This document shows positions 1 through 64,000 of a DNA stretch of 64,000 bases, in pieces. Origin of the DNA: Nocardioides seonyuensis (GTDB taxonomy: Bacteria; Actinomycetota; Actinomycetes; Propionibacteriales; Nocardioidaceae); contig NZ_CP038436.1 of NCBI RefSeq assembly GCF_004683965.1, positions 2,604,001 to 2,668,000 of the forward strand, written 5' to 3'. The translations under genes were made by a program, and so were the position numbers. The notes beneath the pieces were generated by a model that saw nothing but the letters and a program-made list of their open reading frames with translations, was not told where the DNA came from and made no database searches. How positions within the stretch are numbered: the first letter of the stretch is position 1; each line of letters starts with the position of its first letter.

Positions 1-1957
1 AGGTCAGTGCTTCCTGGTGCAGGACGGGCATGTGGCCGTCCTCGCCGGCCCACTCCCACGCGGCGACGTAGGCGAACTCGTCGTCGATGCGCTCAGCCTC
101 GCCGTCGGGCGTCTGGGACTCGGCGCGGAAGTGGCCGCCGCAGGACTCGCGACGGTTGAGCGCGTCGATGCACATGAGCTCGCCGAGCTCGAAGAAGTCT
201 GCGACTCGGCCGGCCCGCTCGAGGCTCTGGTTGAGGCTCTCGGCGGTGCCGAGGACCTTGACGTTCTTCCAGAAGTCGGCCTTGAGGTCACGGATCAGGC
301 CGATGGCCTTGGTCAGGCCCTCCTTGGTCCGCTCCATGCCGCAGTACTCCCACATGATCTGGCCCAGCTCCTTGTGGTAGCTGTCGACCGAGCGGGTGCC
401 GTTGACGCTGAGGAAGTGGTCGATGCGCTGCTGGACCGACTGCTTGGCCTCGACCACCGCCGGGTGGGACTCGTCGATGCGCTCACGGGTGTCGGCCAGG
501 TAGTTGGCGATCGTGTAGGGGAGCACGAAGTAGCCGTCGGCCAGGCCCTGCATCAGCGCGGACGCACCGAGGCGGTTGGCTCCCTGGTCGGAGAAGTTGG
601 CCTCGCCGGCGACGAACAGGCCCTCGATGTTGCTCTCGAGGTCGTAGTCGACCCAGAGGCCACCCATCACGTAGTGCACCGCGGGGTAGACGCGCATCGG
701 GACCTCGTAGGGGTTCTCCGCAGTGATCTGGGTGTACATGTCGAAGAGGTTGCCGTACTTGGCGGCGACCGTGTCGCGACCCATGCGCTCGATGGCATCG
801 GCGAAGTCGAGGTAGACGCCGCGACGCACACCGTCGACCTCGGGGCCGACGCCACGACCCTCGTCGCACATGTACTTCGCCTGGCGGGAGGCGATGTCAC
901 GGGGCACGAGGTTGCCGAAGGCGGGGTAGATCCGCTCCAGGTAGTAGTCGCGGTCCTCCTCGGGGATCTCGCGCGGGTCCTTGGCGCAGTCCTCCTTGTT
1001 CTTCGGCACCCAGATGCGCCCGTCGTTGCGCAGCGACTCCGACATCAGCGTGAGCTTGGACTGGTTCTCGCCGGAGACGGGGATGCACGTCGGGTGGATC
1101 TGCGTGTAGCAGGGGTTGCCCATGTAGGCGCCCTTGCGGTGGGCACGCCATGCCGCGGTGACGTTGGAGCCCATCGCGTTGGTGGAGAGGAAGTAGACGT
1201 TGCCGTAGCCGCCGGTCGCCAGCACGACCGCGTCACCGAGGTGGGTCTCGATCTCGCCGGTGACCATGTCGCGCACGATGATGCCCTTGGCCACCCCGTC
1301 CACCACGATGAGCTCGAGCATCTCGTGACGGGTGTGGGTGGTGACCGTGCCGGCGGCCACCTGGCGCTCGAGCGCCTGGTAGGCGCCGATCAGCAGCTGC
1401 TGGCCGGTCTGGCCGCGGGCGTAGAAGGTGCGCGAGACCTGGACCCCGCCGAAGGAGCGGTTGTCGAGCAGGCCGCCGTACTCGCGGGCGAAGGGCACTC
1501 CCTGCGCCACGCACTGGTCGATGATGTTGGCCGAGACCTCGGCCAGGCGGTAGGAGTTGGACTCGCGGGAGCGGAAGTCGCCGCCCTTCACCGTGTCGTA
1601 GAAGAGGCGGTAGACCGAGTCGCCGTCGTTGCGGTAGTTCTTCGCGGCGTTGATGCCGCCCTGCGCGGCGATCGAGTGGGCCCGGCGCGGGGAGTCCTGG
1701 TAGCAGAAGCTCTCGACCTGGTAGCCGGCCTCGCCGAGGGTCGCACCGGCCGCGGCGCCGGCCAGGCCGGTGCCGACGATGATGACCTTGACCTTGCGCC
1801 GGTTGGCAGGGTTGACCAGCTTGGCGTGGGCCTTGCGCTCCTCCCACACCTGCGGGATCGGCACGTTGGTGGGGGCCTTGGTATCGGCGATCGGCTCGCC
1901 GAGGGTGAAGAAGTCGGCAGCGTCGCTGGCTGCGGTCCTGGTCTGGGTCTCAGTCAT
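1..1957 (-). CDS. sdhA: Succinate dehydrogenase/fumarate reductase flavoprotein subunit, C-terminus cut by window edge
   Basis: FAD-bearing catalytic subunit of complex II, oxidising succinate to fumarate at the cytoplasmic face of the membrane. 652 codons are visible from ATG 1957 and no stop is reached, so only the last few residues should be missing for a family of about 640-670 aa. The dinucleotide-binding motif VGTGLAG lies near residue 60. The segment [13 protein letters not shown] near residue 93 holds the His that carries FAD covalently in this family, and HPTCIP is the substrate-site motif. It follows sdhC by 17 bp on the same strand; sdhB is expected beyond the window. The pairing with a single five-helix cytochrome b fits the Bacteroides/actinobacterial type of complex II. 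Confidence 0.95.
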
Positions 1958-1974
1958 GTTCTTCGATCAGCCTT

Positions 1975-2685
1975 TTAGTCGACGATGCCGGCGAGGACGA
2001 GGACGGGGACGACGGAGAAGCCGCCCGCGATGACGATGGCCACGAACCAGCCCGCAGCCTTCGCGCGCCGGCGCGCCTCTGCGGTGTTGGTGAGGCCGAG
2101 CGTCTGGAGCGACGACCACGTGCCGTGGTGCAGGTGCATCCCCAGCGCCACCATCGCCACGAGGTAGATCACGGTCATCCACCACACGTCGAAGGTGTCG
2201 ACCATCAGGTTGTAGGGGTCGTTGGTCTCGCCCCCGGAGATGTTGACCTTGCCGATGGTGAAGTTGATCAGGTGCCAGACGATGAAGAGCAGCAGCGCCA
2301 GGCCGCCCCAGCGCATCGTGCGCGAGGAGAGCGAGGAGCCGACGTTCTTCTTCACGGCGTACTTCTGGGTGCGGGCGGCCCCGGCTCGGCGCCACAGCGC
2401 GACGGCGGCTCCCACGTGCACCACCAGGGACGCGATCAGCGTCAGGCGGATGATCCACAGCAGCCCGCCGTAGGGGAGCATCGGCTCGCCGAAGGTGCGC
2501 AGGTGGTGGGCGTAGTCGTTGAACGCGTCGTGCCCGTCGAGCGCCTTGAGGTTGCCGTACATGTGCAGGAGCACGAAGCCGACGAAGATCAGGCCACTGA
2601 TCGCCATCGCGAGCTTGAGGGCAATGGTGGAGCGCGCGCCGCGCGCCCCCTTCACCAGCTGAGGGGTTCGGGTTGTGGTCGCCAC
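1975..2685 (-). CDS. sdhC: Succinate dehydrogenase cytochrome b subunit
   Basis: Membrane anchor of complex II that passes electrons from the iron-sulfur subunit to quinone. The 236-aa product has about five hydrophobic helices. Candidate haem-ligand histidines sit in LLHMYGN, VVHVG, VWHLIN and GMHLHHG, as in the SdhC/FrdC b558 family that works without a separate SdhD. The start is GTG 2685. A -10-like TACGGT ends 8 nt upstream and no strong Shine-Dalgarno is visible, so translation may be leaderless. It is the first gene of an sdhC-sdhA(-sdhB) operon reading off the left edge. Confidence 0.93.
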   Translation of the reverse strand: MATTTRTPQLVKGARGARSTIALKLAMAISGLIFVGFVLLHMYGNLKALDGHDAFNDYAHHLRTFGEPMLPYGGLLWIIRLTLIASLVVHVGAAVALWRRAGAARTQKYAVKKNVGSSLSSRTMRWGGLALLLFIVWHLINFTIGKVNISGGETNDPYNLMVDTFDVWWMTVIYLVAMVALGMHLHHGTWSSLQTLGLTNTAEARRRAKAAGWFVAIVIAGGFSVVPVLVLAGIVD

Positions 2686-2693
2686 AAGAGGTC

Positions 2694-2699
2694 ACCGTA
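2694..2699 (-). promoter_or_regulatory. Candidate -10 element of the sdh operon
   Basis: TACGGT on the minus strand, 8 nt before the GTG of sdhC. It fits the TANNNT actinobacterial -10 pattern; no convincing -35 element was seen. Confidence 0.45.
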
Positions 2700-2759
2700 C
2701 CGCCACTCGCCGCGTGCGGAAGTCGCGGGGAGTGTGACGTGTGCCCGGTTACCGACGGG

Positions 2760-4016
2760 TCACATGGGGCCAGCGAGCCGCGAGCGCTGCCGGGCCCAGG
2801 GCCTCGCCGCGCGAGACGGCGAGGTGCGGGCCACGTAGAGCCGGGACGCACCGGCCACGAGCGGATGGCGGTCGGAGGCCCTGAGCGCCTTCTTCTGCAG
2901 CCAGAAGCCGCCGGCCCGGAGCTGGCTGCCCACCACCTCGGAGACGGCTGGCAGGCGCCCCTCCTGTGCCATGAACTCCTTGCGGTAGCGGCGGAAGAGC
3001 CGACCGTGGTCGAGGGCGAGCGACAGCAGCGCCTGCTGCGTCGCGTCGAGCAGCTCGGCATCCGTCACGTCGTCGAGCTCGCGCTCGGGAGGCGCCGTGC
3101 ACTCCGGGACGAGGTCGGCGAGGTCGCCGTGGACCTCCACACCGCGCTGCTCCAGCTCTGCGACCAGCCTCTCCCCCTGGGCGCGCGCCCAGGCCTGGTG
3201 CTCGGCGGGCAGCTCCAGGGGGCGCGAGGTCGTCCCAGCGAGCCGGGCCCGGATGCCGGCCTCGATCACGAACCGGTGTTGTGTGGCGTTCAGCCGTCCC
3301 GCCAGCGAACCGTTGAGCCGGCGCACCGCCTCCAGCTCGGCGGCGCCCAGGGAGACGTTGCGCATCGTGGTCCGGTGCGGTGGGCGCCAGGTCTCGGGCA
3401 GGTCGGCCGCCCGGGCGAAGCGGTCGAGCAGTGTCGCCCCGGGGGCGCCACGGGGTGGGACGGTGACCAGCCGGATCTGCTCCATCGGCACGGCCGTGGC
3501 CCACGTGTCCACGACACGGAGCAGGTCATGTCGCCAGTGGAACGAGATGCCGTCGCTCGGCGGTGCACCGGGCTCGCCCCGCACGGACGCCACGAAGTCG
3601 CGCCAGCTGGTGCAGCCGCCGTTGACGATCGTCTGCTGCCACGCCGAGACCACCGTGCGTGCCGGGTCGCGCGCGCCCACGACGACGAAGACCCGGTGCC
3701 CGCGGAGCGACCGCACCAGCCGGCGCACGTGTCGGGGCCTGGCGAGCGAGAGCTCCTCCTCGGACACGACGACCGCGCGACCGTCGTGCGCGTCGACCAG
3801 GTCGAGGAGACGCCGGAGCGCTCCGGCCGCCTCCCCGCGCTCCTCGCCCCCGACCCGTTGGCCGAGGAGGTCGTAGGCCGCCAGCCGCTGGGCACGCGAG
3901 CCACCCGGGAAGAGGACACCCTCGGCCGCGAGCTGCTCGGCGGTGGCGCCGAGGGCACCCTGGATCGTGGTGGTCCCGGTCTTGTACAGCCCCACGTGGA
4001 GGAAGACGTCCGTCAT
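2760..4016 (-). CDS. Sulfotransferase-like P-loop protein
   Basis: A 418-aa protein with an N-terminal sulfotransferase-type phosphate-binding loop, GLYKTGTTT at about residues 9-17, matching the 5'-phosphosulfate loop of PAPS-dependent sulfotransferases. A second family-like segment, VVVGARDPARTVVSAW, lies about 100 residues later and resembles the 3'-phosphate-binding region. The likely reaction is sulfate transfer from PAPS to an unknown acceptor (polysaccharide, lipid or small molecule). ATG 4016 is preferred because a TACGGT -10 element (4024-4029) ends exactly 7 nt upstream, giving a leaderless transcript; GTG 4025 is the longer alternative. It stands alone, divergent from mutA. The acceptor cannot be inferred. 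Confidence 0.75.
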   Translation of the reverse strand: MTDVFLHVGLYKTGTTTIQGALGATAEQLAAEGVLFPGGSRAQRLAAYDLLGQRVGGEERGEAAGALRRLLDLVDAHDGRAVVVSEEELSLARPRHVRRLVRSLRGHRVFVVVGARDPARTVVSAWQQTIVNGGCTSWRDFVASVRGEPGAPPSDGISFHWRHDLLRVVDTWATAVPMEQIRLVTVPPRGAPGATLLDRFARAADLPETWRPPHRTTMRNVSLGAAELEAVRRLNGSLAGRLNATQHRFVIEAGIRARLAGTTSRPLELPAEHQAWARAQGERLVAELEQRGVEVHGDLADLVPECTAPPERELDDVTDAELLDATQQALLSLALDHGRLFRRYRKEFMAQEGRLPAVSEVVGSQLRAGGFWLQKKALRASDRHPLVAGASRLYVARTSPSRAARPWARQRSRLAGPM

Positions 4017-4023
4017 GGTCGTC

Positions 4024-4029
4024 ACCGTA
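4024..4029 (-). promoter_or_regulatory. Candidate -10 element of the sulfotransferase-like gene
   Basis: TACGGT on the minus strand, 7 nt upstream of ATG 4016, compatible with leaderless translation. Confidence 0.45.
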
Positions 4030-4162
4030 GGAATCGTGCCTCGTCAACGTCATGGGGCGCCAGACCCAAGGAACCCGGGAACTCGTGTCGCTGTGCTGCC
4101 GACCTCGGGTCGCGAGGTGTCCGTCACAGGTCCACCCGTCGCCCACTGCACCCGGGCAGGCC

Positions 4163-4168
4163 TATCCT
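4163..4168 (+). promoter_or_regulatory. Candidate -10 element of the mutAB-meaB operon
   Basis: TATCCT ending 7 nt before the mutA ATG. With no Shine-Dalgarno in between, the mRNA probably starts at or next to the start codon. Confidence 0.5.
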
Positions 4169-4175
4169 GCGCTGC

Positions 4176-5978
4176 ATGAGTGGCCTCAAGGAGCCCCAGG
4201 AGTTCGAGCCCCAGGAGGGCGCGCTCCGACTGGCCCCCGACGACGACGTGCACGACGCCTCGGCCTGGGAGGCGGCGACCGCCGCGGTCCTGCGCAAGGC
4301 TCGCAGGCTGGGCGAGGACGACCCCGACTCGGCCGTGTGGGAGGCGCTCGCGCGCACGACCCTGGACGGCATCGAGGTCCCCCCGATCGGCCAGGCTGCC
4401 GACCTCGACGGGCGCGTCACCAGCGGGCGACCGGGGCGCGTCGGCGCCTGGGACGTGCGCACACCCCTGGAGGGTGGTGACGCCAAGGAGGTCAACGAGG
4501 CGGCCCTCGTCGACCTGGACAACGGTGCGACCTCGCTCCACCTCGAGCTCGAGCCGGGCACCGACCTGGCGGTCGCGCTGAGGGGCGTCCTGCTCGACCT
4601 CGCCCCGGTGAGCCTGGGCCGACCCGACCCTGAGGTGTCCGAGGCCCTTGCCGCGTTGCTGGACGCAGCCGCCGGCGACCCGCACCCGGCCAACAACCTC
4701 TCCGCCGACCCGGCCACCGCCCAGGCGTTCGGCGACCCCGACGACGCCCGGGCGTCCGAGGAGGCCTTCGTCCGGACCGTTCGTCGCGCCCAGGCCCTGG
4801 GCGTGCTCGGCGGTGTCGTCGACGGCACCGCGCTGCACGACCGCGGGGCCAGCGACGCCCAGGAGCTCGGCTGGACCATGGCCGTGGGCGTCCACTACCT
4901 GCGGCTCCTCACCCGGGCCGGGCTCTCCGTCGACGAGGCCGCCGGCCTGCTGGAGTTCCGTTACGCCGCGACCGACGAGCAGTTCCCGACGATCGCCAAG
5001 CTGCGTGCCGCGCGCCGCCTGTGGGCGCGGGTGCTGGAGGCCTCCGGAGCGGGCCAGGTGCCGCAGCGCCAGCACGTGGTGACCAGTCGCCCGATGATGG
5101 GCAGGTACGACCCCTGGGTCAACATGCTGCGCAGCACGGTCGCCGCCTTCGCTGCGGGGGCCGGCGGCGCCGACGTCGTGACCGTCGTGCCGTTCGACGA
5201 GCGCCTGGGCCGGCCTGACGCCTTCGGCCGCCGCATCGCACGCAACACCTCCTCGCTGCTCATCGAGGAGTCCCACGTGGCCGTGGTCACCGACCCGGCC
5301 GGCGGCTCCTACGCCGTCGAGAGGCTCACCGACGAGCTGGCCGTGGCCGGTTGGGCCGAGCTGGGCCGCATCGAGTCCGACGGAGGGTTCGGCGAGCAGG
5401 CGCTCGCCGGGGTCGAGCAGCGCGTCCAGCAGGTCGTCGACCGGCGCAACGCGGGCATCGCCGACCGCTCGCGGCCCCTCACCGGGATCTCCGAGTTCCC
5501 ACATCTCGGCGAGACGCTGCCCGAGAGGGCGCCCGCGCCGGAGCGCGACGTGCGGCACTACGCGGCGCCCTACGAGCAGATGCGTGCCGAGCCGGCCGAG
5601 CACCCGGTCTTCCTCGCCACCATGGGCTCCATCGCGGCGCACACCGCGCGCGCCACCTTCGTCTCCAACCTGTTCGCCGCGGGCGGGGTGACCGTCGAGG
5701 TGGCCGGTGCCACCGACGGCCCTGACGCGGTCCTCGCGCAGTACGCCGGCCAGCGCGTCGTCTGCCTCGCCGGCACCGACGCCGCCTACGACGAGTGGGG
5801 CGCCGACCTGGTGGCCGCGCTGCGCTCGGCCGGGGCGTCGTACGTCGTCCTGGCGGGCAAGCCGGGCGGGCGCAGCGGGATCGCGGTCGAGGGCGACGAC
5901 GCTGTTGATGATTGGGCTGCCCTGGGGGTGGACGCCCTGGCCTTCCTGGGCCGTATCCGAGAGGAGCTCAGCCGATGA
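4176..5978 (+). CDS. mutA: Methylmalonyl-CoA mutase small (beta) subunit
   Basis: Non-catalytic partner of MutB in the adenosylcobalamin-dependent interconversion of methylmalonyl-CoA and succinyl-CoA. The 600-aa product (family about 610-630) has an N-terminal TIM-barrel-like mutase domain, with YDPWVNMLR and [10 protein letters not shown] typical of the fold, and a C-terminal cobalamin-type domain. The last domain lacks DxHxxG: the corresponding stretch reads [13 protein letters not shown], so cobalamin is not expected to bind here, as is normal for MutA. ATG 4176 is chosen because family similarity starts there and a -10 TATCCT lies 7 nt upstream; the open frame continues upstream without gene-like content. 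The stop overlaps the mutB ATG (ATGA). Confidence 0.95.
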
Positions 5979-8137
5979 GCATTCCCGAGAACTTCGCCGA
6001 GGTGGAGCTGGGTCTCAGGACACCGCTTCGTCCTTCCTCGACCAGCGGTGGCAGTGATGCAGGGGAGTCGTGGCACAGCCCCGAGGGGATCGAGGTCAAG
6101 GCGGCCTACGACGCCGGCGACCTCGACGGCCTGGACGCGCTGGAGACCTGGCCCGGGCTGGCGCCGTTCCTCCGCGGCCCCTACCCGACGATGTACACCA
6201 CCCAGCCGTGGACGATCCGGCAGTACGCCGGCTTCTCCACCGCGGAGGAGTCGAACGCCTTCTACCGCCGCAACCTCGCCGCCGGCCAGAAGGGGCTGAG
6301 CGTCGCCTTCGACCTCGCCACCCACCGCGGCTACGACTCCGACCACCCCAGGGTTCGCGGAGACGTCGGCATGGCGGGCGTGGCGATCGACTCGATCTAC
6401 GACACGCGCACACTGTTCGACGGCATCCCGCTCGACACGATGAGCGTGTCGATGACCATGAACGGCGCCGTGCTGCCGGTCATGGCGCTCTACATCGCGG
6501 CGGCCGAGGAGCAGGGCGTCAAGCCCGAGCAGCTGGCGGGGACCATCCAGAACGACATCCTCAAGGAGTTCATGGTCCGCAACACCTACATCTACCCGCC
6601 CAAGCCGAGCATGCGGATCATCAGCGACATCTTCTCCTACACCTCGCAGAACATGCCGCGCTTCAACTCCATCTCGATCTCCGGCTACCACATGCAGGAG
6701 GCCGGGGCGACGGCCGACCTCGAGCTCGCCTACACGCTCGCCGACGGGGTGGAGTACATCCGTGCGGGGCTCGACGCGGGTCTGACGATCGACCAGTTCG
6801 CCCCGCGGCTGAGCTTCTTCTGGGCCATCGGGATGAACTTCTTCATGGAGGTCGCCAAGATGCGCGCGGCCCGCGCGCTCTGGTCGCGACTGGTCGGGGA
6901 CTTCGACCCGCAGAACCCCAAGTCGCGCTCGCTGCGCACCCACAGCCAGACCTCGGGCTGGTCGCTGACCGCGCAGGACGTCTTCAACAACGTCGGCCGC
7001 ACGTGCATCGAGGCGATGGCCGCCACCCAGGGCCACACGCAGTCGCTGCACACCAACGCCCTCGACGAGGCGATCGCGCTGCCGACCGACTTCTCCGCCC
7101 GCATCGCACGCAACACCCAGCTGCTGCTCCAGCAGGAGAGCCGCACGACCGAGATCATCGACCCCTGGGCGGGCTCCTACTACGTGGAGAAGCTCACCCA
7201 CGACCTCGCCGAGCGTGCGTGGGCGCACATCCAGGAGGCGGAGGCCGCAGGCGGCATGGCCGCCGCCATCGAGCAGGGCATTCCCAAGATGCGCATCGAG
7301 GAGGCGGCCGCCCGCACCCAGGCGCGCATCGACTCCGGTCAGCAGAAGGTCATCGGCGTCAACACCTACCGGCTTCCCGTGGAGGACAAGCTCGACGTCC
7401 TGCGGGTCGACAACGACGACGTCTACCGCCAGCAGGTCGCCAAGCTGGAGCGGCTGCGTGCCGAGCGCGACGACGACGCCGTCGCCGAGGCGCTGGCGGC
7501 GCTGACGGGTGCGGCCGAGAAGGGCACCGGCAACCTGCTCGAGCTCGCGGTCGACGCCGCGCGCGCCAAGGCCACGGTCGGCGAGATCTCCGACGCCATG
7601 GAGAAGCCGTGGGGGCGCCACCAGGCCGTGATCCGTACGATCACCGGCGTGTACCGCGACGAGGCAGGCGCCACCGGGAACGACAAGGTCGCCCAGGTCC
7701 TGCGAGCCACCGAGGAGTTCGAGGCCGAGGAGGGCCGCCGGCCGCGCATCCTCGTCGCCAAGATGGGCCAGGACGGTCACGACCGTGGGCAGAAGGTCGT
7801 GGTGACCGCCTTCGCCGACCTCGGGTTCGACGTCGACGTGGGCCCGCTCTTCTCCACGCCCGAGGAGGTCGCCCAGCAGGCGGTCGACGCCGACGTGCAC
7901 ATCGTCGGCGTCTCGTCGCTGGCAGCCGGCCACCTGACGCTGCTGCCGGCGCTGCGCCGGGCGCTCGCCGACCAGGGCCGCCCCGACATCATGGTCGTCA
8001 TCGGCGGGGTGATCCCGCCCGACGACGTGCCGACGCTGCACGAGATGGGCGCAGCCGCGGTGTTCCTGCCCGGCACGGTCATCGCCGACTCGGCGCTGGA
8101 CCTGCTGGCGCGCCTGCGGGAACAGCACGCCGGCTGA
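5975..8137 (+). CDS. mutB: Methylmalonyl-CoA mutase large (alpha, catalytic) subunit
   Basis: Catalytic B12 subunit converting (R)-methylmalonyl-CoA to succinyl-CoA, linking propionate, odd-chain fatty acid and branched amino acid breakdown to the TCA cycle. The 720-aa length fits the family. The acyl-CoA-binding barrel spans about residues 40-560 ([40 protein letters not shown]). The C-terminal cobalamin domain carries the lower-ligand motif [10 protein letters not shown] near residue 600. Translation is coupled to mutA by an ATGA overlap, and the stop overlaps the meaB start the same way. Residues about 13-26 are encoded by a copy of an interspersed repeat (6010-6051) that occurs inverted in meaB. 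It falls in the poorly conserved N-terminal arm, so function is probably intact. Confidence 0.97.
6010..6051 (-). repeat. Interspersed repeat, copy A, inside the mutB coding region
   Basis: About 40 bp whose reverse strand matches the copy in meaB (8284-8322) at roughly 36 of 39 positions. The shared core on the plus strand reads gacaccgcttcgtccttcct. It is read in frame and adds roughly 14 residues near the MutB N-terminus ([11 protein letters not shown]). The same core appears in diverged form at 28836-28877. The orientation given is relative to the meaB copy. Confidence 0.8.
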
Positions 8138-9153
8138 TGGCCCGTGCCGTGGACGTCGCGGCGCTGGTCGAGGGCATCCGCTCCGGCCGGCGCGCGGCGG
8201 TCTCGCGCGCGATCACCCTCGTGGAGTCGTCGCGTCCCGACCACCGGCAGGCCGCGCGCGAGCTGCTGACCGAGCTCGCCACCCCGGTGGTCGAGGAAGG
8301 ACGAAGCGGTGTCACGAGACCCCTGGCGACCCGCGTCGGCATCTCCGGGGTCCCCGGCGTCGGGAAGTCCACCTTCATCGAGTCGCTCGGCACCCGCCTG
8401 ACCGCCGCGGGGCACCACGTCGGCGTGCTCGCCGTCGACCCGTCGAGCGTCCGGACCGGCGGATCGGTCCTCGGCGACAAGACGCGGATGGCGGCCCTCG
8501 CCACCGATCCCCGTGCCTTCATCCGGCCCTCACCCTCGGCCGGCACCCTCGGCGGCGTCGCACGGGCGACCAGCCAGGCGATGCAGGTCCTCGAGGCGGC
8601 GTCGTACGACGTCGTGCTCGTCGAGACGGTCGGCGTCGGCCAGTCCGAGATCACCGTGGCCGGCATGGTCGACACCTTCCTCTTCCTCACCCTCGCCCGC
8701 ACCGGCGACCAGCTGCAGGGCATCAAGAAGGGCATCCTCGAGATCGCGGACGTGCTCGCGGTCAACAAGGCCGACGAACAGCACGAGGGCGAGGCCCGGG
8801 TCGCGGCGCGCGAGCTCGCCGGGGCACTCCGCCTGGTGCGCGGCAAGGGAGAGTGGGCACCGCCGGTCACGACCTGCTCAGGGCTCACCGGCGACGGTGT
8901 GGACGACGTCTGGGAGCGGGTCCTCGCGCACCGCGAGCACCTCGGCGAGGCGGGGCTGGCCCGCAAGCGCGCCGAGCAGCAGCTCGACTTCACCTGGGCG
9001 CTGGTGCGCGACGAGCTCGACCAACGGTTGAGGTCGTCGGCGGCCGTGGCCGCGATCAGGGACGAGGTGCGGGCCGCGGTGCTGTCGGGCGAGCTGCCCG
9101 CTGCACTGGCCGCCGACCGGATTCTGGAGGCCTACGACTCGCCCAGCAACTAG
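8137..9153 (+). CDS. meaB: MeaB/ArgK-family GTPase, methylmalonyl-CoA mutase chaperone
   Basis: G3E-family GTPase that gates cobalamin loading and protects methylmalonyl-CoA mutase. The 338-aa product has Walker A GVPGVGKST at about residues 70-78, the conserved VDPSS and GSVLGDKTRM segments, ETVGVGQSE, and the guanine-specificity motif NKAD. Its ATG overlaps the mutB stop, so the three genes form one coupled operon. Residues about 50-62 ([13 protein letters not shown]), just before the G domain, are encoded by an interspersed repeat. Compared with remembered homologues such as E. coli YgfD, this makes the link between the N-terminal helix and the P-loop about ten residues longer. Confidence 0.95.
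   Translation: MARAVDVAALVEGIRSGRRAAVSRAITLVESSRPDHRQAARELLTELATPVVEEGRSGVTRPLATRVGISGVPGVGKSTFIESLGTRLTAAGHHVGVLAVDPSSVRTGGSVLGDKTRMAALATDPRAFIRPSPSAGTLGGVARATSQAMQVLEAASYDVVLVETVGVGQSEITVAGMVDTFLFLTLARTGDQLQGIKKGILEIADVLAVNKADEQHEGEARVAARELAGALRLVRGKGEWAPPVTTCSGLTGDGVDDVWERVLAHREHLGEAGLARKRAEQQLDFTWALVRDELDQRLRSSAAVAAIRDEVRAAVLSGELPAALAADRILEAYDSPSN
8284..8322 (+). repeat. Interspersed repeat, copy B, inside the meaB coding region
   Basis: The 39-bp segment is the near-perfect reverse complement of copy A in mutB and similar to the intergenic copy at 28836-28877. It lies entirely in coding sequence and keeps the frame open, supplying residues about 50-62 ahead of the MeaB P-loop. Confidence 0.8.
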
Positions 9154-9165
9154 GCTAGTCAGGAC

Positions 9166-10371
9166 ATGCCTGACCATCCTGCCTCCTCCCTGATCGCCGA
9201 CGTCGTCGAGAAGTACTCCGACGACCTCATCTCCCTCCGCCGCGACCTGCACGCGCACCCCGAGCTCAGCTGGGCCGAGTCACGCACCACCGAGTGCGTC
9301 GTGACCCACCTGGAAGACACCGGGTGGGACGTCACGGCCCTCGACGGTGGAGGGGTGATCGCCGACCTGGGGGAGGGAGAGCGCTTGGTGGCGCTGCGCG
9401 CCGACCTCGACGCGCTCCCGGTGGACGACCTGACCACCGACCCCTGGAAGAGCACCGTCCCCGGTGTCGCCCACGCGTGCGGTCACGACGTGCACACCAG
9501 CGCGCTCGTCGGAGCCGGGCTGGCTCTCTCCGAGGTGGCCTCGCACGGCCTGCTCCGCGGCCGCGTGCGGCTGCTGTTCCAGCCTGCCGAGGAGGTCATG
9601 CCGGGTGGTGCCCTCCACCTGCTGGGCGCGGGCGCCCTCGACGGCGTCGACCACGTCTTCGGGCTGCACTGCGACCCCAGTCTCGACGTGGGTCGCCTCG
9701 GCCTGCGCGAGGGACCGCTCACGGGCGCTGCGGACACCCTCAGCGTCCGGGTGGTCGGCAAGGGCGGTCACACCAGCCGTCCCCACCTCACCGAGGACCT
9801 CACCTTCGCGCTCGGCAAGCTCATCACCGAGCTCCCGGCCATCCTCAGCAGGCGGCTGGACCCGCGCGCCGGGGTCAGCGTCGTGTGGGGCGTCGTACGC
9901 GCCGGCTCGGCGCCGAACGTCATCCCCCACTCAGGGATGGTCTCCGGCACCGTGCGCATGCTGGACGCGGTCGCCTGGGCCGACGCCGAGCACCTGGTCC
10001 GCCAGATGGTCACCCAGATCGTGTCTCCCTACGGCGTCAACGCCGAGGTGATCTACCAGCGTGGCGTGCCGCCCGTGGTCAACGGCCCGTCGTCCACCCC
10101 GCTGCTCGGGGCCGCGGTCGAGAGCGTCCTCGGCCCGCACGGCCACGTCCCCACCAGCCAGAGCCTGGGCGGGGAGGACTTCGGCTGGTACCTCGACCGC
10201 GTCCCCGGCGCCATGGCGCGCCTGGGCACCCGCACGCCCGGCGGACCGACCTACGACCTCCACCAGGGCAACCTGCGCATCGACGAGGCCGCCACGGGCA
10301 TCGGGGCGCGCGTGATGGCGCAGGTCGCCGTCACGGCGCTCGACGCAGAGCCCCCTCACTCCTTGCGGTAG
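9166..10371 (+). CDS. M20-family amidohydrolase (AmiA/AmiB, IAA-hydrolase-like)
   Basis: Zinc-dependent hydrolase of N-acyl amino acid or peptide-like substrates. The 401-aa product has the M20 layout: LRRDLHAHPELSW near the N-terminus, ALRADLDALPV, the metal motif HACGHDVHTSALVG, the catalytic FQPAEE near residue 143, a dimerisation domain with GKGGHTSRPH, and the C-terminal GGEDFGWY. It starts 12 bp after meaB. TAGGCT lies 9 nt upstream of the ATG, so it may have its own promoter or be read from the mut operon. Its 3' end overlaps the convergent permease gene by 16 bp. Remembered mycobacterial neighbours of the deoD-lpdA region include similar amidohydrolases (amiA1, amiB1). The substrate is unknown. 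Confidence 0.9.
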   Translation: MPDHPASSLIADVVEKYSDDLISLRRDLHAHPELSWAESRTTECVVTHLEDTGWDVTALDGGGVIADLGEGERLVALRADLDALPVDDLTTDPWKSTVPGVAHACGHDVHTSALVGAGLALSEVASHGLLRGRVRLLFQPAEEVMPGGALHLLGAGALDGVDHVFGLHCDPSLDVGRLGLREGPLTGAADTLSVRVVGKGGHTSRPHLTEDLTFALGKLITELPAILSRRLDPRAGVSVVWGVVRAGSAPNVIPHSGMVSGTVRMLDAVAWADAEHLVRQMVTQIVSPYGVNAEVIYQRGVPPVVNGPSSTPLLGAAVESVLGPHGHVPTSQSLGGEDFGWYLDRVPGAMARLGTRTPGGPTYDLHQGNLRIDEAATGIGARVMAQVAVTALDAEPPHSLR

Positions 10372-11651
10372 GGGATCCCGTCGGCCGCGGGGGGTCGCGA
10401 GCGGCCGACCAGGCCGGCCACGGCGAAGATCGTCACGACGTAGGGCAACATCAGCATGAACTCGCTCGGCACCGGCGAGCCCAGGACCTTCAGCACGCCC
10501 TGGAGGTTGCTGGCGAAGCCGAACAGCAGCGCGGCCAGCGTGGCGCGGATGGGGTCCCACTTGCCGAAGATGACCGCTGCCAGGGCGATGTAGCCCGCAC
10601 CACCGGTCATCTCGCGGTTGAACCCGGACACCGACACCAGGCTGAAGTAGGCGCCACCCAGACCAGCGATCGCGCCGGCGAGGAGGATGGTGCGGTAGCG
10701 CGTGCGGTTGACCTTGATGCCGACCGTGTCGGCGGCCATGGGGTGCTCACCGACCGCACGGACCCGTAGCCCCCACCGCGTGCGGTAGAGCGCGAACGCG
10801 ACCAGCGCCACGATGCCGTAGAGCAGGTAGACCAGCGGGGTCTGGCGGAAGAGCACCGGACCGATCAGGGGGATGTCGCCGAGGACGGGGATCGGTATCA
10901 CCGACAGCCGGTCGGGGGAGTTGAGCGAGGCGGCGTTGGGGGTCAGCACCTGCCGGAAGAAGAAGTTGGTCAGGCCCACGACCAGGACGTTGAGCACCAC
11001 GCCCACGATCACCTGGTCGACGTAGTAGGTGATGGCGAAGAGGCCCAGCACCAGGGCGATCAGCGCACCCGCCACCATGGCGGCGATCAGCCCGGCCCAC
11101 GGTGATCCCGTGGTCGAGGCGGTGATCGCCGCGGCGAAGGCCCCGAAGAGCAGCTGGCCCTCGATCGCGATGTTGACCACGCCGGCACGCTCGCCGAGCA
11201 CGCCGCCCAGGGCGCCGAAGACGAGGGGGACGGCCAGGGCGATCGCGCTCGCGAACAGGCTGACCACCGACAGGCGACCCCCGATGGCCGCCCAGCAGAG
11301 GAAGCCGGCCATCCACGCGAAGGCGAAGACGGCCAGCACCCACGCCGGGGTCGGCCGGGTGCGGGTGTAGGCGAGCACCGACAGGCCGGCCATGACTGCA
11401 CAGACGATGAGCAGCACCCATGCCGAGACCATGCCGGGGAGGACGACGTCGGGCAGCTGGACGAAGTCGCTGTCCCGCGCCAGGCGGAAGGTGGTGTCAC
11501 CGGACTTGCCGCGGCGCAGCAGGATGATCGCCAGGGCGAGCGTCAGCACCCCCACGATGATCGGGGTCTTCTTGCTGACCATCGGGACCAGGGCGGGGCT
11601 CCCGGCGAGCCCGGGCGCAGGAGCCGCGGGGGTCTCGGTCGTGGTGGTCAC
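10356..11651 (-). CDS. Nucleoside ABC transporter permease 2 (NupQ/YufQ-like)
   Basis: Integral membrane permease of a BMP-type nucleoside importer. The 431-aa product has about ten hydrophobic helices and the branched-chain/ribose-type permease signatures GALGGVLGERAGVVNIAIEG and GLRVRAVGEHPMAADTVGI, the latter probably a coupling loop to the ATPase. The first 60 residues form an extra N-terminal region with one helix. GTG 11651 overlaps the stop of permease 1 (GTGA), so translation is coupled. It is the last gene of the importer operon and meets the M20 amidohydrolase tail to tail. Confidence 0.9.
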   Translation of the reverse strand: MTTTTETPAAPAPGLAGSPALVPMVSKKTPIIVGVLTLALAIILLRRGKSGDTTFRLARDSDFVQLPDVVLPGMVSAWVLLIVCAVMAGLSVLAYTRTRPTPAWVLAVFAFAWMAGFLCWAAIGGRLSVVSLFASAIALAVPLVFGALGGVLGERAGVVNIAIEGQLLFGAFAAAITASTTGSPWAGLIAAMVAGALIALVLGLFAITYYVDQVIVGVVLNVLVVGLTNFFFRQVLTPNAASLNSPDRLSVIPIPVLGDIPLIGPVLFRQTPLVYLLYGIVALVAFALYRTRWGLRVRAVGEHPMAADTVGIKVNRTRYRTILLAGAIAGLGGAYFSLVSVSGFNREMTGGAGYIALAAVIFGKWDPIRATLAALLFGFASNLQGVLKVLGSPVPSEFMLMLPYVVTIFAVAGLVGRSRPPAADGIPYRKE

Positions 11652-12877
11652 TTGGCCTCCTTGGAGGGGAGCCGGAAGATCGCGCGCACCAGTGGCGGCG
11701 CCGCGAGGAACAGCACGATCAGGGACTGCACGACCAGGACCAGGTCGACGGAGATGTTCTCCGAGGTCTGCATGGTGAAGCCACCGGCCTTGAGGGCGCC
11801 GAAGAGGAGGCCCGCGGCGAGGATGCCGAGCGGCCGCGACCGGCCCAGGAGGGCGACGGTGATGGCGTCGAAGCCGATGCCGGCGTCGAGGTCCGGGGTG
11901 ACGCCGCTGGTCGTCGTCCCGAGGGTCTGGTTGACCCCGGCCAGACCCACGAGCGCACCGGCGATGAGCATCACCGTGACGTAGGTGCGGCCGACGTCGA
12001 TGCCTGCGACCCGGGCCGCGGTCGGGCTCTCGCCGACGGCACGGATGCGGTAGCCGAGGGTGGACCTGTTCATGACCCACCACATGACGGCGACGGCGAC
12101 GATGGCCAGGAGGAAGCCGAGATGGAGGTTGAACCGGTCGCCCAGGAGGTCGGGCAGGATCGCGGTGTCCTTCATCGGCAACGACTTGGGGTTGGCCGAG
12201 CCCGGAGTCTGCAGCAGGTAGGACTGCTTGAGGGCCCACAGCACGAGGTAGTAGGCCACCCAGTTGAGCATGATCGTGGTGATCACCTCGTGGGCGCCCG
12301 TGCGCGCCTTGAGCAGGCCGGCGAGGCCGCCCCACAGGGCGGCGACGGCCATGCCGACGACGATGGCCAGGGGCAGGTGGACGATCATCGGCAGGTCGAG
12401 CTTGAACCCGACGTAGCCGGCCGCCGCGCCGGCGAGGAGCATCTGGCCGCGTCCGCCGATGTTGAACAGGCCTGCGCGGAACCCGATCCCCACCCCGAGC
12501 CCGGCCGCGATGAGGGGGCCGGAGTACTTCAGGGTCTCGGTGAGCGGACGGATCTGGGTGGCGAAGTCGTCCACCCGGTCGTTGTAGACCGCGCCGCGGA
12601 ACAGGGCCGTGTAGGCGCCCCAGACGGCCTCCCACACAGCGGCGAAGAAGTCGGTCGGCGCGGCGAAGAGGTAGCCGGCGCTCTCGCGCACCGCGTCGTC
12701 GGTGGCGGCGATCATGACCGAGCCCACCAGCACCGAGAGGAACACGGCGAGGAACCCGGCCGTGATGTCGCCGGCTGCGATCTGCCGCAGCAACGACGGG
12801 GACTTGTCGGGACCCTTCTCCTCCGGCTCCTCGGCCGGGGCCGGGGTGGGCTGCTGGTCCGTCACGGACTCGTTCAC
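11648..12877 (-). CDS. Nucleoside ABC transporter permease 1 (NupP/YufP-like)
   Basis: Partner permease of the importer. The 409-aa protein has a charged, Pro/Glu-rich cytoplasmic N-terminus of about 35 residues and then a set of hydrophobic helices. The BPD-type segments FNIGGRGQMLLAG and GYRIRAVGESPTAARVAGID are family markers. It overlaps the ATPase gene by 4 bp upstream and permease 2 by 4 bp downstream, so the three are tightly coupled. In characterised relatives the heterodimer carries purine and pyrimidine nucleosides; the cdd-deoA-add genes alongside support that here. Confidence 0.9.
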   Translation of the reverse strand: MNESVTDQQPTPAPAEEPEEKGPDKSPSLLRQIAAGDITAGFLAVFLSVLVGSVMIAATDDAVRESAGYLFAAPTDFFAAVWEAVWGAYTALFRGAVYNDRVDDFATQIRPLTETLKYSGPLIAAGLGVGIGFRAGLFNIGGRGQMLLAGAAAGYVGFKLDLPMIVHLPLAIVVGMAVAALWGGLAGLLKARTGAHEVITTIMLNWVAYYLVLWALKQSYLLQTPGSANPKSLPMKDTAILPDLLGDRFNLHLGFLLAIVAVAVMWWVMNRSTLGYRIRAVGESPTAARVAGIDVGRTYVTVMLIAGALVGLAGVNQTLGTTTSGVTPDLDAGIGFDAITVALLGRSRPLGILAAGLLFGALKAGGFTMQTSENISVDLVLVVQSLIVLFLAAPPLVRAIFRLPSKEAK

Positions 12878-14388
12878 GCGACCACGTCCTTGGGGCGTTC
12901 GCCGGTCATCATCAGGCCCAGGGTCTCGCGCGGGGTGTCGCCTGGCACGATGCCGACGATCTTGCCTCGGTAGAGGACCATGATGCGGTCCGCGAGGGCG
13001 GCCACCTCGTCGAGCTCGGTGGAGACCACCAGGACGGGGACGCCGCGGTCGCGGGTGGCCACGATCTGCTTGTGGATGAACTCGATGGACCCGACGTCGA
13101 CACCGCGGGTGGGCTGCGCGGCGATGAGCAGCCGCAGGTCGCGGGACAGCTCGCGCGCCACGACCACCTTCTGCTGGTTGCCGCCCGACAGCTCGCCCGC
13201 CTCGCTGTCGATGTCGCGGGCGCGGACGTCGTACTCCTTGAGCTTCTCGTCGGCGAACTCGCGGAGCACGTCGAAGCGCACGGCGCCACGGCGCACGAAC
13301 GGCGACTTGAAGCTGCGGTTGAGCATGAGGTTCTCGGCGATGGTGAAGCTCGACACGAGGCCGTCGACCTGCCGGTCCTCGGGGATGAACCCGACCCCGG
13401 CGTCGAGGACCTTGCGCACGGACCTGCCTCGCAGCTCCTTGCCGTCGAGCCGGATCGAGCCGGTGACGTGGTCCTGCAGGCCCATGATCGCCTCGGTGAG
13501 CTCGGTCTGGCCGTTGCCCTGGACGCCCGCCACGGCCAGGATCTCCCCGGCTCGGACGGTGAAGCTGATGTCGTCGACGTTCACGTGCCCGGCTGCGTCG
13601 ACGACCCGCAGGTCCTCGACGACGAAGGCGTCCTCGCCGAGCTGGGCCTCCCCCTTGTGCACGACGAGCTCCACGGGACGGCCGACCATCAACGAGGCGA
13701 GCTCGGCGTTGGTGGCCTTGGGGTCGGCCTCGCCAACGACCTTGCCGAGGCGGATGACGGTGATCCGGTCGGCCACGGCCCGGACCTCGCGCAGCTTGTG
13801 GGTGATGAAGACGATGGCCTTGCCGGCCTCCTTGAGCTGGCGCATGATCTCCATCAGCTCGTCGGTCTCCTGGGGCGTCAGGACCGCCGTGGGCTCGTCG
13901 AAGACCAGCAGCTCGGCGTCGCGGGAGAGCGCCTTGATGATCTCGACCCGCTGCTGCACACCGACCGGCAGGTCCTCGACGAGGGCGTCGGGGTCGATGT
14001 GGAAGCCGAAGCGCTCGGAGATCTCCCGGACCCGCTCCCGGGCGGCGGCGAGGTCGAGGGTGCCGGCGAACCCGGTCGCCTCGTGGCCGAGCATGACGTT
14101 CTCGCTGACGCTGAAGACCGGGATGAGCATGAAGTGCTGGTGCACCATGCCGATGCCGGCCTCCATCGCGTCACCGGGACCCGTGAAGTGCTGCACCTCG
14201 CCGTCGAGCAGGATCTCGCCCTCGTCGGCGGGGTAGAGGCCGTAGAGGACGTTCATCAGGGTCGACTTGCCGGCGCCGTTCTCCCCGAGGAGGCAGTGGA
14301 TCTCTCCGGGCTCGACAGTCAGGGAGATTCGATTCGTGGCCACCACGCTGCCGAAACGCTTGGTGATGCCACGCAACTCGAGCTTCAT
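12874..14388 (-). CDS. Nucleoside ABC transporter ATP-binding protein, two fused ABC domains
   Basis: A 504-aa ATPase with tandem ABC cassettes, as in ribose and nucleoside importers. Cassette 1 has Walker A GENGAGKST (about 36-44), a relaxed signature PVGVQQR and Walker B LLVFDEPTAVL. Cassette 2 has a degenerate Walker A (GVQGNGQTEL), signature LSGGNQQK and a Walker B region LLIAAQPTRGVD. A degenerate second site is usual in this family. ATG 14388 is chosen because AAGGA sits 9 nt upstream; GTG 14412 would give 8 more residues. A strong hairpin separates it from the lipoprotein gene. Confidence 0.93.
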   Translation of the reverse strand: MKLELRGITKRFGSVVATNRISLTVEPGEIHCLLGENGAGKSTLMNVLYGLYPADEGEILLDGEVQHFTGPGDAMEAGIGMVHQHFMLIPVFSVSENVMLGHEATGFAGTLDLAAARERVREISERFGFHIDPDALVEDLPVGVQQRVEIIKALSRDAELLVFDEPTAVLTPQETDELMEIMRQLKEAGKAIVFITHKLREVRAVADRITVIRLGKVVGEADPKATNAELASLMVGRPVELVVHKGEAQLGEDAFVVEDLRVVDAAGHVNVDDISFTVRAGEILAVAGVQGNGQTELTEAIMGLQDHVTGSIRLDGKELRGRSVRKVLDAGVGFIPEDRQVDGLVSSFTIAENLMLNRSFKSPFVRRGAVRFDVLREFADEKLKEYDVRARDIDSEAGELSGGNQQKVVVARELSRDLRLLIAAQPTRGVDVGSIEFIHKQIVATRDRGVPVLVVSTELDEVAALADRIMVLYRGKIVGIVPGDTPRETLGLMMTGERPKDVVA

Positions 14389-14438
14389 GGGATCGCATCC
14401 TTGCACGAGCATGACTCGCAGAAGACATGGACAGGTGC

Positions 14439-14474
14439 GTGAGGGGAGGCCGACGAGTGTCGACCTCCCCTCAC
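14439..14474 (-). terminator. Strong hairpin between lipoprotein and ATPase genes
   Basis: Inverted repeat with 16-base arms (gtgaggggaggccgac, one mismatch) around a 4-base loop, 14 bp after the stop of the solute-binding lipoprotein and before the ATPase start. It has no U-tract. It probably stabilises or partly terminates the first cistron so that the binding protein is made in excess. Confidence 0.65.
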
Positions 14475-14487
14475 ACGAGAGCTGGTG

Positions 14488-15597
14488 CTACTGGTTGAGG
14501 TAGGACGTCACCGGGATGGAGCCGTCGATGATGCCGGCCTTGACCTCGTCGAGCTCGCTCTGGAGCGACTCGGAGACCTGGTCCTCGAAGTTGTGGAACG
14601 GGGCGATGCCCACGCCGTCGTTCTCGAGGGTGCCGACGTAGGGCTCGAAGTCGAAGTTGTCCTCACCGGCGGCCTTGACGGCCTCGTAGGTGGAGACCTT
14701 CATGCCCTTGAGGATCGAGGTGAGCACGACCTCCTGGGTGTTGGGGTCCGTCTCGTAGAGGTCGGCGTCGACACCGATCATCGCGATGTCCTTGCCGGAG
14801 TCCTCGATCGCGGTGAGCGCACCCTCGTAGATGGGTCCGCCGACCGGCAGGATGACGTCGACGTCCTGGTCGATGATCTGCTTGGCGGTGTTGGTGGCCG
14901 CCTCGTTGGCCTCGAAGCCACCGGTGAAGGAGCCGTCCTTGCCGTTCCAGCCGACGACCTTGACGTCCTTGCCCTTCTCCTCGGCGTAGTACTCGGCGCC
15001 CTGCTTGAAGCCGTCCATGAAGATCGTCACGGTCGGGAACGGCATGCCGCCGTAGGTGCCGATCTTGCCGGTCTTGCTGAAGTCGGCCGCCGCGTAGCCG
15101 GCGAGGAACGCAGCCTGCGCGGTGTCGTAGAGGAGCGGCTTGATGTTGGGCTGGTCGGCCTTGCCGTCGAAGGTCTGGCCGTCCTCGCCGCCGTCGGCGG
15201 AGTCGTCGATCAGGACGTACTCGATGTCGGGGTTGGCCGCAGCGGACTCCTTGGTCGCCGCAGCGAGGGCGAAGCCCACCGTCACGATGACGTCGCAACC
15301 CTCGGCCACGAGGCTCTCGAGGTTGGGCGCGTAGTCGTTCTCGCTGTTGGACTCCACGGGCTTCAGCTCGACACCGAACTCGTCGGCCGCCTGCTTGGCG
15401 CCCTCGTAGCCGAGCTGGTTGAACGACTTGTCGTCGAACCCGCCAGCGTCGGACACGATGCACGGCAGGAAGTCGCTCGCTGCGGGCTCGTTGCCACCGT
15501 TCGCCTCGTCTGCCGGCTCTTCGCCACATGCGGCCAGGGTCGCGCTCGCCAGCAGGGCTACGAGACCCCCGACGACGACCTTCCTCGTGTTCCTCAC
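14488..15597 (-). CDS. BMP-family nucleoside-binding lipoprotein
   Basis: Extracellular solute-binding lipoprotein (PnrA/BmpA type) that delivers nucleosides to the ABC permeases. The 369-aa product has a signal peptide and lipobox TLAAC, with the lipidated Cys near residue 22, followed by an acidic linker. Family hallmarks are VSDAGGFDDKSFNQ at the start of the mature domain, TVGFALAAATKE, and a C-terminal GLKG-like segment. GTG 15597 is chosen because GGAGG lies 7 nt upstream. It is the first gene of the importer operon, divergent from cdd across about 195 bp. Confidence 0.93.
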   Translation of the reverse strand: MRNTRKVVVGGLVALLASATLAACGEEPADEANGGNEPAASDFLPCIVSDAGGFDDKSFNQLGYEGAKQAADEFGVELKPVESNSENDYAPNLESLVAEGCDVIVTVGFALAAATKESAAANPDIEYVLIDDSADGGEDGQTFDGKADQPNIKPLLYDTAQAAFLAGYAAADFSKTGKIGTYGGMPFPTVTIFMDGFKQGAEYYAEEKGKDVKVVGWNGKDGSFTGGFEANEAATNTAKQIIDQDVDVILPVGGPIYEGALTAIEDSGKDIAMIGVDADLYETDPNTQEVVLTSILKGMKVSTYEAVKAAGEDNFDFEPYVGTLENDGVGIAPFHNFEDQVSESLQSELDEVKAGIIDGSIPVTSYLNQ

Positions 15598-15779
15598 AGA
15601 TGCCTCCAAGATCAGCCGCCCCCGGGGTGGAGGCGTGCTACTGCTGCATGATGCCGTCATACGGCGGTGTGCGTCACCAGTCTCCCCAGATCGCTACCGT
15701 GTTGAGACATTTGGCGGGAATTGGTCCCGAAGGAGGTGACCTTGGGCCCTTGCCGGTCGCTGGGGATCTGAGCGTGGCC

Positions 15780-15785
15780 CATACT
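15780..15785 (+). promoter_or_regulatory. Candidate -10 element of cdd-deoA
   Basis: CATACT ending 7 nt before GTG 15793; no Shine-Dalgarno between, so a leaderless start is likely. Confidence 0.4.
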
Positions 15786-15792
15786 GACGCGC

Positions 15793-16206
15793 GTGGACCA
15801 AGAGCGATGGGATGACCTGAAGGTGGCGGCCACCGAGGTGGCTGCGCGAGCCTACGCCCCTTACAGCAACTACCGCGTCGGCGCTGCGGCGCTGGCCGAC
15901 GACGGCCGGCTCCTGGTGGGCTGCAACGTCGAGAACGCGGCGTACGGCGTCACGCTCTGTGCCGAGTGCGGGCTCGTGAGCCAGCTGCACGCGACGGGCG
16001 GCGGCCGGCTGACTCACTTCGTGTGCGTCGACGGCGCAGGCGAGGTGATCATGCCGTGCGGTCGCTGCCGACAGCTGCTCTTCGAGCACGGTGGCAGGGA
16101 CCTGCAGATGATGACCGTCTCCGGCCTGCGCTCCATGGCAGAGGTCCTGCCGGACGCGTTCGGCCCCGATGACCTGGCGACGTTCGCGGGACGGACGGAC
16201 GCGTGA
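15793..16206 (+). CDS. cdd: Cytidine deaminase
   Basis: Zinc enzyme that deaminates cytidine and deoxycytidine to (deoxy)uridine in pyrimidine salvage. The 137-aa product is the usual size of the homotetrameric class. Visible motifs are YAPYSNYRVGAA, the substrate loop CNVENAAYG, the catalytic CAEC (Glu plus zinc Cys) and the second zinc motif PCGRC. It starts with GTG at 15793, 7 nt after a -10-like element, and its TGA overlaps the deoA GTG, so the two are translationally coupled. Confidence 0.95.
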   Translation: MDQERWDDLKVAATEVAARAYAPYSNYRVGAAALADDGRLLVGCNVENAAYGVTLCAECGLVSQLHATGGGRLTHFVCVDGAGEVIMPCGRCRQLLFEHGGRDLQMMTVSGLRSMAEVLPDAFGPDDLATFAGRTDA

Positions 16207-17486
16207 GCCGCCACGACGCGGTCGAGGTCATCACCGCCAAGCGCGACCGCGGTGAGCTGAGCGACAGCCAGATCGACTGGGTGATCGACGCCTACACCCG
16301 CGGCGAGGTGGCCGACGAGCAGATGGCGGCACTGGCCATGGCGATCCTCCTCAACGGCATGGTGCCGCGCGAGATCGCCCGGTGGACCGCAGCCATGATC
16401 GCCTCGGGGGAGCGGATGGACTTCTCCGGGCTCTCCCGTCCCACGGCCGACAAGCACTCCACGGGTGGCGTGGGCGACAAGATCACGCTCCCGCTGGCTC
16501 CGCTGGTGGCCGCGTGCGGCGTCGCCGTGCCCCAGCTGTCAGGGCGAGGACTCGGGCACACCGGCGGCACCCTCGACAAGCTCGAGTCGATCCCCGGCTG
16601 GCGGGCGAGCCTCACCAACGCCGAGATGCTGGCCCAGCTCGAGGACGTCGGCGCAGTCATCTGCGCCGCGGGCGACGGCCTGGCGCCGGCCGACAAGAAG
16701 CTCTATGCCCTGCGCGACGTGACTGGCACCGTCGAGGCCATCCCGCTGATCGCGAGCTCGATCATGTCCAAGAAGATCGCCGAGGGCACCGGCGCCCTGG
16801 TCCTCGACGTCAAGGTCGGCACCGGCGCCTTCATGAAGGACGAGGCGCGGGCCCGTGAGCTCGCCGAGACGATGGTCGCCCTCGGCCAGGACGCGGGCGT
16901 CCGCACCGTCGCCCTCCTCACCGACATGAGCACCCCGCTCGGACTGACCGCCGGCAACGCGATCGAGGTGGCCGAGTCGGTGGAGGTGCTGGCCGGAGGT
17001 GGGCCAGCCGACGTGGTCGAGCTCACCGTGGCGCTGGCCCGGGAGATGCTCGCCGGAGCCGGCGTCACCGACGTCGACCCCGCCGAGAGGCTCGCCGACG
17101 GCTCCGCGATGGACGCCTGGAACGCCATGGTCCGGGCCCAGGGAGGCGACCCGGAGGCCCCGCTGCCCCAGGCGAAGGAGTCGCACGTCGTCCGCGCCGA
17201 CGCATCCGGCACCCTCACCCGCCTCGACGCGATGGCGGTCGGCCTGGCCGCCTGGCGCCTCGGGGCGGGCCGGGCTCGCAAGGAGGACCCCGTGCAGGCG
17301 GGCGCCGGAGTCGTGTGGCACGCCAGGCCGGGCGACGAGGTCACCCAGGGCGAGCCGCTCTTCACCCTCCTCACCGACGAGCCGGAGCGCTTCGAGCGCG
17401 CCCTCAGCACATTGGAGGACGGGTACGACATCGACGACGCCGCGTCGTACACCCCGGCCCCCCTGGTCATCGACCGGATCGGCTGA
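16203..17486 (+). CDS. deoA: Thymidine/pyrimidine-nucleoside phosphorylase
   Basis: Cleaves thymidine or deoxyuridine with phosphate to the base and 2-deoxyribose-1-phosphate. The 427-aa length is standard. It contains the phosphate-binding STGGVGDK, the family signature SGRGLGHTGGTLDKLE (about residues 113-128) and the KK-containing helix SSIMSKKIAEG, followed by a C-terminal domain after residue 330. Start GTG overlaps the cdd stop. It supplies deoxyribose-1-phosphate that, after mutase action, feeds DeoC encoded at 24.4-25.4 kb. The stop lies just before the convergent MaoC-like gene. Confidence 0.95.
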   Translation: MSRHDAVEVITAKRDRGELSDSQIDWVIDAYTRGEVADEQMAALAMAILLNGMVPREIARWTAAMIASGERMDFSGLSRPTADKHSTGGVGDKITLPLAPLVAACGVAVPQLSGRGLGHTGGTLDKLESIPGWRASLTNAEMLAQLEDVGAVICAAGDGLAPADKKLYALRDVTGTVEAIPLIASSIMSKKIAEGTGALVLDVKVGTGAFMKDEARARELAETMVALGQDAGVRTVALLTDMSTPLGLTAGNAIEVAESVEVLAGGGPADVVELTVALAREMLAGAGVTDVDPAERLADGSAMDAWNAMVRAQGGDPEAPLPQAKESHVVRADASGTLTRLDAMAVGLAAWRLGAGRARKEDPVQAGAGVVWHARPGDEVTQGEPLFTLLTDEPERFERALSTLEDGYDIDDAASYTPAPLVIDRIG

Positions 17487-17492
17487 GGAGCC

Positions 17493-17945
17493 TCAGGCGA
17501 GCAGCAGGACCACGTGCGCGGCCACGCACGCCGGCTTGGGTTGGCCCTCGATCTCCACCGTGTGCTCGACGGTGAGCTGCTTGCCTGCCGGAAGCTCCTT
17601 GATCTCGCTGAACCGCACGTGCGAGCGCAGCCGGCTGCCCACGGGGACCGGGCTGGGGAAGCGGACCTTGTCGAGGCCGTAGTTCAGCTTGGCGCCCGGG
17701 GTCTCCAGGGTGAAGACCTGCGAGGCGAAGTGGGGGAGGAGGCTGAGCGTGAGGAAGCCGTGGGCGATGGTCGTGCCGAACGGGCCGGCGGCCGCCGCCT
17801 CGGTGTCCACGTGGATCCACTGGTGGTCGAGGGTCGCGTCGGCGAAGGCGTCGATGCGGGCCTGGTCGACCTCGAACCACTCGCTGGTGCCGATGTCGGT
17901 GCCGGCCGCCTCGGCGACCTCGTCGAGACTGGTGAAGGTGCGCAT
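17493..17945 (-). CDS. MaoC/R-hydratase-like hotdog protein
   Basis: A 150-aa single-hotdog protein of the MaoC dehydratase family (enoyl-CoA hydratase 2 type). The active-site region reads DHQWIHVDTEAAAAGPFGTT followed by IAHGFLTLSLLPH, matching the D-x4-H hydratase motif and the conserved HG. Likely role: hydration of a trans-2-enoyl-CoA to an (R)-3-hydroxyacyl-CoA. ATG 17945 has a TAGGGT -10-like element 8 nt upstream. It lies convergent with deoA and divergent from add, with no clear pathway link to either. Confidence 0.85.
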   Translation of the reverse strand: MRTFTSLDEVAEAAGTDIGTSEWFEVDQARIDAFADATLDHQWIHVDTEAAAAGPFGTTIAHGFLTLSLLPHFASQVFTLETPGAKLNYGLDKVRFPSPVPVGSRLRSHVRFSEIKELPAGKQLTVEHTVEIEGQPKPACVAAHVVLLLA

Positions 17946-17979
17946 GGGCCAGCACCCTACGGGCTGACAGGATGTGGCT

Positions 17980-19056
17980 GTGACCCTCCCGACCCGCGAC
18001 CAGGTGCACGCGGCACCCAAGGTGCTGCTGCACGACCACCTCGACGGCGGGCTGCGGCCCGCGACCATGGTCGAGCTGGCAGCCGAGTGCGGCCACCAGC
18101 TGCCCGAGAGCGACCCCGAGGCGCTGCACCGCTGGTTCGTCGACTCGGCCGACTCCGGAAGCCTGGTGCGCTACCTCGAGACGTTCGACCACACCGTCGC
18201 CGTGATGCAGACCGCCCCCGCGCTGACACGGGTCGCACGCGAGTGCGTGGAGGACCTGGCCGCTGACGGGGTGGTCTACGCAGAGGTCCGCTACGCGCCC
18301 GAGCAGCACCTCGACGGCGGGCTGACGCTCGACGAGGTCGTCGCGGCCGTGCAGGAGGGGTTCGAGACCGCCACCGCAGCGGCCGGGGGACGCATCGTCG
18401 TACGCCAGATCCTCACCGCGATGCGCCACCAGGCCAGGTCGATGGAGATCGCCGAGCTCGCGGTGTCTTGGCGCGACCGCGGGGTCGCCGGGTTCGACAT
18501 CGCCGGCGCCGAGGAGGGCTTCCCGCCCACCCGTCACCTCGACGCGTTCGAGTACCTCCAGCGCGAGAACTCCCACTTCACGATCCACGCCGGCGAGGCG
18601 TTCGGGCTGCCCTCCATCTGGCAGGCGATCCAGTGGTGCGGCGCCGACCGGCTCGGCCACGGCGTGCGGATCATCGACGACATCACGGTCGGCGAGGACG
18701 GCTCGGTCGAGCTGGGCCGGCTCGCCTCCTACGTGCGTGACAAGCGGATCCCGCTCGAGCTGTGCCCGGCGTCCAACGTCCAGACCGGTGCGGCCGCCTC
18801 AATCGCCGAGCACCCGATCGGCCTGCTCACCGAGCTGCGGTTCCGGGTGACGGTCAACACCGACAACCGCCTGATGTCGGGGACGTCGATGACGCAGGAG
18901 ATGTTCGACCTGGTCGAGGCCTTCGGCTACGGCCTCGCGGACCTGCGCTGGTTCACCATCAACGCGATGAAGTCGGCGTTCCTTCCCTTCGACGAGCGCC
19001 TCGCCCTCATCGACGGGGTCATCAAGCCGGGGTACGCCGCACTCATGGGTGACTGA
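17980..19056 (+). CDS. add: Adenosine deaminase
   Basis: Zinc metalloenzyme converting adenosine and deoxyadenosine to (deoxy)inosine. The 358-aa product shows the metal motif HDHLDGG near the N-terminus, FDIAGAEEG, the catalytic [23 protein letters not shown] and NTDNRLMSG. The Asp-Asn in place of the textbook Asp-Asp is, from memory, usual for actinobacterial Add. GTG 17980 is preferred since AGGA lies 7 nt upstream; GTG 17974 is also possible. Its product inosine is a substrate for the PNP encoded at 36.3-37.1 kb. Confidence 0.93.
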
Positions 19057-19061
19057 CCGCC

Positions 19062-19577
19062 TCAGCTGGGCGCGAGCGTGATCCACGGCCTGTCCCAGCC
19101 GGCCAGCTGCAGCGGCCCGCTGGTCCAGCGCTCACGTGCGACCAGCCGGACGTTGCCGACGGCGGGCTCATAGGTCCACGCGCCCTCGTCGGTGGCCTCC
19201 AGCACCAGCACGACGTGTCGCGGGCACAGCCGGTCGCCGATGTAGACCGCCACAGGGAGCCGCTGAGTGGCGGTACGGACGTAGCGCCACGCGTCGTGGC
19301 GGACCGGCGTGGGGTGGGAGCTGTAGTCGACTCCCGTGATGAGTCGCAGCTCGCGCGCCGCTGCCCACGGGGCCGTCCCGATGGCGCGCAGCCACGGGAC
19401 CTGGAGCGAGCCCGCCCGGTCGACCAGCGAGGTGATCCTTCGGTGGGCCCGGAGCACCTCGCGGGAGAACGTCGCCTGGTCGGGGATGCTGGCCGCCACC
19501 TCGGGGCTGGAGGCGCGCGCGGCCACCACGAGGCAGGCTGCGCCGCACGACCTGCGGTCGGGCTGGACGAGCCTCAC
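19062..19577 (-). CDS. C39-like cysteine peptidase fold protein, function unknown
   Basis: A 171-aa protein with the layout of a papain-like C39 domain: an N-terminal Cys helix (RSCGAACLVVAAR, Cys near residue 11), an RHVVLVLEA strand with the presumptive catalytic His near residue 125, and an Asp/Asn-type YEPAVGNVR. It has no signal peptide and no ABC transporter domain, so it is a stand-alone cytoplasmic version. Its start overlaps the stop of the kinase gene upstream by 4 bp, indicating coupled expression. It may be a peptidase, a transglutaminase-like enzyme or an inactive fold. Confidence 0.6.
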   Translation of the reverse strand: MRLVQPDRRSCGAACLVVAARASSPEVAASIPDQATFSREVLRAHRRITSLVDRAGSLQVPWLRAIGTAPWAAARELRLITGVDYSSHPTPVRHDAWRYVRTATQRLPVAVYIGDRLCPRHVVLVLEATDEGAWTYEPAVGNVRLVARERWTSGPLQLAGWDRPWITLAPS

Positions 19578-20170
19578 AGCCGTGCACCCAGTGCTGCGAA
19601 GGCCTGGTCGGGCGTCGCCGGTCGGCAGCCCTGGGCCACGGCGTGGGCCACGATCCGTCGCTGGTCCCGGAGCAGGGCGATGCCGCGGAGCACCAGCACC
19701 AGCGGAGGCTTGCGGTGCTCCCGCAGGTCTCTGGTGAGGCGGCGCCAGAACGTGACCACCGGGTGCTGGGTGATGCAGAAGGCGGCCGCGAGCAGCCCCA
19801 GCCGCTCACAGTCGGCGACCACCTCCGGTGCGAAGATCCCCTCGGCCACGACACGGTCCGCCCCAGCGAGCTCGAGGCGACGCGTGCCGCGGCGGCTGTT
19901 GAGGGCGATCTCGTAGACGGGCACCTCGACCGCGCCGGTGGTGCACAGCTCGTGCAGCGCGCGGACGGCCTCGTCGTGGGACCACGAGGCCGGGTCGTCC
20001 CAGTCGACCATGCCGGCGTTTGGGCCGTGGGTGATCCTGGGCAGGCCAGGGTCGTCACCTTGCCGGTAGAAGTCGTCCAGGCGTAGGACCGGGTGGCCGA
20101 GGCGCTCGGCGAGGCGGGACTTGCCGGCCCCGCTGGGACCGGCCAGCACGACCACCTGTGCGTGTGTCAC
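19574..20170 (-). CDS. Uridine-kinase-like P-loop kinase
   Basis: A 198-aa nucleoside-kinase-like protein. Walker A GPSGAGKS lies at about residues 11-18, DDFYRQGDDPGLP resembles the uridine kinase substrate segment, and VDWDDPASW and AEGIFAPE follow as in Udk. A positively charged lid region (WRRLTRDLREHRKP) is present. GTP/ATP-dependent phosphorylation of uridine or cytidine would complete the salvage set, but relatives of this short actinobacterial group are not characterised as far as I recall. It is co-transcribed with the C39-like gene. Confidence 0.75.
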   Translation of the reverse strand: MTHAQVVVLAGPSGAGKSRLAERLGHPVLRLDDFYRQGDDPGLPRITHGPNAGMVDWDDPASWSHDEAVRALHELCTTGAVEVPVYEIALNSRRGTRRLELAGADRVVAEGIFAPEVVADCERLGLLAAAFCITQHPVVTFWRRLTRDLREHRKPPLVLVLRGIALLRDQRRIVAHAVAQGCRPATPDQAFAALGARL

Positions 20171-20268
20171 GCGTCTGTCTCATTTCCGCTGTTCCGCCCC
20201 GCAGGGCGCGTCAGGACACTAATCTCACCGAGACCACCAAGCTTGATCGTTCCACGTTGGAGGACGAA

Positions 20269-21939
20269 ATGAGTCACTACGACTCGAACACCCCTGCGCC
20301 CGAGGGCTCGGCCGGCGCCAGCGCCGAGCGGTCCGGGCTCACCCAGAACGTGCCCCTGCTCGTGGGGCTCGCCCTGTTGCTCGTCGCCGGAGTCATCGCA
20401 TTCTTCGTGCTCGGCGGCGAGGACGACGGCGCGGCCTCCGACTGCGTGGCCGAGGAGGTGCGGCTCACCACCGCCCCCGCCATGGAGGAGCTCGTCAAGG
20501 AGGGGGTCAAGGCCTTCGAGGCCGAGGAGTCCTGCCTCGACGTCAAGCTGACCGTCGGCACCGTGAGCGACGTCGTGGCGCTGCTCAACGACCCCGACGC
20601 CGAGATGCCCGAGCTCTGGGTGCCCGACAGCCCGACGTGGAAGGGCCAGCTGGCTGCCGCCGGCTGGGCCGGCACGCCGATCGTCGATGTCGTCGCCCAG
20701 ACGCCGGTGGGTCTGGCCGGTGGCCCGGTCGCCAAGACGCCCGCATCATGGGCCGAGGTCCTCGCAGGCGGCAAGCTGAGCGTGGCCGACCCCAGCTCCA
20801 ACGGTGCCTCCGCGCTCGCCCTGCTGGCGCCCTACGCCGAGTCCAAGCAGACCGGGCGCACGGAGCAGGAGATCAAGGACCTCACCGTCCCGGTCGCCCA
20901 GAGCTACGGGGAGGCGGCCGGTGAGGACGGTACCGGTGCTGCAGACCTCCAGGCGATCACCGCCTCCAGCACCCAGCTCGTCCCCGTGACGGAGCAGGGC
21001 TACCTCGCCGCTCGACGCAGCAACGACCAGCTGACCCTGGTGGCCCCGCGCACCGGCGTGCCGATGCTGCAGTTCCCGATCATCGACGTCGGTCGGGCAG
21101 GCATCGACGTCAACAACACCGGGCGCGACGTGTCCGCCCGTGTGGGACGCGGTCTGGCGCACTGGTTCTCCTCGGGCGAGGGCCAGGCAGCCGTCACTGC
21201 GGCGGAGTTCCGCCTCCCCGACGCCAAGGCGCTCACCGGCGGAGTGGGCCTCGGTGCTTCCAAGGTGCTGCCTGTCGTCGACCAGAAGACCACCGACAAC
21301 ACCATGCGGGAGTGGCGAGTCCTCGCCGTGCCGTCCAGCATCCTGGCGCTGGTCGACCTGTCCGGCTCCATGAAGCAGCAGATCGGCAACATCTCCCGCG
21401 TGCAGCTGGCCACGAACGCGGCGCTGCTCGCGCTCGACAACCTGCCTGCCAACGCCCGGATCGGGACGTGGGGCTTCTCCAAGAACCGTGGTGAGAACAA
21501 CGCCGCGTGGGAGGAGTTCGTCCCGATGCGCCCGCTGAACGAAGAGGTCGACGGTGGCCTCCAGCGAGACCTGCTCGCCTCCGACTCCGCAAAGATGGCC
21601 AGCCGCGTGCGCGGTGCCACCGCGGTGCTCGACGCGACGCTGGCGGCCTACAAGACGGCACAGGCGGAGTGGGACGCGGCCTGGTTCAACTCGGTGGTCA
21701 TCTTCACCGACGGGGCGAGCGACGACACCAGCTCGATGAACATCGACGCGCTGGTCAAGCAGCTGGAGAACCTCCGCGACCCGAGCAAGCCCGTCAAGGT
21801 CGTCGTCATCGGTATCTCGCAGGACGCCGACACCCCCGAGCTCGCCCAGATCGCGAAGGCGACCGGTGGCCAGAACTACCTGGTGACCGACCCCGACGAC
21901 ATGCTCGGAGTGCTCGCCTCGGCGATGCTCAACCGCTGA
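20269..21939 (+). CDS. Membrane-anchored solute-binding domain fused to VWA domain
   Basis: A 556-aa protein. A Ser/Pro-rich cytoplasmic N-terminus of about 28 residues is followed by one transmembrane helix (about 32-52), then a periplasmic-binding-protein-like domain (about 60-350, e.g. ELWVPDSPTWKGQLAAAGW) and a C-terminal von Willebrand A domain (about 370-556). The VWA domain has a MIDAS motif, DLSGSM, and FTDGASDD. The binding domain resembles the molybdate/iron extracellular binding class. It probably acts outside the cell as a metal-dependent adhesion or assembly protein. TTGGAGG lies 5 nt before ATG 20269 and TAATCT at 20220-20225 is a likely -10. Confidence 0.85.
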   Translation: MSHYDSNTPAPEGSAGASAERSGLTQNVPLLVGLALLLVAGVIAFFVLGGEDDGAASDCVAEEVRLTTAPAMEELVKEGVKAFEAEESCLDVKLTVGTVSDVVALLNDPDAEMPELWVPDSPTWKGQLAAAGWAGTPIVDVVAQTPVGLAGGPVAKTPASWAEVLAGGKLSVADPSSNGASALALLAPYAESKQTGRTEQEIKDLTVPVAQSYGEAAGEDGTGAADLQAITASSTQLVPVTEQGYLAARRSNDQLTLVAPRTGVPMLQFPIIDVGRAGIDVNNTGRDVSARVGRGLAHWFSSGEGQAAVTAAEFRLPDAKALTGGVGLGASKVLPVVDQKTTDNTMREWRVLAVPSSILALVDLSGSMKQQIGNISRVQLATNAALLALDNLPANARIGTWGFSKNRGENNAAWEEFVPMRPLNEEVDGGLQRDLLASDSAKMASRVRGATAVLDATLAAYKTAQAEWDAAWFNSVVIFTDGASDDTSSMNIDALVKQLENLRDPSKPVKVVVIGISQDADTPELAQIAKATGGQNYLVTDPDDMLGVLASAMLNR

Positions 21940-21952
21940 CACTCGCCGTACG

Positions 21953-22000
21953 CAACAGGGATGGACTTCCACTCGTCAGAGTGGAAGTCCATCCCTGTTG
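21953..22000. terminator. Perfect 22-bp hairpin between convergent genes
   Basis: Two perfect 22-base arms (caacagggatggacttccac plus tc and its complement) around the loop gtca, 13 bp after the VWA-gene stop and 78 bp before the end of the aldehyde dehydrogenase-like gene on the other strand. It likely ends transcription from both sides, although neither side has a T-run. Confidence 0.75.
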
Positions 22001-22026
22001 CCATGTGTCCACGCTGAGGCCCTGAT

Positions 22027-22052
22027 GAAGTTCCACTCGTCGGAGTGGAAGT
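22027..22052. repeat. Second hairpin sharing the core of the upstream terminator
   Basis: A shorter dyad around the loop gtcg. Its core ttccactcgtcggagtggaa is the same as that of the hairpin at 21953-22000 apart from one loop base. The 8-bp central stem is perfect and the outer bases pair imperfectly. It may be a second terminator for the convergent gene or a diverged duplicate. Confidence 0.55.
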
Positions 22053-22077
22053 TCAGCAGGGGACACTCAGCAGGCGG

Positions 22078-22944
22078 TCAGACCCCGATCGGGTGCCAGA
22101 CGGTCTTGGTCTCGAGGAACGCGGTCATCCGGTCCAGGTCGGGCTCGGCGAGCCAGTCGGTGCCGGGGGCGGGGCGTCGTACGCGCTTGAGGTTGTCGGC
22201 AGCGGCGACCTCGAGGTCTCGCGCCAGCGCGTCGTCGTCGACGCCGGTGAGGTCGATGCCGTTGACGTCCATGTGGGAGGCCAGCCATGGCGCGATCTCG
22301 GAGACGGAGCCGGTCAGCACGTTGACGACACCGCCGGGCAGGTCGCTGGTGGCCATCACCTCGCCGAGGGTGATCGCGGTGAGCGGGTGCGCCTCGCTGG
22401 CGATGACCACGACGGTGTTGCCGGTGATGATCAGCGGCGCGACGACGCTCACGAGGCCGAGCAGCGGGCCCCGTGGGGCGACCACCGCGACGACCCCGCT
22501 GGGCTCGGGCGTGGACAGGTTGAAGAACGGGCCGGCGACTGGGTTGGCGTTGCCGACGACCTGGGTGATCTTGTCGGCCCACCCGGCGTACCAGACGAGG
22601 CGGTCGATCGCCGCGTCGACGTAGGTGCGCGCCTTGACCGCGGTCACGCCCTCGCTGGCGCGCAGCTCGGCCTCGAACTGCTCACGGCGGCCTTCGAGCA
22701 CCTCGGCGATCCGGTAGACGACCTGGCCGCGGTTGTAGGCGGTCCTGCCCGACCAGCCGGGGAACGCCTTGCGTGCGGCCTGTACGGCGTCTCGGGCGTC
22801 CTTGCGGGAGGCCTGGGCCGCGTTGGCGAGCAGCCGTCCCTTGGCGTCGTTGACGACGTAGGAGCGGCCCGACTCCGAGCGGGGGAACTGCCCGCCGATG
22901 TAGAGCTTGTAGGTCTTCCGGACATCAATGCGTGTCGATGGCAT
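22078..22944 (-). CDS. Half-length aldehyde dehydrogenase homologue lacking the catalytic domain
   Basis: A 288-aa protein related to aldehyde dehydrogenases but ending where the catalytic domain should begin. It keeps the NAD-domain pattern (YNRGQVVYRIAEVLEGR, WYAGWADK, PEPSGVVAVVAPRG, DLPGGVVNVLTG) but has no counterpart of the FNQGHVCCAGSR catalytic-Cys segment. The frame is intact and its ATG overlaps the stop of the full-length gene by 1 bp (TGATG), so it is not an obvious random pseudogene. It could be a regulatory or structural partner of the full-length enzyme. It is last in the deoC operon. Confidence 0.8.
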   Translation of the reverse strand: MPSTRIDVRKTYKLYIGGQFPRSESGRSYVVNDAKGRLLANAAQASRKDARDAVQAARKAFPGWSGRTAYNRGQVVYRIAEVLEGRREQFEAELRASEGVTAVKARTYVDAAIDRLVWYAGWADKITQVVGNANPVAGPFFNLSTPEPSGVVAVVAPRGPLLGLVSVVAPLIITGNTVVVIASEAHPLTAITLGEVMATSDLPGGVVNVLTGSVSEIAPWLASHMDVNGIDLTGVDDDALARDLEVAAADNLKRVRRPAPGTDWLAEPDLDRMTAFLETKTVWHPIGV

Positions 22945-24383
22945 CAGGCGTCGGTTCCCTTCAGGTAGCCCTCGAGGCCGTGGCGGCCGCCCTCGCGTCC
23001 GTAGCCGGACTCCTTGTAGCCGCCGAACGGCGAAGTGGGGTCGAACTTGTTGAAGGTGTTGGCCCAGACCACGCCGGCACGGAGCTGGTTGGCGATGGAG
23101 AGGATCCTGGATCCCTTGTCGGTCCACACCCCGGCCGAGAGGCCGTAGGGGGTGTTGTTGGCCTTCTCGACGGCTTCGGCCGGCGTCCGGAAGGTGAGCA
23201 CCGACAGGACGGGCCCGAAGATCTCCTCACGGGCGATCCGGTGGGCCTGGGAGACCCCGGTGAAGAGGGTCGGGGGGAACCAGAACCCCTTGGTGGGCAG
23301 GTCGCAGGCGACCTCCCAGCGCTCGGCGCCCTCGGCGTCGCCGACACCGGCGAGCTCGCGGATGCGCTTGAGCTGCTCACCGGAGTTGATGGCGCCGATG
23401 TCGGTGTTCTTGTCGAGCGGGTCACCCATCCGCAGGGTCGACATGCGGCGCTTGAGGCGGTCCATGACCTCCTCGGCGACGGACTCCTGCACCAGCAGCC
23501 GCGATCCCGCGCAGCACACGTGGCCCTGGTTGAAGAAGATGCCCCCGACGATCCCCTCGACCGCCTGGTCGATGGGGGCGTCGTCGAAGACGATGTTGGC
23601 GGCCTTGCCGCCGAGCTCGAGGGTGACCTTCTTGCGGCTGCCGGCCACCGCCTTGGCGATCGCGCGACCGACATCGGTCGAGCCGGTGAAGGCGACCTTG
23701 TCGACGTCGTCGTGGGAGACCAGCGCATGACCCGTCGCGCCGGCACCGGTGACGATGTTGACCACGCCGGGGGGCAGGTCGGCCTGCTGGCAGATCTCGG
23801 CGAAGAGCAGCGCCGTCAGCGGGGTGGTCTCCGCCGGTTTGAGCACGACGGTGTTGCCGCAGGCCAGCGCCGGGGCGATCTTCCAGGCCAGCATCAGGAG
23901 CGGGAAGTTCCACGGGATGACCTGGCCGGCGACGCCGAGGGGGGTGTCGCCGAAGCCGGAGTACTTCAGCTTGTCGGCCCAGCCCGCGTAGTAGAAGAAG
24001 TGGGCCGCCGCGGTGGGGACGTCGAAGTCGCGGGCCTCCTTGATCGGCTTGCCGTTGTCGATCGACTCGAGAACCGCGATCTCGCGGGCGCGCTCCTGCA
24101 TGATGCGGGCGATGCGGAAGAGGTACTTGCCGCGCTCGGCGCCCGACATCCGCGACCACACCCGCGTGTAGGCACGCCTGGCGGCCCTGACGGCCGTGTC
24201 CACGTCGGACTCGCTGGCCTCGGCCACCTCGGAGAGGACCTCCTCGGTGGCGGGGTTGATGGTCTTGAAGGACTGTCCCTGCCCGTCGACGAAGTCGCCG
24301 TCGATGAAGAGCCCGTAGGACGGCTTGATGTCGACGACCGCCCGTGACTCGGGAGCCGGGGCGTACTCGAATGCGTTGGCCAT
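22944..24383 (-). CDS. Aldehyde dehydrogenase (NAD-dependent)
   Basis: A 479-aa full-length aldehyde dehydrogenase, oxidising an aldehyde to the acid. Visible motifs include VIPWNFPLLMLAWKIAPAL with the conserved Asn, KPAETTPL (cofactor Lys), FTGSTDVGR, ELGGKAANIV with the general-base Glu, and the catalytic FNQGHVCCAGSR with Cys near residue 285. It sits between deoC (5 bp away) and the half-length homologue, so its likely in vivo substrate is the acetaldehyde released by DeoC, giving acetate. This is inferred from context, not from specificity residues. Confidence 0.93.
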   Translation of the reverse strand: MANAFEYAPAPESRAVVDIKPSYGLFIDGDFVDGQGQSFKTINPATEEVLSEVAEASESDVDTAVRAARRAYTRVWSRMSGAERGKYLFRIARIMQERAREIAVLESIDNGKPIKEARDFDVPTAAAHFFYYAGWADKLKYSGFGDTPLGVAGQVIPWNFPLLMLAWKIAPALACGNTVVLKPAETTPLTALLFAEICQQADLPPGVVNIVTGAGATGHALVSHDDVDKVAFTGSTDVGRAIAKAVAGSRKKVTLELGGKAANIVFDDAPIDQAVEGIVGGIFFNQGHVCCAGSRLLVQESVAEEVMDRLKRRMSTLRMGDPLDKNTDIGAINSGEQLKRIRELAGVGDAEGAERWEVACDLPTKGFWFPPTLFTGVSQAHRIAREEIFGPVLSVLTFRTPAEAVEKANNTPYGLSAGVWTDKGSRILSIANQLRAGVVWANTFNKFDPTSPFGGYKESGYGREGGRHGLEGYLKGTDA

Positions 24384-24388
24384 GGTGA

Positions 24389-25372
24389 TCAGTCCAGGGT
24401 GAAGTAGTCGGGACCGGAGTAGCGACCGGTCGTCATCTTGGTGCGCTGCATGAGCAGGTCGTTCAGGAGCGTGGAGGCGCCGAAGCGGAACCAGTCCGGG
24501 TCGAGCCAGTCGGGGCCGGTCACCTCGTTGACCATCACGAGGTACTTGATGGCGTCCTTGGCGGTGCGGATCCCGCCGGCAGGCTTGACGCCGACCATCT
24601 GCCCGGTGACGTCGCGGAAGTCACGGACCGCCTCGAGCATCACGAGGGTCACCGGGAGGGTGGCCGCCGGCTGCACCTTGCCGGTGGAGGTCTTGATGAA
24701 GTGGCCGCCGGCCATCATCGCCAGCCAGCTCGCACGACGGACGTTGTCGTAGGTCTGGAGCTCTCCGGTCTCGAAGATGACCTTCAGGTGCGCCGGGCCA
24801 CAGGCCTCCTTGACGGCGACGATCTCCTCGAAGACCTGGAGGTAGCGGCCCGAGAGGAACGCGCCGCGGTCGATCACCATGTCGATCTCGTCGGCGCCCG
24901 CCTCGACGGCGTCGCGGGTGTCGGCGAGCTTGATGTCGAGGGCCGCACGGCCGCTCGGGAATGCGGTCGCGACGGCGGCGACGTGCACGCCGCTGTCACC
25001 CAGCGTCTGCTTGGCGACCGGCACCATGTCGGGGTAGACGCACACGGCCGCGGTCGGCGGGCACGTCGGGTCGGCAGGGTCCGGACGCATGGCCTTGGCC
25101 GAGAGCGCCTTGACCTTGCCGGGGGTGTCGGCACCCTCGAGGGTGGTCAGGTCGACCATGCGGATCGCGAGGTCGAGCGCGTAGGCCTTCGCCGTGGTCT
25201 TGATCGAGCGGGTGCCGAGGCCGGCGGCGCGAGCTTCGGCACCGACCTGGTCGACCCCGGGGAGGCCATGGAGGAACCGACGGAGCGAGGCGTCGGAGCT
25301 GGCGACGTCGGCGAGCATCCCGCCATCCGCCGCCGGAGCTGCGCTCGCCGTTGAGCGTGCAGTGGGCGTCAC
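24389..25372 (-). CDS. deoC: Deoxyribose-phosphate aldolase
   Basis: Class I aldolase splitting 2-deoxyribose-5-phosphate into acetaldehyde and glyceraldehyde-3-phosphate, the exit point of deoxynucleoside breakdown. The 327-aa product has the Schiff-base motif FIKTSTGK and the second conserved Lys in VGVKPAGGIR, with a DEIDMVIDRGAFLSG segment. The start is uncertain. GTG 25372 is preferred because TATGCT (25379-25384) ends 6 nt upstream, fitting a leaderless mRNA; ATG 25318 would remove a disordered N-terminal stretch of 18 residues. The two aldehyde dehydrogenase genes follow directly. Confidence 0.93.
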   Translation of the reverse strand: MTPTARSTASAAPAADGGMLADVASSDASLRRFLHGLPGVDQVGAEARAAGLGTRSIKTTAKAYALDLAIRMVDLTTLEGADTPGKVKALSAKAMRPDPADPTCPPTAAVCVYPDMVPVAKQTLGDSGVHVAAVATAFPSGRAALDIKLADTRDAVEAGADEIDMVIDRGAFLSGRYLQVFEEIVAVKEACGPAHLKVIFETGELQTYDNVRRASWLAMMAGGHFIKTSTGKVQPAATLPVTLVMLEAVRDFRDVTGQMVGVKPAGGIRTAKDAIKYLVMVNEVTGPDWLDPDWFRFGASTLLNDLLMQRTKMTTGRYSGPDYFTLD

Positions 25373-25378
25373 CTCCCC

Positions 25379-25384
25379 AGCATA
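25379..25384 (-). promoter_or_regulatory. Candidate -10 element of the deoC operon
   Basis: TATGCT on the minus strand, 6 nt upstream of GTG 25372, suggesting a leaderless deoC transcript. Confidence 0.5.
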
Positions 25385-25411
25385 GGGTTGGCCGGGTCGA
25401 GGTGAGCAAAC

Positions 25412-26005
25412 GTGACGGACGATGCGAGGAGGCCCGAGCGGGTGGGCGAGCGCGTGACGGAGAGGTTCGAGCCGACGAGCGGACGCGTGGGCGGAGCGCT
25501 GGCGCTGCTCGTCGCCGCGGTCGTCGTCGTTGCCGGTGTGGTGGAGATCGACCGAGGCTTCCCGCCCTGGGGGATCGCGTCCGGTGTCCTGCTCGGCGTC
25601 CTGGCGTGGGCGTCGGTGCTGCGCCCGGCACTGTGGGTCGAGGACAGCACGTTGGTGATGCGCAACCTCTTCGAGACCGTGCGGGTCCCTCTCGCCGCCA
25701 TCGAGCGGGTGGAGGTCAGGCAGGTGCTCTACGTGCGCGTCCGCGACCGCCGCCTGGCCTCGAGCGTGGTGGGGCGGCCCCTGCGCAAGATCGCGCGCTC
25801 CGCCCGTGGTCGTGGCGCTGCCGAGCAGGCACCTCGCCAGGTCGACTACGCCGACATCGTGGAGGACCGCCTTTGCACGCTCGCCACCGAGGCCGGGTCC
25901 GCCTCGGGTGCGCCCGACGACGGCGTACGACGCGAGCCGGCGTGGCTGCCCATCGGCCTCGTGGCCGCCTCCGCCCTGGCGCTCGTGATCACGATCGTGG
26001 GCTAG
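25412..26005 (+). CDS. PH-domain-type membrane protein
   Basis: A 197-aa membrane protein. Two hydrophobic helices (about 27-46 and 54-70) are followed by a bacterial PH-like stretch that starts RPALWVEDSTLVMRNLFETVRVPLAAIERVEVRQ, typical of the PH/DUF304-like domain. A basic linker and a C-terminal helix (about 178-196) follow. GTG 25412 is supported by a GAGGTGAG Shine-Dalgarno. It is divergent from deoC and overlaps the convergent phosphomutase gene by 4 bp. No specific function can be assigned. Confidence 0.8.
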   Translation: MTDDARRPERVGERVTERFEPTSGRVGGALALLVAAVVVVAGVVEIDRGFPPWGIASGVLLGVLAWASVLRPALWVEDSTLVMRNLFETVRVPLAAIERVEVRQVLYVRVRDRRLASSVVGRPLRKIARSARGRGAAEQAPRQVDYADIVEDRLCTLATEAGSASGAPDDGVRREPAWLPIGLVAASALALVITIVG

Positions 26006-27651
26006 AGGCCCGCGGCAGCCCTCACGTCGGCGGCGATCGCGTCGAGCCTGGCCACCGCGGAGATCCGGGCGGCGTCGACACCGTCGTCGGGGTCGACCGG
26101 CACCACGACCTCGAGGTAGCACTTCACCTTGGGCTCGGTGCCGCTCGGACGCACGATCACCCGGCCTCCCTCGGCGAGGGTGAAGCGCAGGCCGTCGGTG
26201 GGGGGCAGGCCCCCGTCGCCCCGGGCTAGGTCGTCGAGCCGCTCGACGGCCAGTCCACCCAGGGTCTCGGGCGGGGTGGCGCGGAGCCGTTGCATCGTCG
26301 CGGCGATCTCGGCGAGGTCGTCGAACCGCACGCTGACCTGGTCGGTCGCGTGCAGGCCGTGCTCGTGCGCGATGTCGTCGAGCAGGTCGGTGAGACCTCG
26401 ACCCTCGGCCTTCGCCGCGGCGGCCAGCTCGCACACCAGCAGCAGGGCGGAGACACCGTCCTTGTCCCTGACGTGCTCGGGGTCGCAGCAGTAGCCGAGC
26501 GCCTCCTCGTAGCCGAAAGCGAGGCCCTCGACCCGTCCGATCCACTTGAAGCCGGTCAGCGTCTCCTCGTGGGGCTGGCCCGCGGCACGCGCCATCTTGC
26601 CCAGGAGGCTGGAGGAGACGATGGAGTTGGCGTAGGTGCCGGTGTGGCCCCGGGCCAGCAGGTGGTGGGCCAGCAGTGCCCCGACCTCGTCGCCGCGCAG
26701 CATCCGCCAGCCGTGCGGTCCGGGGACAGCCACGGCGCAACGGTCGGCGTCGGGGTCGTTCGCCACGACGATGTCGGCGTCGCGCTCGGCGGCGAGGGCC
26801 ATCGCCAGGTCCATGGCGCCGGGCTCCTCGGGGTTCGGGAAGGCGACCGTCGGGAACAGCGGGTCGGGCTGCTCCTGCTGCTCGACGACGTACGGCGCGT
26901 CGAAGCCCGCGGTCTCGAGCACCTGGCTCACCGTCGCACCGCCCACGCCGTGGAGCGGGGTGTAGACGATCGTGAGGTCGCGCGGCCCGTCGCCGGCCAG
27001 GTCGGCGACCGTGTCGAGGTAGCGGTCGATCAGCTCCTCGCCGACGACCTTGCCGGCGTTGCCCCGTGGCACCTCCGCCAGGGCTCCGACGCGCGCGATC
27101 CGGTCGGCGATCTCGATGTCGGCCGGGGGAACGATCTGGCTGCCGTCACCGAGGTAGACCTTGTAGCCGTTGTCCTCGGGCGGGTTGTGGCTGGCGGTGA
27201 CCATGACGCCGGCCGCGCAGCCGAGCTCGCGGATGGCGTAGGCGAGCACCGGAGTGGGCAGGGGCCGGGGCATCACGAGGGCCTTGAACCCGGCGCCGGT
27301 CATCACCTCTGCGGTGTCGCGCGCGAACACCTCGGAGTTGTGGCGGGCGTCGAAGCCGATCACCACGCTGCCGCCTCCGTGACCGGAGTCCTGCAGGTAT
27401 GACGCCAGCCCGGCCGCCGCACGGGTGACCACCACCCGGTTCATGCGGTTGGGCCCGGCGCCCAGGGCGCCGCGCAACCCGGCCGTCCCGAACGCGAGGG
27501 GGCCGGCGAAGCGGTCGGCCAGGTCGGTCTCGGCTCCCCCCTCCGCGGAGGCGATGAGCTGCTCGAGCTCGGTCCTGGTCTGCTCGTCGGGGTCCTCGGC
27601 TGCCCATGCGCGAGCGCGGTCGAGGAGCGCCCCGGGGTCGACTGCTGTCAT
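26002..27651 (-). CDS. Phosphohexomutase family protein (PMM/PGM; possible phosphopentomutase)
   Basis: A 549-aa alpha-D-phosphohexomutase. The N-terminal FGTAGLRG, phosphoserine loop VTASHNPPEDNGYKVY (Ser near residue 148), metal loop DPDADR, sugar-specificity segment FGYEEALGY and C-terminal phosphate-binding RPSGTEPKVK are all intact. It interconverts sugar 1- and 6- or 5-phosphates. Because no DeoB-type phosphopentomutase was seen and it stands beside deoC, in a region resembling the mycobacterial deoD-pmmB pair, it may convert (deoxy)ribose-1-phosphate to the 5-phosphate. The ATG has a TACCGT -10 element 7 nt upstream. Confidence 0.92.
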   Translation of the reverse strand: MTAVDPGALLDRARAWAAEDPDEQTRTELEQLIASAEGGAETDLADRFAGPLAFGTAGLRGALGAGPNRMNRVVVTRAAAGLASYLQDSGHGGGSVVIGFDARHNSEVFARDTAEVMTGAGFKALVMPRPLPTPVLAYAIRELGCAAGVMVTASHNPPEDNGYKVYLGDGSQIVPPADIEIADRIARVGALAEVPRGNAGKVVGEELIDRYLDTVADLAGDGPRDLTIVYTPLHGVGGATVSQVLETAGFDAPYVVEQQEQPDPLFPTVAFPNPEEPGAMDLAMALAAERDADIVVANDPDADRCAVAVPGPHGWRMLRGDEVGALLAHHLLARGHTGTYANSIVSSSLLGKMARAAGQPHEETLTGFKWIGRVEGLAFGYEEALGYCCDPEHVRDKDGVSALLLVCELAAAAKAEGRGLTDLLDDIAHEHGLHATDQVSVRFDDLAEIAATMQRLRATPPETLGGLAVERLDDLARGDGGLPPTDGLRFTLAEGGRVIVRPSGTEPKVKCYLEVVVPVDPDDGVDAARISAVARLDAIAADVRAAAGL

Positions 27652-27658
27652 GGCGCCG

Positions 27659-27664
27659 ACGGTA
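27659..27664 (-). promoter_or_regulatory. Candidate -10 element of the phosphohexomutase gene
   Basis: TACCGT on the minus strand, 7 nt upstream of ATG 27651, without a Shine-Dalgarno between. Confidence 0.45.
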
Positions 27665-27697
27665 GCGGCTCTCGGGGCGTCGCCGTGAGTCGCGCAG

Positions 27698-28003
27698 TCA
27701 ACGGGGGCCGACCAGGAGCGCCACCAGCTCGGTGGTGGCGAGCAGTGCCACCGCGACCGACAGAACTGCGGGGGCGCGGCCACCCCGCGGGGGCCGCGGC
27801 GAGGACTTCCGGCGATAGCGCGTGCTCGCCTCGAGCACGAGCCACAGAGCCAGGCCCAGGGCCGTGCCGAGCAGCACCAGGGCCAGCGGGCCCACCGCGT
27901 CGAACGTCAGGCGCGCCATCACCGCTGCCCCTGCGACCACAGCCAGGGCCGTGCGCTGCCACGCCAGCGCGGTGCGCTCGTCGGCCAGTCCGGACTGATC
28001 CAT
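27698..28003 (-). CDS. DUF202 small membrane protein
   Basis: A 101-aa protein with the DUF202 N-terminal motif ERTALAWQRTAL and three predicted hydrophobic helices separated by short basic loops. Its ATG follows the stop of the upstream DUF202 gene after one base, so the two are coupled and probably form one membrane complex. DUF202 domains occur in VTC-like and other small membrane proteins; the role here is unknown. Confidence 0.85.
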   Translation of the reverse strand: MDQSGLADERTALAWQRTALAVVAGAAVMARLTFDAVGPLALVLLGTALGLALWLVLEASTRYRRKSSPRPPRGGRAPAVLSVAVALLATTELVALLVGPR

Positions 28004-28004
28004 C

Positions 28005-28397
28005 TCAGCTTGCGCGCAGGACGGCGACGGCGGCCACGACCGCCACCGCGACGAGGGCGAGGGCAAGGACCGCGGACGCCGCGAACGACGGCAGCGGAGC
28101 GCGCCGGCGCATCGCCCGCTCGGCCAGCGCCCAGCGGACCCACGCGAGCACGGAGCCGACGGCACCGAGCGCCACCAGTGCCAGGGCCGTGGCCTCCTGC
28201 GCCGCCCCGGGCAGGTCCAGCTCCACCACGTCGAGGGCGACGCCCGCCGCCAGCAGGGCGAGGGCGGTCCTGATCCACGCGAGGTAGGTGCGCTCGTTGG
28301 CGAAGGTGAAGCGGTAGTCGGGCTCCACTCCGTCGCCGTAGACGAAGCCGGGCCAACGCCTCCCCGTCGCCGGCTCGTGGGTGGGGGTGTCGTCCAT
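28005..28397 (-). CDS. DUF202/YidH-like membrane protein
   Basis: A 130-aa YidH-type protein. A polar N-terminus with DYRFTFANERTYLAWIRTALALLA, the DUF202 hallmark, is followed by three hydrophobic helices, the last at the extreme C-terminus. ATG 28397 has a GAGG-like Shine-Dalgarno upstream. It is the first gene of a two-gene DUF202 operon and divergent from the VOC gene. Confidence 0.85.
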   Translation of the reverse strand: MDDTPTHEPATGRRWPGFVYGDGVEPDYRFTFANERTYLAWIRTALALLAAGVALDVVELDLPGAAQEATALALVALGAVGSVLAWVRWALAERAMRRRAPLPSFAASAVLALALVAVAVVAAVAVLRAS

Positions 28398-28457
28398 GGA
28401 CTCAGCCTCGCAGGTCGCCGTGGCGCAGTGTCGGTGCTCGGTGCCAGTCTCGGGGAC

Positions 28458-28826
28458 ATGATCGATCACCTGGGAATCAACTGCACCGACATCGAGCGCG
28501 CAGGCGCCTTCTACGACCGGATCCTCGGGGTCCTGGGTCACCGCCGGGTCATGGACTTCGGCACCACCATCGGCTACGGCTCGGAGGAGCCTGACTTCTG
28601 GCTCTCCACCTTCGAGGGCGTCGGCCCCAACCGCGAGGTGCACGTCGCCTTCGCCGCACCCGACGCGGCGACCGTGCGCGCGTGGTACGACGAGGCCATC
28701 GCCGCCGGCGCCGAGTCGCTGCACGAGCCGCGGCTGTGGCCGGAGTACCACGAGCGCTACTTCGGCGCCTTCGTCCGCGACACCGAGGGCAACAACATCG
28801 AGGCGGTCTGTCACTCCGGCGAGTGA
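28458..28826 (+). CDS. VOC-family (glyoxalase/dioxygenase fold) protein
   Basis: A 122-aa single VOC protein: two beta-alpha-beta-beta-beta modules beginning IDHLGINCTDIERAGAFYDR and ending FGAFVRDTEGNNIEAVCH. His near residue 3 and Glu near residue 115 are the usual metal-ligand positions. The family includes glyoxalases, fosfomycin and bleomycin resistance proteins and dioxygenases, so substrate assignment is not possible. ATG 28458 lies 7 nt after CAGTCT. It is monocistronic. Confidence 0.85.
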   Translation: MIDHLGINCTDIERAGAFYDRILGVLGHRRVMDFGTTIGYGSEEPDFWLSTFEGVGPNREVHVAFAAPDAATVRAWYDEAIAAGAESLHEPRLWPEYHERYFGAFVRDTEGNNIEAVCHSGE

Positions 28827-28835
28827 CGGCCTGCA

Positions 28836-28877
28836 TCGGTGATTGAAGAAGGACGAAGTCCTGTCTCGAAACCCCTG
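28836..28877 (+). repeat. Interspersed repeat, copy C (intergenic)
   Basis: About 42 bp between the VOC gene and the DUF222-HNH gene, in the same orientation as copy B in meaB. It shares the core gaaggacgaag and the flanking cggtg and tctcgaaaccc-type ends, but is more diverged. It shows that the element family is also found outside coding sequence. Confidence 0.65.
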
Positions 28878-28934
28878 TGGAATCGGGGGTTCTCGGGCCT
28901 TCGACTGTCGGTGGTGACTGGTTGACTTGTCCTC

Positions 28935-30305
28935 ATGACCAGCATCCAGCAGGACTCCGATCTCGAGGTCGTGGACCTCGCGGACGCGAGCGTGCGTGGC
29001 CTGCTGGAGCAGGCGGCCGAGTGCGAGAGCGTGCTGCGCGAGGTCGCGGTTCACCAGCTGCGGGTCGCCTACGAGTGGGCTGTTGCGCACCCGGTCGTGG
29101 ACGCGGCCGAGACTGCTTGTGGGCCTGTCCTCCCTTCGGTCCTGGAAGCCCCGGAGACGTTGGGTGGCGCCGGCACGCCAGCGGTGGCGGCGTTCACCGC
29201 CGAGCCGCTCGCCGTCGCGTGCGGCATCGCACCCACTGCTGCTTCAGCGCTGCTCGCGGATTCGCTGGATCTCCACCACCGGCTCCCGGTGCTCTGGGAC
29301 CAGACCCAGGCCGGGTTCGTGCCTGCGTGGAAGGCGCGCCGGGTCGCTTCCCGCACCCGTGACCTGTCCCTGGACGCTGCCCTGTGGGTGGACCGGCAGA
29401 CCGCCGGCCGGGTCGGGTCCCTCAGCCTCGGGGCCCTGGACCGGTTGATCGCCGAGGCCGCGGCCCGGGTGGACGGCGAGCCCCTGGCAGAAAAGGAGAA
29501 GCGCGCCCGGCCGCAGTGGGACGTCCAGCTCAAGCACCGCGACCCACGCGAGGGCGGCGCCACCTCAGAGATCCACGCGATCGGCGACACCCTCGACCTG
29601 ACCCGGTTCCACGACATCGTGTGCGCCGAAGCCGAAGCACTCGGGTCCCTGGGTGACGGCGACACCTTCGAGGTCCGCAAGGCCAGGGCCCTCGGTGTCA
29701 TCGCCGACGCGCAGGCCCGGCTCGACCTCACCAGCCTCCTCGACGACACCAGCGACGACGAGCGAGCCGCAGTCCGCCGTCGCCTCATCGAGCGCCGCGA
29801 CGCCAAGGTCCGGCTCTACCTCCACGCCTCCCTCGCGGACGTTGTCGCCGGCACGTCCGGTGCAGTCGGCACGGTCGAAGGCCTCGGCCCGGTCACTCTC
29901 GACCAGATCAAGGACTGGGCCGGCAAGGCCCGCGTCACCATCCAGCCCGTGCTCCACGTCGTGAGTGAGGACACCTGGTCCGTCGATCGCCACGACCCGC
30001 CGCCGCGGATGGCCGAGCATGTCGTCCTCCGCGACCCGATGTGCGTGTTCCCGTGGTGCTCACACCCCTCCAGGCACGCCGACCTCGACCACATCGAGCC
30101 CTACGAGGACCCCGACGAGGGCGGTCCGCCCGACCAGACAAGGCCAGGCAATCTTGCGCCGCTGTGTCGAAGACACCACCGTGCCAAGACAGCAGGCGGC
30201 TGGAGCTACCAGCGCACCGCACCCGGCACCTACCTGTGGACCGGCCCCGCCGGCCTCACCGCCGTCGTCACTCCCACCGGCACGATCACCCTGCCCACGG
30301 CCTGA
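28935..30305 (+). CDS. DUF222 / HNH endonuclease domain protein (13E12-repeat family)
   Basis: A 456-aa protein of the multicopy actinobacterial 13E12 family. A long helical DUF222 region (about 20-330) precedes a C-terminal HNH nuclease-like domain (about 365-430) with CVFPWCSHPSR, the HADLDHIEPY catalytic His pair and NLAPLCRRHHRAKT. Family members are spread through Nocardioides and Mycobacterium genomes, often beside repeats. A repeat copy lies 58 bp upstream here. Whether it acts as a nuclease, a homing-type element or a domesticated protein is not known. The frame is intact. Confidence 0.9.
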   Translation: MTSIQQDSDLEVVDLADASVRGLLEQAAECESVLREVAVHQLRVAYEWAVAHPVVDAAETACGPVLPSVLEAPETLGGAGTPAVAAFTAEPLAVACGIAPTAASALLADSLDLHHRLPVLWDQTQAGFVPAWKARRVASRTRDLSLDAALWVDRQTAGRVGSLSLGALDRLIAEAAARVDGEPLAEKEKRARPQWDVQLKHRDPREGGATSEIHAIGDTLDLTRFHDIVCAEAEALGSLGDGDTFEVRKARALGVIADAQARLDLTSLLDDTSDDERAAVRRRLIERRDAKVRLYLHASLADVVAGTSGAVGTVEGLGPVTLDQIKDWAGKARVTIQPVLHVVSEDTWSVDRHDPPPRMAEHVVLRDPMCVFPWCSHPSRHADLDHIEPYEDPDEGGPPDQTRPGNLAPLCRRHHRAKTAGGWSYQRTAPGTYLWTGPAGLTAVVTPTGTITLPTA

Positions 30306-30482
30306 CGTCCAGCCTCGCCGCGCACACTCCCCATTTCCGCTGCGTGGGATCACATTGAGTGTGCTCTGACTGAGTGTGTCCATGCTGGTGACTCCCGGTG
30401 ACCGGATCTCTCGAGGTGCGGGCGTGGCAGCCCAGGCAAAGTTGAGCGCTCCAGAATCGGCGGCACCACGCGTCGCCGCTCC

Positions 30483-30989
30483 TCAGTCGATCCACCATGG
30501 CTTCACATGGACGGCATCGTCGGCGGGCCACATACGTAGGTGGTGTTGCTCAACCGGGTCGCCGGGATACAGCAGATCGGGTTCCATGACCATGTAGATG
30601 AGGCAGTCGAGCCGGAGAGGCGAAGTCAATCTTGGAGCAAAGGTGGCTTGTTCCTCCAAGTCATTGCCTACGACGAGGATGGGTCCGGCGGCCTCCAGAG
30701 CGAATGTGACCAGGTGGGCGCCGCGGTCGACCCTGCCTTGAATCTCCCCCTCGCTTGGAGCACTGTTCATCGCGATGCACGAAAGGAGTACGCGCTCCTC
30801 ATCCGTTCCCAGGATGTTGATGCTTGCGATGGCCCCGTCTGCGAGAGCCTCGCCGGGGTTCTTCGGAAAGAGGGTCGGGGTCCACTCCTCATCGGGAGGC
30901 GTGGTGGGGCTGAGCGACGTCAGGAAGTAGCCACCGTCTAGCGCATTGACCGCTACGGACCAGTTGTTGGCGCTGGGGTCGTCATGCAT
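30483..30989 (-). CDS. Unrecognised 168-aa protein in a lower-GC patch
   Basis: I do not recognise this protein. It is acidic, has no signal peptide or membrane helix, and looks like a compact soluble fold (SVAVNALDGGYFLTSLSP at the start; MWPADDAVHVKPWWID at the end, with several Trp). Codon use differs from its neighbours: CTA, GTA, TTT, CTT, AGT and CCA codons, which are scarce elsewhere in the window, are frequent, and the surrounding 30.3-31.0 kb is visibly less GC-rich. This suggests recent acquisition. GAGTCT lies 7 nt before ATG 30989. An orphan immunity-like or phage-derived protein would fit but is only a guess. Confidence 0.65.
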   Translation of the reverse strand: MHDDPSANNWSVAVNALDGGYFLTSLSPTTPPDEEWTPTLFPKNPGEALADGAIASINILGTDEERVLLSCIAMNSAPSEGEIQGRVDRGAHLVTFALEAAGPILVVGNDLEEQATFAPRLTSPLRLDCLIYMVMEPDLLYPGDPVEQHHLRMWPADDAVHVKPWWID

Positions 30990-31042
30990 GCGCGACAGAC
31001 TCGCAGGCGAGCCGTTGACCGTCCACGGTTAGCGTGTGCGTC

Positions 31043-31696
31043 GTGTCTGCTGCGGTCAGGTCTGTCAACGCGGCGCCGCTGGGGCGCGTGCGCGGCCTGG
31101 CGCGTCCGTCGGGGATCCAGAAGCGTCCGGTCGACCGCATCGAGGTGCGCGACCCCGGCCCCAAGCGGGTCGGTCTCGGCAGTGGCGTGGTCGGTGATGC
31201 GATCGGCAACAAGAAGTTCCACGGCGGTGAGTCCCAGGCTGTCTACGCCTTCGCCCGGGAGGAGCTCGACTGGTGGGAGCGCGAGCTCGGCCGCGAGCTC
31301 CCCGATGGCGCGGCGTTCGGCGAGAACGTCACAACGACAGGACTCGAGGTCGACGATGCGCTGGTCGGGGAGCGCTGGCGGGTGGGAACCGCACTCCTCG
31401 AGGTCTGCCGCCCGCGTACCCCCTGCGCCACCTTCGCGGCCCACATGGGAGAGCTGCGCTGGATGAAGCGGTTCGCCGCACGCGAACGGGTCGGCGCCTA
31501 CCTGGCGGTCGTGGAGGCCGGCGTCATCGAGCCCGGAGACCCGATCGAGGTGGTCGAGCGGCCCGACCACGACGTGACGGTGCCGATGCTCTTCCGCGCC
31601 GTGATGGGCGACCGCGACCTGGGCCGGCACATCCTCGACGCGGAGGCGCTGCGACCGTCCGAGCACGAGTGGCTCGCGGGACGGTTCGGGCGTTGA
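31043..31696 (+). CDS. MOSC-domain protein (YiiM-like)
   Basis: A 217-aa MOSC-domain protein. The signature KFHGGESQAVYAFAREELDWW matches the YiiM family, and the presumptive conserved Cys of the molybdenum-cofactor pocket is in EVCRPRTPC (about residue 120). Relatives handle molybdopterin or reduce N-hydroxylated bases. GTG 31043 is chosen because TAGCGT (31030-31035) ends 7 nt upstream; GTG 31034 is the alternative. Its TGA overlaps the TTG of the SRPBCC gene, so the two are coupled. Confidence 0.85.
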   Translation: MSAAVRSVNAAPLGRVRGLARPSGIQKRPVDRIEVRDPGPKRVGLGSGVVGDAIGNKKFHGGESQAVYAFAREELDWWERELGRELPDGAAFGENVTTTGLEVDDALVGERWRVGTALLEVCRPRTPCATFAAHMGELRWMKRFAARERVGAYLAVVEAGVIEPGDPIEVVERPDHDVTVPMLFRAVMGDRDLGRHILDAEALRPSEHEWLAGRFGR

Positions 31697-32130
31697 GGAC
31701 CTACGAGTTCCACCGGCACTGGAGCACGCCGGCGCCGACGACGCGGGTCCAGGAGGTTCTCGTCGATCTCGAGCACTACCCGGAGTGGTGGCCGCAGGTC
31801 GTGGCCGTCGCCAAGATCGACGACGACACCGCTCGGGTGCTGTGCCGCTCGGTGCTGCCCTACACGCTCGACCTCGTGCTCCACGCGCAGCGACGCGAGC
31901 CGACCATGCTCGTGGTCGGCATCAGCGGCGCGCTCGAGGGGTGGGCGCAGTTCGACCTGCACGAGCGCGGGACGACGACCGAGGTGTCGTACGCGCAGCA
32001 GGTGGTCGTGGCCCACCGTGGCCTCGCGGTGGCGTCAGTGCTGACGCATCCGCTGATGCGGTGGAACCACGACCACATGATGGCCGGGTGCGAGCAGGGC
32101 CTCCGGGCCCGGCTCACGCAGACCGGATGA
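31693..32130 (+). CDS. SRPBCC-fold (polyketide cyclase/START-like) protein
   Basis: A 145-aa START/SRPBCC protein, starting at TTG 31693 inside the stop of the MOSC gene. It begins RTYEFHRHWSTPAPTTRVQEVLVDLEHYPEWWPQV, the canonical first strand and helices of the fold, and ends with the long C-terminal helix LMRWNHDHMMAGCEQGL. It forms a hydrophobic ligand cavity; the ligand is unknown. It ends 1 bp before the convergent tpx gene. Confidence 0.8.
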   Translation: MRTYEFHRHWSTPAPTTRVQEVLVDLEHYPEWWPQVVAVAKIDDDTARVLCRSVLPYTLDLVLHAQRREPTMLVVGISGALEGWAQFDLHERGTTTEVSYAQQVVVAHRGLAVASVLTHPLMRWNHDHMMAGCEQGLRARLTQTG

Positions 32131-32131
32131 C

Positions 32132-32629
32132 TCAGGAAAGAGCAGCGACCGCGGCGTCGTAGTCGGGCTCGGTGGTGATCTCCGGGACCAGCTGGGAGTG
32201 CACGACGTGGCCGTCCTCGTCGAGCACGACGACCGCACGGCCGAGGAGGCCGGCCATCGGACCGTCGACGAGCTTGACGCCGAAGTCCTCGCCGAAGGAC
32301 GACCGGAACGCCGAGCCGACCTGGACGTTCTCGATGCCCTCGGCGCCGCAGAAGCGTGCCTGGGCGAACGGCAGGTCGTGGGAGACGTTGACGACAGTGG
32401 TGTTGTCGAGGCTCGCCGCCAGCTCGTTGAACTTCCGGACGCTCGCGGCACAGATGCCGGTGTCCACGCTCGGGAAGATGTTGAGCACGACACGCTTGCC
32501 CTGCGTGTCGCTGTGGGTCAGCGGTGAGAGACCGGCGCCGACGAGCTCCCAGCCGGGAGCCTTCTCTCCGACGGGGGGCAGGTCGCCGACGGTGTTGACG
32601 GGGTTGCCCTTGAGTGCAGTGGTTGCCAT
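32132..32629 (-). CDS. tpx: Thiol peroxidase, Tpx-type peroxiredoxin
   Basis: Atypical 2-Cys peroxiredoxin that reduces hydrogen and alkyl peroxides using thioredoxin. The 165-aa product has the peroxidatic Cys in FPSVDTGICAAS (about residue 60) and the resolving Cys in ARFCGAEG (about residue 94), with the Tpx-type KGNPVNTVGDLP N-terminus. Both cysteines are present, so it should be active. TAGGAA lies 6 nt before ATG 32629. It is monocistronic, divergent from the DUF2252 gene. Confidence 0.95.
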   Translation of the reverse strand: MATTALKGNPVNTVGDLPPVGEKAPGWELVGAGLSPLTHSDTQGKRVVLNIFPSVDTGICAASVRKFNELAASLDNTTVVNVSHDLPFAQARFCGAEGIENVQVGSAFRSSFGEDFGVKLVDGPMAGLLGRAVVVLDEDGHVVHSQLVPEITTEPDYDAAVAALS

Positions 32630-32684
32630 GCCCCATTCCTACACTGCTGGTGGATGGACGGCCCCGGCCGCCCACCGTGCGACC

Positions 32685-32690
32685 TAGAGT
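32685..32690 (+). promoter_or_regulatory. Candidate -10 element of the DUF2252 gene
   Basis: TAGAGT ending 6 nt before ATG 32697, compatible with a leaderless transcript. Confidence 0.5.
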
Positions 32691-32696
32691 GCCCGT

Positions 32697-34007
32697 ATGG
32701 GGAGCACCGATCGCACGACCGTGATCATCGAGGTGCTGCGTGACGCCTTCGCGCCCCTCATGAAGGCCGACCCGGCCGCGTTCCGCGCGAAGTACCGCAA
32801 GATGGCTCGCGACCCGCACGCGTTCTACCGCGGCACGGCCTGCCTCTTCTACCACGACGTCACGACCGAGCCGGCGGAGTGGGCTGCCCACGGCGCCGAG
32901 CGGATCTGGATCCACGGCGACCTCCACGTCGAGAACTTCGGCACCTACCTCAACTCCGACGGGCGCCTGGTCTTCGACGTCAACGACTTCGACGAGGCCT
33001 ACCTGGGTCGCTTCACGTGGGACCTGCAGCGCTTTGCAGCGAGCCTCGCCCTCCTGGGTTGGCAGAAGGCGCTGCCGGAGGACGCGGTGCGCCAGCTCAT
33101 CGCCCGCTACGCGCGCTCCTACCTTGCGCAGGTCAACCACTACACCGACTCCGCGTCCGACGAGGACTTCGCGATCCGCCTGGACAACGCGCACGGCCCC
33201 GTCCTCGCCGTGCTCGAGTCGGCCCGGGCCATGAAGCGCGCCGACCTGCTCGACCACGTGACGGTGCAGGAGCGGGGCACGCGACGCTTCCGCGCCGACG
33301 ACACCACCCGCCGCCTGCCACGGGCCGAGCGCACCAAGGTAGTGAGTGCCTTCTCCAACTACCTCGACACCATCCCGGAGTCCAAGCGCTTCGACCGCGA
33401 GCTGTTCTACGAGCTGCGTGACGTGGTCGGGAAGTCTGGCTTCGGGATCGGCAGCGCGGGGCTGCCGGCCTACAACGTCCTCGTCGAGGGCTACAGCCAG
33501 GCCCTGGACAACGACGTGGTCCTGAGCATGAAGCAGGCCAACGTCCCCGCGCTCAGCAGGTTCGTCGACACGGCCGAGGTGGACGCCTACTTCGAGCACG
33601 AGGGCCACCGCACGGCCGTGAGCCAGCGGGCCCTGCAGGTGCACACCGACCCGCTCCTCGGTCACACCAGCCTGGACGGCGTGGGCTACGTCGTCGCGGA
33701 GGTGTCGCCCTACGAGGTGGACCTCGACTGGAGCGAGATCAACGAGCCCGCCGACATTCGCGCGGTCGTCGACCTGCTGGGTCGGGCGACCGCCAAGATC
33801 CACTGCGCGTCCGACGAGGACAGCCAGCAGGACCTCGTCGAGTTCCAGGTGGAGACGGCGATCGCGTCGTCGGTGAAGGGGAGCCGCCGCGACTTCGTCG
33901 ACTGGCTGTGCGAGTGGGGGATGCGCTACTCCGGCACCGTGAGGGACGATCACGCCCGCTTCGTCGACGCGTTCCGCGAGGGCAGGGTCGGGGTCGCGGC
34001 CACCTGA
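32697..34007 (+). CDS. DUF2252 protein, kinase-like fold
   Basis: A 436-aa DUF2252 protein. The N-terminal FYRGTACLFYHD, the catalytic-loop-like WIHGDLHVENFGTY (about residues 75-88) and the metal-loop-like LVFDVNDFDEAYLG (about 93-106) resemble aminoglycoside-phosphotransferase and protein-kinase-like enzymes, suggesting phosphotransfer. The substrate is unknown. It is leaderless-type (-10 TAGAGT) and stands alone. Residues that would bind Mg-ATP appear intact, so it is probably an active enzyme. Confidence 0.8.
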   Translation: MGSTDRTTVIIEVLRDAFAPLMKADPAAFRAKYRKMARDPHAFYRGTACLFYHDVTTEPAEWAAHGAERIWIHGDLHVENFGTYLNSDGRLVFDVNDFDEAYLGRFTWDLQRFAASLALLGWQKALPEDAVRQLIARYARSYLAQVNHYTDSASDEDFAIRLDNAHGPVLAVLESARAMKRADLLDHVTVQERGTRRFRADDTTRRLPRAERTKVVSAFSNYLDTIPESKRFDRELFYELRDVVGKSGFGIGSAGLPAYNVLVEGYSQALDNDVVLSMKQANVPALSRFVDTAEVDAYFEHEGHRTAVSQRALQVHTDPLLGHTSLDGVGYVVAEVSPYEVDLDWSEINEPADIRAVVDLLGRATAKIHCASDEDSQQDLVEFQVETAIASSVKGSRRDFVDWLCEWGMRYSGTVRDDHARFVDAFREGRVGVAAT

Positions 34008-34034
34008 GGCGCCACCAGACCCTCGCGTGGGTGC

Positions 34035-35042
34035 TCAGGCGTCGATGCTCGCCATGTTGCCGTAGCGGTCACCCTGCACTGCGTCGCGCGGGACGGCCCG
34101 CTCGAGCGCGGCGAGGTCGTCCGTGGTGAGCTCGACCCCCACCGCGCCGACGTTCTCTTCGAGGTACGCCACGCGCTTGGTGCCAGGGATCGGGGCGATG
34201 TCATCGCCCTGCGCGAGCACCCAGGCGAGCGCGAGCTGGCCGGGCGTGCAGCCCTTGGCCGCGGCGATCCCGCGCACCTTCTCGACCAGCGCCAAGTTGG
34301 CGTCGAGCGCATCGCCCTGGAAGCGGGGGAAGTACTCCGAGCGGCGGCGATCGGCCTCGCCATCGGCGCCGCTGGAAGCGCTGATCGCGCCGGTGAGCAG
34401 GCCGCGGCCGAGCGGGGAGTACGGCACCAGACCGATGCCGAGCTCGCGGATGGTGGGGAGAATCTCGTCCTCGAGGTCGCGGGTGAAGAGGGAGTACTCC
34501 GTCTGCAGCGCGGTGATCGGGTGCACGGCGTGCGCCTTGTGGATGGTGGCCGCAGAGGCCTCGGAGAGCCCGAGGTGGCGGACCTTGCCGGCGTCGACGA
34601 GCTCCTTCATCGCGCCGACCGTCTCCTCGATCGGGACGGTCTGGTCGACGCGGTGCTGGTAGTAGAGGTCGATGTGGTCGACCCCGAGCCGCTGCAGCGA
34701 CGCGTCGCAGGCTTTGCGCACGTACTCCGGGCTGCCGTTGATCCCGACCATGGTGCCGTCGGGGAGCCGCTCGTTGCCGAACTTGGTGGCGAGCTGGACC
34801 TCGTCGCGCCGACCCGCGATCGCCGTGCCGACGAGCTGCTCGTTGATGAACGGGCCGTACATGTCGGCGGTGTCGAGGAACGTCACACCGAGGTCGAGCG
34901 CGCGGCGGATGGTGTCGGTGCCGCCCTGCTCGTCGGGCGTGCCGTAGAACTCCGACATCCCCATGCAGCCGAGCCCGAGGGAGCTGACCGTGAGGGCGGA
35001 GGTGGTGCCGAGCGTGCGCTGTCCGATGTCTGGTGTCGTCAT
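34035..35042 (-). CDS. Aldo/keto reductase (AKR13-like)
   Basis: A 335-aa NADPH-dependent oxidoreductase. It has the TIM-barrel start [15 protein letters not shown], the catalytic Asp and Tyr in [10 protein letters not shown], the Lys in ATKFGN and the His in LYYQHRVD, so the tetrad is complete, followed by [12 protein letters not shown] and a C-terminal cofactor segment [13 protein letters not shown]. It lies directly downstream of a merR gene and is preceded by a MerR-type promoter (35049-35079) matching the one before merR, so its expression is probably induced by an electrophile or drug sensed by the regulator. ATG 35042 is leaderless-type. Confidence 0.92.
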
Positions 35043-35048
35043 GCCACC

Positions 35049-35079
35049 ACAGAACTCCTTCGAGCGCGCTCCAAGTCAA
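35049..35079 (-). promoter_or_regulatory. MerR-type promoter/operator of the aldo/keto reductase gene
   Basis: On the minus strand, -35 TTGACT (35074-35079) and -10-like TTCTGT (35049-35054) are separated by 19 bp, the long spacer typical of MerR-activated promoters. The spacer contains the dyad gagcgcgctc. The sequence TTGACTTGGAGCGCGCTC is identical to that before merR. It overlaps the last codons of merR. Confidence 0.75.
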
Positions 35080-35450
35080 GCGATCGGAGAGACCTTGTGC
35101 TCGTACAGCGCGATCTTGTGGTCGATCGCCCGCAGGTGGGAGGTGACCTCCGCGAGCTGCTGCTCCACGACCTGGCGGTGGGCGACGAGGAGGTCGAGCC
35201 GCTCGGCCTCATTGCCGTCGCCGTCGCGGACGAGCGCGGCGTAGCGGCGTACGTCACGGATGGGCATGCCGGTGGCGCGGAGCCGGGTCACCATCTGGAT
35301 CCAGCGCAGGTCCTCGTCGGTGTAGCGGCGGTGCCCCGAGGACGCACGCTCGACGGAGCGCAGCATCAGGCCGTCGCGCTCGTAGTAGCGGAGGGTGTGG
35401 GCGGTGAGGCCGGTCTGTTGAGCGGCCGCGGCGATGCTCAAGCTGGTCAC
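35076..35450 (-). CDS. MerR-family transcriptional regulator
   Basis: A 124-aa regulator. The N-terminal winged-helix domain (SIAAAAQQTGLTAHTLRYYE, then GHRRYTDEDLRWI) is followed by a dimerising coiled coil (about 80-115). There is no Cys-rich metal site, so it belongs to the small-molecule or stress group rather than the mercury-sensing group. GTG 35450 lies 6 nt after a -10-like GACACT whose -35 is 19 bp further upstream. Its operator repeats in front of the aldo/keto reductase gene, so it probably controls itself and that gene. Confidence 0.92.
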   Translation of the reverse strand: MTSLSIAAAAQQTGLTAHTLRYYERDGLMLRSVERASSGHRRYTDEDLRWIQMVTRLRATGMPIRDVRRYAALVRDGDGNEAERLDLLVAHRQVVEQQLAEVTSHLRAIDHKIALYEHKVSPIA

Positions 35451-35456
35451 CGCACC

Positions 35457-35487
35457 AGTGTCCGACGTGGAGCGCGCTCCAAGTCAA
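35457..35487 (-). promoter_or_regulatory. MerR-type autoregulatory promoter/operator
   Basis: Minus-strand -35 TTGACT (35482-35487) and -10-like GACACT (35457-35462) with a 19-bp spacer holding the perfect palindrome tggagcgcgctcca (35468-35481). The layout equals that of the promoter of the downstream reductase. Confidence 0.75.
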
Positions 35488-35490
35488 GGC

Positions 35491-36279
35491 TCAGAGGGCG
35501 GGCCGGTGGAACTGCTCGAGCGCGAAGGGCCCGCCGACGTACGACGCCTCCTCGGCGTCCTGCGCACGCGCTGCGACGCGGTCGGCGTAGACCTCTGCGT
35601 CGTCCTGGGGCTCGAAGCCCAGCATCCGCCCGGGCTCGAGGTCCCACCAGGCGCGAGCGTTGTCGCTGATGCCGTAGATCACCTGAAACCCCGGTGCGGG
35701 GGCGGTCAACGCCGCATCCACCATGCGCACGCAGTCGTCGGGGGAGAGCCAGGTGGAGAGCGCCCGCGTCGTGGCGGGCTCGTCGAGGAACGACCCGATG
35801 CGGCAGGCCACCGCGTCGATCCCGTGACGCTCGGAGTAGAGCCGCAGCAGCGCCTCGGCCGCGACCTTGGCCACGCCGTAGAACGTGTCCGGTCGTGGAG
35901 GGGTGTCGGCGGTGAGCAGGTCGGTGCGCGGGGTGCGACCCACGGCGTGGTTGGAGGAGGCGTAGACCATGCGACCCACCCGGTGCTCGACCATCGCGTC
36001 CAGCAGGGCCGCAGTGGTGATGACGTGGGAGGTGAGCTCCTCGGGAAGCGACCGTTCGTCGGGGACACCGGCCAGGTGGACGACCGCGTCCAGCGGTTGC
36101 TGGGCGAAGACCTCCCGCACCGCGTCGGGGTCGGAGCAGTCGGCGGTGTGCCAGGCACCGGTGAAGCCCTCCGGCTCGGGGACCAGGTCCAGGCCCACGA
36201 CCTCGTGGTCGCGGTCGCAGAGCCCCAGGGTGACGACCCGGCCGATGGATCCGGCCGCGCCGGTGAGGAGCACGCGCAC
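35491..36279 (-). CDS. NAD-dependent epimerase/dehydratase (uronate-dehydrogenase-like SDR)
   Basis: A 262-aa extended SDR. It has the NAD-binding GAAGSIG at about residues 7-13, acidic GLDLVP at the end of strand 2, HLAGVPDE, YASSNHAVG and the catalytic FYGVAKVAAE (Tyr and Lys). The profile recalls uronate dehydrogenases (NAD-dependent sugar acid formation), but the substrate cannot be fixed. GTG 36279 follows the PNP stop after one base; GTG 36273 is an alternative. It is coupled to PNP, although a link between the two functions is not obvious. Confidence 0.85.
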   Translation of the reverse strand: MRVLLTGAAGSIGRVVTLGLCDRDHEVVGLDLVPEPEGFTGAWHTADCSDPDAVREVFAQQPLDAVVHLAGVPDERSLPEELTSHVITTAALLDAMVEHRVGRMVYASSNHAVGRTPRTDLLTADTPPRPDTFYGVAKVAAEALLRLYSERHGIDAVACRIGSFLDEPATTRALSTWLSPDDCVRMVDAALTAPAPGFQVIYGISDNARAWWDLEPGRMLGFEPQDDAEVYADRVAARAQDAEEASYVGGPFALEQFHRPAL

Positions 36280-36280
36280 G

Positions 36281-37087
36281 TCAGATCCGCTCGACGACCT
36301 GGCTGAGCAGCCCGCCCATCCGGCTGGCAGCCGCCTTGCCGGCCGCGAGGACCTCCTCGTGGTTGAGGGGCTGGCCACTGATCCCTGCCGCGAGGTTGGT
36401 CACCAGGCTGATGCCCAGGATCTCCATCCCGGCCTCACGGGCGGCGATGGCCTCCAGCGTGGTGCTCATGCCGACCAGGTGACCGCCGATGACCTTGGCC
36501 ATCTGCACCTCGGCGGGAGTCTCGTAGTGGGGGCCGGGGAACTGCACGTAGACCCCCTCGTCCAGGCTCGGGTCGATCTCCTTGCACATGGCGCGCAGCC
36601 GAGGGCTGTAGAGGTCGGTGAGGTCGACGAAGTTGGCGCCGACGAGCGGGCTCGTCGCGGTCAGGTTGATGTGGTCGGAGATCAGCACCGGCTGCCCCGG
36701 CTGCCAGCCCTCCTTCAGGCCCCCACAGCCGTTGGTGAGCACGATGGCCTTGCAGCCGGCCGCTGCCGCGGTGCGCACGGGGTGCACGACCGCGGCGACC
36801 CCCTTGCCCTCGTAGAAGTGGGTGCGGCTGAGGAACACCAGCAGGTGCCGGTCGCCCGCCGGGGTGGCGTGGTGGATCGAGCGGATCCTGCCGCTGTGGC
36901 CGGCGACGCCGGCGGCGTGGAAGCCAGGCAGGTCGGTGGTGTCGACCTCGGCGGTCGCGTCGCCGAGCGCGTCGACTGCGGGCAGCCAGCCCGAGCCCAG
37001 CACGAGCGCGATGTCGTGGCGTTCGACACCGGTGAGCGCCGCGAGCTCGGCGGCCGCGTCCTTGGCGAGTGCGTGGTGGTCGGTCAC
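36281..37087 (-). CDS. Purine nucleoside phosphorylase, trimeric class
   Basis: Phosphorolyses inosine and guanosine and their deoxy forms to base and (deoxy)ribose-1-phosphate. The 268-aa product has GSGWLPAVD near the N-terminus, HSGRIRSIHH-type phosphate residues, LTNGCGGL, GPHYETPAEV, GMSTTLEA and TNLAAGISG with the 6-oxopurine-selecting Asn, all typical of the trimeric human/M. tuberculosis DeoD type. GTG 37087 lies 7 nt after TAGAGT (37095-37100), so it is probably leaderless. It completes the purine branch that begins with the importer and Add. Confidence 0.95.
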   Translation of the reverse strand: MTDHHALAKDAAAELAALTGVERHDIALVLGSGWLPAVDALGDATAEVDTTDLPGFHAAGVAGHSGRIRSIHHATPAGDRHLLVFLSRTHFYEGKGVAAVVHPVRTAAAAGCKAIVLTNGCGGLKEGWQPGQPVLISDHINLTATSPLVGANFVDLTDLYSPRLRAMCKEIDPSLDEGVYVQFPGPHYETPAEVQMAKVIGGHLVGMSTTLEAIAAREAGMEILGISLVTNLAAGISGQPLNHEEVLAAGKAAASRMGGLLSQVVERI

Positions 37088-37094
37088 CCCACGC

Positions 37095-37100
37095 ACTCTA
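37095..37100 (-). promoter_or_regulatory. Candidate -10 element of the PNP-epimerase operon
   Basis: TAGAGT on the minus strand, 7 nt upstream of GTG 37087. Confidence 0.5.
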
Positions 37101-37143
37101 GACGCCCCGGCTGCCGAGCCCGCGGGCCAGGACCAGCGTCGGG

Positions 37144-38508
37144 TCAGCCGAAGAGGCTGCCCTGCACGACACCTCGCCGCACCCGCTGGGGGTGGTCGCC
37201 GACGGGCAGGTAGGCGATCTCCTTCTTGGTCTTCACGTCCAGGACGGCCACGGAGTCGGACTCGGAGAGCGAGATCCAGCACGTGTCGTCGAGGCCCTCG
37301 GTGGTCCAGTAGGGCTTGAGGTAGCCGTGGCCCGTGGTGGACTTGTCGAACAGCGTCGGGGCTCCGGTGGCCCGGTCGACCAGCGCCGCGTAGTCGTCCA
37401 TCGTGCCTGCCACGCACAGCGTCGTGCCGGCGGAGTCGATCGAGAGCCCGTGGTGCGCGGAGTCGTTGACGTACTCGGTGCGCGGCATGTCGGGCACCCG
37501 GTTGGGCAACGACACCAGGCGGGTGACCGCTCCGGTGCGCGGCTCCGCCTGGCTGCCAGTCGAGTAGTCGACCTTGCCGTTGAGGTCGGCCGCCTGCGTG
37601 TCGAACTCGACGTAGCCGTGGAAGAAGGAGACCTGGAAGTAGATGAAGCGCTCACCCGGGGCGACGGCCATCGGTCGTACGGCGGAGCTCATCCTCGGGT
37701 AGCCGGCCTCGGCCAGCTCCTTGCCCATGTCCCAGCGGCGGTCGATGCCGAAGTCGCCGTTGCGCACGATCTCGAACCACCGGTCGCCCTTGGTCCAGTC
37801 GCTGATCCAGCTGTCCAGCGGCGTGTAGACGGTGCCGATCGACGCGTGGTAGATCCGTTCGCCGTCGGGGGAGTAGTTGTTCTCGTGGGGTGTCTCCCCG
37901 GACTCGAACGTGCGCAGGCGGTCGCCCATCTTGACGACCCGACCGTCGGGCAGGGTCTCGTCCACCATGGAGTACTCGATGACCTGGCGCTCGGTCGAGT
38001 CGCTGACGAGCAGCCGCCTGCCGTCGGGGGAGAGCCCTGCGTGGTCGCTGCGGTGGCCGTCCATCGAGCGCTCGACGACGATCGAGTCGCTGCGGCCCGC
38101 CACCGCCTTGGCGATGTCGATCCACACGACGTCGGCGAAGCTCGGCCGGGAGACTGCGAGGTACTTGCCGTCGGGGGTGCTGAACATGTCGTCGACGAAC
38201 TGGTCGTGGCCCTCGCCCGGTCCGTTGCGGATCACCAGGAAGTAGAAGAGTCGCTCGGGGTTCCACGTGATGTCGCGCATCTCCTGCGCCTTGTCGGGGA
38301 TCAGGTTGATCCCGCCCTTGAGGATCGCGGGGTCGTGGGCGTCCACGATCGAGGCGGTGCCCGACCAGTTGTTGCCGACGAACATGACGTCGCGAAGAGC
38401 GTCGGGGGCGGGGGGCGCGGAAGCCGTGGCAGCGGGGACCAGTGCCAGGACGGTGAGTGCCGCGGTGACCGCGGCCGAGACCGAGAGGAGGCGGGGGCGA
38501 AGGTTCAT
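37144..38508 (-). CDS. Secreted YncE-like beta-propeller protein
   Basis: A 454-aa exported protein with a Sec signal peptide (about 1-30, cleavage near ATASA) and a series of WD/YVTN-like blades, for example STPDGKYLAVSRPS, LSPDGRRLLVSDSTERQ and YSPDGERIYHASIG, ending VAVLDVKTKKEIAYLPVGDHPQ. No enzyme motif was seen, so it may be a surface-binding or scaffolding protein. CATAGT lies 6 nt before the ATG. It stands alone between PNP and the gamma-glutamylcyclotransferase-like gene. Confidence 0.85.
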   Translation of the reverse strand: MNLRPRLLSVSAAVTAALTVLALVPAATASAPPAPDALRDVMFVGNNWSGTASIVDAHDPAILKGGINLIPDKAQEMRDITWNPERLFYFLVIRNGPGEGHDQFVDDMFSTPDGKYLAVSRPSFADVVWIDIAKAVAGRSDSIVVERSMDGHRSDHAGLSPDGRRLLVSDSTERQVIEYSMVDETLPDGRVVKMGDRLRTFESGETPHENNYSPDGERIYHASIGTVYTPLDSWISDWTKGDRWFEIVRNGDFGIDRRWDMGKELAEAGYPRMSSAVRPMAVAPGERFIYFQVSFFHGYVEFDTQAADLNGKVDYSTGSQAEPRTGAVTRLVSLPNRVPDMPRTEYVNDSAHHGLSIDSAGTTLCVAGTMDDYAALVDRATGAPTLFDKSTTGHGYLKPYWTTEGLDDTCWISLSESDSVAVLDVKTKKEIAYLPVGDHPQRVRRGVVQGSLFG

Positions 38509-38573
38509 GCGCCGACTATGGCGGAGGTGTAACTGGTTGTGACACCACCTGTCTCACATGGTGGTGGTGCACG

Positions 38574-39026
38574 TCACAGTCCCGTGGACCGGCACGCCCT
38601 CCTGCGGAGCGCCGCGACGTAGTCGGCAGGCGCGTCGGCGGCCTCGGCCGCGTCGGCCAGGACCCCGAGGTGGAGCGCGGAGGGGAGACCGCCCTCGTAG
38701 GCGTCCAGCACGTAGGCCCACGCCACCACCTCGCCGTTCATGGTGGAGACGCGCACCCGCGTCTTGCGGTAGAGCCCGGTGTCGGCCGACTCCCAGCCGT
38801 CGAGGGTCCGCTCGTCCTCGACGCTGACGTCGAAGATGGCGACGAAGACCTGCTCGTGCGGGTCCTGCACGATCGTGGGGAGCGCGCCGTCCCAGCCGTG
38901 CTCCTCGCCGCCGAAGGTGAGCCGCCAGCCGCTGAGCCAGCCGGTCGACTGCAGGGGCGAGTGGGGGCAGCGCTCGCTCATGCGCGCCGGATCCATGTTG
39001 GGCCCGTAGGCGGCGTAGAGCGTCAC
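38574..39026 (-). CDS. Gamma-glutamylcyclotransferase-like (AIG2/GGCT fold) protein
   Basis: A 150-aa GGCT-fold protein. It begins TLYAAYGPNMDPARMSERCP, a variant of the family YGSN loop with Gly-Pro-Asn, and has the RLTFGG and AWAYVLDAYEGGLPS segments. Family enzymes release 5-oxoproline from gamma-glutamyl peptides. The Glu in VEDERTLDGWES is a plausible catalytic acid. GTG 39026 lies 7 nt after TACCCT. It is divergent from lpd, echoing the Rv3304-lpdA neighbourhood in mycobacteria as I remember it. Confidence 0.8.
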   Translation of the reverse strand: MTLYAAYGPNMDPARMSERCPHSPLQSTGWLSGWRLTFGGEEHGWDGALPTIVQDPHEQVFVAIFDVSVEDERTLDGWESADTGLYRKTRVRVSTMNGEVVAWAYVLDAYEGGLPSALHLGVLADAAEAADAPADYVAALRRRACRSTGL

Positions 39027-39033
39027 GAAGAGC

Positions 39034-39055
39034 AGGGTAGCGAGCCCGGTAGGCT
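39034..39055. promoter_or_regulatory. Divergent -10 elements for the GGCT-like and lpd genes
   Basis: TACCCT on the minus strand (39034-39039, 7 nt before GTG 39026) and TAGGCT on the plus strand (39050-39055, 6 nt before GTG 39062). Both fit leaderless starts, so the two genes share a 35-bp intergenic region that is almost wholly promoter. Confidence 0.5.
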
Positions 39056-39061
39056 GCAGAC

Positions 39062-40465
39062 GTGACTGAGCACTTCGACACCCTCGTCCTCGGCGCCGGC
39101 CCCGGTGGCTACGTCGCCGCCATCCGCGCAGCACAGCTCGGCCAGAAGGTCGCCGTGGTGGAGGAGAAGTACTGGGGCGGTGTCTGCCTCAACGTGGGGT
39201 GCATCCCGTCCAAGGCTCTTCTGAAGAACGCCGAGCTCGCCCACACGCTGACCCACGAGAAGGCGAAGTTCGGCATCGAGGGCGACGCGACGATGGCCTT
39301 CGGCCCCACCCACAAGCGCAGCCGGGACGTCAGTGCAGGCATCGTCAAGGGTGTCCACTTCCTCATGAAGAAGAACAAGATCACCGAGATCGACGGGTGG
39401 GGCACGCTCACCGGTCCGAAGACGGTCGACGTGAAGGACAAGGACGGGCAGACGACCTCCTACACCTGCGACAGCCTGATCATCGCCGCGGGCGCGAAGG
39501 TCAGGCTCGTGCCGGGCGTCGAGCTCAGCGAGAACGTCGTCACCTACGAGGAGCAGATCCTCACCGACCAGCTGCCGAAGTCCATCGTCATCGGGGGGTC
39601 AGGTGCCATCGGGGTGGAGTTCGCCTACGTGATGGCCAACTTCGGGGTGGACGTCACCATCGTGGAGTTCCTCGACCGCATGGTGCCCACCGAGGACGCC
39701 GACATCTCCAAGGAGCTCGCCAAGCACTACAAGAAGCTCGGCGTGAAGGTGCTGACCTCCACCGCGGTGAAGAACGTCGAGGACACCGGCTCCGGAGTCA
39801 AGGTCACCGTCGCACCCGCCTCGGGTGACGGCGAGGAGCAGGTGATCGAGGCCGACAAGTTCCTGGCCGCGTTCGGCTTCGCCCCACGTGTCGAGGGCTA
39901 CGGCCTGGAGAACACCGGCGTGAAGGTCTCCGACCGGGGTGCCATCGAGATCGATGAATACGGCCGCACCAACGTCGAGGGCGTCTACGCCATCGGTGAC
40001 TGCACCGGCAAGCTGATGCTGGCCCACGTCGCCGAGGCGATGGGCATCGTCGCCGCCGAGACGATCAACGGCGCCGAGACGATGCCGGTCGAGTTCGACT
40101 TCGTGCCTCGCGCGACCTACTGCAACCCCCAGATCGCGTCGTTCGGCTACTCCGAGGCCCAGGCCAAGGACAAGGGCTACGACGTCAAGACGGCGAGCTT
40201 CCCCTTCACCGCCAACGGCAAGGCGATGGGCCTGGGCGAGCCCATGGGCTTCGTCAAGGTCGTGGCCGACGCCGAGCACAACGAGATCATCGGCGCCCAC
40301 ATGATCGGGCCCGGCGTCACCGAGCTGCTTCCGGTGCTGACCCTGGCGCAGAAGTGGGACCTCACCGCCGACGAGGTGGCGCGCAACGTCTTCGCCCACC
40401 CGACCCTGTCCGAGGCCGTCAAGGAAGCCGTGCACGGGATCGCCGGCCACATGATCAACTTCTGA
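39062..40465 (+). CDS. lpdA: Dihydrolipoamide dehydrogenase
   Basis: FAD-dependent E3 component of pyruvate, 2-oxoglutarate and branched-chain dehydrogenase complexes, reoxidising dihydrolipoamide with NAD. The 467-aa product has FAD motif [10 protein letters not shown] (about 11-20), the redox disulfide [13 protein letters not shown] (Cys about 42 and 47), NAD motif [11 protein letters not shown], and the C-terminal catalytic HPTLSE. Start GTG 39062 is leaderless-type. The stop overlaps the ATG of the quinone reductase by 1 bp, so the two flavoproteins are co-expressed. Confidence 0.95.
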
Positions 40466-41853
40466 TGCACTCCTCCTCCAACCGCGTCGTCATCATCGGG
40501 GGCGGCCCCGGCGGCTACGAGGCCGCGCACGTCGCAGCCCAGCTCGGGGCCGAGGTGACCGTCGTCGACAGGGACGGGATCGGCGGCTCGGCCGTGCTCA
40601 CCGACTGCGTGCCCAGCAAGACCCTGATCGCCACCGCCGAGGTCATGACCGAGGTGGCCGACGCGGCCGAGCTGGGCATCGACTTCCTCGACCACGAGGG
40701 TGATGCTGCCGCCGCCCTGCGCGTCGACCTCGGCAAGGTCAACGCGCGGGTGCAGAAGCTCGCCGCCGACCAGTCCGCCGACATCGCCGCCCGGCTCGAG
40801 CGCGACGGCGTCCGCGTCGTGCAGGGGCGAGGACAGGTGGGGCCCGACCTAACCGTCACGGTCGGCGACGAGGCGTTTCCGGCCGACGCGATCCTGCTGG
40901 CCACCGGCGCTTCGCCGCGCACGCTGCCCAGCGCGCAGCCCGACGGCGAGCGCATCCTCACGTGGGAGCAGGTCTACGACCTCACCGAGGTCCCCGAGAA
41001 GCTCATCGTCGTCGGCTCCGGTGTGACAGGGGCCGAGTTCGCCAGCGCCTACCTGGCGCTCGGCATCCCCGTGACCCTGGTGAGCTCGCGTGACCGGGTG
41101 CTCCCGGGGGAGGACGCCGATGCGTCCGCGGTGCTCGAGGAGGTCGCGACCAGGCGCGGCATGGAGGTGCTGGGCCAGTCCCGGATGGAGTCGGTGACCC
41201 GTGACGGCGACACGGTGACGGTGACCCTCACCGACGGGCGCACCGTGCAGGGGAGCCACTGCATCCTCGCCCTCGGATCGGTGCCCAACACCGCTGACCT
41301 CGGGCTGGAGGCCGCCGGAGTCGCCACGGACGACGGTGGGTTCGTGAAGGTCGACCGGGTCTCCCGCACGTCGGCACGCGGCGTCTACGCCGCAGGAGAC
41401 TGCACCGGCGTCCTCATGCTCGCCTCGGTCGCCGCCATGCAGGGTCGCATCGCGATGTGGCACTTCCTCGGTGACGCAGTGGCGCCGCTCGACCTCAAGA
41501 AGGTCTCCTCCAACGTCTTCACCGCCCCCGAGATCGCCACCGTGGGGTGGTCGCAGCAGGCGGTCGACGCCGGCGAGATCGAGGCCGAGGTCGTGATGCT
41601 GCCCCTGGGGGGCAACGCCAGGGCCAAGATGCAGGGCGTGCGCGACGGCTTCGTCAAGCTCTTCTGTCGACCCGGGACCGGCACGATCATCGGCGGCGTG
41701 GTGGTCGGTCCGCGTGCCAGCGAGCTCATCCACCCGGTCGCGATCGCCGTCGCCGAGTCGTTGACGGCCGACCAGCTCGCCCAGACCTTCACCGTCTATC
41801 CCTCGATGAGCGGCTCGATCGCCGAGGCCGCCAGGCGGTTGCACCGGTTCTGA
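40465..41853 (+). CDS. LpdA-type NAD(P)H-quinone dehydrogenase (non-disulfide Lpd paralogue)
   Basis: A 462-aa flavoprotein of the disulfide reductase superfamily with the redox-active pair broken: the segment reads GGSAVLTDCVPSKT, keeping one Cys only. FAD motif GGGPGGYEAAH and NAD motif GSGVTGAEFAS are intact, and the C-terminal HPVAIAVAES lacks the His-Pro-Thr-x-Ser-Glu catalytic pair of true E3 enzymes. This pattern matches M. tuberculosis LpdA (Rv3303c), reported to be a quinone reductase rather than a lipoamide dehydrogenase. Translation is coupled to lpd. Confidence 0.9.
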   Translation: MHSSSNRVVIIGGGPGGYEAAHVAAQLGAEVTVVDRDGIGGSAVLTDCVPSKTLIATAEVMTEVADAAELGIDFLDHEGDAAAALRVDLGKVNARVQKLAADQSADIAARLERDGVRVVQGRGQVGPDLTVTVGDEAFPADAILLATGASPRTLPSAQPDGERILTWEQVYDLTEVPEKLIVVGSGVTGAEFASAYLALGIPVTLVSSRDRVLPGEDADASAVLEEVATRRGMEVLGQSRMESVTRDGDTVTVTLTDGRTVQGSHCILALGSVPNTADLGLEAAGVATDDGGFVKVDRVSRTSARGVYAAGDCTGVLMLASVAAMQGRIAMWHFLGDAVAPLDLKKVSSNVFTAPEIATVGWSQQAVDAGEIEAEVVMLPLGGNARAKMQGVRDGFVKLFCRPGTGTIIGGVVVGPRASELIHPVAIAVAESLTADQLAQTFTVYPSMSGSIAEAARRLHRF

Positions 41854-41872
41854 GGTCTTGGCTCCGGGACTC

Positions 41873-42670
41873 TCAGAAGCCTCCGCCGGCGTCTCCGCCC
41901 CCGCCTGCGTCGCCTCCGCCCGCATCGCCACCGCCGGAGCTGCCGCCGCCCCAGCTGCCGGAGTAGTCGTGCCCGCCGATGGTGCCGCCACCGTCCCACG
42001 AGCCCGGGTCCGCCCACACCACGCCCGTCGTCGCGTGGCTCGCGCCGCCGACGGCCACGGTGGTCACGAACGCCATGGTCAGGCGATCTGCCTGGAAGCG
42101 GTGCTGCTCGACGAGGCCGGAGTACCAGCCCTGCGCCCACGCGGCGTACATCGGCCCGGACGAGAACCACGGCACCTGCCGGTTGCCCAGTGCGACCCGG
42201 CGCACGTGGGGCTCGGCGCCGGTCATCAGTCTCTCGTAGTCACGGAAGCACACGGGGATCTCGCGAGGTTCTCCGTCGGGCGGCGCCCAGGTCAGGTCGC
42301 GTTCGGCGGGTCCGTGCGCGGGGTTGAAGAAGCATGGCTCGCGACGCGTGGGGCGGGCCAGCCCGTCGCGCGCCGCCAGGACGCACGCGAGCGCAAACCT
42401 GCCGTCCGCGAGCGTCGCGGTGACCGCGGTGATGTCGGGCGTCGCGTCGGCGCCGGCGAGCCGGGTCTTCGCGGACTCGTAGTCGTCGAGGGCGGTCTGG
42501 TAGTCACGACGCATCCCGTCGTCGAGCACGGTCGTGAGGGTGTCGAAGTGCAGCTCGGCGAGCTCCTCACCGAACGCCGTCACGTCCTCGTGAGCCGCCC
42601 GGCGAGCATGGCGGAAGGCGTCCATCTCTGCGAGCCGCGCCTCGCGAGCGCGGCGACCGAGCTTCCGCAC
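41873..42670 (-). CDS. Unknown protein with CFFNPxHGPA motif and Gly-rich tail
   Basis: A 265-aa protein. A charged helical, possibly coiled-coil region (about 1-95) is followed by a segment EPCFFNPAHGPA ... EIPVCFRDY with two Cys (about 135-170) of the kind I remember after the TPM domain of actinobacterial YgcG-like proteins. A hydrophobic stretch (AFVTTVAVGGA) follows, and the last 45 residues are almost only Gly, Ser, Ala and Asp. There is no TPM domain and no signal peptide here. It is convergent with the quinone reductase and divergent from the SpoIID gene. Function unknown. Confidence 0.7.
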   Translation of the reverse strand: MRKLGRRAREARLAEMDAFRHARRAAHEDVTAFGEELAELHFDTLTTVLDDGMRRDYQTALDDYESAKTRLAGADATPDITAVTATLADGRFALACVLAARDGLARPTRREPCFFNPAHGPAERDLTWAPPDGEPREIPVCFRDYERLMTGAEPHVRRVALGNRQVPWFSSGPMYAAWAQGWYSGLVEQHRFQADRLTMAFVTTVAVGGASHATTGVVWADPGSWDGGGTIGGHDYSGSWGGGSSGGGDAGGGDAGGGGDAGGGF

Positions 42671-42747
42671 TCATCCATGATGCACCTGCGCGCTGACCAA
42701 AGCGCCTGTAGTCTCGTGCTTTTCTGTCAACGACTCGGGGGAGTCCC

Positions 42748-43935
42748 ATGCTTCGCACCCGCGCACTGCTCGTCGCGCTGATGACCGCGACGCTGCTGCT
42801 CCCTGTCCTGCCGGCCGAGGCTGCCAACCGCAGGGTCGAGGTCTACCCCACCACCGGGGACAGCGTCGTGACGCTCACCGGACGCGGCTACGGCCACGGC
42901 CACGGCCTCTCGCAGTACGGCGCCCAGGGCGCGGCCTCCCAGGGGTACACCTGGCAGCAGATCGTCGAGTTCTACTACCCGGGCACCACGTGGGGTGCCA
43001 TCACCGGCCGCATGCGCGTGCTCATCTCGGCTGACACCACCTCTGACGTGCAGGTCGTGGCCCAGCGCGGGATCAAGGTCAAGAGCCTGGAGCGACGCCG
43101 CACGTGGCGGCTTCCGAGCAAGGGGGCACGCAAGTGGCGCCTGCTGCCGTCGGGCTCCCGGACCAAGGTGCAGTTCACCAAGGGCTGGGGCTGGCGGACG
43201 TGGAAGCAGTTCCGTGGCGAGGGGGAGCTCTCCTCGACCCGGGGTCCGCTGTCCCTGGTGACGCCCGCCGGGACCTCGGACTACCGCGGAAAGCTCCGCT
43301 CGGACGAGCGGGACACCGTCAACGTCCTCCCCATGGAGAGCTACCTGCGCGGGGTCGTCCCCGAGGAGGTGCCTCCGCTGTGGGAGCCGCACGCCGTGGC
43401 TGCGCAATCAGTGGCGGCGCGGACCTACGCCGCTGCCGAGCGTTCGAACCCGACGGCCGCCCACTACGACCTGTGTGACACCAGCCACTGCCAGGTCTAC
43501 GGCGGGGTCGGAGTCGAGCACGAGGCGGCGACGGCAGCGATCAGGATGACCGAGGGCCAGGGCCTCTACTACGACGGCGTACCCGCGTTCACCCAGTTCT
43601 CTGCCAGCAACGGCGGCTGGTCCTCGGCCGGGTCGACCCCCTACCTCGTCGCCCAGACCGACCCCTTCGACGGCTACGCCGAGTGGACCTTCACGACCAA
43701 CGACGCCTCCCTCGAGCAGCACTGGCCGGCGATCGGCGACCTCACCTCGATCGAGGTCACCTCACGCGACGGCAACGGCGCGTGGGGAGGCCGGGTGCTC
43801 GCCATGTCCCTCGTGGGCACCACCGGCCGTGCCGACATCTCCGGCGACGACCTGCGCACCGTCCTGGGGCTGAAGTCCGAGTGGTTCACCTTCACCGTGA
43901 CGCCCAAGCTCCAGGGCCGCCGGCTGGACCCCTGA
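42748..43935 (+). CDS. Secreted SpoIID/LytB-domain protein
   Basis: A 395-aa exported protein with a signal peptide of about 25 residues (cleavage near AEAA) and a SpoIID/LytB domain. The motif RGYGHGHGLSQYGAQG near residue 50 and VNVLPMESYLRGVVPEEVP, SVAARTYA and CDTSHCQVYGG (about 190-255) are characteristic. SpoIID is a peptidoglycan lytic transglycosylase that acts on denuded glycan; in non-sporulating actinobacteria the domain is linked to cell-wall remodelling. A GGGGAG Shine-Dalgarno lies just upstream of ATG 42748 and TAGTCT at 42709-42714 is a likely -10. Confidence 0.88.
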   Translation: MLRTRALLVALMTATLLLPVLPAEAANRRVEVYPTTGDSVVTLTGRGYGHGHGLSQYGAQGAASQGYTWQQIVEFYYPGTTWGAITGRMRVLISADTTSDVQVVAQRGIKVKSLERRRTWRLPSKGARKWRLLPSGSRTKVQFTKGWGWRTWKQFRGEGELSSTRGPLSLVTPAGTSDYRGKLRSDERDTVNVLPMESYLRGVVPEEVPPLWEPHAVAAQSVAARTYAAAERSNPTAAHYDLCDTSHCQVYGGVGVEHEAATAAIRMTEGQGLYYDGVPAFTQFSASNGGWSSAGSTPYLVAQTDPFDGYAEWTFTTNDASLEQHWPAIGDLTSIEVTSRDGNGAWGGRVLAMSLVGTTGRADISGDDLRTVLGLKSEWFTFTVTPKLQGRRLDP

Positions 43936-43984
43936 GCCCAGGACGGCCGCCAGGTCGACACGGAGTCGTCCGACCTTTCAGGTG

Positions 43985-45913
43985 TCAGCGTCGACCGCGC
44001 ACCCTGATCGCGGGCGAGATGACGCGCTGGTCGTCCAGCCGCACCACGAGGCGATAGCGGCTCTTGCCGAGCGGGACGCGTCGGGTGATCCGCATCCGTC
44101 CATCGTCGGAGAAGCTCCGGCTGCCGACTCGGCGCCAGCCGCGCGAAGTGCGTCGCTGCAGGACCCCTCGGGCGTCCTTGGCCCAGACATCCGCTCTGGC
44201 GCGGAAGCGGAACCTCACCCTCGAAAGTCGAGTCGCCACGAGTCGCACCGCTCGTGCCTCCGGGGGCTGGGTGACCGGTGGCGTGCTGCCGGTCGAGCCG
44301 GCTCCGGGTCCGGAAGCTGGTCCGGGGACTGGCCCGGGACTGGGCTCGGGCTCGGGCTCGGACGGAGCCGTGGTTCCACCGGGCAGCGTGACCGACCGCA
44401 GGGGGCTGAGATTGCCCGAGGTGTCCTCGGTGAACACCGTCAGCGTGTAGGGACCTGAGAGTGGCAGGTCGGTGACCGTGGCCTGCTGCTGACGGCCGTC
44501 GTACAGGAGTCGACCCATGCTGGCTGGGGACGTGCCGGGCGTGCCGACGACGACGGTGTCGACCCAGTCGGCGTCGGTCGGGTTGCGCCAGGACAGGCGG
44601 GCGGTCGTGGCGCCCGCTTCGACGGTGAGGTCGCTGACCGCGCTGGGTGCGACGGTGTCGGGGGTCGGGGCGTCGGGGTCCACGGCGCGCCAGGACACCT
44701 CGCCCCGCAGGGCAGCTGCGCTGAACTCGCAGTGCTGCTCGAAGGAGATGCGGAAGCTCGTGAGGTAGCCCTGGTCGTAGGTCGCCTCGTGGACCGTGAA
44801 CTCGCCGCCGAGCTCGTTGCACCCTCGCCCCGACCCGCTGACGTCGAGGCCGGCGTTGCCCGAGTTGAACGGGTAGCGGGTGGCCCCGGTGTAGGTCTGC
44901 CCGGGGAGGAGGATCTTGCCGCTGGGTGCCTCGAAGCTCGCCGTCCACCAGTCGCCCGCGTGGTCGACGGACATCCAGGCCCGGGTCTCCGTCCCGCCGC
45001 CGCCCATCAGCGCGCCCTGCTGTGGTGTGTAGTCATAGCTGCGGCCACCGCTGATCCAGTCACCTGCCTCGCCACTCATGTGCCACTCGGTGCGCCCGGG
45101 GATCCCGATGGTGGACAGCGACACCTCTCGGCGGCTTCCGCGGTCGTCCAGCACCTGCAGGAGGCCGAGCCGCACACCGGGACGGCTGGGCGTGACGCCG
45201 ACGTGGATGGTGCAGGAGGCCCCCGGGGCAAGGGACTGGGGACACGCGTCGTGGATGATCGAGAAGTCGTTGGCGCCGGCCTCGATCGTCGAGCGGACGG
45301 TCGTGGGGGTCGTCCCCGTGTTGGCGACACGCACGGGTGTGGGCCGGACAGGGACGCCCGGGTGCTCGCTGGGCCACGACATCACCCCGGCCTCGACCGT
45401 GAGCTGGTCCTGGTCGAAGGAGGAGCCGAGCCTGATCTCGCCGAAGAGCGCGGCATCGCCGCCCTCGCAGTGCTGCTCGTAGGCGATCCACACGCGGTCC
45501 GGGGCGAGGTCGAGGACGGTGAACCAGCCGCTCACCTCGTTGCACCCACGGCCGTCGCCGGAGACGGACAACCCGGGCTCGCCGAGCTCCTGGAACGGGT
45601 AGCGCACCGCCCCCGGGTAACGCCCGGGGGTGAGCGAGTACCCCGACGGGGCGGCGAACTCGAAGGAGTAGGGCCCGGCGGAGACGACGACCACGCCGGC
45701 ACCACCTGACACGGAGATGTTGTCCCGGTAGGACCTGGAGAGGCCGCCGCCGATGTAGTCACCGGACTCGCTGACCATGGTGACGAAGCCGGGCAGGAAG
45801 CCTTGCAGGCTCTGCTGCGTCTCGGCGTCGGCGTGTGTCGGAGGGGCCAGGGTCGTCGGTGCGAGCGTCGCTGCGAGCAGGGTCGCGAGCGCCACGAGGC
45901 GTCGTACGGACAT
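43985..45913 (-). CDS. Large secreted protein with duplicated domain, Hydin-like and FN3 modules
   Basis: A 642-aa exported protein with a signal peptide (about 1-28). An approximately 120-residue module occurs twice (about 47-165 and 278-405), each opening with GDYIGGG- or GDWISGG-type sequence and containing GRGCNE and EQHCEG/EQHCEF near its end. Between them lies an ASPM/Hydin-like immunoglobulin domain (about 180-265). Then come an FN3-like domain (about 430-515), a Pro/Glu/Gly-rich stalk, and a basic C-terminal domain ending RRVPLGKSRYRLVVRLDD. There is no anchor. The duplicated module is not one I recognise. It is convergent with the SpoIID gene. Confidence 0.8.
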   Translation of the reverse strand: MSVRRLVALATLLAATLAPTTLAPPTHADAETQQSLQGFLPGFVTMVSESGDYIGGGLSRSYRDNISVSGGAGVVVVSAGPYSFEFAAPSGYSLTPGRYPGAVRYPFQELGEPGLSVSGDGRGCNEVSGWFTVLDLAPDRVWIAYEQHCEGGDAALFGEIRLGSSFDQDQLTVEAGVMSWPSEHPGVPVRPTPVRVANTGTTPTTVRSTIEAGANDFSIIHDACPQSLAPGASCTIHVGVTPSRPGVRLGLLQVLDDRGSRREVSLSTIGIPGRTEWHMSGEAGDWISGGRSYDYTPQQGALMGGGGTETRAWMSVDHAGDWWTASFEAPSGKILLPGQTYTGATRYPFNSGNAGLDVSGSGRGCNELGGEFTVHEATYDQGYLTSFRISFEQHCEFSAAALRGEVSWRAVDPDAPTPDTVAPSAVSDLTVEAGATTARLSWRNPTDADWVDTVVVGTPGTSPASMGRLLYDGRQQQATVTDLPLSGPYTLTVFTEDTSGNLSPLRSVTLPGGTTAPSEPEPEPSPGPVPGPASGPGAGSTGSTPPVTQPPEARAVRLVATRLSRVRFRFRARADVWAKDARGVLQRRTSRGWRRVGSRSFSDDGRMRITRRVPLGKSRYRLVVRLDDQRVISPAIRVRGRR

Positions 45914-45992
45914 CGTTCCCCCGTCCTCCTCAGCTCCGGACCCGGTCGCGACAACCTAACGGTGAGCGCCCCCGACTGTCACCGGTCGGACC

Positions 45993-47702
45993 TCACCTGG
46001 CGCCGACGGCCCGCCCGGCAGCACGGCCCGAGAAGATGCAGCCCCCGAGGAAGGTGCCCTCGAGCGCGTTGTAGCCGTGCACGCCACCCCCGCCGAATCC
46101 AGCGACCTCGCCGACGGCGTAGAGGCCCTCGACGGGGACTCCGTCGGCGTCGAGGCACTGGGAGTCGAGGTTGGTCTCGAGGCCGCCCAGGGTCTTGCGG
46201 GAGAGGATGTTGAGGCGTACGGCGATGAGCGGGCCGTGCTCGGGGTCGAGGATCCGGTGCGGCTTGGCGACCCGGATCAGCTTGTCCGTGCGGGAGCGGC
46301 GGGCGTTGTTCACCACCATGAGCTGGACGTCCTTGGAGAAGGGGTTGTCGAGCTCACGGTCGCGCGCCACGACCTGCCGCTCGATCACCTCGAGGTCCAG
46401 CTCCGGCCCACGGGCCAAGGCGTTCATCCCCTTCACCAGGTCGTCGAGGTTGTCGGCGACGACGAAGTCCACGCCCTTCTCCTTGAACGCCTCCACCGGG
46501 CCCGGCGCCCCCTTGGCCAGGCGGGACTTCAGCAGGAACTTCACGTCCTTGCCCGTGATGTCGGGGTTCTGCTCGGAGCCGGAGAGGGCGAACTCCTTCT
46601 CGATGATCGACTGGGTGAGGACGAACCACGAGTAGTCGTGCCCCGTGGCCAGGATCTGCTTCATGGCGCCGATCGAGTCGGCACCCGGCACGCCCGACAT
46701 CCCCTCGAGGCGCTTGCCGTGGGCGTCGAACCACATCGACGAGGGGCCGGGGAGGATCCGGATGGCGTGGTCGGGCCACACGGGGTCCCAGTTGTGGATG
46801 CCTTCGACGTAGGCCCACATCCGGTCGCGGTTGACCATCGAGGCTCCGGCCGCCTCGGAGATGCCCTGCATCCGGCCGTCGACGTAGGCAGGGACGCCGG
46901 AGATCATGTGCTCGGGTGCGGCGCCCACACGCTCGGTGGGCCAGCTCCGCCGCATGAGCTCGTGGTTGTGGCCGATGCCGCCGCTGGCCACCACCACGGC
47001 GGCCGCACGGTGCTCGAAGTCTCCGACGGCCTCCCGGCTGGACCGGACACCCCGCGGGGAGTCGTCCTCGGCCAGCACCGTGCCCCGCACTCCGACGACC
47101 GCGCCGTCCTCGACCACCAGGTCGTCGACCTGGTGGCGGAACGCGAATCGTACGAGGCCGCGTTCCTCGGCAGCCTGCACGGGCTCGGCGAAGATCCGCA
47201 CGACCTCGGGGCCGGTGCCCCAGGTGAGGTGGAAGCGCGGCACCGAGTTGCCGTGGCCGGTCGCGCGCCCGTCGCCGCGCTCGGCCCAGCCGACGAAGGG
47301 CAACGACTTCAGGCCCAGGGCACGCAGGTAGTCGCGCTTCTCCTCGTGGGCGAACCGCACGTAGGCCTCGGCCCACTGCCGCGGCCAGTGGTCCTCGCCG
47401 CGTCCCGCACTCGACGTACCGTCCCCGAGGCGGTCGAACTGGGCGCTGCCCAGCCAGTCCTGGAGTGCGAGCTCGGGGGAGTCCTTGATGCCCATCCGGC
47501 GCTGCTCAGGGCTGTCGACGAACAGCAGCCCGCCGAGCGACCACCACGCCTGGCCGCCGAGGTTGTGGCGGTTCTCCTGGTCGAGCACCAGGACGCGCTT
47601 GCCGGCCAGGGCGAGCTCGTGGGTCGCGACGAGGCCGGCGAGACCGGCACCGACCACGATGGCGTCGGGCTGGAATTCGCTGTGAGTGGCCGGCGGGGTC
47701 AT
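45993..47702 (-). CDS. FAD-binding dehydrogenase (3-ketosteroid dehydrogenase/flavocytochrome-like)
   Basis: A 569-aa flavoprotein of the FAD_binding_2 superfamily. The N-terminal VGAGLAGLVATHELA (about 18-32) is followed by NRHNLGGQAWWSLGGLLFVD and the C-terminal GLYAVGEVAGFGGGGVHGYN and EGTFLGGCIFSG. This is the actinobacterial FAD-binding dehydrogenase type (570 aa), related to KstD and fumarate reductases, using an unknown hydrogen donor. Its ATG overlaps the stop of the tetR gene (ATGA), so it is probably controlled by that regulator. Confidence 0.88.
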   Translation of the reverse strand: MTPPATHSEFQPDAIVVGAGLAGLVATHELALAGKRVLVLDQENRHNLGGQAWWSLGGLLFVDSPEQRRMGIKDSPELALQDWLGSAQFDRLGDGTSSAGRGEDHWPRQWAEAYVRFAHEEKRDYLRALGLKSLPFVGWAERGDGRATGHGNSVPRFHLTWGTGPEVVRIFAEPVQAAEERGLVRFAFRHQVDDLVVEDGAVVGVRGTVLAEDDSPRGVRSSREAVGDFEHRAAAVVVASGGIGHNHELMRRSWPTERVGAAPEHMISGVPAYVDGRMQGISEAAGASMVNRDRMWAYVEGIHNWDPVWPDHAIRILPGPSSMWFDAHGKRLEGMSGVPGADSIGAMKQILATGHDYSWFVLTQSIIEKEFALSGSEQNPDITGKDVKFLLKSRLAKGAPGPVEAFKEKGVDFVVADNLDDLVKGMNALARGPELDLEVIERQVVARDRELDNPFSKDVQLMVVNNARRSRTDKLIRVAKPHRILDPEHGPLIAVRLNILSRKTLGGLETNLDSQCLDADGVPVEGLYAVGEVAGFGGGGVHGYNALEGTFLGGCIFSGRAAGRAVGAR

Positions 47703-48328
47703 CTGGTCTCCTGGGACTGGTGGTCGACGATCATCTGCGCGAGCAGGGCGAGTGCCCGCTCGACGGTGCGCCCGGGTGGGGCGGCGGGGTCGGGGTCGAG
47801 TGCCGAGAAGGCGAGGCCGTCCAGCACGTTGACGACGATGCTCAGCACGGCGGGGAGGTCCTCGGGCGGCAGCAGTCCGCCCCACAGCTCGGTGGCGGCC
47901 TCGAGCATCCGGTCCTGGAACGCCATCCGGGCCGGGCGCAGGGCTTCGCGCAGCTCCGCGTCGGAGCGCGCCGCCACCAGGAGCTCGCGCCACGTCTGGT
48001 GGGTGGGGGAGAGCACCACGGTGCGCAGGTGCGCCAGCGCGTGCGTCACGCCCTCGACCGTGGCGACGTCGTCGCCGACCGCCTCCCGGAAGGCGTTCAC
48101 GCTGGTCTCGGCGACGTGGTCGGCAGTCGCCACGAGCAGCGCCTGCCGGGTGGGGAAGTGGCGGAAGAGCGCTCCCTGGCTGACACCTGCCTCGGCGCAG
48201 ACCGCGGCGGTCGAGGTGGCGGCGTACCCCTTCGTGGCCAGGCAGGCGACGGTGGCGTCGAGCAGTCGCGCGATCGTCGCGTCGCGGCGCTGGGCCTGGG
48301 TACGGCGCGGGGCTGGCGAGGTCGGCAC
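47699..48328 (-). CDS. TetR-family regulator of the FAD dehydrogenase
   Basis: A 209-aa repressor. Its HTH reads ATKGYAATSTAAVCAEAGVSQGALFRHF, as in TetR N-terminal domains, followed by an all-helical ligand-binding domain. GTG 48328 has GAGGA 7 nt upstream. A perfect 14-bp palindrome at 48349-48362 is a likely autoregulatory operator. It is coupled to the downstream FAD dehydrogenase gene by a 4-bp overlap. Confidence 0.92.
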   Translation of the reverse strand: MPTSPAPRRTQAQRRDATIARLLDATVACLATKGYAATSTAAVCAEAGVSQGALFRHFPTRQALLVATADHVAETSVNAFREAVGDDVATVEGVTHALAHLRTVVLSPTHQTWRELLVAARSDAELREALRPARMAFQDRMLEAATELWGGLLPPEDLPAVLSIVVNVLDGLAFSALDPDPAAPPGRTVERALALLAQMIVDHQSQETR

Positions 48329-48348
48329 CGGAGCATCCTCGCATAAAA

Positions 48349-48362
48349 AGCGAGCGCTCGCT
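48349..48362. promoter_or_regulatory. Palindromic operator upstream of tetR
   Basis: Perfect palindrome agcgagcgctcgct, 20 bp upstream of the tetR GTG and next to an AT-rich tataaaaag-like stretch (48341-48349) that could be the -10 region. Confidence 0.6.
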
Positions 48363-48416
48363 ATCTAACTTCGGTCGGAGTCACCGGCTACCCGGGGATT
48401 GCGCGGGTTCTCGACC

Positions 48417-48442
48417 GGGCGGTGTCAATCGGTGGAAGCAAC
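48417..48442 (+). repeat. IS30 element left terminal inverted repeat
   Basis: 26 bp starting gggcggtgtcaatcggt. It pairs with 49702-49727 at 22 of 26 positions and ends 3 bp before the transposase stop codon. Confidence 0.7.
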
Positions 48443-48444
48443 GG

Positions 48445-49677
48445 TCATGCTGCTGCCGGGTCGGCGAGCAGCGCGGCCAGCGCTTGGGCTGGTGTCCGTA
48501 GGTCGAGGGTAGGGCGCGGGCGCTTGTTGAGGGTGGCGGCGATGCGGGCCAGGTCCTCGGCGGTATGGGTCGAGAGGTCGGTGCCCTTCTCGAGCCAGAA
48601 CCGCAGAAGCCGGTTGGTGTTCTCGTTCGACCCGCGCTGCCAGGGCGAGTGGGGGTCGCAGAAGTAGACCGGCATCTCGAGCGCGGCCTCGACGTCGCGG
48701 TAGTTGGCCAGCTCGCTGCCCCGGTCCCAGGTCAGCGATCGGCGCAGGTGCTCGGGCAGCCTGCTCATCTCGCGGATCATCGCCTCGGCCACGGACTCGG
48801 CGTCGTGGCGTCCGGGCAGGTGCAGCAGGATCACGAACCGGGTCGAGCGCTCCACCAGGGTCCCCACCGCAGACCGGTTCCCGACGCCGAGGATCAGGTC
48901 GCCCTCCCAGTGGCCAGGCACCGCCCGGTCGGCTACCTCGGCGGGACGCTGGCTGATGGTGAACGCCTCGCGATACAGGCTCCTCCCGCGCCCGTCCACC
49001 GACCCGTGGGGCTTGCGGGACCGACGCTTGGTCGACAGCTGGGCGGCCAGGTCCTGGCGCAGGCTGCCGCGGGTCTGGACGTACAACGCGCGGTAGATCG
49101 TCTCGTGCGACACACGAGCCATCTTCGCCGCTGCCGTGTCGTGTGGGTGCTGCTTGCGCAGCACGGCCGCGATCAGGCCCGGTGACCAGCCGTCATCCAT
49201 CCAGGTCTCGATCGACCCGCACAGCCTCGGATCGTGCAGCTTGAACGCCTTGGGTCGGCGCCGGCGTTCGTGGGCCGCGCGGTGTGCCACCGGCCCGTGA
49301 TAGCTCCCGTCCGGACCACTGTTGCGCGCGACCTCCCGGCTGATCACCGACACGTCACGTCCCAGCAACCTACCGATCTCGCGCAGCGAAACCCCTTGAT
49401 GAACCAGCGCGGCGATCACCGCCCGGTCCTCACTCGTCAACGGCCGCCGTCGACGTACCTCCCGGTCATCACCAGGCCGCCGCAACGGCGCGGACCCGGG
49501 AAGTCCGCCCCGGGCACCCACTGCCATCTGAAGTCCCATGACGCCACGCTCACGCCACCACTTCGTCGCGGTCTCGATCGACACGCCCGACCAAGCCGCT
49601 GCATGGGCGATCGGAGCACCCGCACAGAGAAGCTCGAAGAACTCCTCCTGAGTCTCAAACGAGATCCACTTCGGCAT
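48445..49677 (-). CDS. IS30-family transposase
   Basis: A 410-aa DDE transposase. An N-terminal HTH region (about 20-55) is followed by a second HTH with LTSEDRAVIAALVHQGVSLREIGRLLGR, a VSHETIYRALY segment, and the DDE catalytic core: HWEGDLILG (first Asp), LTWDRGSE (second Asp) and SPWQRGSNENTNRLLR (Glu). All three acidic residues and the IS30 spacing are present with no frameshift, so the element may be active. Length fits family members (about 380-420 aa). Confidence 0.95.
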   Translation of the reverse strand: MPKWISFETQEEFFELLCAGAPIAHAAAWSGVSIETATKWWRERGVMGLQMAVGARGGLPGSAPLRRPGDDREVRRRRPLTSEDRAVIAALVHQGVSLREIGRLLGRDVSVISREVARNSGPDGSYHGPVAHRAAHERRRRPKAFKLHDPRLCGSIETWMDDGWSPGLIAAVLRKQHPHDTAAAKMARVSHETIYRALYVQTRGSLRQDLAAQLSTKRRSRKPHGSVDGRGRSLYREAFTISQRPAEVADRAVPGHWEGDLILGVGNRSAVGTLVERSTRFVILLHLPGRHDAESVAEAMIREMSRLPEHLRRSLTWDRGSELANYRDVEAALEMPVYFCDPHSPWQRGSNENTNRLLRFWLEKGTDLSTHTAEDLARIAATLNKRPRPTLDLRTPAQALAALLADPAAA

Positions 49678-49701
49678 CGCAACACTCCTGGAGAGTCAGG
49701 T

Positions 49702-49727
49702 GTTGCTTAGACCGATGGACTCCGCCC
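49702..49727 (-). repeat. IS30 element right terminal inverted repeat
   Basis: 26 bp on the transposase-upstream side, 24 bp before the transposase ATG on the minus strand. Inverted match of the left end at 48417-48442. Confidence 0.7.
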
Positions 49728-49747
49728 CGTTGCAACGGGCACGAAGC

Positions 49748-49779
49748 GTGGGAGTCACCGGGTAACCGGTGACTCCCAC
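49748..49779. terminator. Perfect 14-bp hairpin after the acyl-CoA carboxylase gene
   Basis: Arms gtgggagtcaccgg and ccggtgactcccac around the loop gtaa, 7 bp downstream of the carboxylase stop on the minus strand. It is a likely terminator without a T-run. A related fragment, ggagtcaccggcta, lies on the other side of the IS (48378-48391). Confidence 0.7.
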
Positions 49780-49786
49780 CGCGCGG

Positions 49787-51568
49787 TCAGTCCTTGAGCT
49801 CGCAGATCACGGCGCCGTTGGAGACGGTGGCGCCGACCTCGGCCTGGAGGCCGGTGACGGTGCCGGCCTTGTGGGCCTTGAGGGGCTGCTCCATCTTCAT
49901 CGCCTCCATGACGACGATGGTGTCGCCCTCGGCGACCTCTTGGCCCTCCTCGACGACGACCTTGACGATCGTGCCCTGCATGGGGGAGGTGACGGAGTCA
50001 CCGGACGCCGCGGCGCCGGCCTTCTTGGCCGCGCGCTTCGGCTTCTTGGCGCTGCCCGCGGTGCCGCCCCCGGCCGAGAGGCCGCCGAGCCCGGCGGGGA
50101 GCACGACCTCGATCCGGCGTCCGCCGACCTCGACCGTGACTGCCTGGCGCTCACCCTGCTCGGCAGCCTCGCCGAGCTCGCCGGAGTAGGGCTCGATCTG
50201 GTTGTCGAACTCGGTCTCGATCCACTGGGTGTAGACGTCGAAGGAGCCCTCGCCGGTCGGGTTGGACGCCCCGACGTAGGCGGGGTCGGAGACGACCGCG
50301 CGGTGGAACGGGATGACCGTCGGCATGCCGTCGACGAGGAACTCGTCGAGGGCGCGGCGCGAGCGCTCGAGCGCCTGGGTGCGGTCGCGGCCGGACACGA
50401 TCAGCTTGGCGATCAGGGAGTCGAACGAGCCGGGGATGGTCTCGCCCTGGTCGTAGCCGCCGTCCAGTCGGACGCCGGGCCCGGCCGGCGGGTGCCAGCG
50501 GGTCAGCGTGCCGGGAGCGGGCATGAAGTTGCGCCCGCCGTCCTCGGCGTTGATGCGGAACTCGATGGAGTGGCCGCGGACCTCGGGGTCGTCGTAGCCG
50601 AGCTCCTCGCCGGCGGCGATCCGGAACATCTCGCGGACCAGGTCGATGCCGGTGACCTCCTCGGAGACGCAGTGCTCGACCTGGAGTCGGGTGTTGACCT
50701 CGAGGAAGGAGATGGTGCCGTCCTGGGCGACCAGGAACTCGCAGGTGCCGGCGCCGTAGTAGCCCGCCTCGCGCAGGATGCGCTTGGACGACTCGTAGAG
50801 CTCGGTGACCTGCGCGTCGGTGAGGAACGGCGCCGGGGCCTCCTCGACGAGCTTCTGGTTGCGGCGCTGCAGCGAGCAGTCGCGGGTGGAGATGACCACG
50901 ACGTTGCCGTGCTGGTCGGCGAGGCACTGGGTCTCGACGTGGCGCGGCTTGTCGAGGAACTTCTCGACCAGGCACTCGCCGCGGCCGAAGGCGGTGACCG
51001 CCTCGCGGACGGCCGACTCGTAGGCGTCGGGGATCTCCTCGAGCGTCCGGGCCACCTTGAGCCCGCGCCCGCCACCGCCGAAGACAGCCTTGATCGCGAC
51101 CGGCAGGCCGTTGGACTTGGCGAACTCGACGACCTCGTCGGCGTCCTTGACGGGGTCCTTGGTGCCGGGAGCGAGCGGGGCGTTGGCCTTGTCGGCGATG
51201 TGCTTGGCCCTGGCCTTGTCGCCGAGGGCCTCGATGGCCGCCGGCGGCGGGCCGATCCAGATCAGCCCGGCGTCGATCACGGCCTGGGCGAAGTCGGCGT
51301 TCTCGGCGAGGAAGCCGTAGCCGGGGTGCACCGAGTCGGCGCCCGAGTCGGCGGCGACCTTGAGGATCTTGGCGATGTCGAGGTAGGACTCCGCCGGGGT
51401 GGCACCCCCGAGCGAGTGGGCCTCGTCGGCGAGCCGGACGAACTGGGCGTCGCGGTCGGGGTCGGCGTAGACCGCGACGCTCCCGATGCCGGCGTCCTTG
51501 CACGCTCGGATGACTCGAACCGCGATCTCACCGCGGTTGGCGATCAGGACCTTCTGCAACCCGGGCAC
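49787..51568 (-). CDS. Acyl-CoA carboxylase alpha subunit (biotin carboxylase plus BCCP)
   Basis: Biotin-dependent carboxylase alpha chain of the actinobacterial AccA3 type, which carboxylates its own biotin for acetyl-, propionyl- or longer acyl-CoA carboxylases. The 593-aa product has a biotin carboxylase domain (about 1-450; [13 protein letters not shown]-grasp loop [18 protein letters not shown]) and, after a Lys/Ala-rich linker, a C-terminal BCCP domain with EAMKMEQP, whose Lys carries biotin. GTG 51568 is chosen because AGGAG lies 6 nt upstream. The beta subunit is not in the window. With MutAB it would support the propionyl-CoA to succinyl-CoA route. Confidence 0.93.
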
Positions 51569-51643
51569 GCAACACTCCTGCTTCACGAGGCGACTTTCGG
51601 GTCGCAGACTATCTCCCCCCGCGCCACCGCCCCGGCGGCGCCC

Positions 51644-52717
51644 TCAGTCTCGGACAGGTGCGGGATAGGCGTGCACGGCACCGCGGACGCCGACGCGCAC
51701 GACGTCGCCCACCGTGGGCGCGGTCGGCCCGGGCACGCGGGCCACCAGGGCGGTGTGCTGGCCGACCAGCGAGAGGCGCACCGCCGCGTCGTGACCGTAG
51801 AAGCTCACCTCGGCCACCTCGGCCTCGACGCCGTCGTCGACGAGCACGACCTGGTCGGGTCGCAGCACCAGCACGAGGTCGTCGGCCGAGGGAGCCGCGG
51901 TGAGGCGGACCGTGCCGAGGGCGCACGTCGCCGACAACCCGCTGGACACAGCCCGACCGGGTACGGCGCTGGCGCCGCCGACGAAGCGGGCGAGCTCGGG
52001 GTCCTGGGGCGCCATGTAGACGTCTGCGGGCGACCCGGCCTGGATGAGGCGGCCCTCGCGCAGGACCGCCACCTGGTCGGAGAGCGAGAGGGCCTCGGAC
52101 TGGTCGTGGGTGACCAGGAGCCCGGTCGCGCCCGCGACGCGCAGCGCGCGGGCGACCGCCCGGCCCGTCGACTCACGCAGGGCGGCGTCGAGAGAGGAGA
52201 ACGGCTCGTCCAGGAGCACGATGCTGGGGGAGGGTGCCAGGGCTCTGGCCAGGGCGACGCGCTGCTGCTGCCCCCCGGAGAGCTCGTGCGGTGCGCGGGT
52301 CGCGAACTCTCGCGGGAGCTCGACGAGGTCCAGCATCTCCAGCACGCGCTCGGAGACGTCGGCACCCGGACGCCGACTCGCCTTCGCGAGGCCGAAGCCG
52401 ATGTTGCCGGCCACGTCGAGGTGGGGGAACAGCGCGCCCTCCTGCGGCACGTAGCCCACGCGCCGCGCCTGGGGCGGGACCGGCCTGCCCTGGCCCGCGA
52501 CCACGCGGTCGTCGAACGCGATGGTGCCGGAGTCGGGCACGAGGAACCCCGCGATGAGGCGGAGCAGGGTCGTCTTGCCGCAGCCCGAGGGGCCGAGGAC
52601 CGCAGTGAGCGAGCCGTTCGGGACGTGGAGGGTGACGTCGTCGACGGCGCGGGTCGCCGTGCCGGAACGGGTCTGCGGGAATGTCTTGCTCACTCCCTTC
52701 ACGTCGACTGAGCTCAT
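51644..52717 (-). CDS. Iron(III)-type ABC importer ATP-binding protein
   Basis: A 357-aa ATPase of the FbpC/PotA class. Walker [10 protein letters not shown] (about 41-49), Q-loop [12 protein letters not shown], signature LSGGQQQR, Walker [13 protein letters not shown] and H-loop THDQSEA are intact. A C-terminal regulatory TOBE-like domain (about 250-357) follows. The first two residues overlap the permease stop (ATGA). It closes the operon binding protein-permease-ATPase that reads from the iron-box promoter at 55.3 kb. Confidence 0.93.
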
Positions 52718-54255
52718 GGCTGGAGTCTCTCCTGCCTCATCAGCAGGAGGGTCGCCGGGACCGAGATGGCGACGAGCAGGAGTGCGTAGGGCGCCGCGGC
52801 GCCGTAGCGCAGCTCGGAGGACGCCGACCAGAACTCCGTCGCGAGGGTGTGGGTGCCGATGGGGGAGAGCATCAGGGTGGCGGTCAGCTCGGTGGACACT
52901 GCCAGGAACACCAGCGCCGCGCCGGCCCCCAGGCTCGGAGCGATCAGGGGGAGGGTGACCCGACGGGCTGTCTCCACCGGGCCGGCTCCCAGGCTGTGGG
53001 CCACGTGGTCGAGCACGAGCGGCGCCTGCTCGAGGCCCGCCCGCACCGTGACGACCGCGCGCGGGAGGAAGAGGATCGCGTAGGCGACCACCAGGAGGAG
53101 CGCGGTCTGGTAGACGATCGGCACCAGCCGCAGCGACGCGACGACCAGCGCGAGGCCGACCACGATGCCTGGCAGGGCGTTGGCGATGTAGGTGCAACGC
53201 TCCACCAGGGTCGACAGGCGACCACGGTGTCGTACGGCGAGCCACACGACCGGCACCGCCGCCATGGTCGTGACGACGGCACCCGCGGCCGCGAGCAGCA
53301 CGGTCGTCGCGGCGGCGGCGCTCAGCTCACCGAGGGGGAACTCCGTGGAGGTGCCGACCCAGAGCCAGTGCAGGAGGGAGTACGACGGCACGCCCAGCGC
53401 CAGCAGGACGACCAGGCCGACCACGCCGACCGACGGCCACCGCGCCCGGCCGAGGCGGGCGGGCACAGCGCGGCGCGCGGCCCCCTGGCCGACCCGGGAG
53501 TAGTGCCGCTGGCCGCGCAGCCTGAGGTCGGCGAGGAGCAGCAGCAGGCACAGCAGCACCAGCACGCCCGCCATCGCCGTGGCGGCCTGCCCGTTGAACG
53601 TCGAGCCGTACTGGTCGTAGATCGCGGTGGTGAACGTGGGGAAGCGCAGCAGCGCCAGGGCCCCGAACTCGGCGAGCAGGTGGAGCCCCACCAGGAGGAC
53701 CCCTCCGAGAAGCGCCGGTCGCAGCTGCGGCACGACGACGCTGCGGAACGACCGCCAGCGGGAGTGGCCGAGTGACCAGGCCGACTCCTCCAGGGCTGGG
53801 TCGAGCCCGCGCAACGACGCCACGACCGGGAGGTAGACGAGCGGGTAGTAGGACAGGGTGATCACGAGGAAGGCGCCCCAGAAGCCGTGGACGGAGCGGT
53901 CCAGCGACACCCAGGCGTAGCCGTTGACGAAGGCCGGGATGGCGAGCGGGGCCACGAGCAGGCCGTGCCACACCCGCTTGCCGGGCAGGTCGGTGCGCTC
54001 GACGAGAGCGGCGAGCCCGACCCCCAGCACCGCGCACGCGCCCATGCAGGCCAGCGCGATCGACACGGTGTTGCCCAGGAGCTCCAGGATGCGGGGGCGC
54101 ACCACGAGGTGCCACAGGTCGACCGGGCCGATGATCGCGGTGTAGGTGACCACGTAGCCCAGGGGGATCAGCGCCAGGAGTGCCACGACCACCCCTGCCG
54201 CGAGGAGCAGGGGTGGTGCGCCGATGTGGCTTCGGTGGGGGGCGGCTCCGGTCAG
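52714..54255 (-). CDS. Iron(III)-type ABC importer permease, two fused membrane domains
   Basis: A 513-aa FbpB-like permease in which two permease domains are fused, giving about twelve helices. Each domain has an EAA-type loop ([24 protein letters not shown] near the middle of domain 1; [23 protein letters not shown] in domain 2). The start is unclear: the frame has no ATG near the binding-protein stop, and CTG 54255 overlapping that stop (CTGA) gives the best fit, while the first GTG would cut into helix 1. The codon may differ. It ends overlapping the ATPase gene. Confidence 0.85.
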
Positions 54256-55283
54256 AGCAGGCCGGCCTCGGTCATGAGCTCGGTCACCAGCGGGCCGTTG
54301 AGGCTGGCGACGTCGACGGTCGGCGGCTCCAGCTCCTCGAAGGGCTTGACCTCGGCGTTGAGCTCGGCGTCGGGGTTGAGGGGGTACTCCAGGGCGTAGG
54401 ACTCTGCCATCGCCTGCTGGGCCTCGGTGCTGGTGAGCCACGTGACGAACTCGTCGGCGGCTTCAGGGTGCTCGGCGGCCGCCAGGACGCCAGCGCCGGA
54501 GACGCTGAGGAACGCACCGGGGTCCTGGTCGCCGAAGAAGTGCAGGGCGGAGGAGTCGGAGTCGGTGCCGCTCTCCTCGCGGTCGCGGTACCAGTAGTAG
54601 TGGTAGGCGATGCCTGCGTCGATCTCGCCGGCGTTGGCTGCCTGCATGACGACGAGGTTGTTCTGGAGGATGACGCCGTTCTCCTTCAGCCCGGCGAGCC
54701 ACTCGCGCGTGGCGTCCTCGCCCTCGAGCTCCAGGACCGCCGAGACGATCGCCTGGAAGTCGGCGCCGGTGGGGGAGAAGCCCACGCGGCCCTTCCACTC
54801 CGGCTCGGCGAAGTCGAGGATCGAGGCGGGCATGTCGGCCTCGGTCATCGAGTCGGTGTTGTACATCGCCACGGTCGAGCGGGCCAGGAAGCCGGTCCAG
54901 GTCTTGCTCGAGGGCACGAACTCCGGCGGGATCGACGCGAGCGCCTCGTCGGGCACCGGCGCGAAGAGCCCCTCCTTGTCGACGATGCTCATGGCCGGTG
55001 AGTTCTCGGTGAGGAACACGTCGGCGGGGGAGTCCTTGCCCTCCTCGACGATCTGGTTGGCCATCTCGAGGTCCTTGCCGCTGCGCAGCTCCACGTCGAG
55101 GCCGCTCTGCTCCTCGAAGAGCGGCACGATCTCGTCGAGCAGCTCCTCGTGCTGGGCGTTGTAGACCACCAGGTCGGGCGGGTTGAGCAGGCTGCATGCC
55201 GACAGGGCCGGGAGTGCCAGGGCCGCGGCTGCGAGCACGGGAGCGAGTCGGCGCAGGGTGGGGCGGGGGTGGCTCGAAGTCAC
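54252..55283 (-). CDS. Iron(III)-type extracellular binding lipoprotein
   Basis: A 343-aa FbpA-like solute-binding lipoprotein. A signal peptide with lipobox LSAC (Cys near residue 30) precedes a two-lobe binding domain: PDLVVYNAQHEELLDEIVPLFEE, DVFLTENSPAM and the tyrosine-rich AYHYYWYRDRE, which fits Fe(III) coordination by Tyr. GTG 55283 is the start. A 19-bp IdeR/DtxR-like box (55312-55330) lies about 30 bp upstream, so expression is likely iron-repressed. It heads the binding protein-permease-ATPase operon. Confidence 0.93.
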   Translation of the reverse strand: MTSSHPRPTLRRLAPVLAAAALALPALSACSLLNPPDLVVYNAQHEELLDEIVPLFEEQSGLDVELRSGKDLEMANQIVEEGKDSPADVFLTENSPAMSIVDKEGLFAPVPDEALASIPPEFVPSSKTWTGFLARSTVAMYNTDSMTEADMPASILDFAEPEWKGRVGFSPTGADFQAIVSAVLELEGEDATREWLAGLKENGVILQNNLVVMQAANAGEIDAGIAYHYYWYRDREESGTDSDSSALHFFGDQDPGAFLSVSGAGVLAAAEHPEAADEFVTWLTSTEAQQAMAESYALEYPLNPDAELNAEVKPFEELEPPTVDVASLNGPLVTELMTEAGLL

Positions 55284-55311
55284 AGGGTCCTCACGGGGCT
55301 CAGCAGTGTGC

Positions 55312-55330
55312 TTAGGGTCGGCTAACCTTA
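55312..55330. promoter_or_regulatory. IdeR/DtxR-like iron box
   Basis: ttagggtcggctaacctta matches the 19-bp IdeR consensus (TTAGGTTAGSCTAACCTAA, from memory) at about 16 of 19 positions. It lies 29 bp upstream of the iron-importer lipoprotein start, where a repressor would block transcription when iron is plentiful. Confidence 0.75.
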
Positions 55331-55340
55331 GCGCGCAGTG

Positions 55341-55360
55341 AGGTTAGCGATCGATAACCT
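55341..55360. promoter_or_regulatory. Additional aggtta/taacct inverted half-sites
   Basis: aggtta and taacct separated by 8 bp, with a further ctaacct at 55322-55328. The outer half-sites match the iron-box arms but the spacer is longer than in the consensus. It lies between the importer promoter and the acyl-CoA dehydrogenase start. Confidence 0.45.
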
Positions 55361-55367
55361 GTGACGC

Positions 55368-55373
55368 TACTCT
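55368..55373 (+). promoter_or_regulatory. Candidate -10 element of the acyl-CoA dehydrogenase gene
   Basis: TACTCT ending 7 nt before ATG 55381, consistent with leaderless translation and adjoining the iron-box half-sites. Confidence 0.5.
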
Positions 55374-55380
55374 CGTCCGC

Positions 55381-56577
55381 ATGACCTTCGAGCTTTCCCC
55401 CGAGCACGAGCAGTTCCGACGCAGCGTGGCGGAGTTCGCGCGGGCCGAGATCGCCCCCCACGCCGCCCAGTGGGACCGCGACCACCACTTCCCCACCGAC
55501 GTCGTCCAGAAGATGGGCCAACTCGGTCTGATGGGCCTCACCGCGCCGGAGGAGTACGGCGGCGCGGGCCTGGCCGGGGAGGACGGCGGGTTCACCTCGC
55601 TGTGCCTGGCCATCGAGGAGCTCGGCCGTGTCGACCAGTCGATGGGCATCACCCTCGAGGCCGCGGTCGGGCTGGGCATCAACCCGATCCTGACCTTCGG
55701 CACCGACGAGCAGAAGCAGACCTGGCTGCCCGACCTCGTCTCGGGTCAGCGGCTCGCCGGCTTCGGGCTCACCGAGCCCGGCGCGGGGTCCGACGCCGGG
55801 GCCACCCGCACGAAGGCCGTGCTCGACGGTGGCGAGTGGGTCGTCAACGGCTCCAAGCAGTTCATCACCAACTCCGGCTCCGACATCACCTCGGTGGTCA
55901 CCGTGACGGCGCGCACCGGAGAGCGCGAGGGCGGTCGCCCGGAGATCTCCACGATCATGCTCCCGGCCGGCACTCCTGGCTTCGTGGCCGAGAAGGCTTA
56001 CGACAAGCTCGGCTGGCACGCCTCCGACACCCACCCGCTCTCCTTCGAGGACGTCCGGGTCCCGGAGGCGAACCTGCTGGGCGAGCGCGGCCGCGGCTAC
56101 GCCCAGTTCCTGGCGACCCTCGACGACGGCCGGGTCGCGATCGCGGCGCTCGCGGTCGGCTGCATCCAGGCGTGCCTCGACCTGTCCCTGGAGTACGCCG
56201 GCCAGCGCCAGACCTTCGGTGGGCCGATCGGGCGCAAGCAGGGGGTCGCCTTCCAGATCAGCGACCTGCAGGTGATGCTCGACGCCTCACGGCTGCTGAC
56301 CTACAAGGCAGCGGCGATGAAGGACGCGATGGACGCCGGGCGCTCGATCTCGACCCAGGACTTCAAGCAGGCCGCCGCGGTCGCGAAGCTCTACGCCACC
56401 GAGTCCGCCGTCACGGCGACCCGCATCGCCACGCAGGTCTTCGGCGGCTACGGGTTCATGGAGGAGTACCCCGTCGCCCGCCTCTACCGCGACGCCAAGG
56501 TGCTCGAGATCGGCGAGGGCACCTCCGAGGTCCAGCGGATGCTCATCGCGCGGGGGCTCGGCCTGCCCGTGGAGTGA
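55381..56577 (+). CDS. Acyl-CoA dehydrogenase
   Basis: FAD enzyme introducing the alpha-beta double bond of an acyl-CoA in beta-oxidation or branched amino acid breakdown, passing electrons to ETF. The 398-aa length fits. Motifs: the FAD-binding GFGLTEPGAGSDAG (about residues 128-141), NGSKQFITNSG, RQTFGGPIG, QVFGGYGFMEE and the C-terminal YRDAKVLEIGEGTSEVQR, where the catalytic Glu is expected. Leaderless start (TACTCT 7 nt upstream). It is divergent from the iron importer with only 97 bp between them, so iron boxes could influence both. Confidence 0.95.
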   Translation: MTFELSPEHEQFRRSVAEFARAEIAPHAAQWDRDHHFPTDVVQKMGQLGLMGLTAPEEYGGAGLAGEDGGFTSLCLAIEELGRVDQSMGITLEAAVGLGINPILTFGTDEQKQTWLPDLVSGQRLAGFGLTEPGAGSDAGATRTKAVLDGGEWVVNGSKQFITNSGSDITSVVTVTARTGEREGGRPEISTIMLPAGTPGFVAEKAYDKLGWHASDTHPLSFEDVRVPEANLLGERGRGYAQFLATLDDGRVAIAALAVGCIQACLDLSLEYAGQRQTFGGPIGRKQGVAFQISDLQVMLDASRLLTYKAAAMKDAMDAGRSISTQDFKQAAAVAKLYATESAVTATRIATQVFGGYGFMEEYPVARLYRDAKVLEIGEGTSEVQRMLIARGLGLPVE

Positions 56578-56613
56578 GCGCCGCGGACCTACCCAGTCCG
56601 GGCGTGGACGTCC

Positions 56614-58017
56614 ATGCCCCGGCAGTGCTTGGGTGGGAGCGTGGCCCGCACCGTCGAGGTCGACTACCTGGTGGTGGGTGCCGGCGCCGCCGGAATGGCG
56701 TTCACCGACGCCCTGGTCGACCACGCCGACGTCCGCGTCGCGCTGGTGGATCGGCGCCACAGCGTGGGCGGGCACTGGCTGGAGGCCTACCCGTTCGTGC
56801 GCCTGCACCAGGCCTCGGCCTTCTACGGCGTGGCCTCCACCCTCCTGGGTGGAGGGAGGCTGCAGACGAGTGGGCCCGAGACCGGCCTGCACGAGCGCGC
56901 CAGCCTCTCGGAGATCTGTCTCTACTACGAGCGAGTGCTCGCTCGCCTGCTCGAGACCGGGCGCGTCCTCCTCTTCGCCGGTTGTGAGTACGTCGGCCGC
57001 CGCCGCATCGTCTCCCGGGTGTCGGGCCGCGAGTTCGAGGTGCCCGAGACCTGCAGGATCGTCGACGCCCACTACCTGGCCCCCGAGACGCCGGCCGGCA
57101 CTCCGCCGCCGTTCGAGGTGGGAGAGGGAGTCGACGTCGTACCTGTCGGCGGGCTCGCGAGCCTGGGGTGGGCGCACAGCCAGTACGTCGTGGTGGGCTC
57201 CGGCAAGACCGGGAGCGACGCCTGCACCTGGCTGCTGGCACGGGGGGTGGACCCCGACGCCATCTGCTGGGTCAGGCCGCGGGACCCGTGGTTCTTCAAC
57301 CGGGCCGTCATCCAGCCCGACCCTGCGATCTTCCTCGGGATGGTCGGCGAGGTCATGGAGGCGGCAACCGCCGCGACGTCGCTGGAGGACCTGTTCCTGC
57401 GTCTCGAGGACGCCGGGGTCGTGCTGCGCGTCGACCGCGGCACCTGGCCGACGATGGCGAAGACCCCGACCCTGGCCACGTGGGAGCTGGAGCTGCTGCG
57501 AAGCATCGAGAACGTCGTGCGGCAGGGCCACGTGAGGCGGGTCGACCCCGGACGCATCACCCTCGAGGAGGGCTCCGTCGAGGTCGCTCGCGACGCCCTG
57601 GTGGTGCACTGCGCTGCACGGGGCCTGCAGTACCCGCCGCTGGTGCCGCTCTGGGGGCCCGATGCGATCACCCTGCAGCCGATCAGGACCGGGTTTCCGT
57701 GCTTCGGTGCGGCGCTGGCCGGCTACGTCGAGGCGACCCGCGACGACGACGCCACCAAGAACCGCCTCTGCCCACCGACGCCTCTGCCGGACACCCCCGC
57801 CTCCTGGGTGGCGGCGACTGTCCTCGGGGCCCGCGCCACGATGTCCTTCGGCGCCGAGCCCGACATCAAGGCATGGGCCGACACCGTCGCGCTCAACCCC
57901 TCCCGCATCCCGGCGGGGCATCCCGGCGGCCCGGCCCTGGACGCCGCTGTCTCACGCCTGGGCGCCTCAGCCCCCAAGGGGCTGGCGCGGCTGGCGGAGC
58001 TCGCCGGGCTGAGCTGA
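56614..58017 (+). CDS. NAD(P)/FAD-dependent oxidoreductase, possible flavin monooxygenase
   Basis: A 467-aa flavoprotein. The FAD motif VVGAGAAGMAF lies near the N-terminus, followed by DRRHSVGGHWLEAYPFVRLHQ as in flavin-containing and Baeyer-Villiger-type monooxygenases, and a second nucleotide motif VVGSGKTGSDAC (about 180-192). A full BVMO fingerprint was not seen. The start is uncertain: ATG 56614 or GTG 56641, both with weak ribosome-binding sites. It follows the acyl-CoA dehydrogenase by 36 bp and may be co-transcribed. The substrate is unknown. Confidence 0.78.
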   Translation: MPRQCLGGSVARTVEVDYLVVGAGAAGMAFTDALVDHADVRVALVDRRHSVGGHWLEAYPFVRLHQASAFYGVASTLLGGGRLQTSGPETGLHERASLSEICLYYERVLARLLETGRVLLFAGCEYVGRRRIVSRVSGREFEVPETCRIVDAHYLAPETPAGTPPPFEVGEGVDVVPVGGLASLGWAHSQYVVVGSGKTGSDACTWLLARGVDPDAICWVRPRDPWFFNRAVIQPDPAIFLGMVGEVMEAATAATSLEDLFLRLEDAGVVLRVDRGTWPTMAKTPTLATWELELLRSIENVVRQGHVRRVDPGRITLEEGSVEVARDALVVHCAARGLQYPPLVPLWGPDAITLQPIRTGFPCFGAALAGYVEATRDDDATKNRLCPPTPLPDTPASWVAATVLGARATMSFGAEPDIKAWADTVALNPSRIPAGHPGGPALDAAVSRLGASAPKGLARLAELAGLS

Positions 58018-58039
58018 GCCGGGGTGGTCGGGCTCGTGC

Positions 58040-58255
58040 TCAGGCAGCCTTCCGGAGGCTGCGCCACTGCTCGAGCGCGTGGGCTGCCGAGAGCTCGGCC
58101 ACTGGCGGTGCGAGACGGGTGACCCGGGCGGGTGCGGCGTCGGCGGCGCGCTTCTTCTCGCCGAAGTAGACCGCCATGATGCCGCCGTAGGTCACGACGT
58201 TCACGACGACGGCCGCGATGCCGAACAGACGCAGGCTGAGCTGGAAGTCGGTCAA
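58040..58255 (-). CDS. Small membrane protein (71 aa) divergent from tetR
   Basis: A 71-aa protein: one hydrophobic helix (about 8-30, FGIAAVVVNVVTYGGIMAVYF) followed by a basic EKKRAADAAPARVTRL stretch and a soluble tail. TTG 58255 has a good AGGAG Shine-Dalgarno 5 nt upstream, supporting it as a real gene too short for most predictions. A perfect TetR operator (58274-58296) lies right upstream, shared with the divergent tetR gene. It is probably the repressor's main target. Function unknown. Confidence 0.7.
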   Translation of the reverse strand: MTDFQLSLRLFGIAAVVVNVVTYGGIMAVYFGEKKRAADAAPARVTRLAPPVAELSAAHALEQWRSLRKAA

Positions 58256-58273
58256 GGGAGCTCCTCATCTAGA

Positions 58274-58296
58274 TTCGATACACTGATTGTATCGAA
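58274..58296. promoter_or_regulatory. TetR operator between divergent genes
   Basis: Perfect 9-5-9 inverted repeat ttcgataca-ctgat-tgtatcgaa in the intergenic region of the tetR gene (58324) and the 71-aa membrane protein gene (58255), the classic position for joint repression. Confidence 0.8.
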
Positions 58297-58323
58297 ACTC
58301 GTCGGCAGGGCAGAATCGGGCAC

Positions 58324-58905
58324 GTGGGCAACGCCGAGAACGACCGCCGCCCGGGACGACCTCGTCGCTCCGAGACCGACTCGCGCATCCTGGAGGCGAC
58401 CCGCGCCCTCGTCCGGGAGCACGGACCCGAGGCGGTGAACATCGCGGCCGTCTCCGCACGCAGCGGAGCGGCCCGGACGACCATCTACCGTCGGTACGTC
58501 GACCGTCAGGCGTTGCTCGGCGCTGCGTTCGAGACCGTCACACGTCGCGGGGGTCCTCCGCCCGGTGACTCGCTCGAGGACAAGCTCGCCTGGTTGCTGG
58601 CCCGCGCCGAGGAGGTGCTGCGCGACGGCATCGGCGCCGGGGGAGTGGCCGCGTTGCTCTCGGGGGAGGACCCCGACTTCGTCGCAGCCGTGCGTCGTGC
58701 GCTCGCCGTGGGGCTGCAGCCCGTCACGGAGCAGGTCGCGCACGACGCCGCGAACGGCGTGCTTTCCGGGGACGTGGATCCCGACACCCTCGTCAACCTG
58801 GTCCTGGGGGTCTACCTCGGCGAGGCGCTGCGTCACGGCGCGCCCGACCTGCCATGGCGGGCGCGTACGGCGAAGCAGCTCGCCGCGCTGCTGGCTCCCG
58901 AGTAG
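58324..58905 (+). CDS. TetR-family repressor
   Basis: A 193-aa regulator with a proline/arginine-rich start (RRPGRPRRSETDSRIL), the HTH NIAAVSARSGAARTTIYRRY and a helical ligand domain. GTG 58324 is the start. It binds most probably the 23-bp palindrome 28 bp upstream. The ABC-2 exporter genes follow 34 bp downstream but have their own -10 element; the tetR could also control them by read-through. Confidence 0.9.
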   Translation: MGNAENDRRPGRPRRSETDSRILEATRALVREHGPEAVNIAAVSARSGAARTTIYRRYVDRQALLGAAFETVTRRGGPPPGDSLEDKLAWLLARAEEVLRDGIGAGGVAALLSGEDPDFVAAVRRALAVGLQPVTEQVAHDAANGVLSGDVDPDTLVNLVLGVYLGEALRHGAPDLPWRARTAKQLAALLAPE

Positions 58906-58926
58906 CCCGGCGAGACGGGCGCCCTC

Positions 58927-58932
58927 TAGCGT
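58927..58932 (+). promoter_or_regulatory. Candidate -10 element of the ABC-2 exporter operon
   Basis: TAGCGT ending 7 nt before GTG 58940, leaderless-type. Confidence 0.5.
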
Positions 58933-58939
58933 CGTACCC

Positions 58940-59821
58940 GTGCTTGAGATCAACGAGCTGACCCGGCGGTTCGGCGAGACCACCGCCGTGGACCGCGTGT
59001 CCTTCGAGGTGCCCTCCGGGCAGATGACGGGGTTCGTCGGCGCCAACGGCGCCGGCAAGACCACGACGATGCGGATGGTCATGGGGGTCCTGGGCATCAC
59101 CGAGGGCGAGGTGCGCTGGCGGGGCCGCCCGATCACCCGGCTGGACCGTCGGGCGTTCGGCTACATGCCCGAGGAGCGCGGGCTCTACCCCAAGCAGCCG
59201 CTGCTCGACCAGCTCGTCTACATCGCACGCCTCAAGGGCATGGGTGCGGCCGAGGCGAGGAAGCAGGTGCGTGAGCTGCTGGAGCGGTTCGGAATCGGTG
59301 AGCGCAGCAAGGACCACCTCGAGAAGCTGTCCCTCGGCAACCAGCAGCGGGTCCAGATCATCGCCTCGGTCCTGCCGCGCCCGCAGGCCCTCGTGCTGGA
59401 CGAGCCGTTCTCGGGCCTCGACCCGGTCGCTGTCGACTCGATGGTCGAGCTGCTGCGCGACCACACCCGCGACGGGATCCCGGTGCTCTTCTCCAGCCAC
59501 CAGCTCGACCTCGTCGAGCGGCTGTGCGACCGACTGGTCGTGCTGGCGAAGGGGCGGACGGTCGCAACAGGCACGGTCGCCGAGCTGCGCGACACCGGTC
59601 AGCCACGGTTCCGGCTGGTCCTCGGAGGGGATGCCGGTTGGGTCCGGGACCTCCCCGGGCTCGACGTGCTCGACCTCGAGGGCAGCACGGCCCTGCTCGC
59701 CGTCACCGAGCCGGGAGCCGAGCAACGCGCCATCGCCGAGGCCACGCGTCGCGGTGACGTCCACGAGTTCGCCAGGGTGCGTCCGGCGCTCAGCGAGATC
59801 TACCGCGAGGTGACGGCATGA
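58940..59821 (+). CDS. ABC-2 exporter ATP-binding protein (NatA-like)
   Basis: A 293-aa ATPase of the CcmA/NatA class. Walker A GANGAGKTT (about 36-44), the Q-loop region GYMPEERGLYP, signature LSLGNQQR, Walker B ALVLDEPFSGLD and H-loop SSHQLDL are all present, followed by a short C-terminal domain. GTG 58940 is leaderless-type. Its stop overlaps the permease ATG (ATGA). Such pairs export sodium, drugs, or lipid-linked compounds. Confidence 0.92.
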   Translation: MLEINELTRRFGETTAVDRVSFEVPSGQMTGFVGANGAGKTTTMRMVMGVLGITEGEVRWRGRPITRLDRRAFGYMPEERGLYPKQPLLDQLVYIARLKGMGAAEARKQVRELLERFGIGERSKDHLEKLSLGNQQRVQIIASVLPRPQALVLDEPFSGLDPVAVDSMVELLRDHTRDGIPVLFSSHQLDLVERLCDRLVVLAKGRTVATGTVAELRDTGQPRFRLVLGGDAGWVRDLPGLDVLDLEGSTALLAVTEPGAEQRAIAEATRRGDVHEFARVRPALSEIYREVTA

Positions 59822-60981
59822 GAACGGGTGCATGGCTGCTGGTGACCCGCCGTGAGGTCCTGGCCAGGATCACCGACAAGACGTTCCTGATCGGCACCGC
59901 GGCGATGGTGGCGATGATCATCGGGTTCATGGGATTCACGGCCTGGCAGGAGGAGCGGTCCGAGGACTTCCGCATCGCCGCCACTCCCGACGCCGTGGCC
60001 ATGGCCGAGCTCGTGGCGGACCAGGCGCCGCGGGTCGACGACGACGTCACCGTCGCCGTCGTGGAGGTCGACGACGAGACCGGGGCCCGCGCTGCGGTGC
60101 GCGAGGACGTCGACGCCTGGCTGCACCGGGGTGACGACGGCTGGGTGCTGACGACCGAGTCCAGCGAGGAGCCGAGCCTCACCGACGTCGTGAGTCAGGT
60201 GGTGCAGGGCGCGGTCCTCTCGGAGAACGCCGCGGCCGCCGGGGCGACCCTCGAGGAGCTGCAGGCCGGCTCCACCGTCAGCACCTCCTTCCTGCGCGGT
60301 GACGCCGAGCAGGCGGCGGTGGCCGACGTCGTCGGCTTCGTGTTCATGTTCCTCTTCTACCTCGCTGCCCTGCTCTTCGGCATGCAGCTGGCCAGCTCGG
60401 TGATCGAGGAGAAGCAGAGCCGCATCGTCGAGATCATCGCGGCGGCCATCCCGTTGCGACACCTCCTCGCTGGCAAGGTCCTCGGCAACACCGTGCTGGC
60501 CATGCTCCAGGTGCTGGTCTACGTCGCGGTCGGCCTGGTCGGGATGTCGTTCACGCCCTACCAGTCCTACGTCCCCGACATCTCCGGCCCGGTGGCGTGG
60601 TTCCTGGCCTTCTTCCTGGCCGGGTTCGTCGCGCTGGCCTGTCTGTGGGCGGTGGCGGGAGCCCTGGCTTCGCGTGCCGAGGACCTCCAGGCCACCTCCA
60701 CCCCGCTCACCATGCTGATCCTGGGCATGTTCTTCGCCGGCATCTCGCTCGACGGGCGGGCGCAGGTGGTCGCGTCCTTCGTCCCGCCGGTCTCGGCCGT
60801 GGTCATGCCCAAGCGGATCCTCGCGGGCACGCTGCAGTGGTGGGAGCCGCTCGTGGCCCTGGCGCTGCTGGTCGCCTTCGCCGCCGTCACGGTGCGTCTC
60901 GGCGAGCGCGTCTACCGCCGTGCGCTCATGCAGACCGGGGGCCGGGTGTCGCTCCGCCAGGCGTGGGCCGCCGAGGAGTGA
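59818..60981 (+). CDS. ABC-2 exporter permease (NatB-like)
   Basis: A 387-aa membrane subunit. A first helix (about 25-42) is followed by a large extracytoplasmic domain (about 43-170) and then five helices (about 176-370), the NatB/YhaP layout. The segment SSVIEEKQSRIVEIIAAAIPLRHLLAGK is the conserved ABC-2 cytoplasmic loop contacting the ATPase. It is coupled to the ATPase by a 4-bp overlap. The substrate cannot be inferred; the tetR gene next to it hints at a drug or lipid. Confidence 0.9.
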   Translation: MRTGAWLLVTRREVLARITDKTFLIGTAAMVAMIIGFMGFTAWQEERSEDFRIAATPDAVAMAELVADQAPRVDDDVTVAVVEVDDETGARAAVREDVDAWLHRGDDGWVLTTESSEEPSLTDVVSQVVQGAVLSENAAAAGATLEELQAGSTVSTSFLRGDAEQAAVADVVGFVFMFLFYLAALLFGMQLASSVIEEKQSRIVEIIAAAIPLRHLLAGKVLGNTVLAMLQVLVYVAVGLVGMSFTPYQSYVPDISGPVAWFLAFFLAGFVALACLWAVAGALASRAEDLQATSTPLTMLILGMFFAGISLDGRAQVVASFVPPVSAVVMPKRILAGTLQWWEPLVALALLVAFAAVTVRLGERVYRRALMQTGGRVSLRQAWAAEE

Positions 60982-60996
60982 CCCGGCTGCGTCCGC

Positions 60997-61461
60997 TCAC
61001 CAGAGCTCGAGGAGCGAGGTCGTGCCGGCCACTACGGCCCAGAACCGCAGCCCGCGCCCCACGAGCCCGGTGACGAGGAAGATCCAGAACGGCACCCGCA
61101 GGACGCCGGCGAGGACGGCCGTCAGGGCGTACGGCGGCAGGCCGACCGCCGCGGAGAGCAGCAGCAGCCCGGCGGTGAAGGCCGGCCGGCCCTCCGCACG
61201 CGCGTGCCAGCGGTCCAGGCTCGCCGCCACCTTGGGCTTCTGCAGGTGCTTGTGGACCCACGGCGCGCGGTCGACGTGCATGCCGCCCCAGTACCACAGC
61301 ACCTTGCCGGCCATCTGCCCGATGGTCGCGGCCAGCACCAGGGCGACGGTGATGCCGGGCTGCTGCGAGGCAGCGACAGCGAGGATCGCCTCGACGTTGA
61401 TCAACGGGACCAGGGCCGAGGCCACGGACGCGGCGAAGATGCTGAGGAGCAGCAGCGCCAT
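60997..61461 (-). CDS. VTT/YqaA-like small membrane protein
   Basis: A 154-aa integral membrane protein with four or five hydrophobic segments and the SNARE-associated/YqaA-like pattern: a re-entrant region around LVPLINVEAILA and an AGLLLLSAAVGLPPYALTAVLAG segment. VTT/DedA-type proteins are lipid scramblase-like, which fits its position directly after a phospholipid synthase gene (2 bp gap, TGAGCATG). The exact role is unknown. Confidence 0.75.
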   Translation of the reverse strand: MALLLLSIFAASVASALVPLINVEAILAVAASQQPGITVALVLAATIGQMAGKVLWYWGGMHVDRAPWVHKHLQKPKVAASLDRWHARAEGRPAFTAGLLLLSAAVGLPPYALTAVLAGVLRVPFWIFLVTGLVGRGLRFWAVVAGTTSLLELW

Positions 61462-61463
61462 GC

Positions 61464-62087
61464 TCAGGCGCCTGCCGGGACGGGGAGGCCGATCCGCATC
61501 AGGCGCGCCAGTGACACACACTTGAGGACCAGCAGCGCCAGGGCGATGCCGAGGCCGACCCACATCCAGCCGGTGACGAGGAGCAGCACGGCGAAGAGCG
61601 CGCTGTTGACCGCCTTGGCGGGCTTGGACCAGTTCCACAGCCAGATGGTCCGGTCGACGACGAAGAAGTAGTTGGGGCTGCGCACCGGCCAGGCCAGGAA
61701 TGCGATCGAGAGGAAGCAGTCGACCACCATGAACTCCGCCAGGTAGACGAAGATCGCGGGCGACAGGTCTGGCTGCAGCCAGGCGAGCCCGAGGTAGAAC
61801 GCGGCTGCGTTGAAGCGGTCGCACAGGATGTCGACGACCGCGCCGATGCGCGTCTCGCAGTCGCGCCAGCGGGCATATCCGCCGTCGGCCATGTCGCCGA
61901 TCCAGTAGACCACCAGCGACGTGACCAGGAGCCACAGCTCCTGCTCGTAGGCCGCGGCCGCGGCCAGCCCGGCCGCGATGACGGTGCGCAGCAGCGTGAT
62001 CACCGTGGCACCGGTCAGCAGGCGCTCGTCGCGGATGCCGTAGCGGCTGTCGAGGGCAGCCTCGGCCCCGTGTCCTGTTCCCCCCAC
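61464..62087 (-). CDS. CDP-alcohol phosphatidyltransferase
   Basis: A 207-aa membrane enzyme transferring a phosphatidyl group from a CDP-lipid to an alcohol. The full CAPT motif D-x2-D-G-x2-A-R-x8-G-x3-D-x3-D is present as DMADGGYARW then GAVVDILCD (about residues 65-91), in a six-helix layout. The alcohol (inositol, glycerol-P, serine or other) cannot be told from the sequence. GTG 62087 lies 7 nt after TAGCAT, which also contains the maf stop codon. Confidence 0.88.
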   Translation of the reverse strand: MGGTGHGAEAALDSRYGIRDERLLTGATVITLLRTVIAAGLAAAAAYEQELWLLVTSLVVYWIGDMADGGYARWRDCETRIGAVVDILCDRFNAAAFYLGLAWLQPDLSPAIFVYLAEFMVVDCFLSIAFLAWPVRSPNYFFVVDRTIWLWNWSKPAKAVNSALFAVLLLVTGWMWVGLGIALALLVLKCVSLARLMRIGLPVPAGA

Positions 62088-62094
62088 GGCGGCG

Positions 62095-62100
62095 ATGCTA
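62095..62100 (-). promoter_or_regulatory. Candidate -10 element of the phosphatidyltransferase gene
   Basis: TAGCAT on the minus strand, 7 nt before GTG 62087. It overlaps the last codon and stop of maf. Confidence 0.45.
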
Positions 62101-62715
62101 TCCGTTCGCGGCCGTGGTCTCCGTCCACAGGTCGGGCCAGTGGTGGCCCAGCTCGCGCACGAGCTCGCGCAGCAGCGGCAGGCTCACGCCGACGACGTTG
62201 TGGTGGTCGCCCTCGATCCCGGTGACGAAGGCGCCTCCGAGACCGTCGATCGTGAAGGCTCCGGCCACGTGCAGCGGCTCGCCCGTGGCGACGTACGCCT
62301 CGATCTCGGCGTCGCTCACGTCGGCGAAGTGGACGGCTGTGGACGCGTTCGCCGCAGCCGTCCGGCCCGTCGGGACGTCGCGCAGGCAGTGCCCGGAGTG
62401 CAGGACGCCGCTGCGGCCGCGCATGGCCCGCCAACGCTGGACCGCGACGTCCGGGGAACCCGGCTTGCCGAGGGTCTCACCGTCCAGCTCGAGCACGGAG
62501 TCGCAGCCCAGCACCAGTGCATCGGCGGGGACGTCGTCGCGGTCCGCCACCGCGGCGCACTTGAGCTCCGCCAGCTGCAGGGCGAGCTCGGCCGGGGGCA
62601 GGCCGGTCACCTGTGACTCGTCGACACCGCTGACGATCACGACCGGGTCGATGCCGGCGCCGAGGAGTGTCGTACGACGGGCGGGGGAGGCGGAGGCGAG
62701 GACCAGTCGGGGCAC
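62098..62715 (-). CDS. maf: Maf nucleoside-triphosphate pyrophosphatase
   Basis: Housecleaning enzyme that hydrolyses non-canonical or modified nucleotides such as dTTP, UTP and methylated forms. The 205-aa product has the N-terminal LVLASASPARRTTL substrate loop, VDES, a CDSVLELDGETLGKP segment with the catalytic Asp, and GAFTIDGLGGAFV, all typical. GTG 62715 has a GGGTGGGG-type Shine-Dalgarno. In remembered mycobacterial genomes maf lies near acyl-CoA carboxylase genes, as here within 11 kb of the alpha subunit gene. Confidence 0.93.
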   Translation of the reverse strand: MPRLVLASASPARRTTLLGAGIDPVVIVSGVDESQVTGLPPAELALQLAELKCAAVADRDDVPADALVLGCDSVLELDGETLGKPGSPDVAVQRWRAMRGRSGVLHSGHCLRDVPTGRTAAANASTAVHFADVSDAEIEAYVATGEPLHVAGAFTIDGLGGAFVTGIEGDHHNVVGVSLPLLRELVRELGHHWPDLWTETTAANG

Positions 62716-62790
62716 TGCCCCACCCTCGCACGGGGCCCGACCATCCCTCGTCCCCGGCCACCCTCGACACAGCGCCGCACCACGGGCACG

Positions 62791-63792
62791 ATGAGGACCG
62801 TGACTCGGGATGCGCGGAGTGCCACGGTCCTCGCCACCGTCTGCGCCCTGGTCATGGTGCTCGCGGGCTGCGGGGTCACCCGCGGCGACCAGGCCAACGA
62901 CCTGCTCATGATCATCCCCAACAGCCCCGGTGGTGGATACGACCTCACCGGACGCGACGCCGTGCAGGTCCTGGAGGACAACGACATCACCGACGGCGAC
63001 ATCACGGTGCAGAACATCGTGGGTGCCGGCGGCGCCGTGGCCATGACCGAGCTCGTGGGCCGGGTCGGTGAGGAGCGCACGCTGATGACCGTGGGACTCG
63101 GCGTCGTCGGGTCGACCTACTCCTTCGGCAGCCCCTTCGGCCTCACCGATGCCACGCCGATCGCCCAGCTCATGAGCGAGCCCGAGGGCGTCCTCGTGCC
63201 CGGTGACTCACCCTTCAAGACGATCGACGACCTCCTGGAGGCGTGGAAGGCCGACCCTGGCTCGCTGGCAGTGGGCGGCGGGTCCTCACCCGGTGGCCCC
63301 GACCACCTGTTCCCCATGCAGCTCGCGGCCGAGGTCGGCATCGACCCCAACGACGTCAACTACGTGACCTACGACGGTGGGGGCCCGCTGACGAGCGCGC
63401 TGCTCGGCAAGAAGATCGACGCCGGCTTCTCCGGCCTGCCTGAGTTCGAGGGGTCGATCACGTCGGGTGACCTGCGCGTGCTGGCGGTCTCGGGGGAGGA
63501 GCGCTACCCCGAGGGGAGCCCGTTCGCCGACGCCCCCACCCTCGTCGAGAAGGACGTCGACCTGGTGTTCCTCAACTGGCGAGGCGTGCTCGCCCCACCC
63601 GATCTCAGCGACACACGTCGCGAGGAGCTGATCGGCTACTTCGAGGAGATGCACGAGACGCCGCAGTGGCAGCAGGTGGTGGAGGAGAACGGCTGGAACG
63701 ACGACTTCAAGACCGGCGAGGAGTTCGGCGACTTCATCCGCGAGCAGGACCAGCGCGTGTCGGGAACCCTCGAGGAGCTGGGACTGCTGTGA
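62791..63792 (+). CDS. tctC: Tripartite tricarboxylate transporter substrate-binding lipoprotein
   Basis: A 333-aa TctC-type extracellular receptor for citrate-like or other carboxylates. The lipobox MVLAGC places the lipidated Cys near residue 27. The mature protein has the Bug-family features NSPGGGYDLTGRDAV and PGGPDHLFPMQLAAE with the internal beta-hairpin GGGSSPGG, and VNYVTYDGGGPLTSALLGK. ATG 62791 is taken; GTG 62800 is possible. The stop overlaps the GTG of the TctB gene (GTGA). Confidence 0.93.
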   Translation: MRTVTRDARSATVLATVCALVMVLAGCGVTRGDQANDLLMIIPNSPGGGYDLTGRDAVQVLEDNDITDGDITVQNIVGAGGAVAMTELVGRVGEERTLMTVGLGVVGSTYSFGSPFGLTDATPIAQLMSEPEGVLVPGDSPFKTIDDLLEAWKADPGSLAVGGGSSPGGPDHLFPMQLAAEVGIDPNDVNYVTYDGGGPLTSALLGKKIDAGFSGLPEFEGSITSGDLRVLAVSGEERYPEGSPFADAPTLVEKDVDLVFLNWRGVLAPPDLSDTRREELIGYFEEMHETPQWQQVVEENGWNDDFKTGEEFGDFIREQDQRVSGTLEELGLL

Positions 63793-64000
63793 GCCGACCA
63801 GACGGAGAGACCCAGGCCGAGCAGGTCGACCGCGCCCAGTACGGCCTCGCGGCCGTGCTGGCGCTCGTCGGGCTCTACACGATCATCGACGCCCGCGGTC
63901 TCAACGTCGGCTTCGGCGACCCGATCGGGCCCCGCGTCTTCCCCTACGTCATCGGCTCGCTGATGGTCGTGCTCGCCGTCCTCCTCGCCGTGGCCACCGC
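63789..64000 (+). CDS. tctB: TctB-like small membrane subunit, C-terminus cut by window edge
   Basis: The first 70 codons of a TctB-type protein, starting at GTG 63789 inside the tctC stop. The N-terminus is hydrophilic (SRPDGETQAEQVDR), followed by a hydrophobic helix (YGLAAVLALVGLYTIIDAR) and the family turn FGDPIGPRVFPYVIG, then a second helix running off the window. It forms the membrane component of the carboxylate transporter with a TctA gene expected further right. Confidence 0.85.
   Translation, partial: MSRPDGETQAEQVDRAQYGLAAVLALVGLYTIIDARGLNVGFGDPIGPRVFPYVIGSLMVVLAVLLAVAT

Follow-up and report, generated by a model that had tools for sequence, protein, structure and literature searches.

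Methylmalonyl-CoA mutase (MutB) and its associated GTPase MeaB are encoded by neighboring genes, and in Nocardioides seonyuensis each of the two proteins reads, in frame, what appears to be the same short DNA segment, which raises the question of what the segment is, how it came to lie in both genes and how the two copies are related. The window, the whole stretch of 64,000 nucleotides that was analyzed, covers positions 2604001-2668000 of a genome assembled as one contig of 3,974,362 bases. Its two copies form 39-nt arms lying inverted 2235 nt apart, with 36 of 39 positions (92%) complementary (Table 1). A sequence-only reading of this DNA had described them as near-perfect reverse complements that keep the frame of both genes; its coordinates, orientation and match count are all correct, and translation of MutB and MeaB agrees on the frame. 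The MutB copy occupies the linker from the conserved MSIPxNFAEV start to the WHSPEGI motif, and the MeaB copy lies in the coil ahead of the P-loop strand. Conservation of the start peptide ahead of the repeat shows that the mutB copy is genuinely coding. The same reading had suggested that the inverted pair could let the operon segment invert, for which no support was obtained: among 80 stretches from relatives, the mutB and meaB motifs lay on the same strand in 77 and on opposite strands in none, while three stretches did not yield a reading for both. Such an inversion would, moreover, disrupt both genes.

Table 1. Repeat copies and genes discussed in the text (window coordinates unless marked as genome coordinates)
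Feature	Position	Strand	Description	Basis
Repeat copy in mutB	6010..6048	+	13-residue peptide, MutB residues 13-25	arm comparison and translation
Repeat copy in meaB	8284..8322	-	13-residue peptide, MeaB residues 50-62	arm comparison and translation
Third family copy	28838..28872	-	intergenic, upstream of the 456-aa gene 28935-30305	intact hairpin AGGACTTCGTCCT
mutB	5975..8137	+	methylmalonyl-CoA mutase large subunit	Pfam MM_CoA_mutase and B12-binding
meaB	8137..9153	+	MCM-associated GTPase	Pfam MeaB
Gene downstream of third copy	28935..30305	+	leader type CCTGTGGAAT adjoins the repeat, as in DUF222 units	
DUF222 paralogues (L022, L027, L029, L030, L057, L039)	genome start/end 287192, 766195, 1022337, 1053323, 3018331, 3702420			

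The segments had further been called an interspersed repeat, and a genome search with consensus patterns supports this through copies found genome-wide, the repeat being evidently mobile. A pattern built from the mutB and meaB copies matched 18 places with up to three mismatches, a genome-consensus pattern matched 71, and one that joins both ends through a variable middle matched 75 in the 3.97-Mb genome. The related copy claimed near 28836 proved intergenic by the gene calls on either side (28428-28826 and 28935-30305) and is 73% identical to the mutB copy; the product of the downstream gene gave no Pfam match at E 0.001. The family unit is palindromic and about 36 bp long, with constant ends GGTYTCG and CTCRACCASCGR, able to pair at their tips, around a variable inner hairpin in the layout G-GTYTCGWGAC-[hairpin]-TCCTCRACCASCGR. 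The middles, among them AGGACTTCGTCCT, GGGACTTCGTCCC, ACGACTTCGTCGT, GGTCGCTGCGCGACC and GGGCCTGGCGGCCC, keep the stem through paired changes. Among 46 unique 35-nt copies, Watson-Crick pairing was found at positions 3-29 in 43 (shuffle mean 23.5), at positions 11-23 in 42 (28.0) and at positions 12-22 in 40 (32.3), values reached by none of 2000 shuffles for any pair, the shuffles ignoring kinship among copies. Pair 11-23 varies inside both end types, and the top two column pairs by mutual information are pairing columns. A short stem-loop is preserved by compensatory changes.

The exact pattern is present in 96 of 146 Nocardioides genomes (0 to 251 copies each) and, in a sample of 345 genomes from across the class, in 46, with high copy number only within the same family. 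Head-to-tail arrays of 3-5 copies with a period of 42 to 48 nt were seen in the own genome at 420349-420521, 2428564-2428694, 3651799-3652024 and 3652403-3652563. With respect to the terminal inverted repeats of MITEs, the ends pair over no more than about 4 bp, the flanking G and GR are constant, and no target-site duplication was resolved at the copies compared. An Rfam scan of four loci with E up to 0.1 returned two sub-threshold matches, neither overlapping the repeat. Among the matches listed in a literature search that left most subscription journals outside its range, no title or abstract opening described a family of such repeats from Nocardioides or other actinobacteria.

The location of copies was scored against gene calls based on codon usage, the finder having been trained on the 64-kb window, for 88 copies within two substitutions of a loose motif in stretches around the genome matches, a set that excludes 28838-28872 and other weaker copies. 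Fifty-two were intergenic, 11 overlapped a gene end, and of those lying within genes DUF222 genes contained 11 and other genes 14; since only 25 of 88 fall in coding sequence though the stretches are 88% coding, the copies strongly avoid genes. The general remark that mobile repeats seldom end up in coding sequence is nevertheless too strong here, as presence in ordinary genes (14/88) and in DUF222 genes (11/88) is not rare. The 14 in-gene copies lie in 13 genes with Pfam-matching products, namely MutB, MeaB, a Nudix protein, a RecQ-like helicase, a carboxyltransferase, a HAD hydrolase, a biotin carboxylase (two copies), NTP_transf_5, APS kinase, a MiaB-like radical SAM protein, NrdR, a class II ribonucleotide reductase and a PF13941 protein. 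The coding status of the HAD copy is doubtful because the predicted start falls within the repeat, and the PF13941 and MiaB-like copies are close to N-termini predicted by the gene finder alone. Of the 14, ten run in the sense of their gene, with a single reading frame (one 13-residue peptide type) common to eight, and all four antisense copies are in the VEEG frame, a preference that was sought post hoc, after data inspection. The net gain is often below the length of the element, as with nine residues in MeaB (compared with its usual near relative) and a 7-residue gap for the carboxyltransferase copy against structure 4q0g; the alignment of the RecQ-like helicase with 4q47 is too gappy at the copy to judge a gain.

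A repeat copy supplies the TGA stop in 12 genes, comprising the 11 gene-end overlaps and copy 642431, which is counted among the 14 in-gene copies as well; one of the genes, at 2902213, is a weak gene call. In these genes, examples of which end at 1857540, 2328578, 2356141, 2447148 and 2492346 of the own genome, the stop context is mostly GGTTGA or TCGTGA, and gene and repeat overlap by 9 to 13 nt.

The account that we favor and consider probable is that a REP-like palindromic element, itself non-autonomous, gave rise to both segments; its constant ends would enclose an exchangeable short hairpin. Some mobilizing activity would spread the element, most likely by working on its hairpin in single-stranded form, and copies would survive mostly between genes or across stop codons, while inside genes only in-frame landings in flexible linkers, with presumably neutral peptides, would persist. 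The mutB N-terminal linker would have been hit repeatedly across the genus, or its resident swapped, and the meaB copy would probably be a sister of the mutB copy, derived by copying within the operon, in whichever direction, or kept similar through conversion between the inverted copies. Weighing against this account are the result that neither RAYT nor DUF222 genes fit as mobilizer, the absence of a resolved target-site duplication and the net gains that often fall short of the element.

The MutB linker was surveyed from PxNFAEV to SPEGI in 79 genomes including the own one, L173 and L197 giving no read. A copy was found in 28 of the 79 and, by the criteria used, none in 51; strict patterns recover 26 of the 28 (25 relatives and the own genome), G178 and G093 being accepted by eye and weaker matches in other genomes being scored as none. 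Ten copies belong to class A (W-GAC), ten to class B (ACAC), seven to class C (GAGGCTCGCTCC) and one to another type, the class of G200 being assigned by eye. On a mutB tree computed without the linker, the linker states require 21 changes (200 shuffles: 24-28, mean 26.6), and class among the 27 A, B or C bearers requires 10 (500 shuffles: 9-16, mean 13.0; 11 as low). Presence or absence of the copy changes 13 times, with bearers mixed with non-bearers, and the sister genomes G012 and G022 (99% support) carry class C and class A, respectively. The tree changes and the sister genomes of differing class together indicate repeated occupation or rewriting of the MutB site, though some family signal is present. 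The earlier suggestion of selection-neutral insertion points fits in so far as the landing is in a tolerated linker; the insertion in MutB recurs across the genus and is not confined to the species. As to further variation in MutB, three genomes (L180, L194 and L183) have an extra N-terminal insert, STSRRSQSDLLSTG or a close variant, ahead of IPKNFAEV that may be a repeat copy, and the linker of L224 (MutB of G144) contains several tandem repeat units plus one inverted, adding about 40 residues.

A tentative alternative, possible rather than probable, is that an old element has long resided at the mutB linker and that its inner hairpin was replaced by conversion, from the same genome or another species, with little new insertion. 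The copies of the bearers share one position and orientation, 22 of 25 machine-scored bearers share one frame and three have another (G092, G101 and the own genome were not machine-scored), and class changed at least ten times among the 27 bearers, all of which would suit replacement in place. A second example is PccA, the biotin carboxylase, where site 1 (residues 137-149; 22 loci surveyed, seven giving no read) shows a clean gain of 12 residues, a point for the favored account; of the 15 genus proteins read there, G019 alone has it in common with the own genome. In favor of replacement, the repeat and its flanks at this site are identical between the own genome and G019 at 61 of 62 consecutive nucleotides (L310, L311), against 68-87% per 100-column block in the surroundings of pccA, and the loop CAGCA occurs at no further copy among those listed for six genomes. 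The 51 genomes scored without a copy, intermixed with bearers on the tree, argue against an old resident, as does the restriction of the MeaB and PccA gains to few lineages. PccA site 2 (residues 326-338) looks recurrent too, on account of differing repeat-like inserts in L313, L316, L319 and L331, and the pccA stop codon lies inside a third repeat copy. A more far-reaching idea, which seems rather unlikely to us, is that the linker sites in mutB, meaB and pccA act as docking points at which hairpin subtypes are swapped within and between species through very short conversion tracts, with no dedicated transposase; if true, a selfish repeat would be steadily rewriting enzyme linkers across the genus.

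With repeated insertion or swapping of the element still the favored reading, the relation of the meaB copy to the mutB copy turns on the middle. The middle ACCGCTTCGTCCT, which breaks the inner stem, occurs in two of 88 copies, those of mutB and meaB, and its absence from the other 86 suggests that the two are probably sisters, that is, copies of each other. Among 70 copies, the nearest to the mutB copy is the meaB copy (three differences; the next has five), and the nearest to the meaB copy is the mutB copy tied with two intergenic consensus-type copies at three differences each; in a cross-species ranking by likeness to the meaB copy, the mutB copy is level with the one in MutB of G022. Given these ties, it is the shared three-base middle that carries the sister claim. 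In the clade of the own genome, G220 and G184 (support 99), the repeat is in both genes of the first two and, by the criteria used, in neither gene of G184; as the G220 copies lack ACCGCTTCGTCCT, copying or conversion later than the split may have created or preserved the likeness of the own pair. G093 has three tandem units in mutB and in meaB that are mutual best matches. One sister origin for all mutB/meaB pairs was rejected, the copies of G220 and G101 not being mutual best matches. Local copying as a general rule was likewise rejected, as five variants of a distance test found no excess likeness among close copies; without DUF222 units and without collapsing, the test leaned the opposite way (in 1964 of 2000 permutations the mean did not exceed the observed one).

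The MeaB site was read from RELL to VGISG in 80 genomes (79 relatives and the own one; L223 gave no read). The commonest segment resembles RELLTELAATERPMATRVG, and the own segment, with 28 residues, is nine longer than this form and ten longer than the solved structure 3nxs. Clear repeats are present in five of the 80, namely the own genome and G220 (same class), G101 and G093 (other classes) and G199, whose short form is the least certain of the five; strict patterns recover those of G220, G101 and the own genome. L208 and L209 show doubtful traces of a repeat. Alignment with relatives thus bears out the earlier expectation of residues missing from near species for MeaB, where most lack them, and not for MutB, whose site is filled in 28 of 79. 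In an AlphaFold2 model of MeaB (27 sequences, mean pLDDT 84.2), residues 52-59 fall below pLDDT 50, and the insert is predicted to form a coil between helix 34-48 and strand 65-71.

It is improbable that the repeats are retained for a function, such as an mRNA hairpin that tunes the mut operon or a contact between MCM and MeaB. Two partner proteins with like copies, in the own genome and in G093, and the frame preference of in-gene copies (8/10 same-sense, 4/4 antisense) would be in keeping with one, yet most of the relatives read at these sites lack repeats, the same repeat occurs in unrelated genes, the inner stem is broken in both own copies and the MeaB segment is predicted to be disordered.

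Mobilization by DUF222/HNH genes of the 13E12 type is highly improbable as well. Six such genes in the own genome hold 11 copies within their coding sequence, with more copies upstream beside a conserved leader, whereas across 146 genomes, mostly scored on 14 candidates per genome, the two numbers diverge: G029 has 102 copies and one DUF222 match, G114 198 and one, and G097 84 and none, and G018, G036 and G126 have no repeat copy yet at least 14 matches each. DUF222 was rejected as mobilizer since copy number does not track it. The in-CDS copies of the paralogues sit at similar places, their upstream leader is of the type CCTGTGGAATGG, and the window gene 28935-30305 is similar upstream. The Y1_Tnp/RAYT domain (PF01797) was searched for too and found neither in the own genome nor in any of the 146 Nocardioides genomes, with 5 of 14 controls positive. 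Chance likeness of GC-rich coding sequence, which has nothing on its side beyond the low complexity of such DNA, is refuted by the reversed versions of all three patterns, which match no place in the whole genome, and by the strict patterns, which have no match in 328,182 nt of the remainder of the same mutB genes.

For annotators, the favored account of a repeatedly inserted element means that these linker peptides are repeat-derived, and one gene followed through 79 species with several subtypes forms a natural series that allows a direct test of repeat movement and protein tolerance.

Among known systems, REPs with a GTAG or CGTC tag are described as 20-40 bp hairpins that are mostly intergenic or near gene ends, with some in frame in genes (PMC3733652, 2013), and the Nocardioides repeat resembles them as a short hairpin that is mostly intergenic and in some cases in frame. 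In contrast to these REPs, it belongs to an actinobacterial host and has the ends GGTYTCG/CTCRACCASCGR (70 copies), with neither GTAG nor CGTC constant, and no RAYT was found; many copies nevertheless begin with G[CG]TGG on the other strand, and GTGG is reported in one REP family (PMC3733652). According to the same article, two Xanthomonas species have REPs of differing kinds in recB at nearly one position, and its main text contains no occurrence of Actinobacteria, Streptomyces, Mycobacterium, Frankia or Nocardio. REPINs are described as inverted REP pairs linked to RAYT genes (PMC3116915, 2011). The Nocardioides repeats are likewise dispersed hairpins that also occur in clusters; unlike REPINs, many copies are single or head-to-tail, and a RAYT was found in 0 of 146 genomes.

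As with CGTC REPs and RPEs, in-frame copies do occur inside genes, here 14 copies in 13 Pfam-matched genes with the HAD one doubtful. The RPE hosts, Rickettsia, belong to another phylum than Nocardioides, and the small dispersed repeats, with cyanobacterial cases among them, come from other hosts again. RPEs are palindromic and in frame in protein genes, like the Nocardioides repeat (PMC3733652); the small dispersed repeats, which are named in PMC3116915, are very small dispersed hairpins like it. Since in-gene REPs and RPEs are known (PMC3733652), the in-gene phenomenon is not new. What is new is an untagged actinobacterial family with a coding hot spot and subtype turnover, a REP-like family that, with no RAYT found, yet enters the coding sequence of core enzymes.
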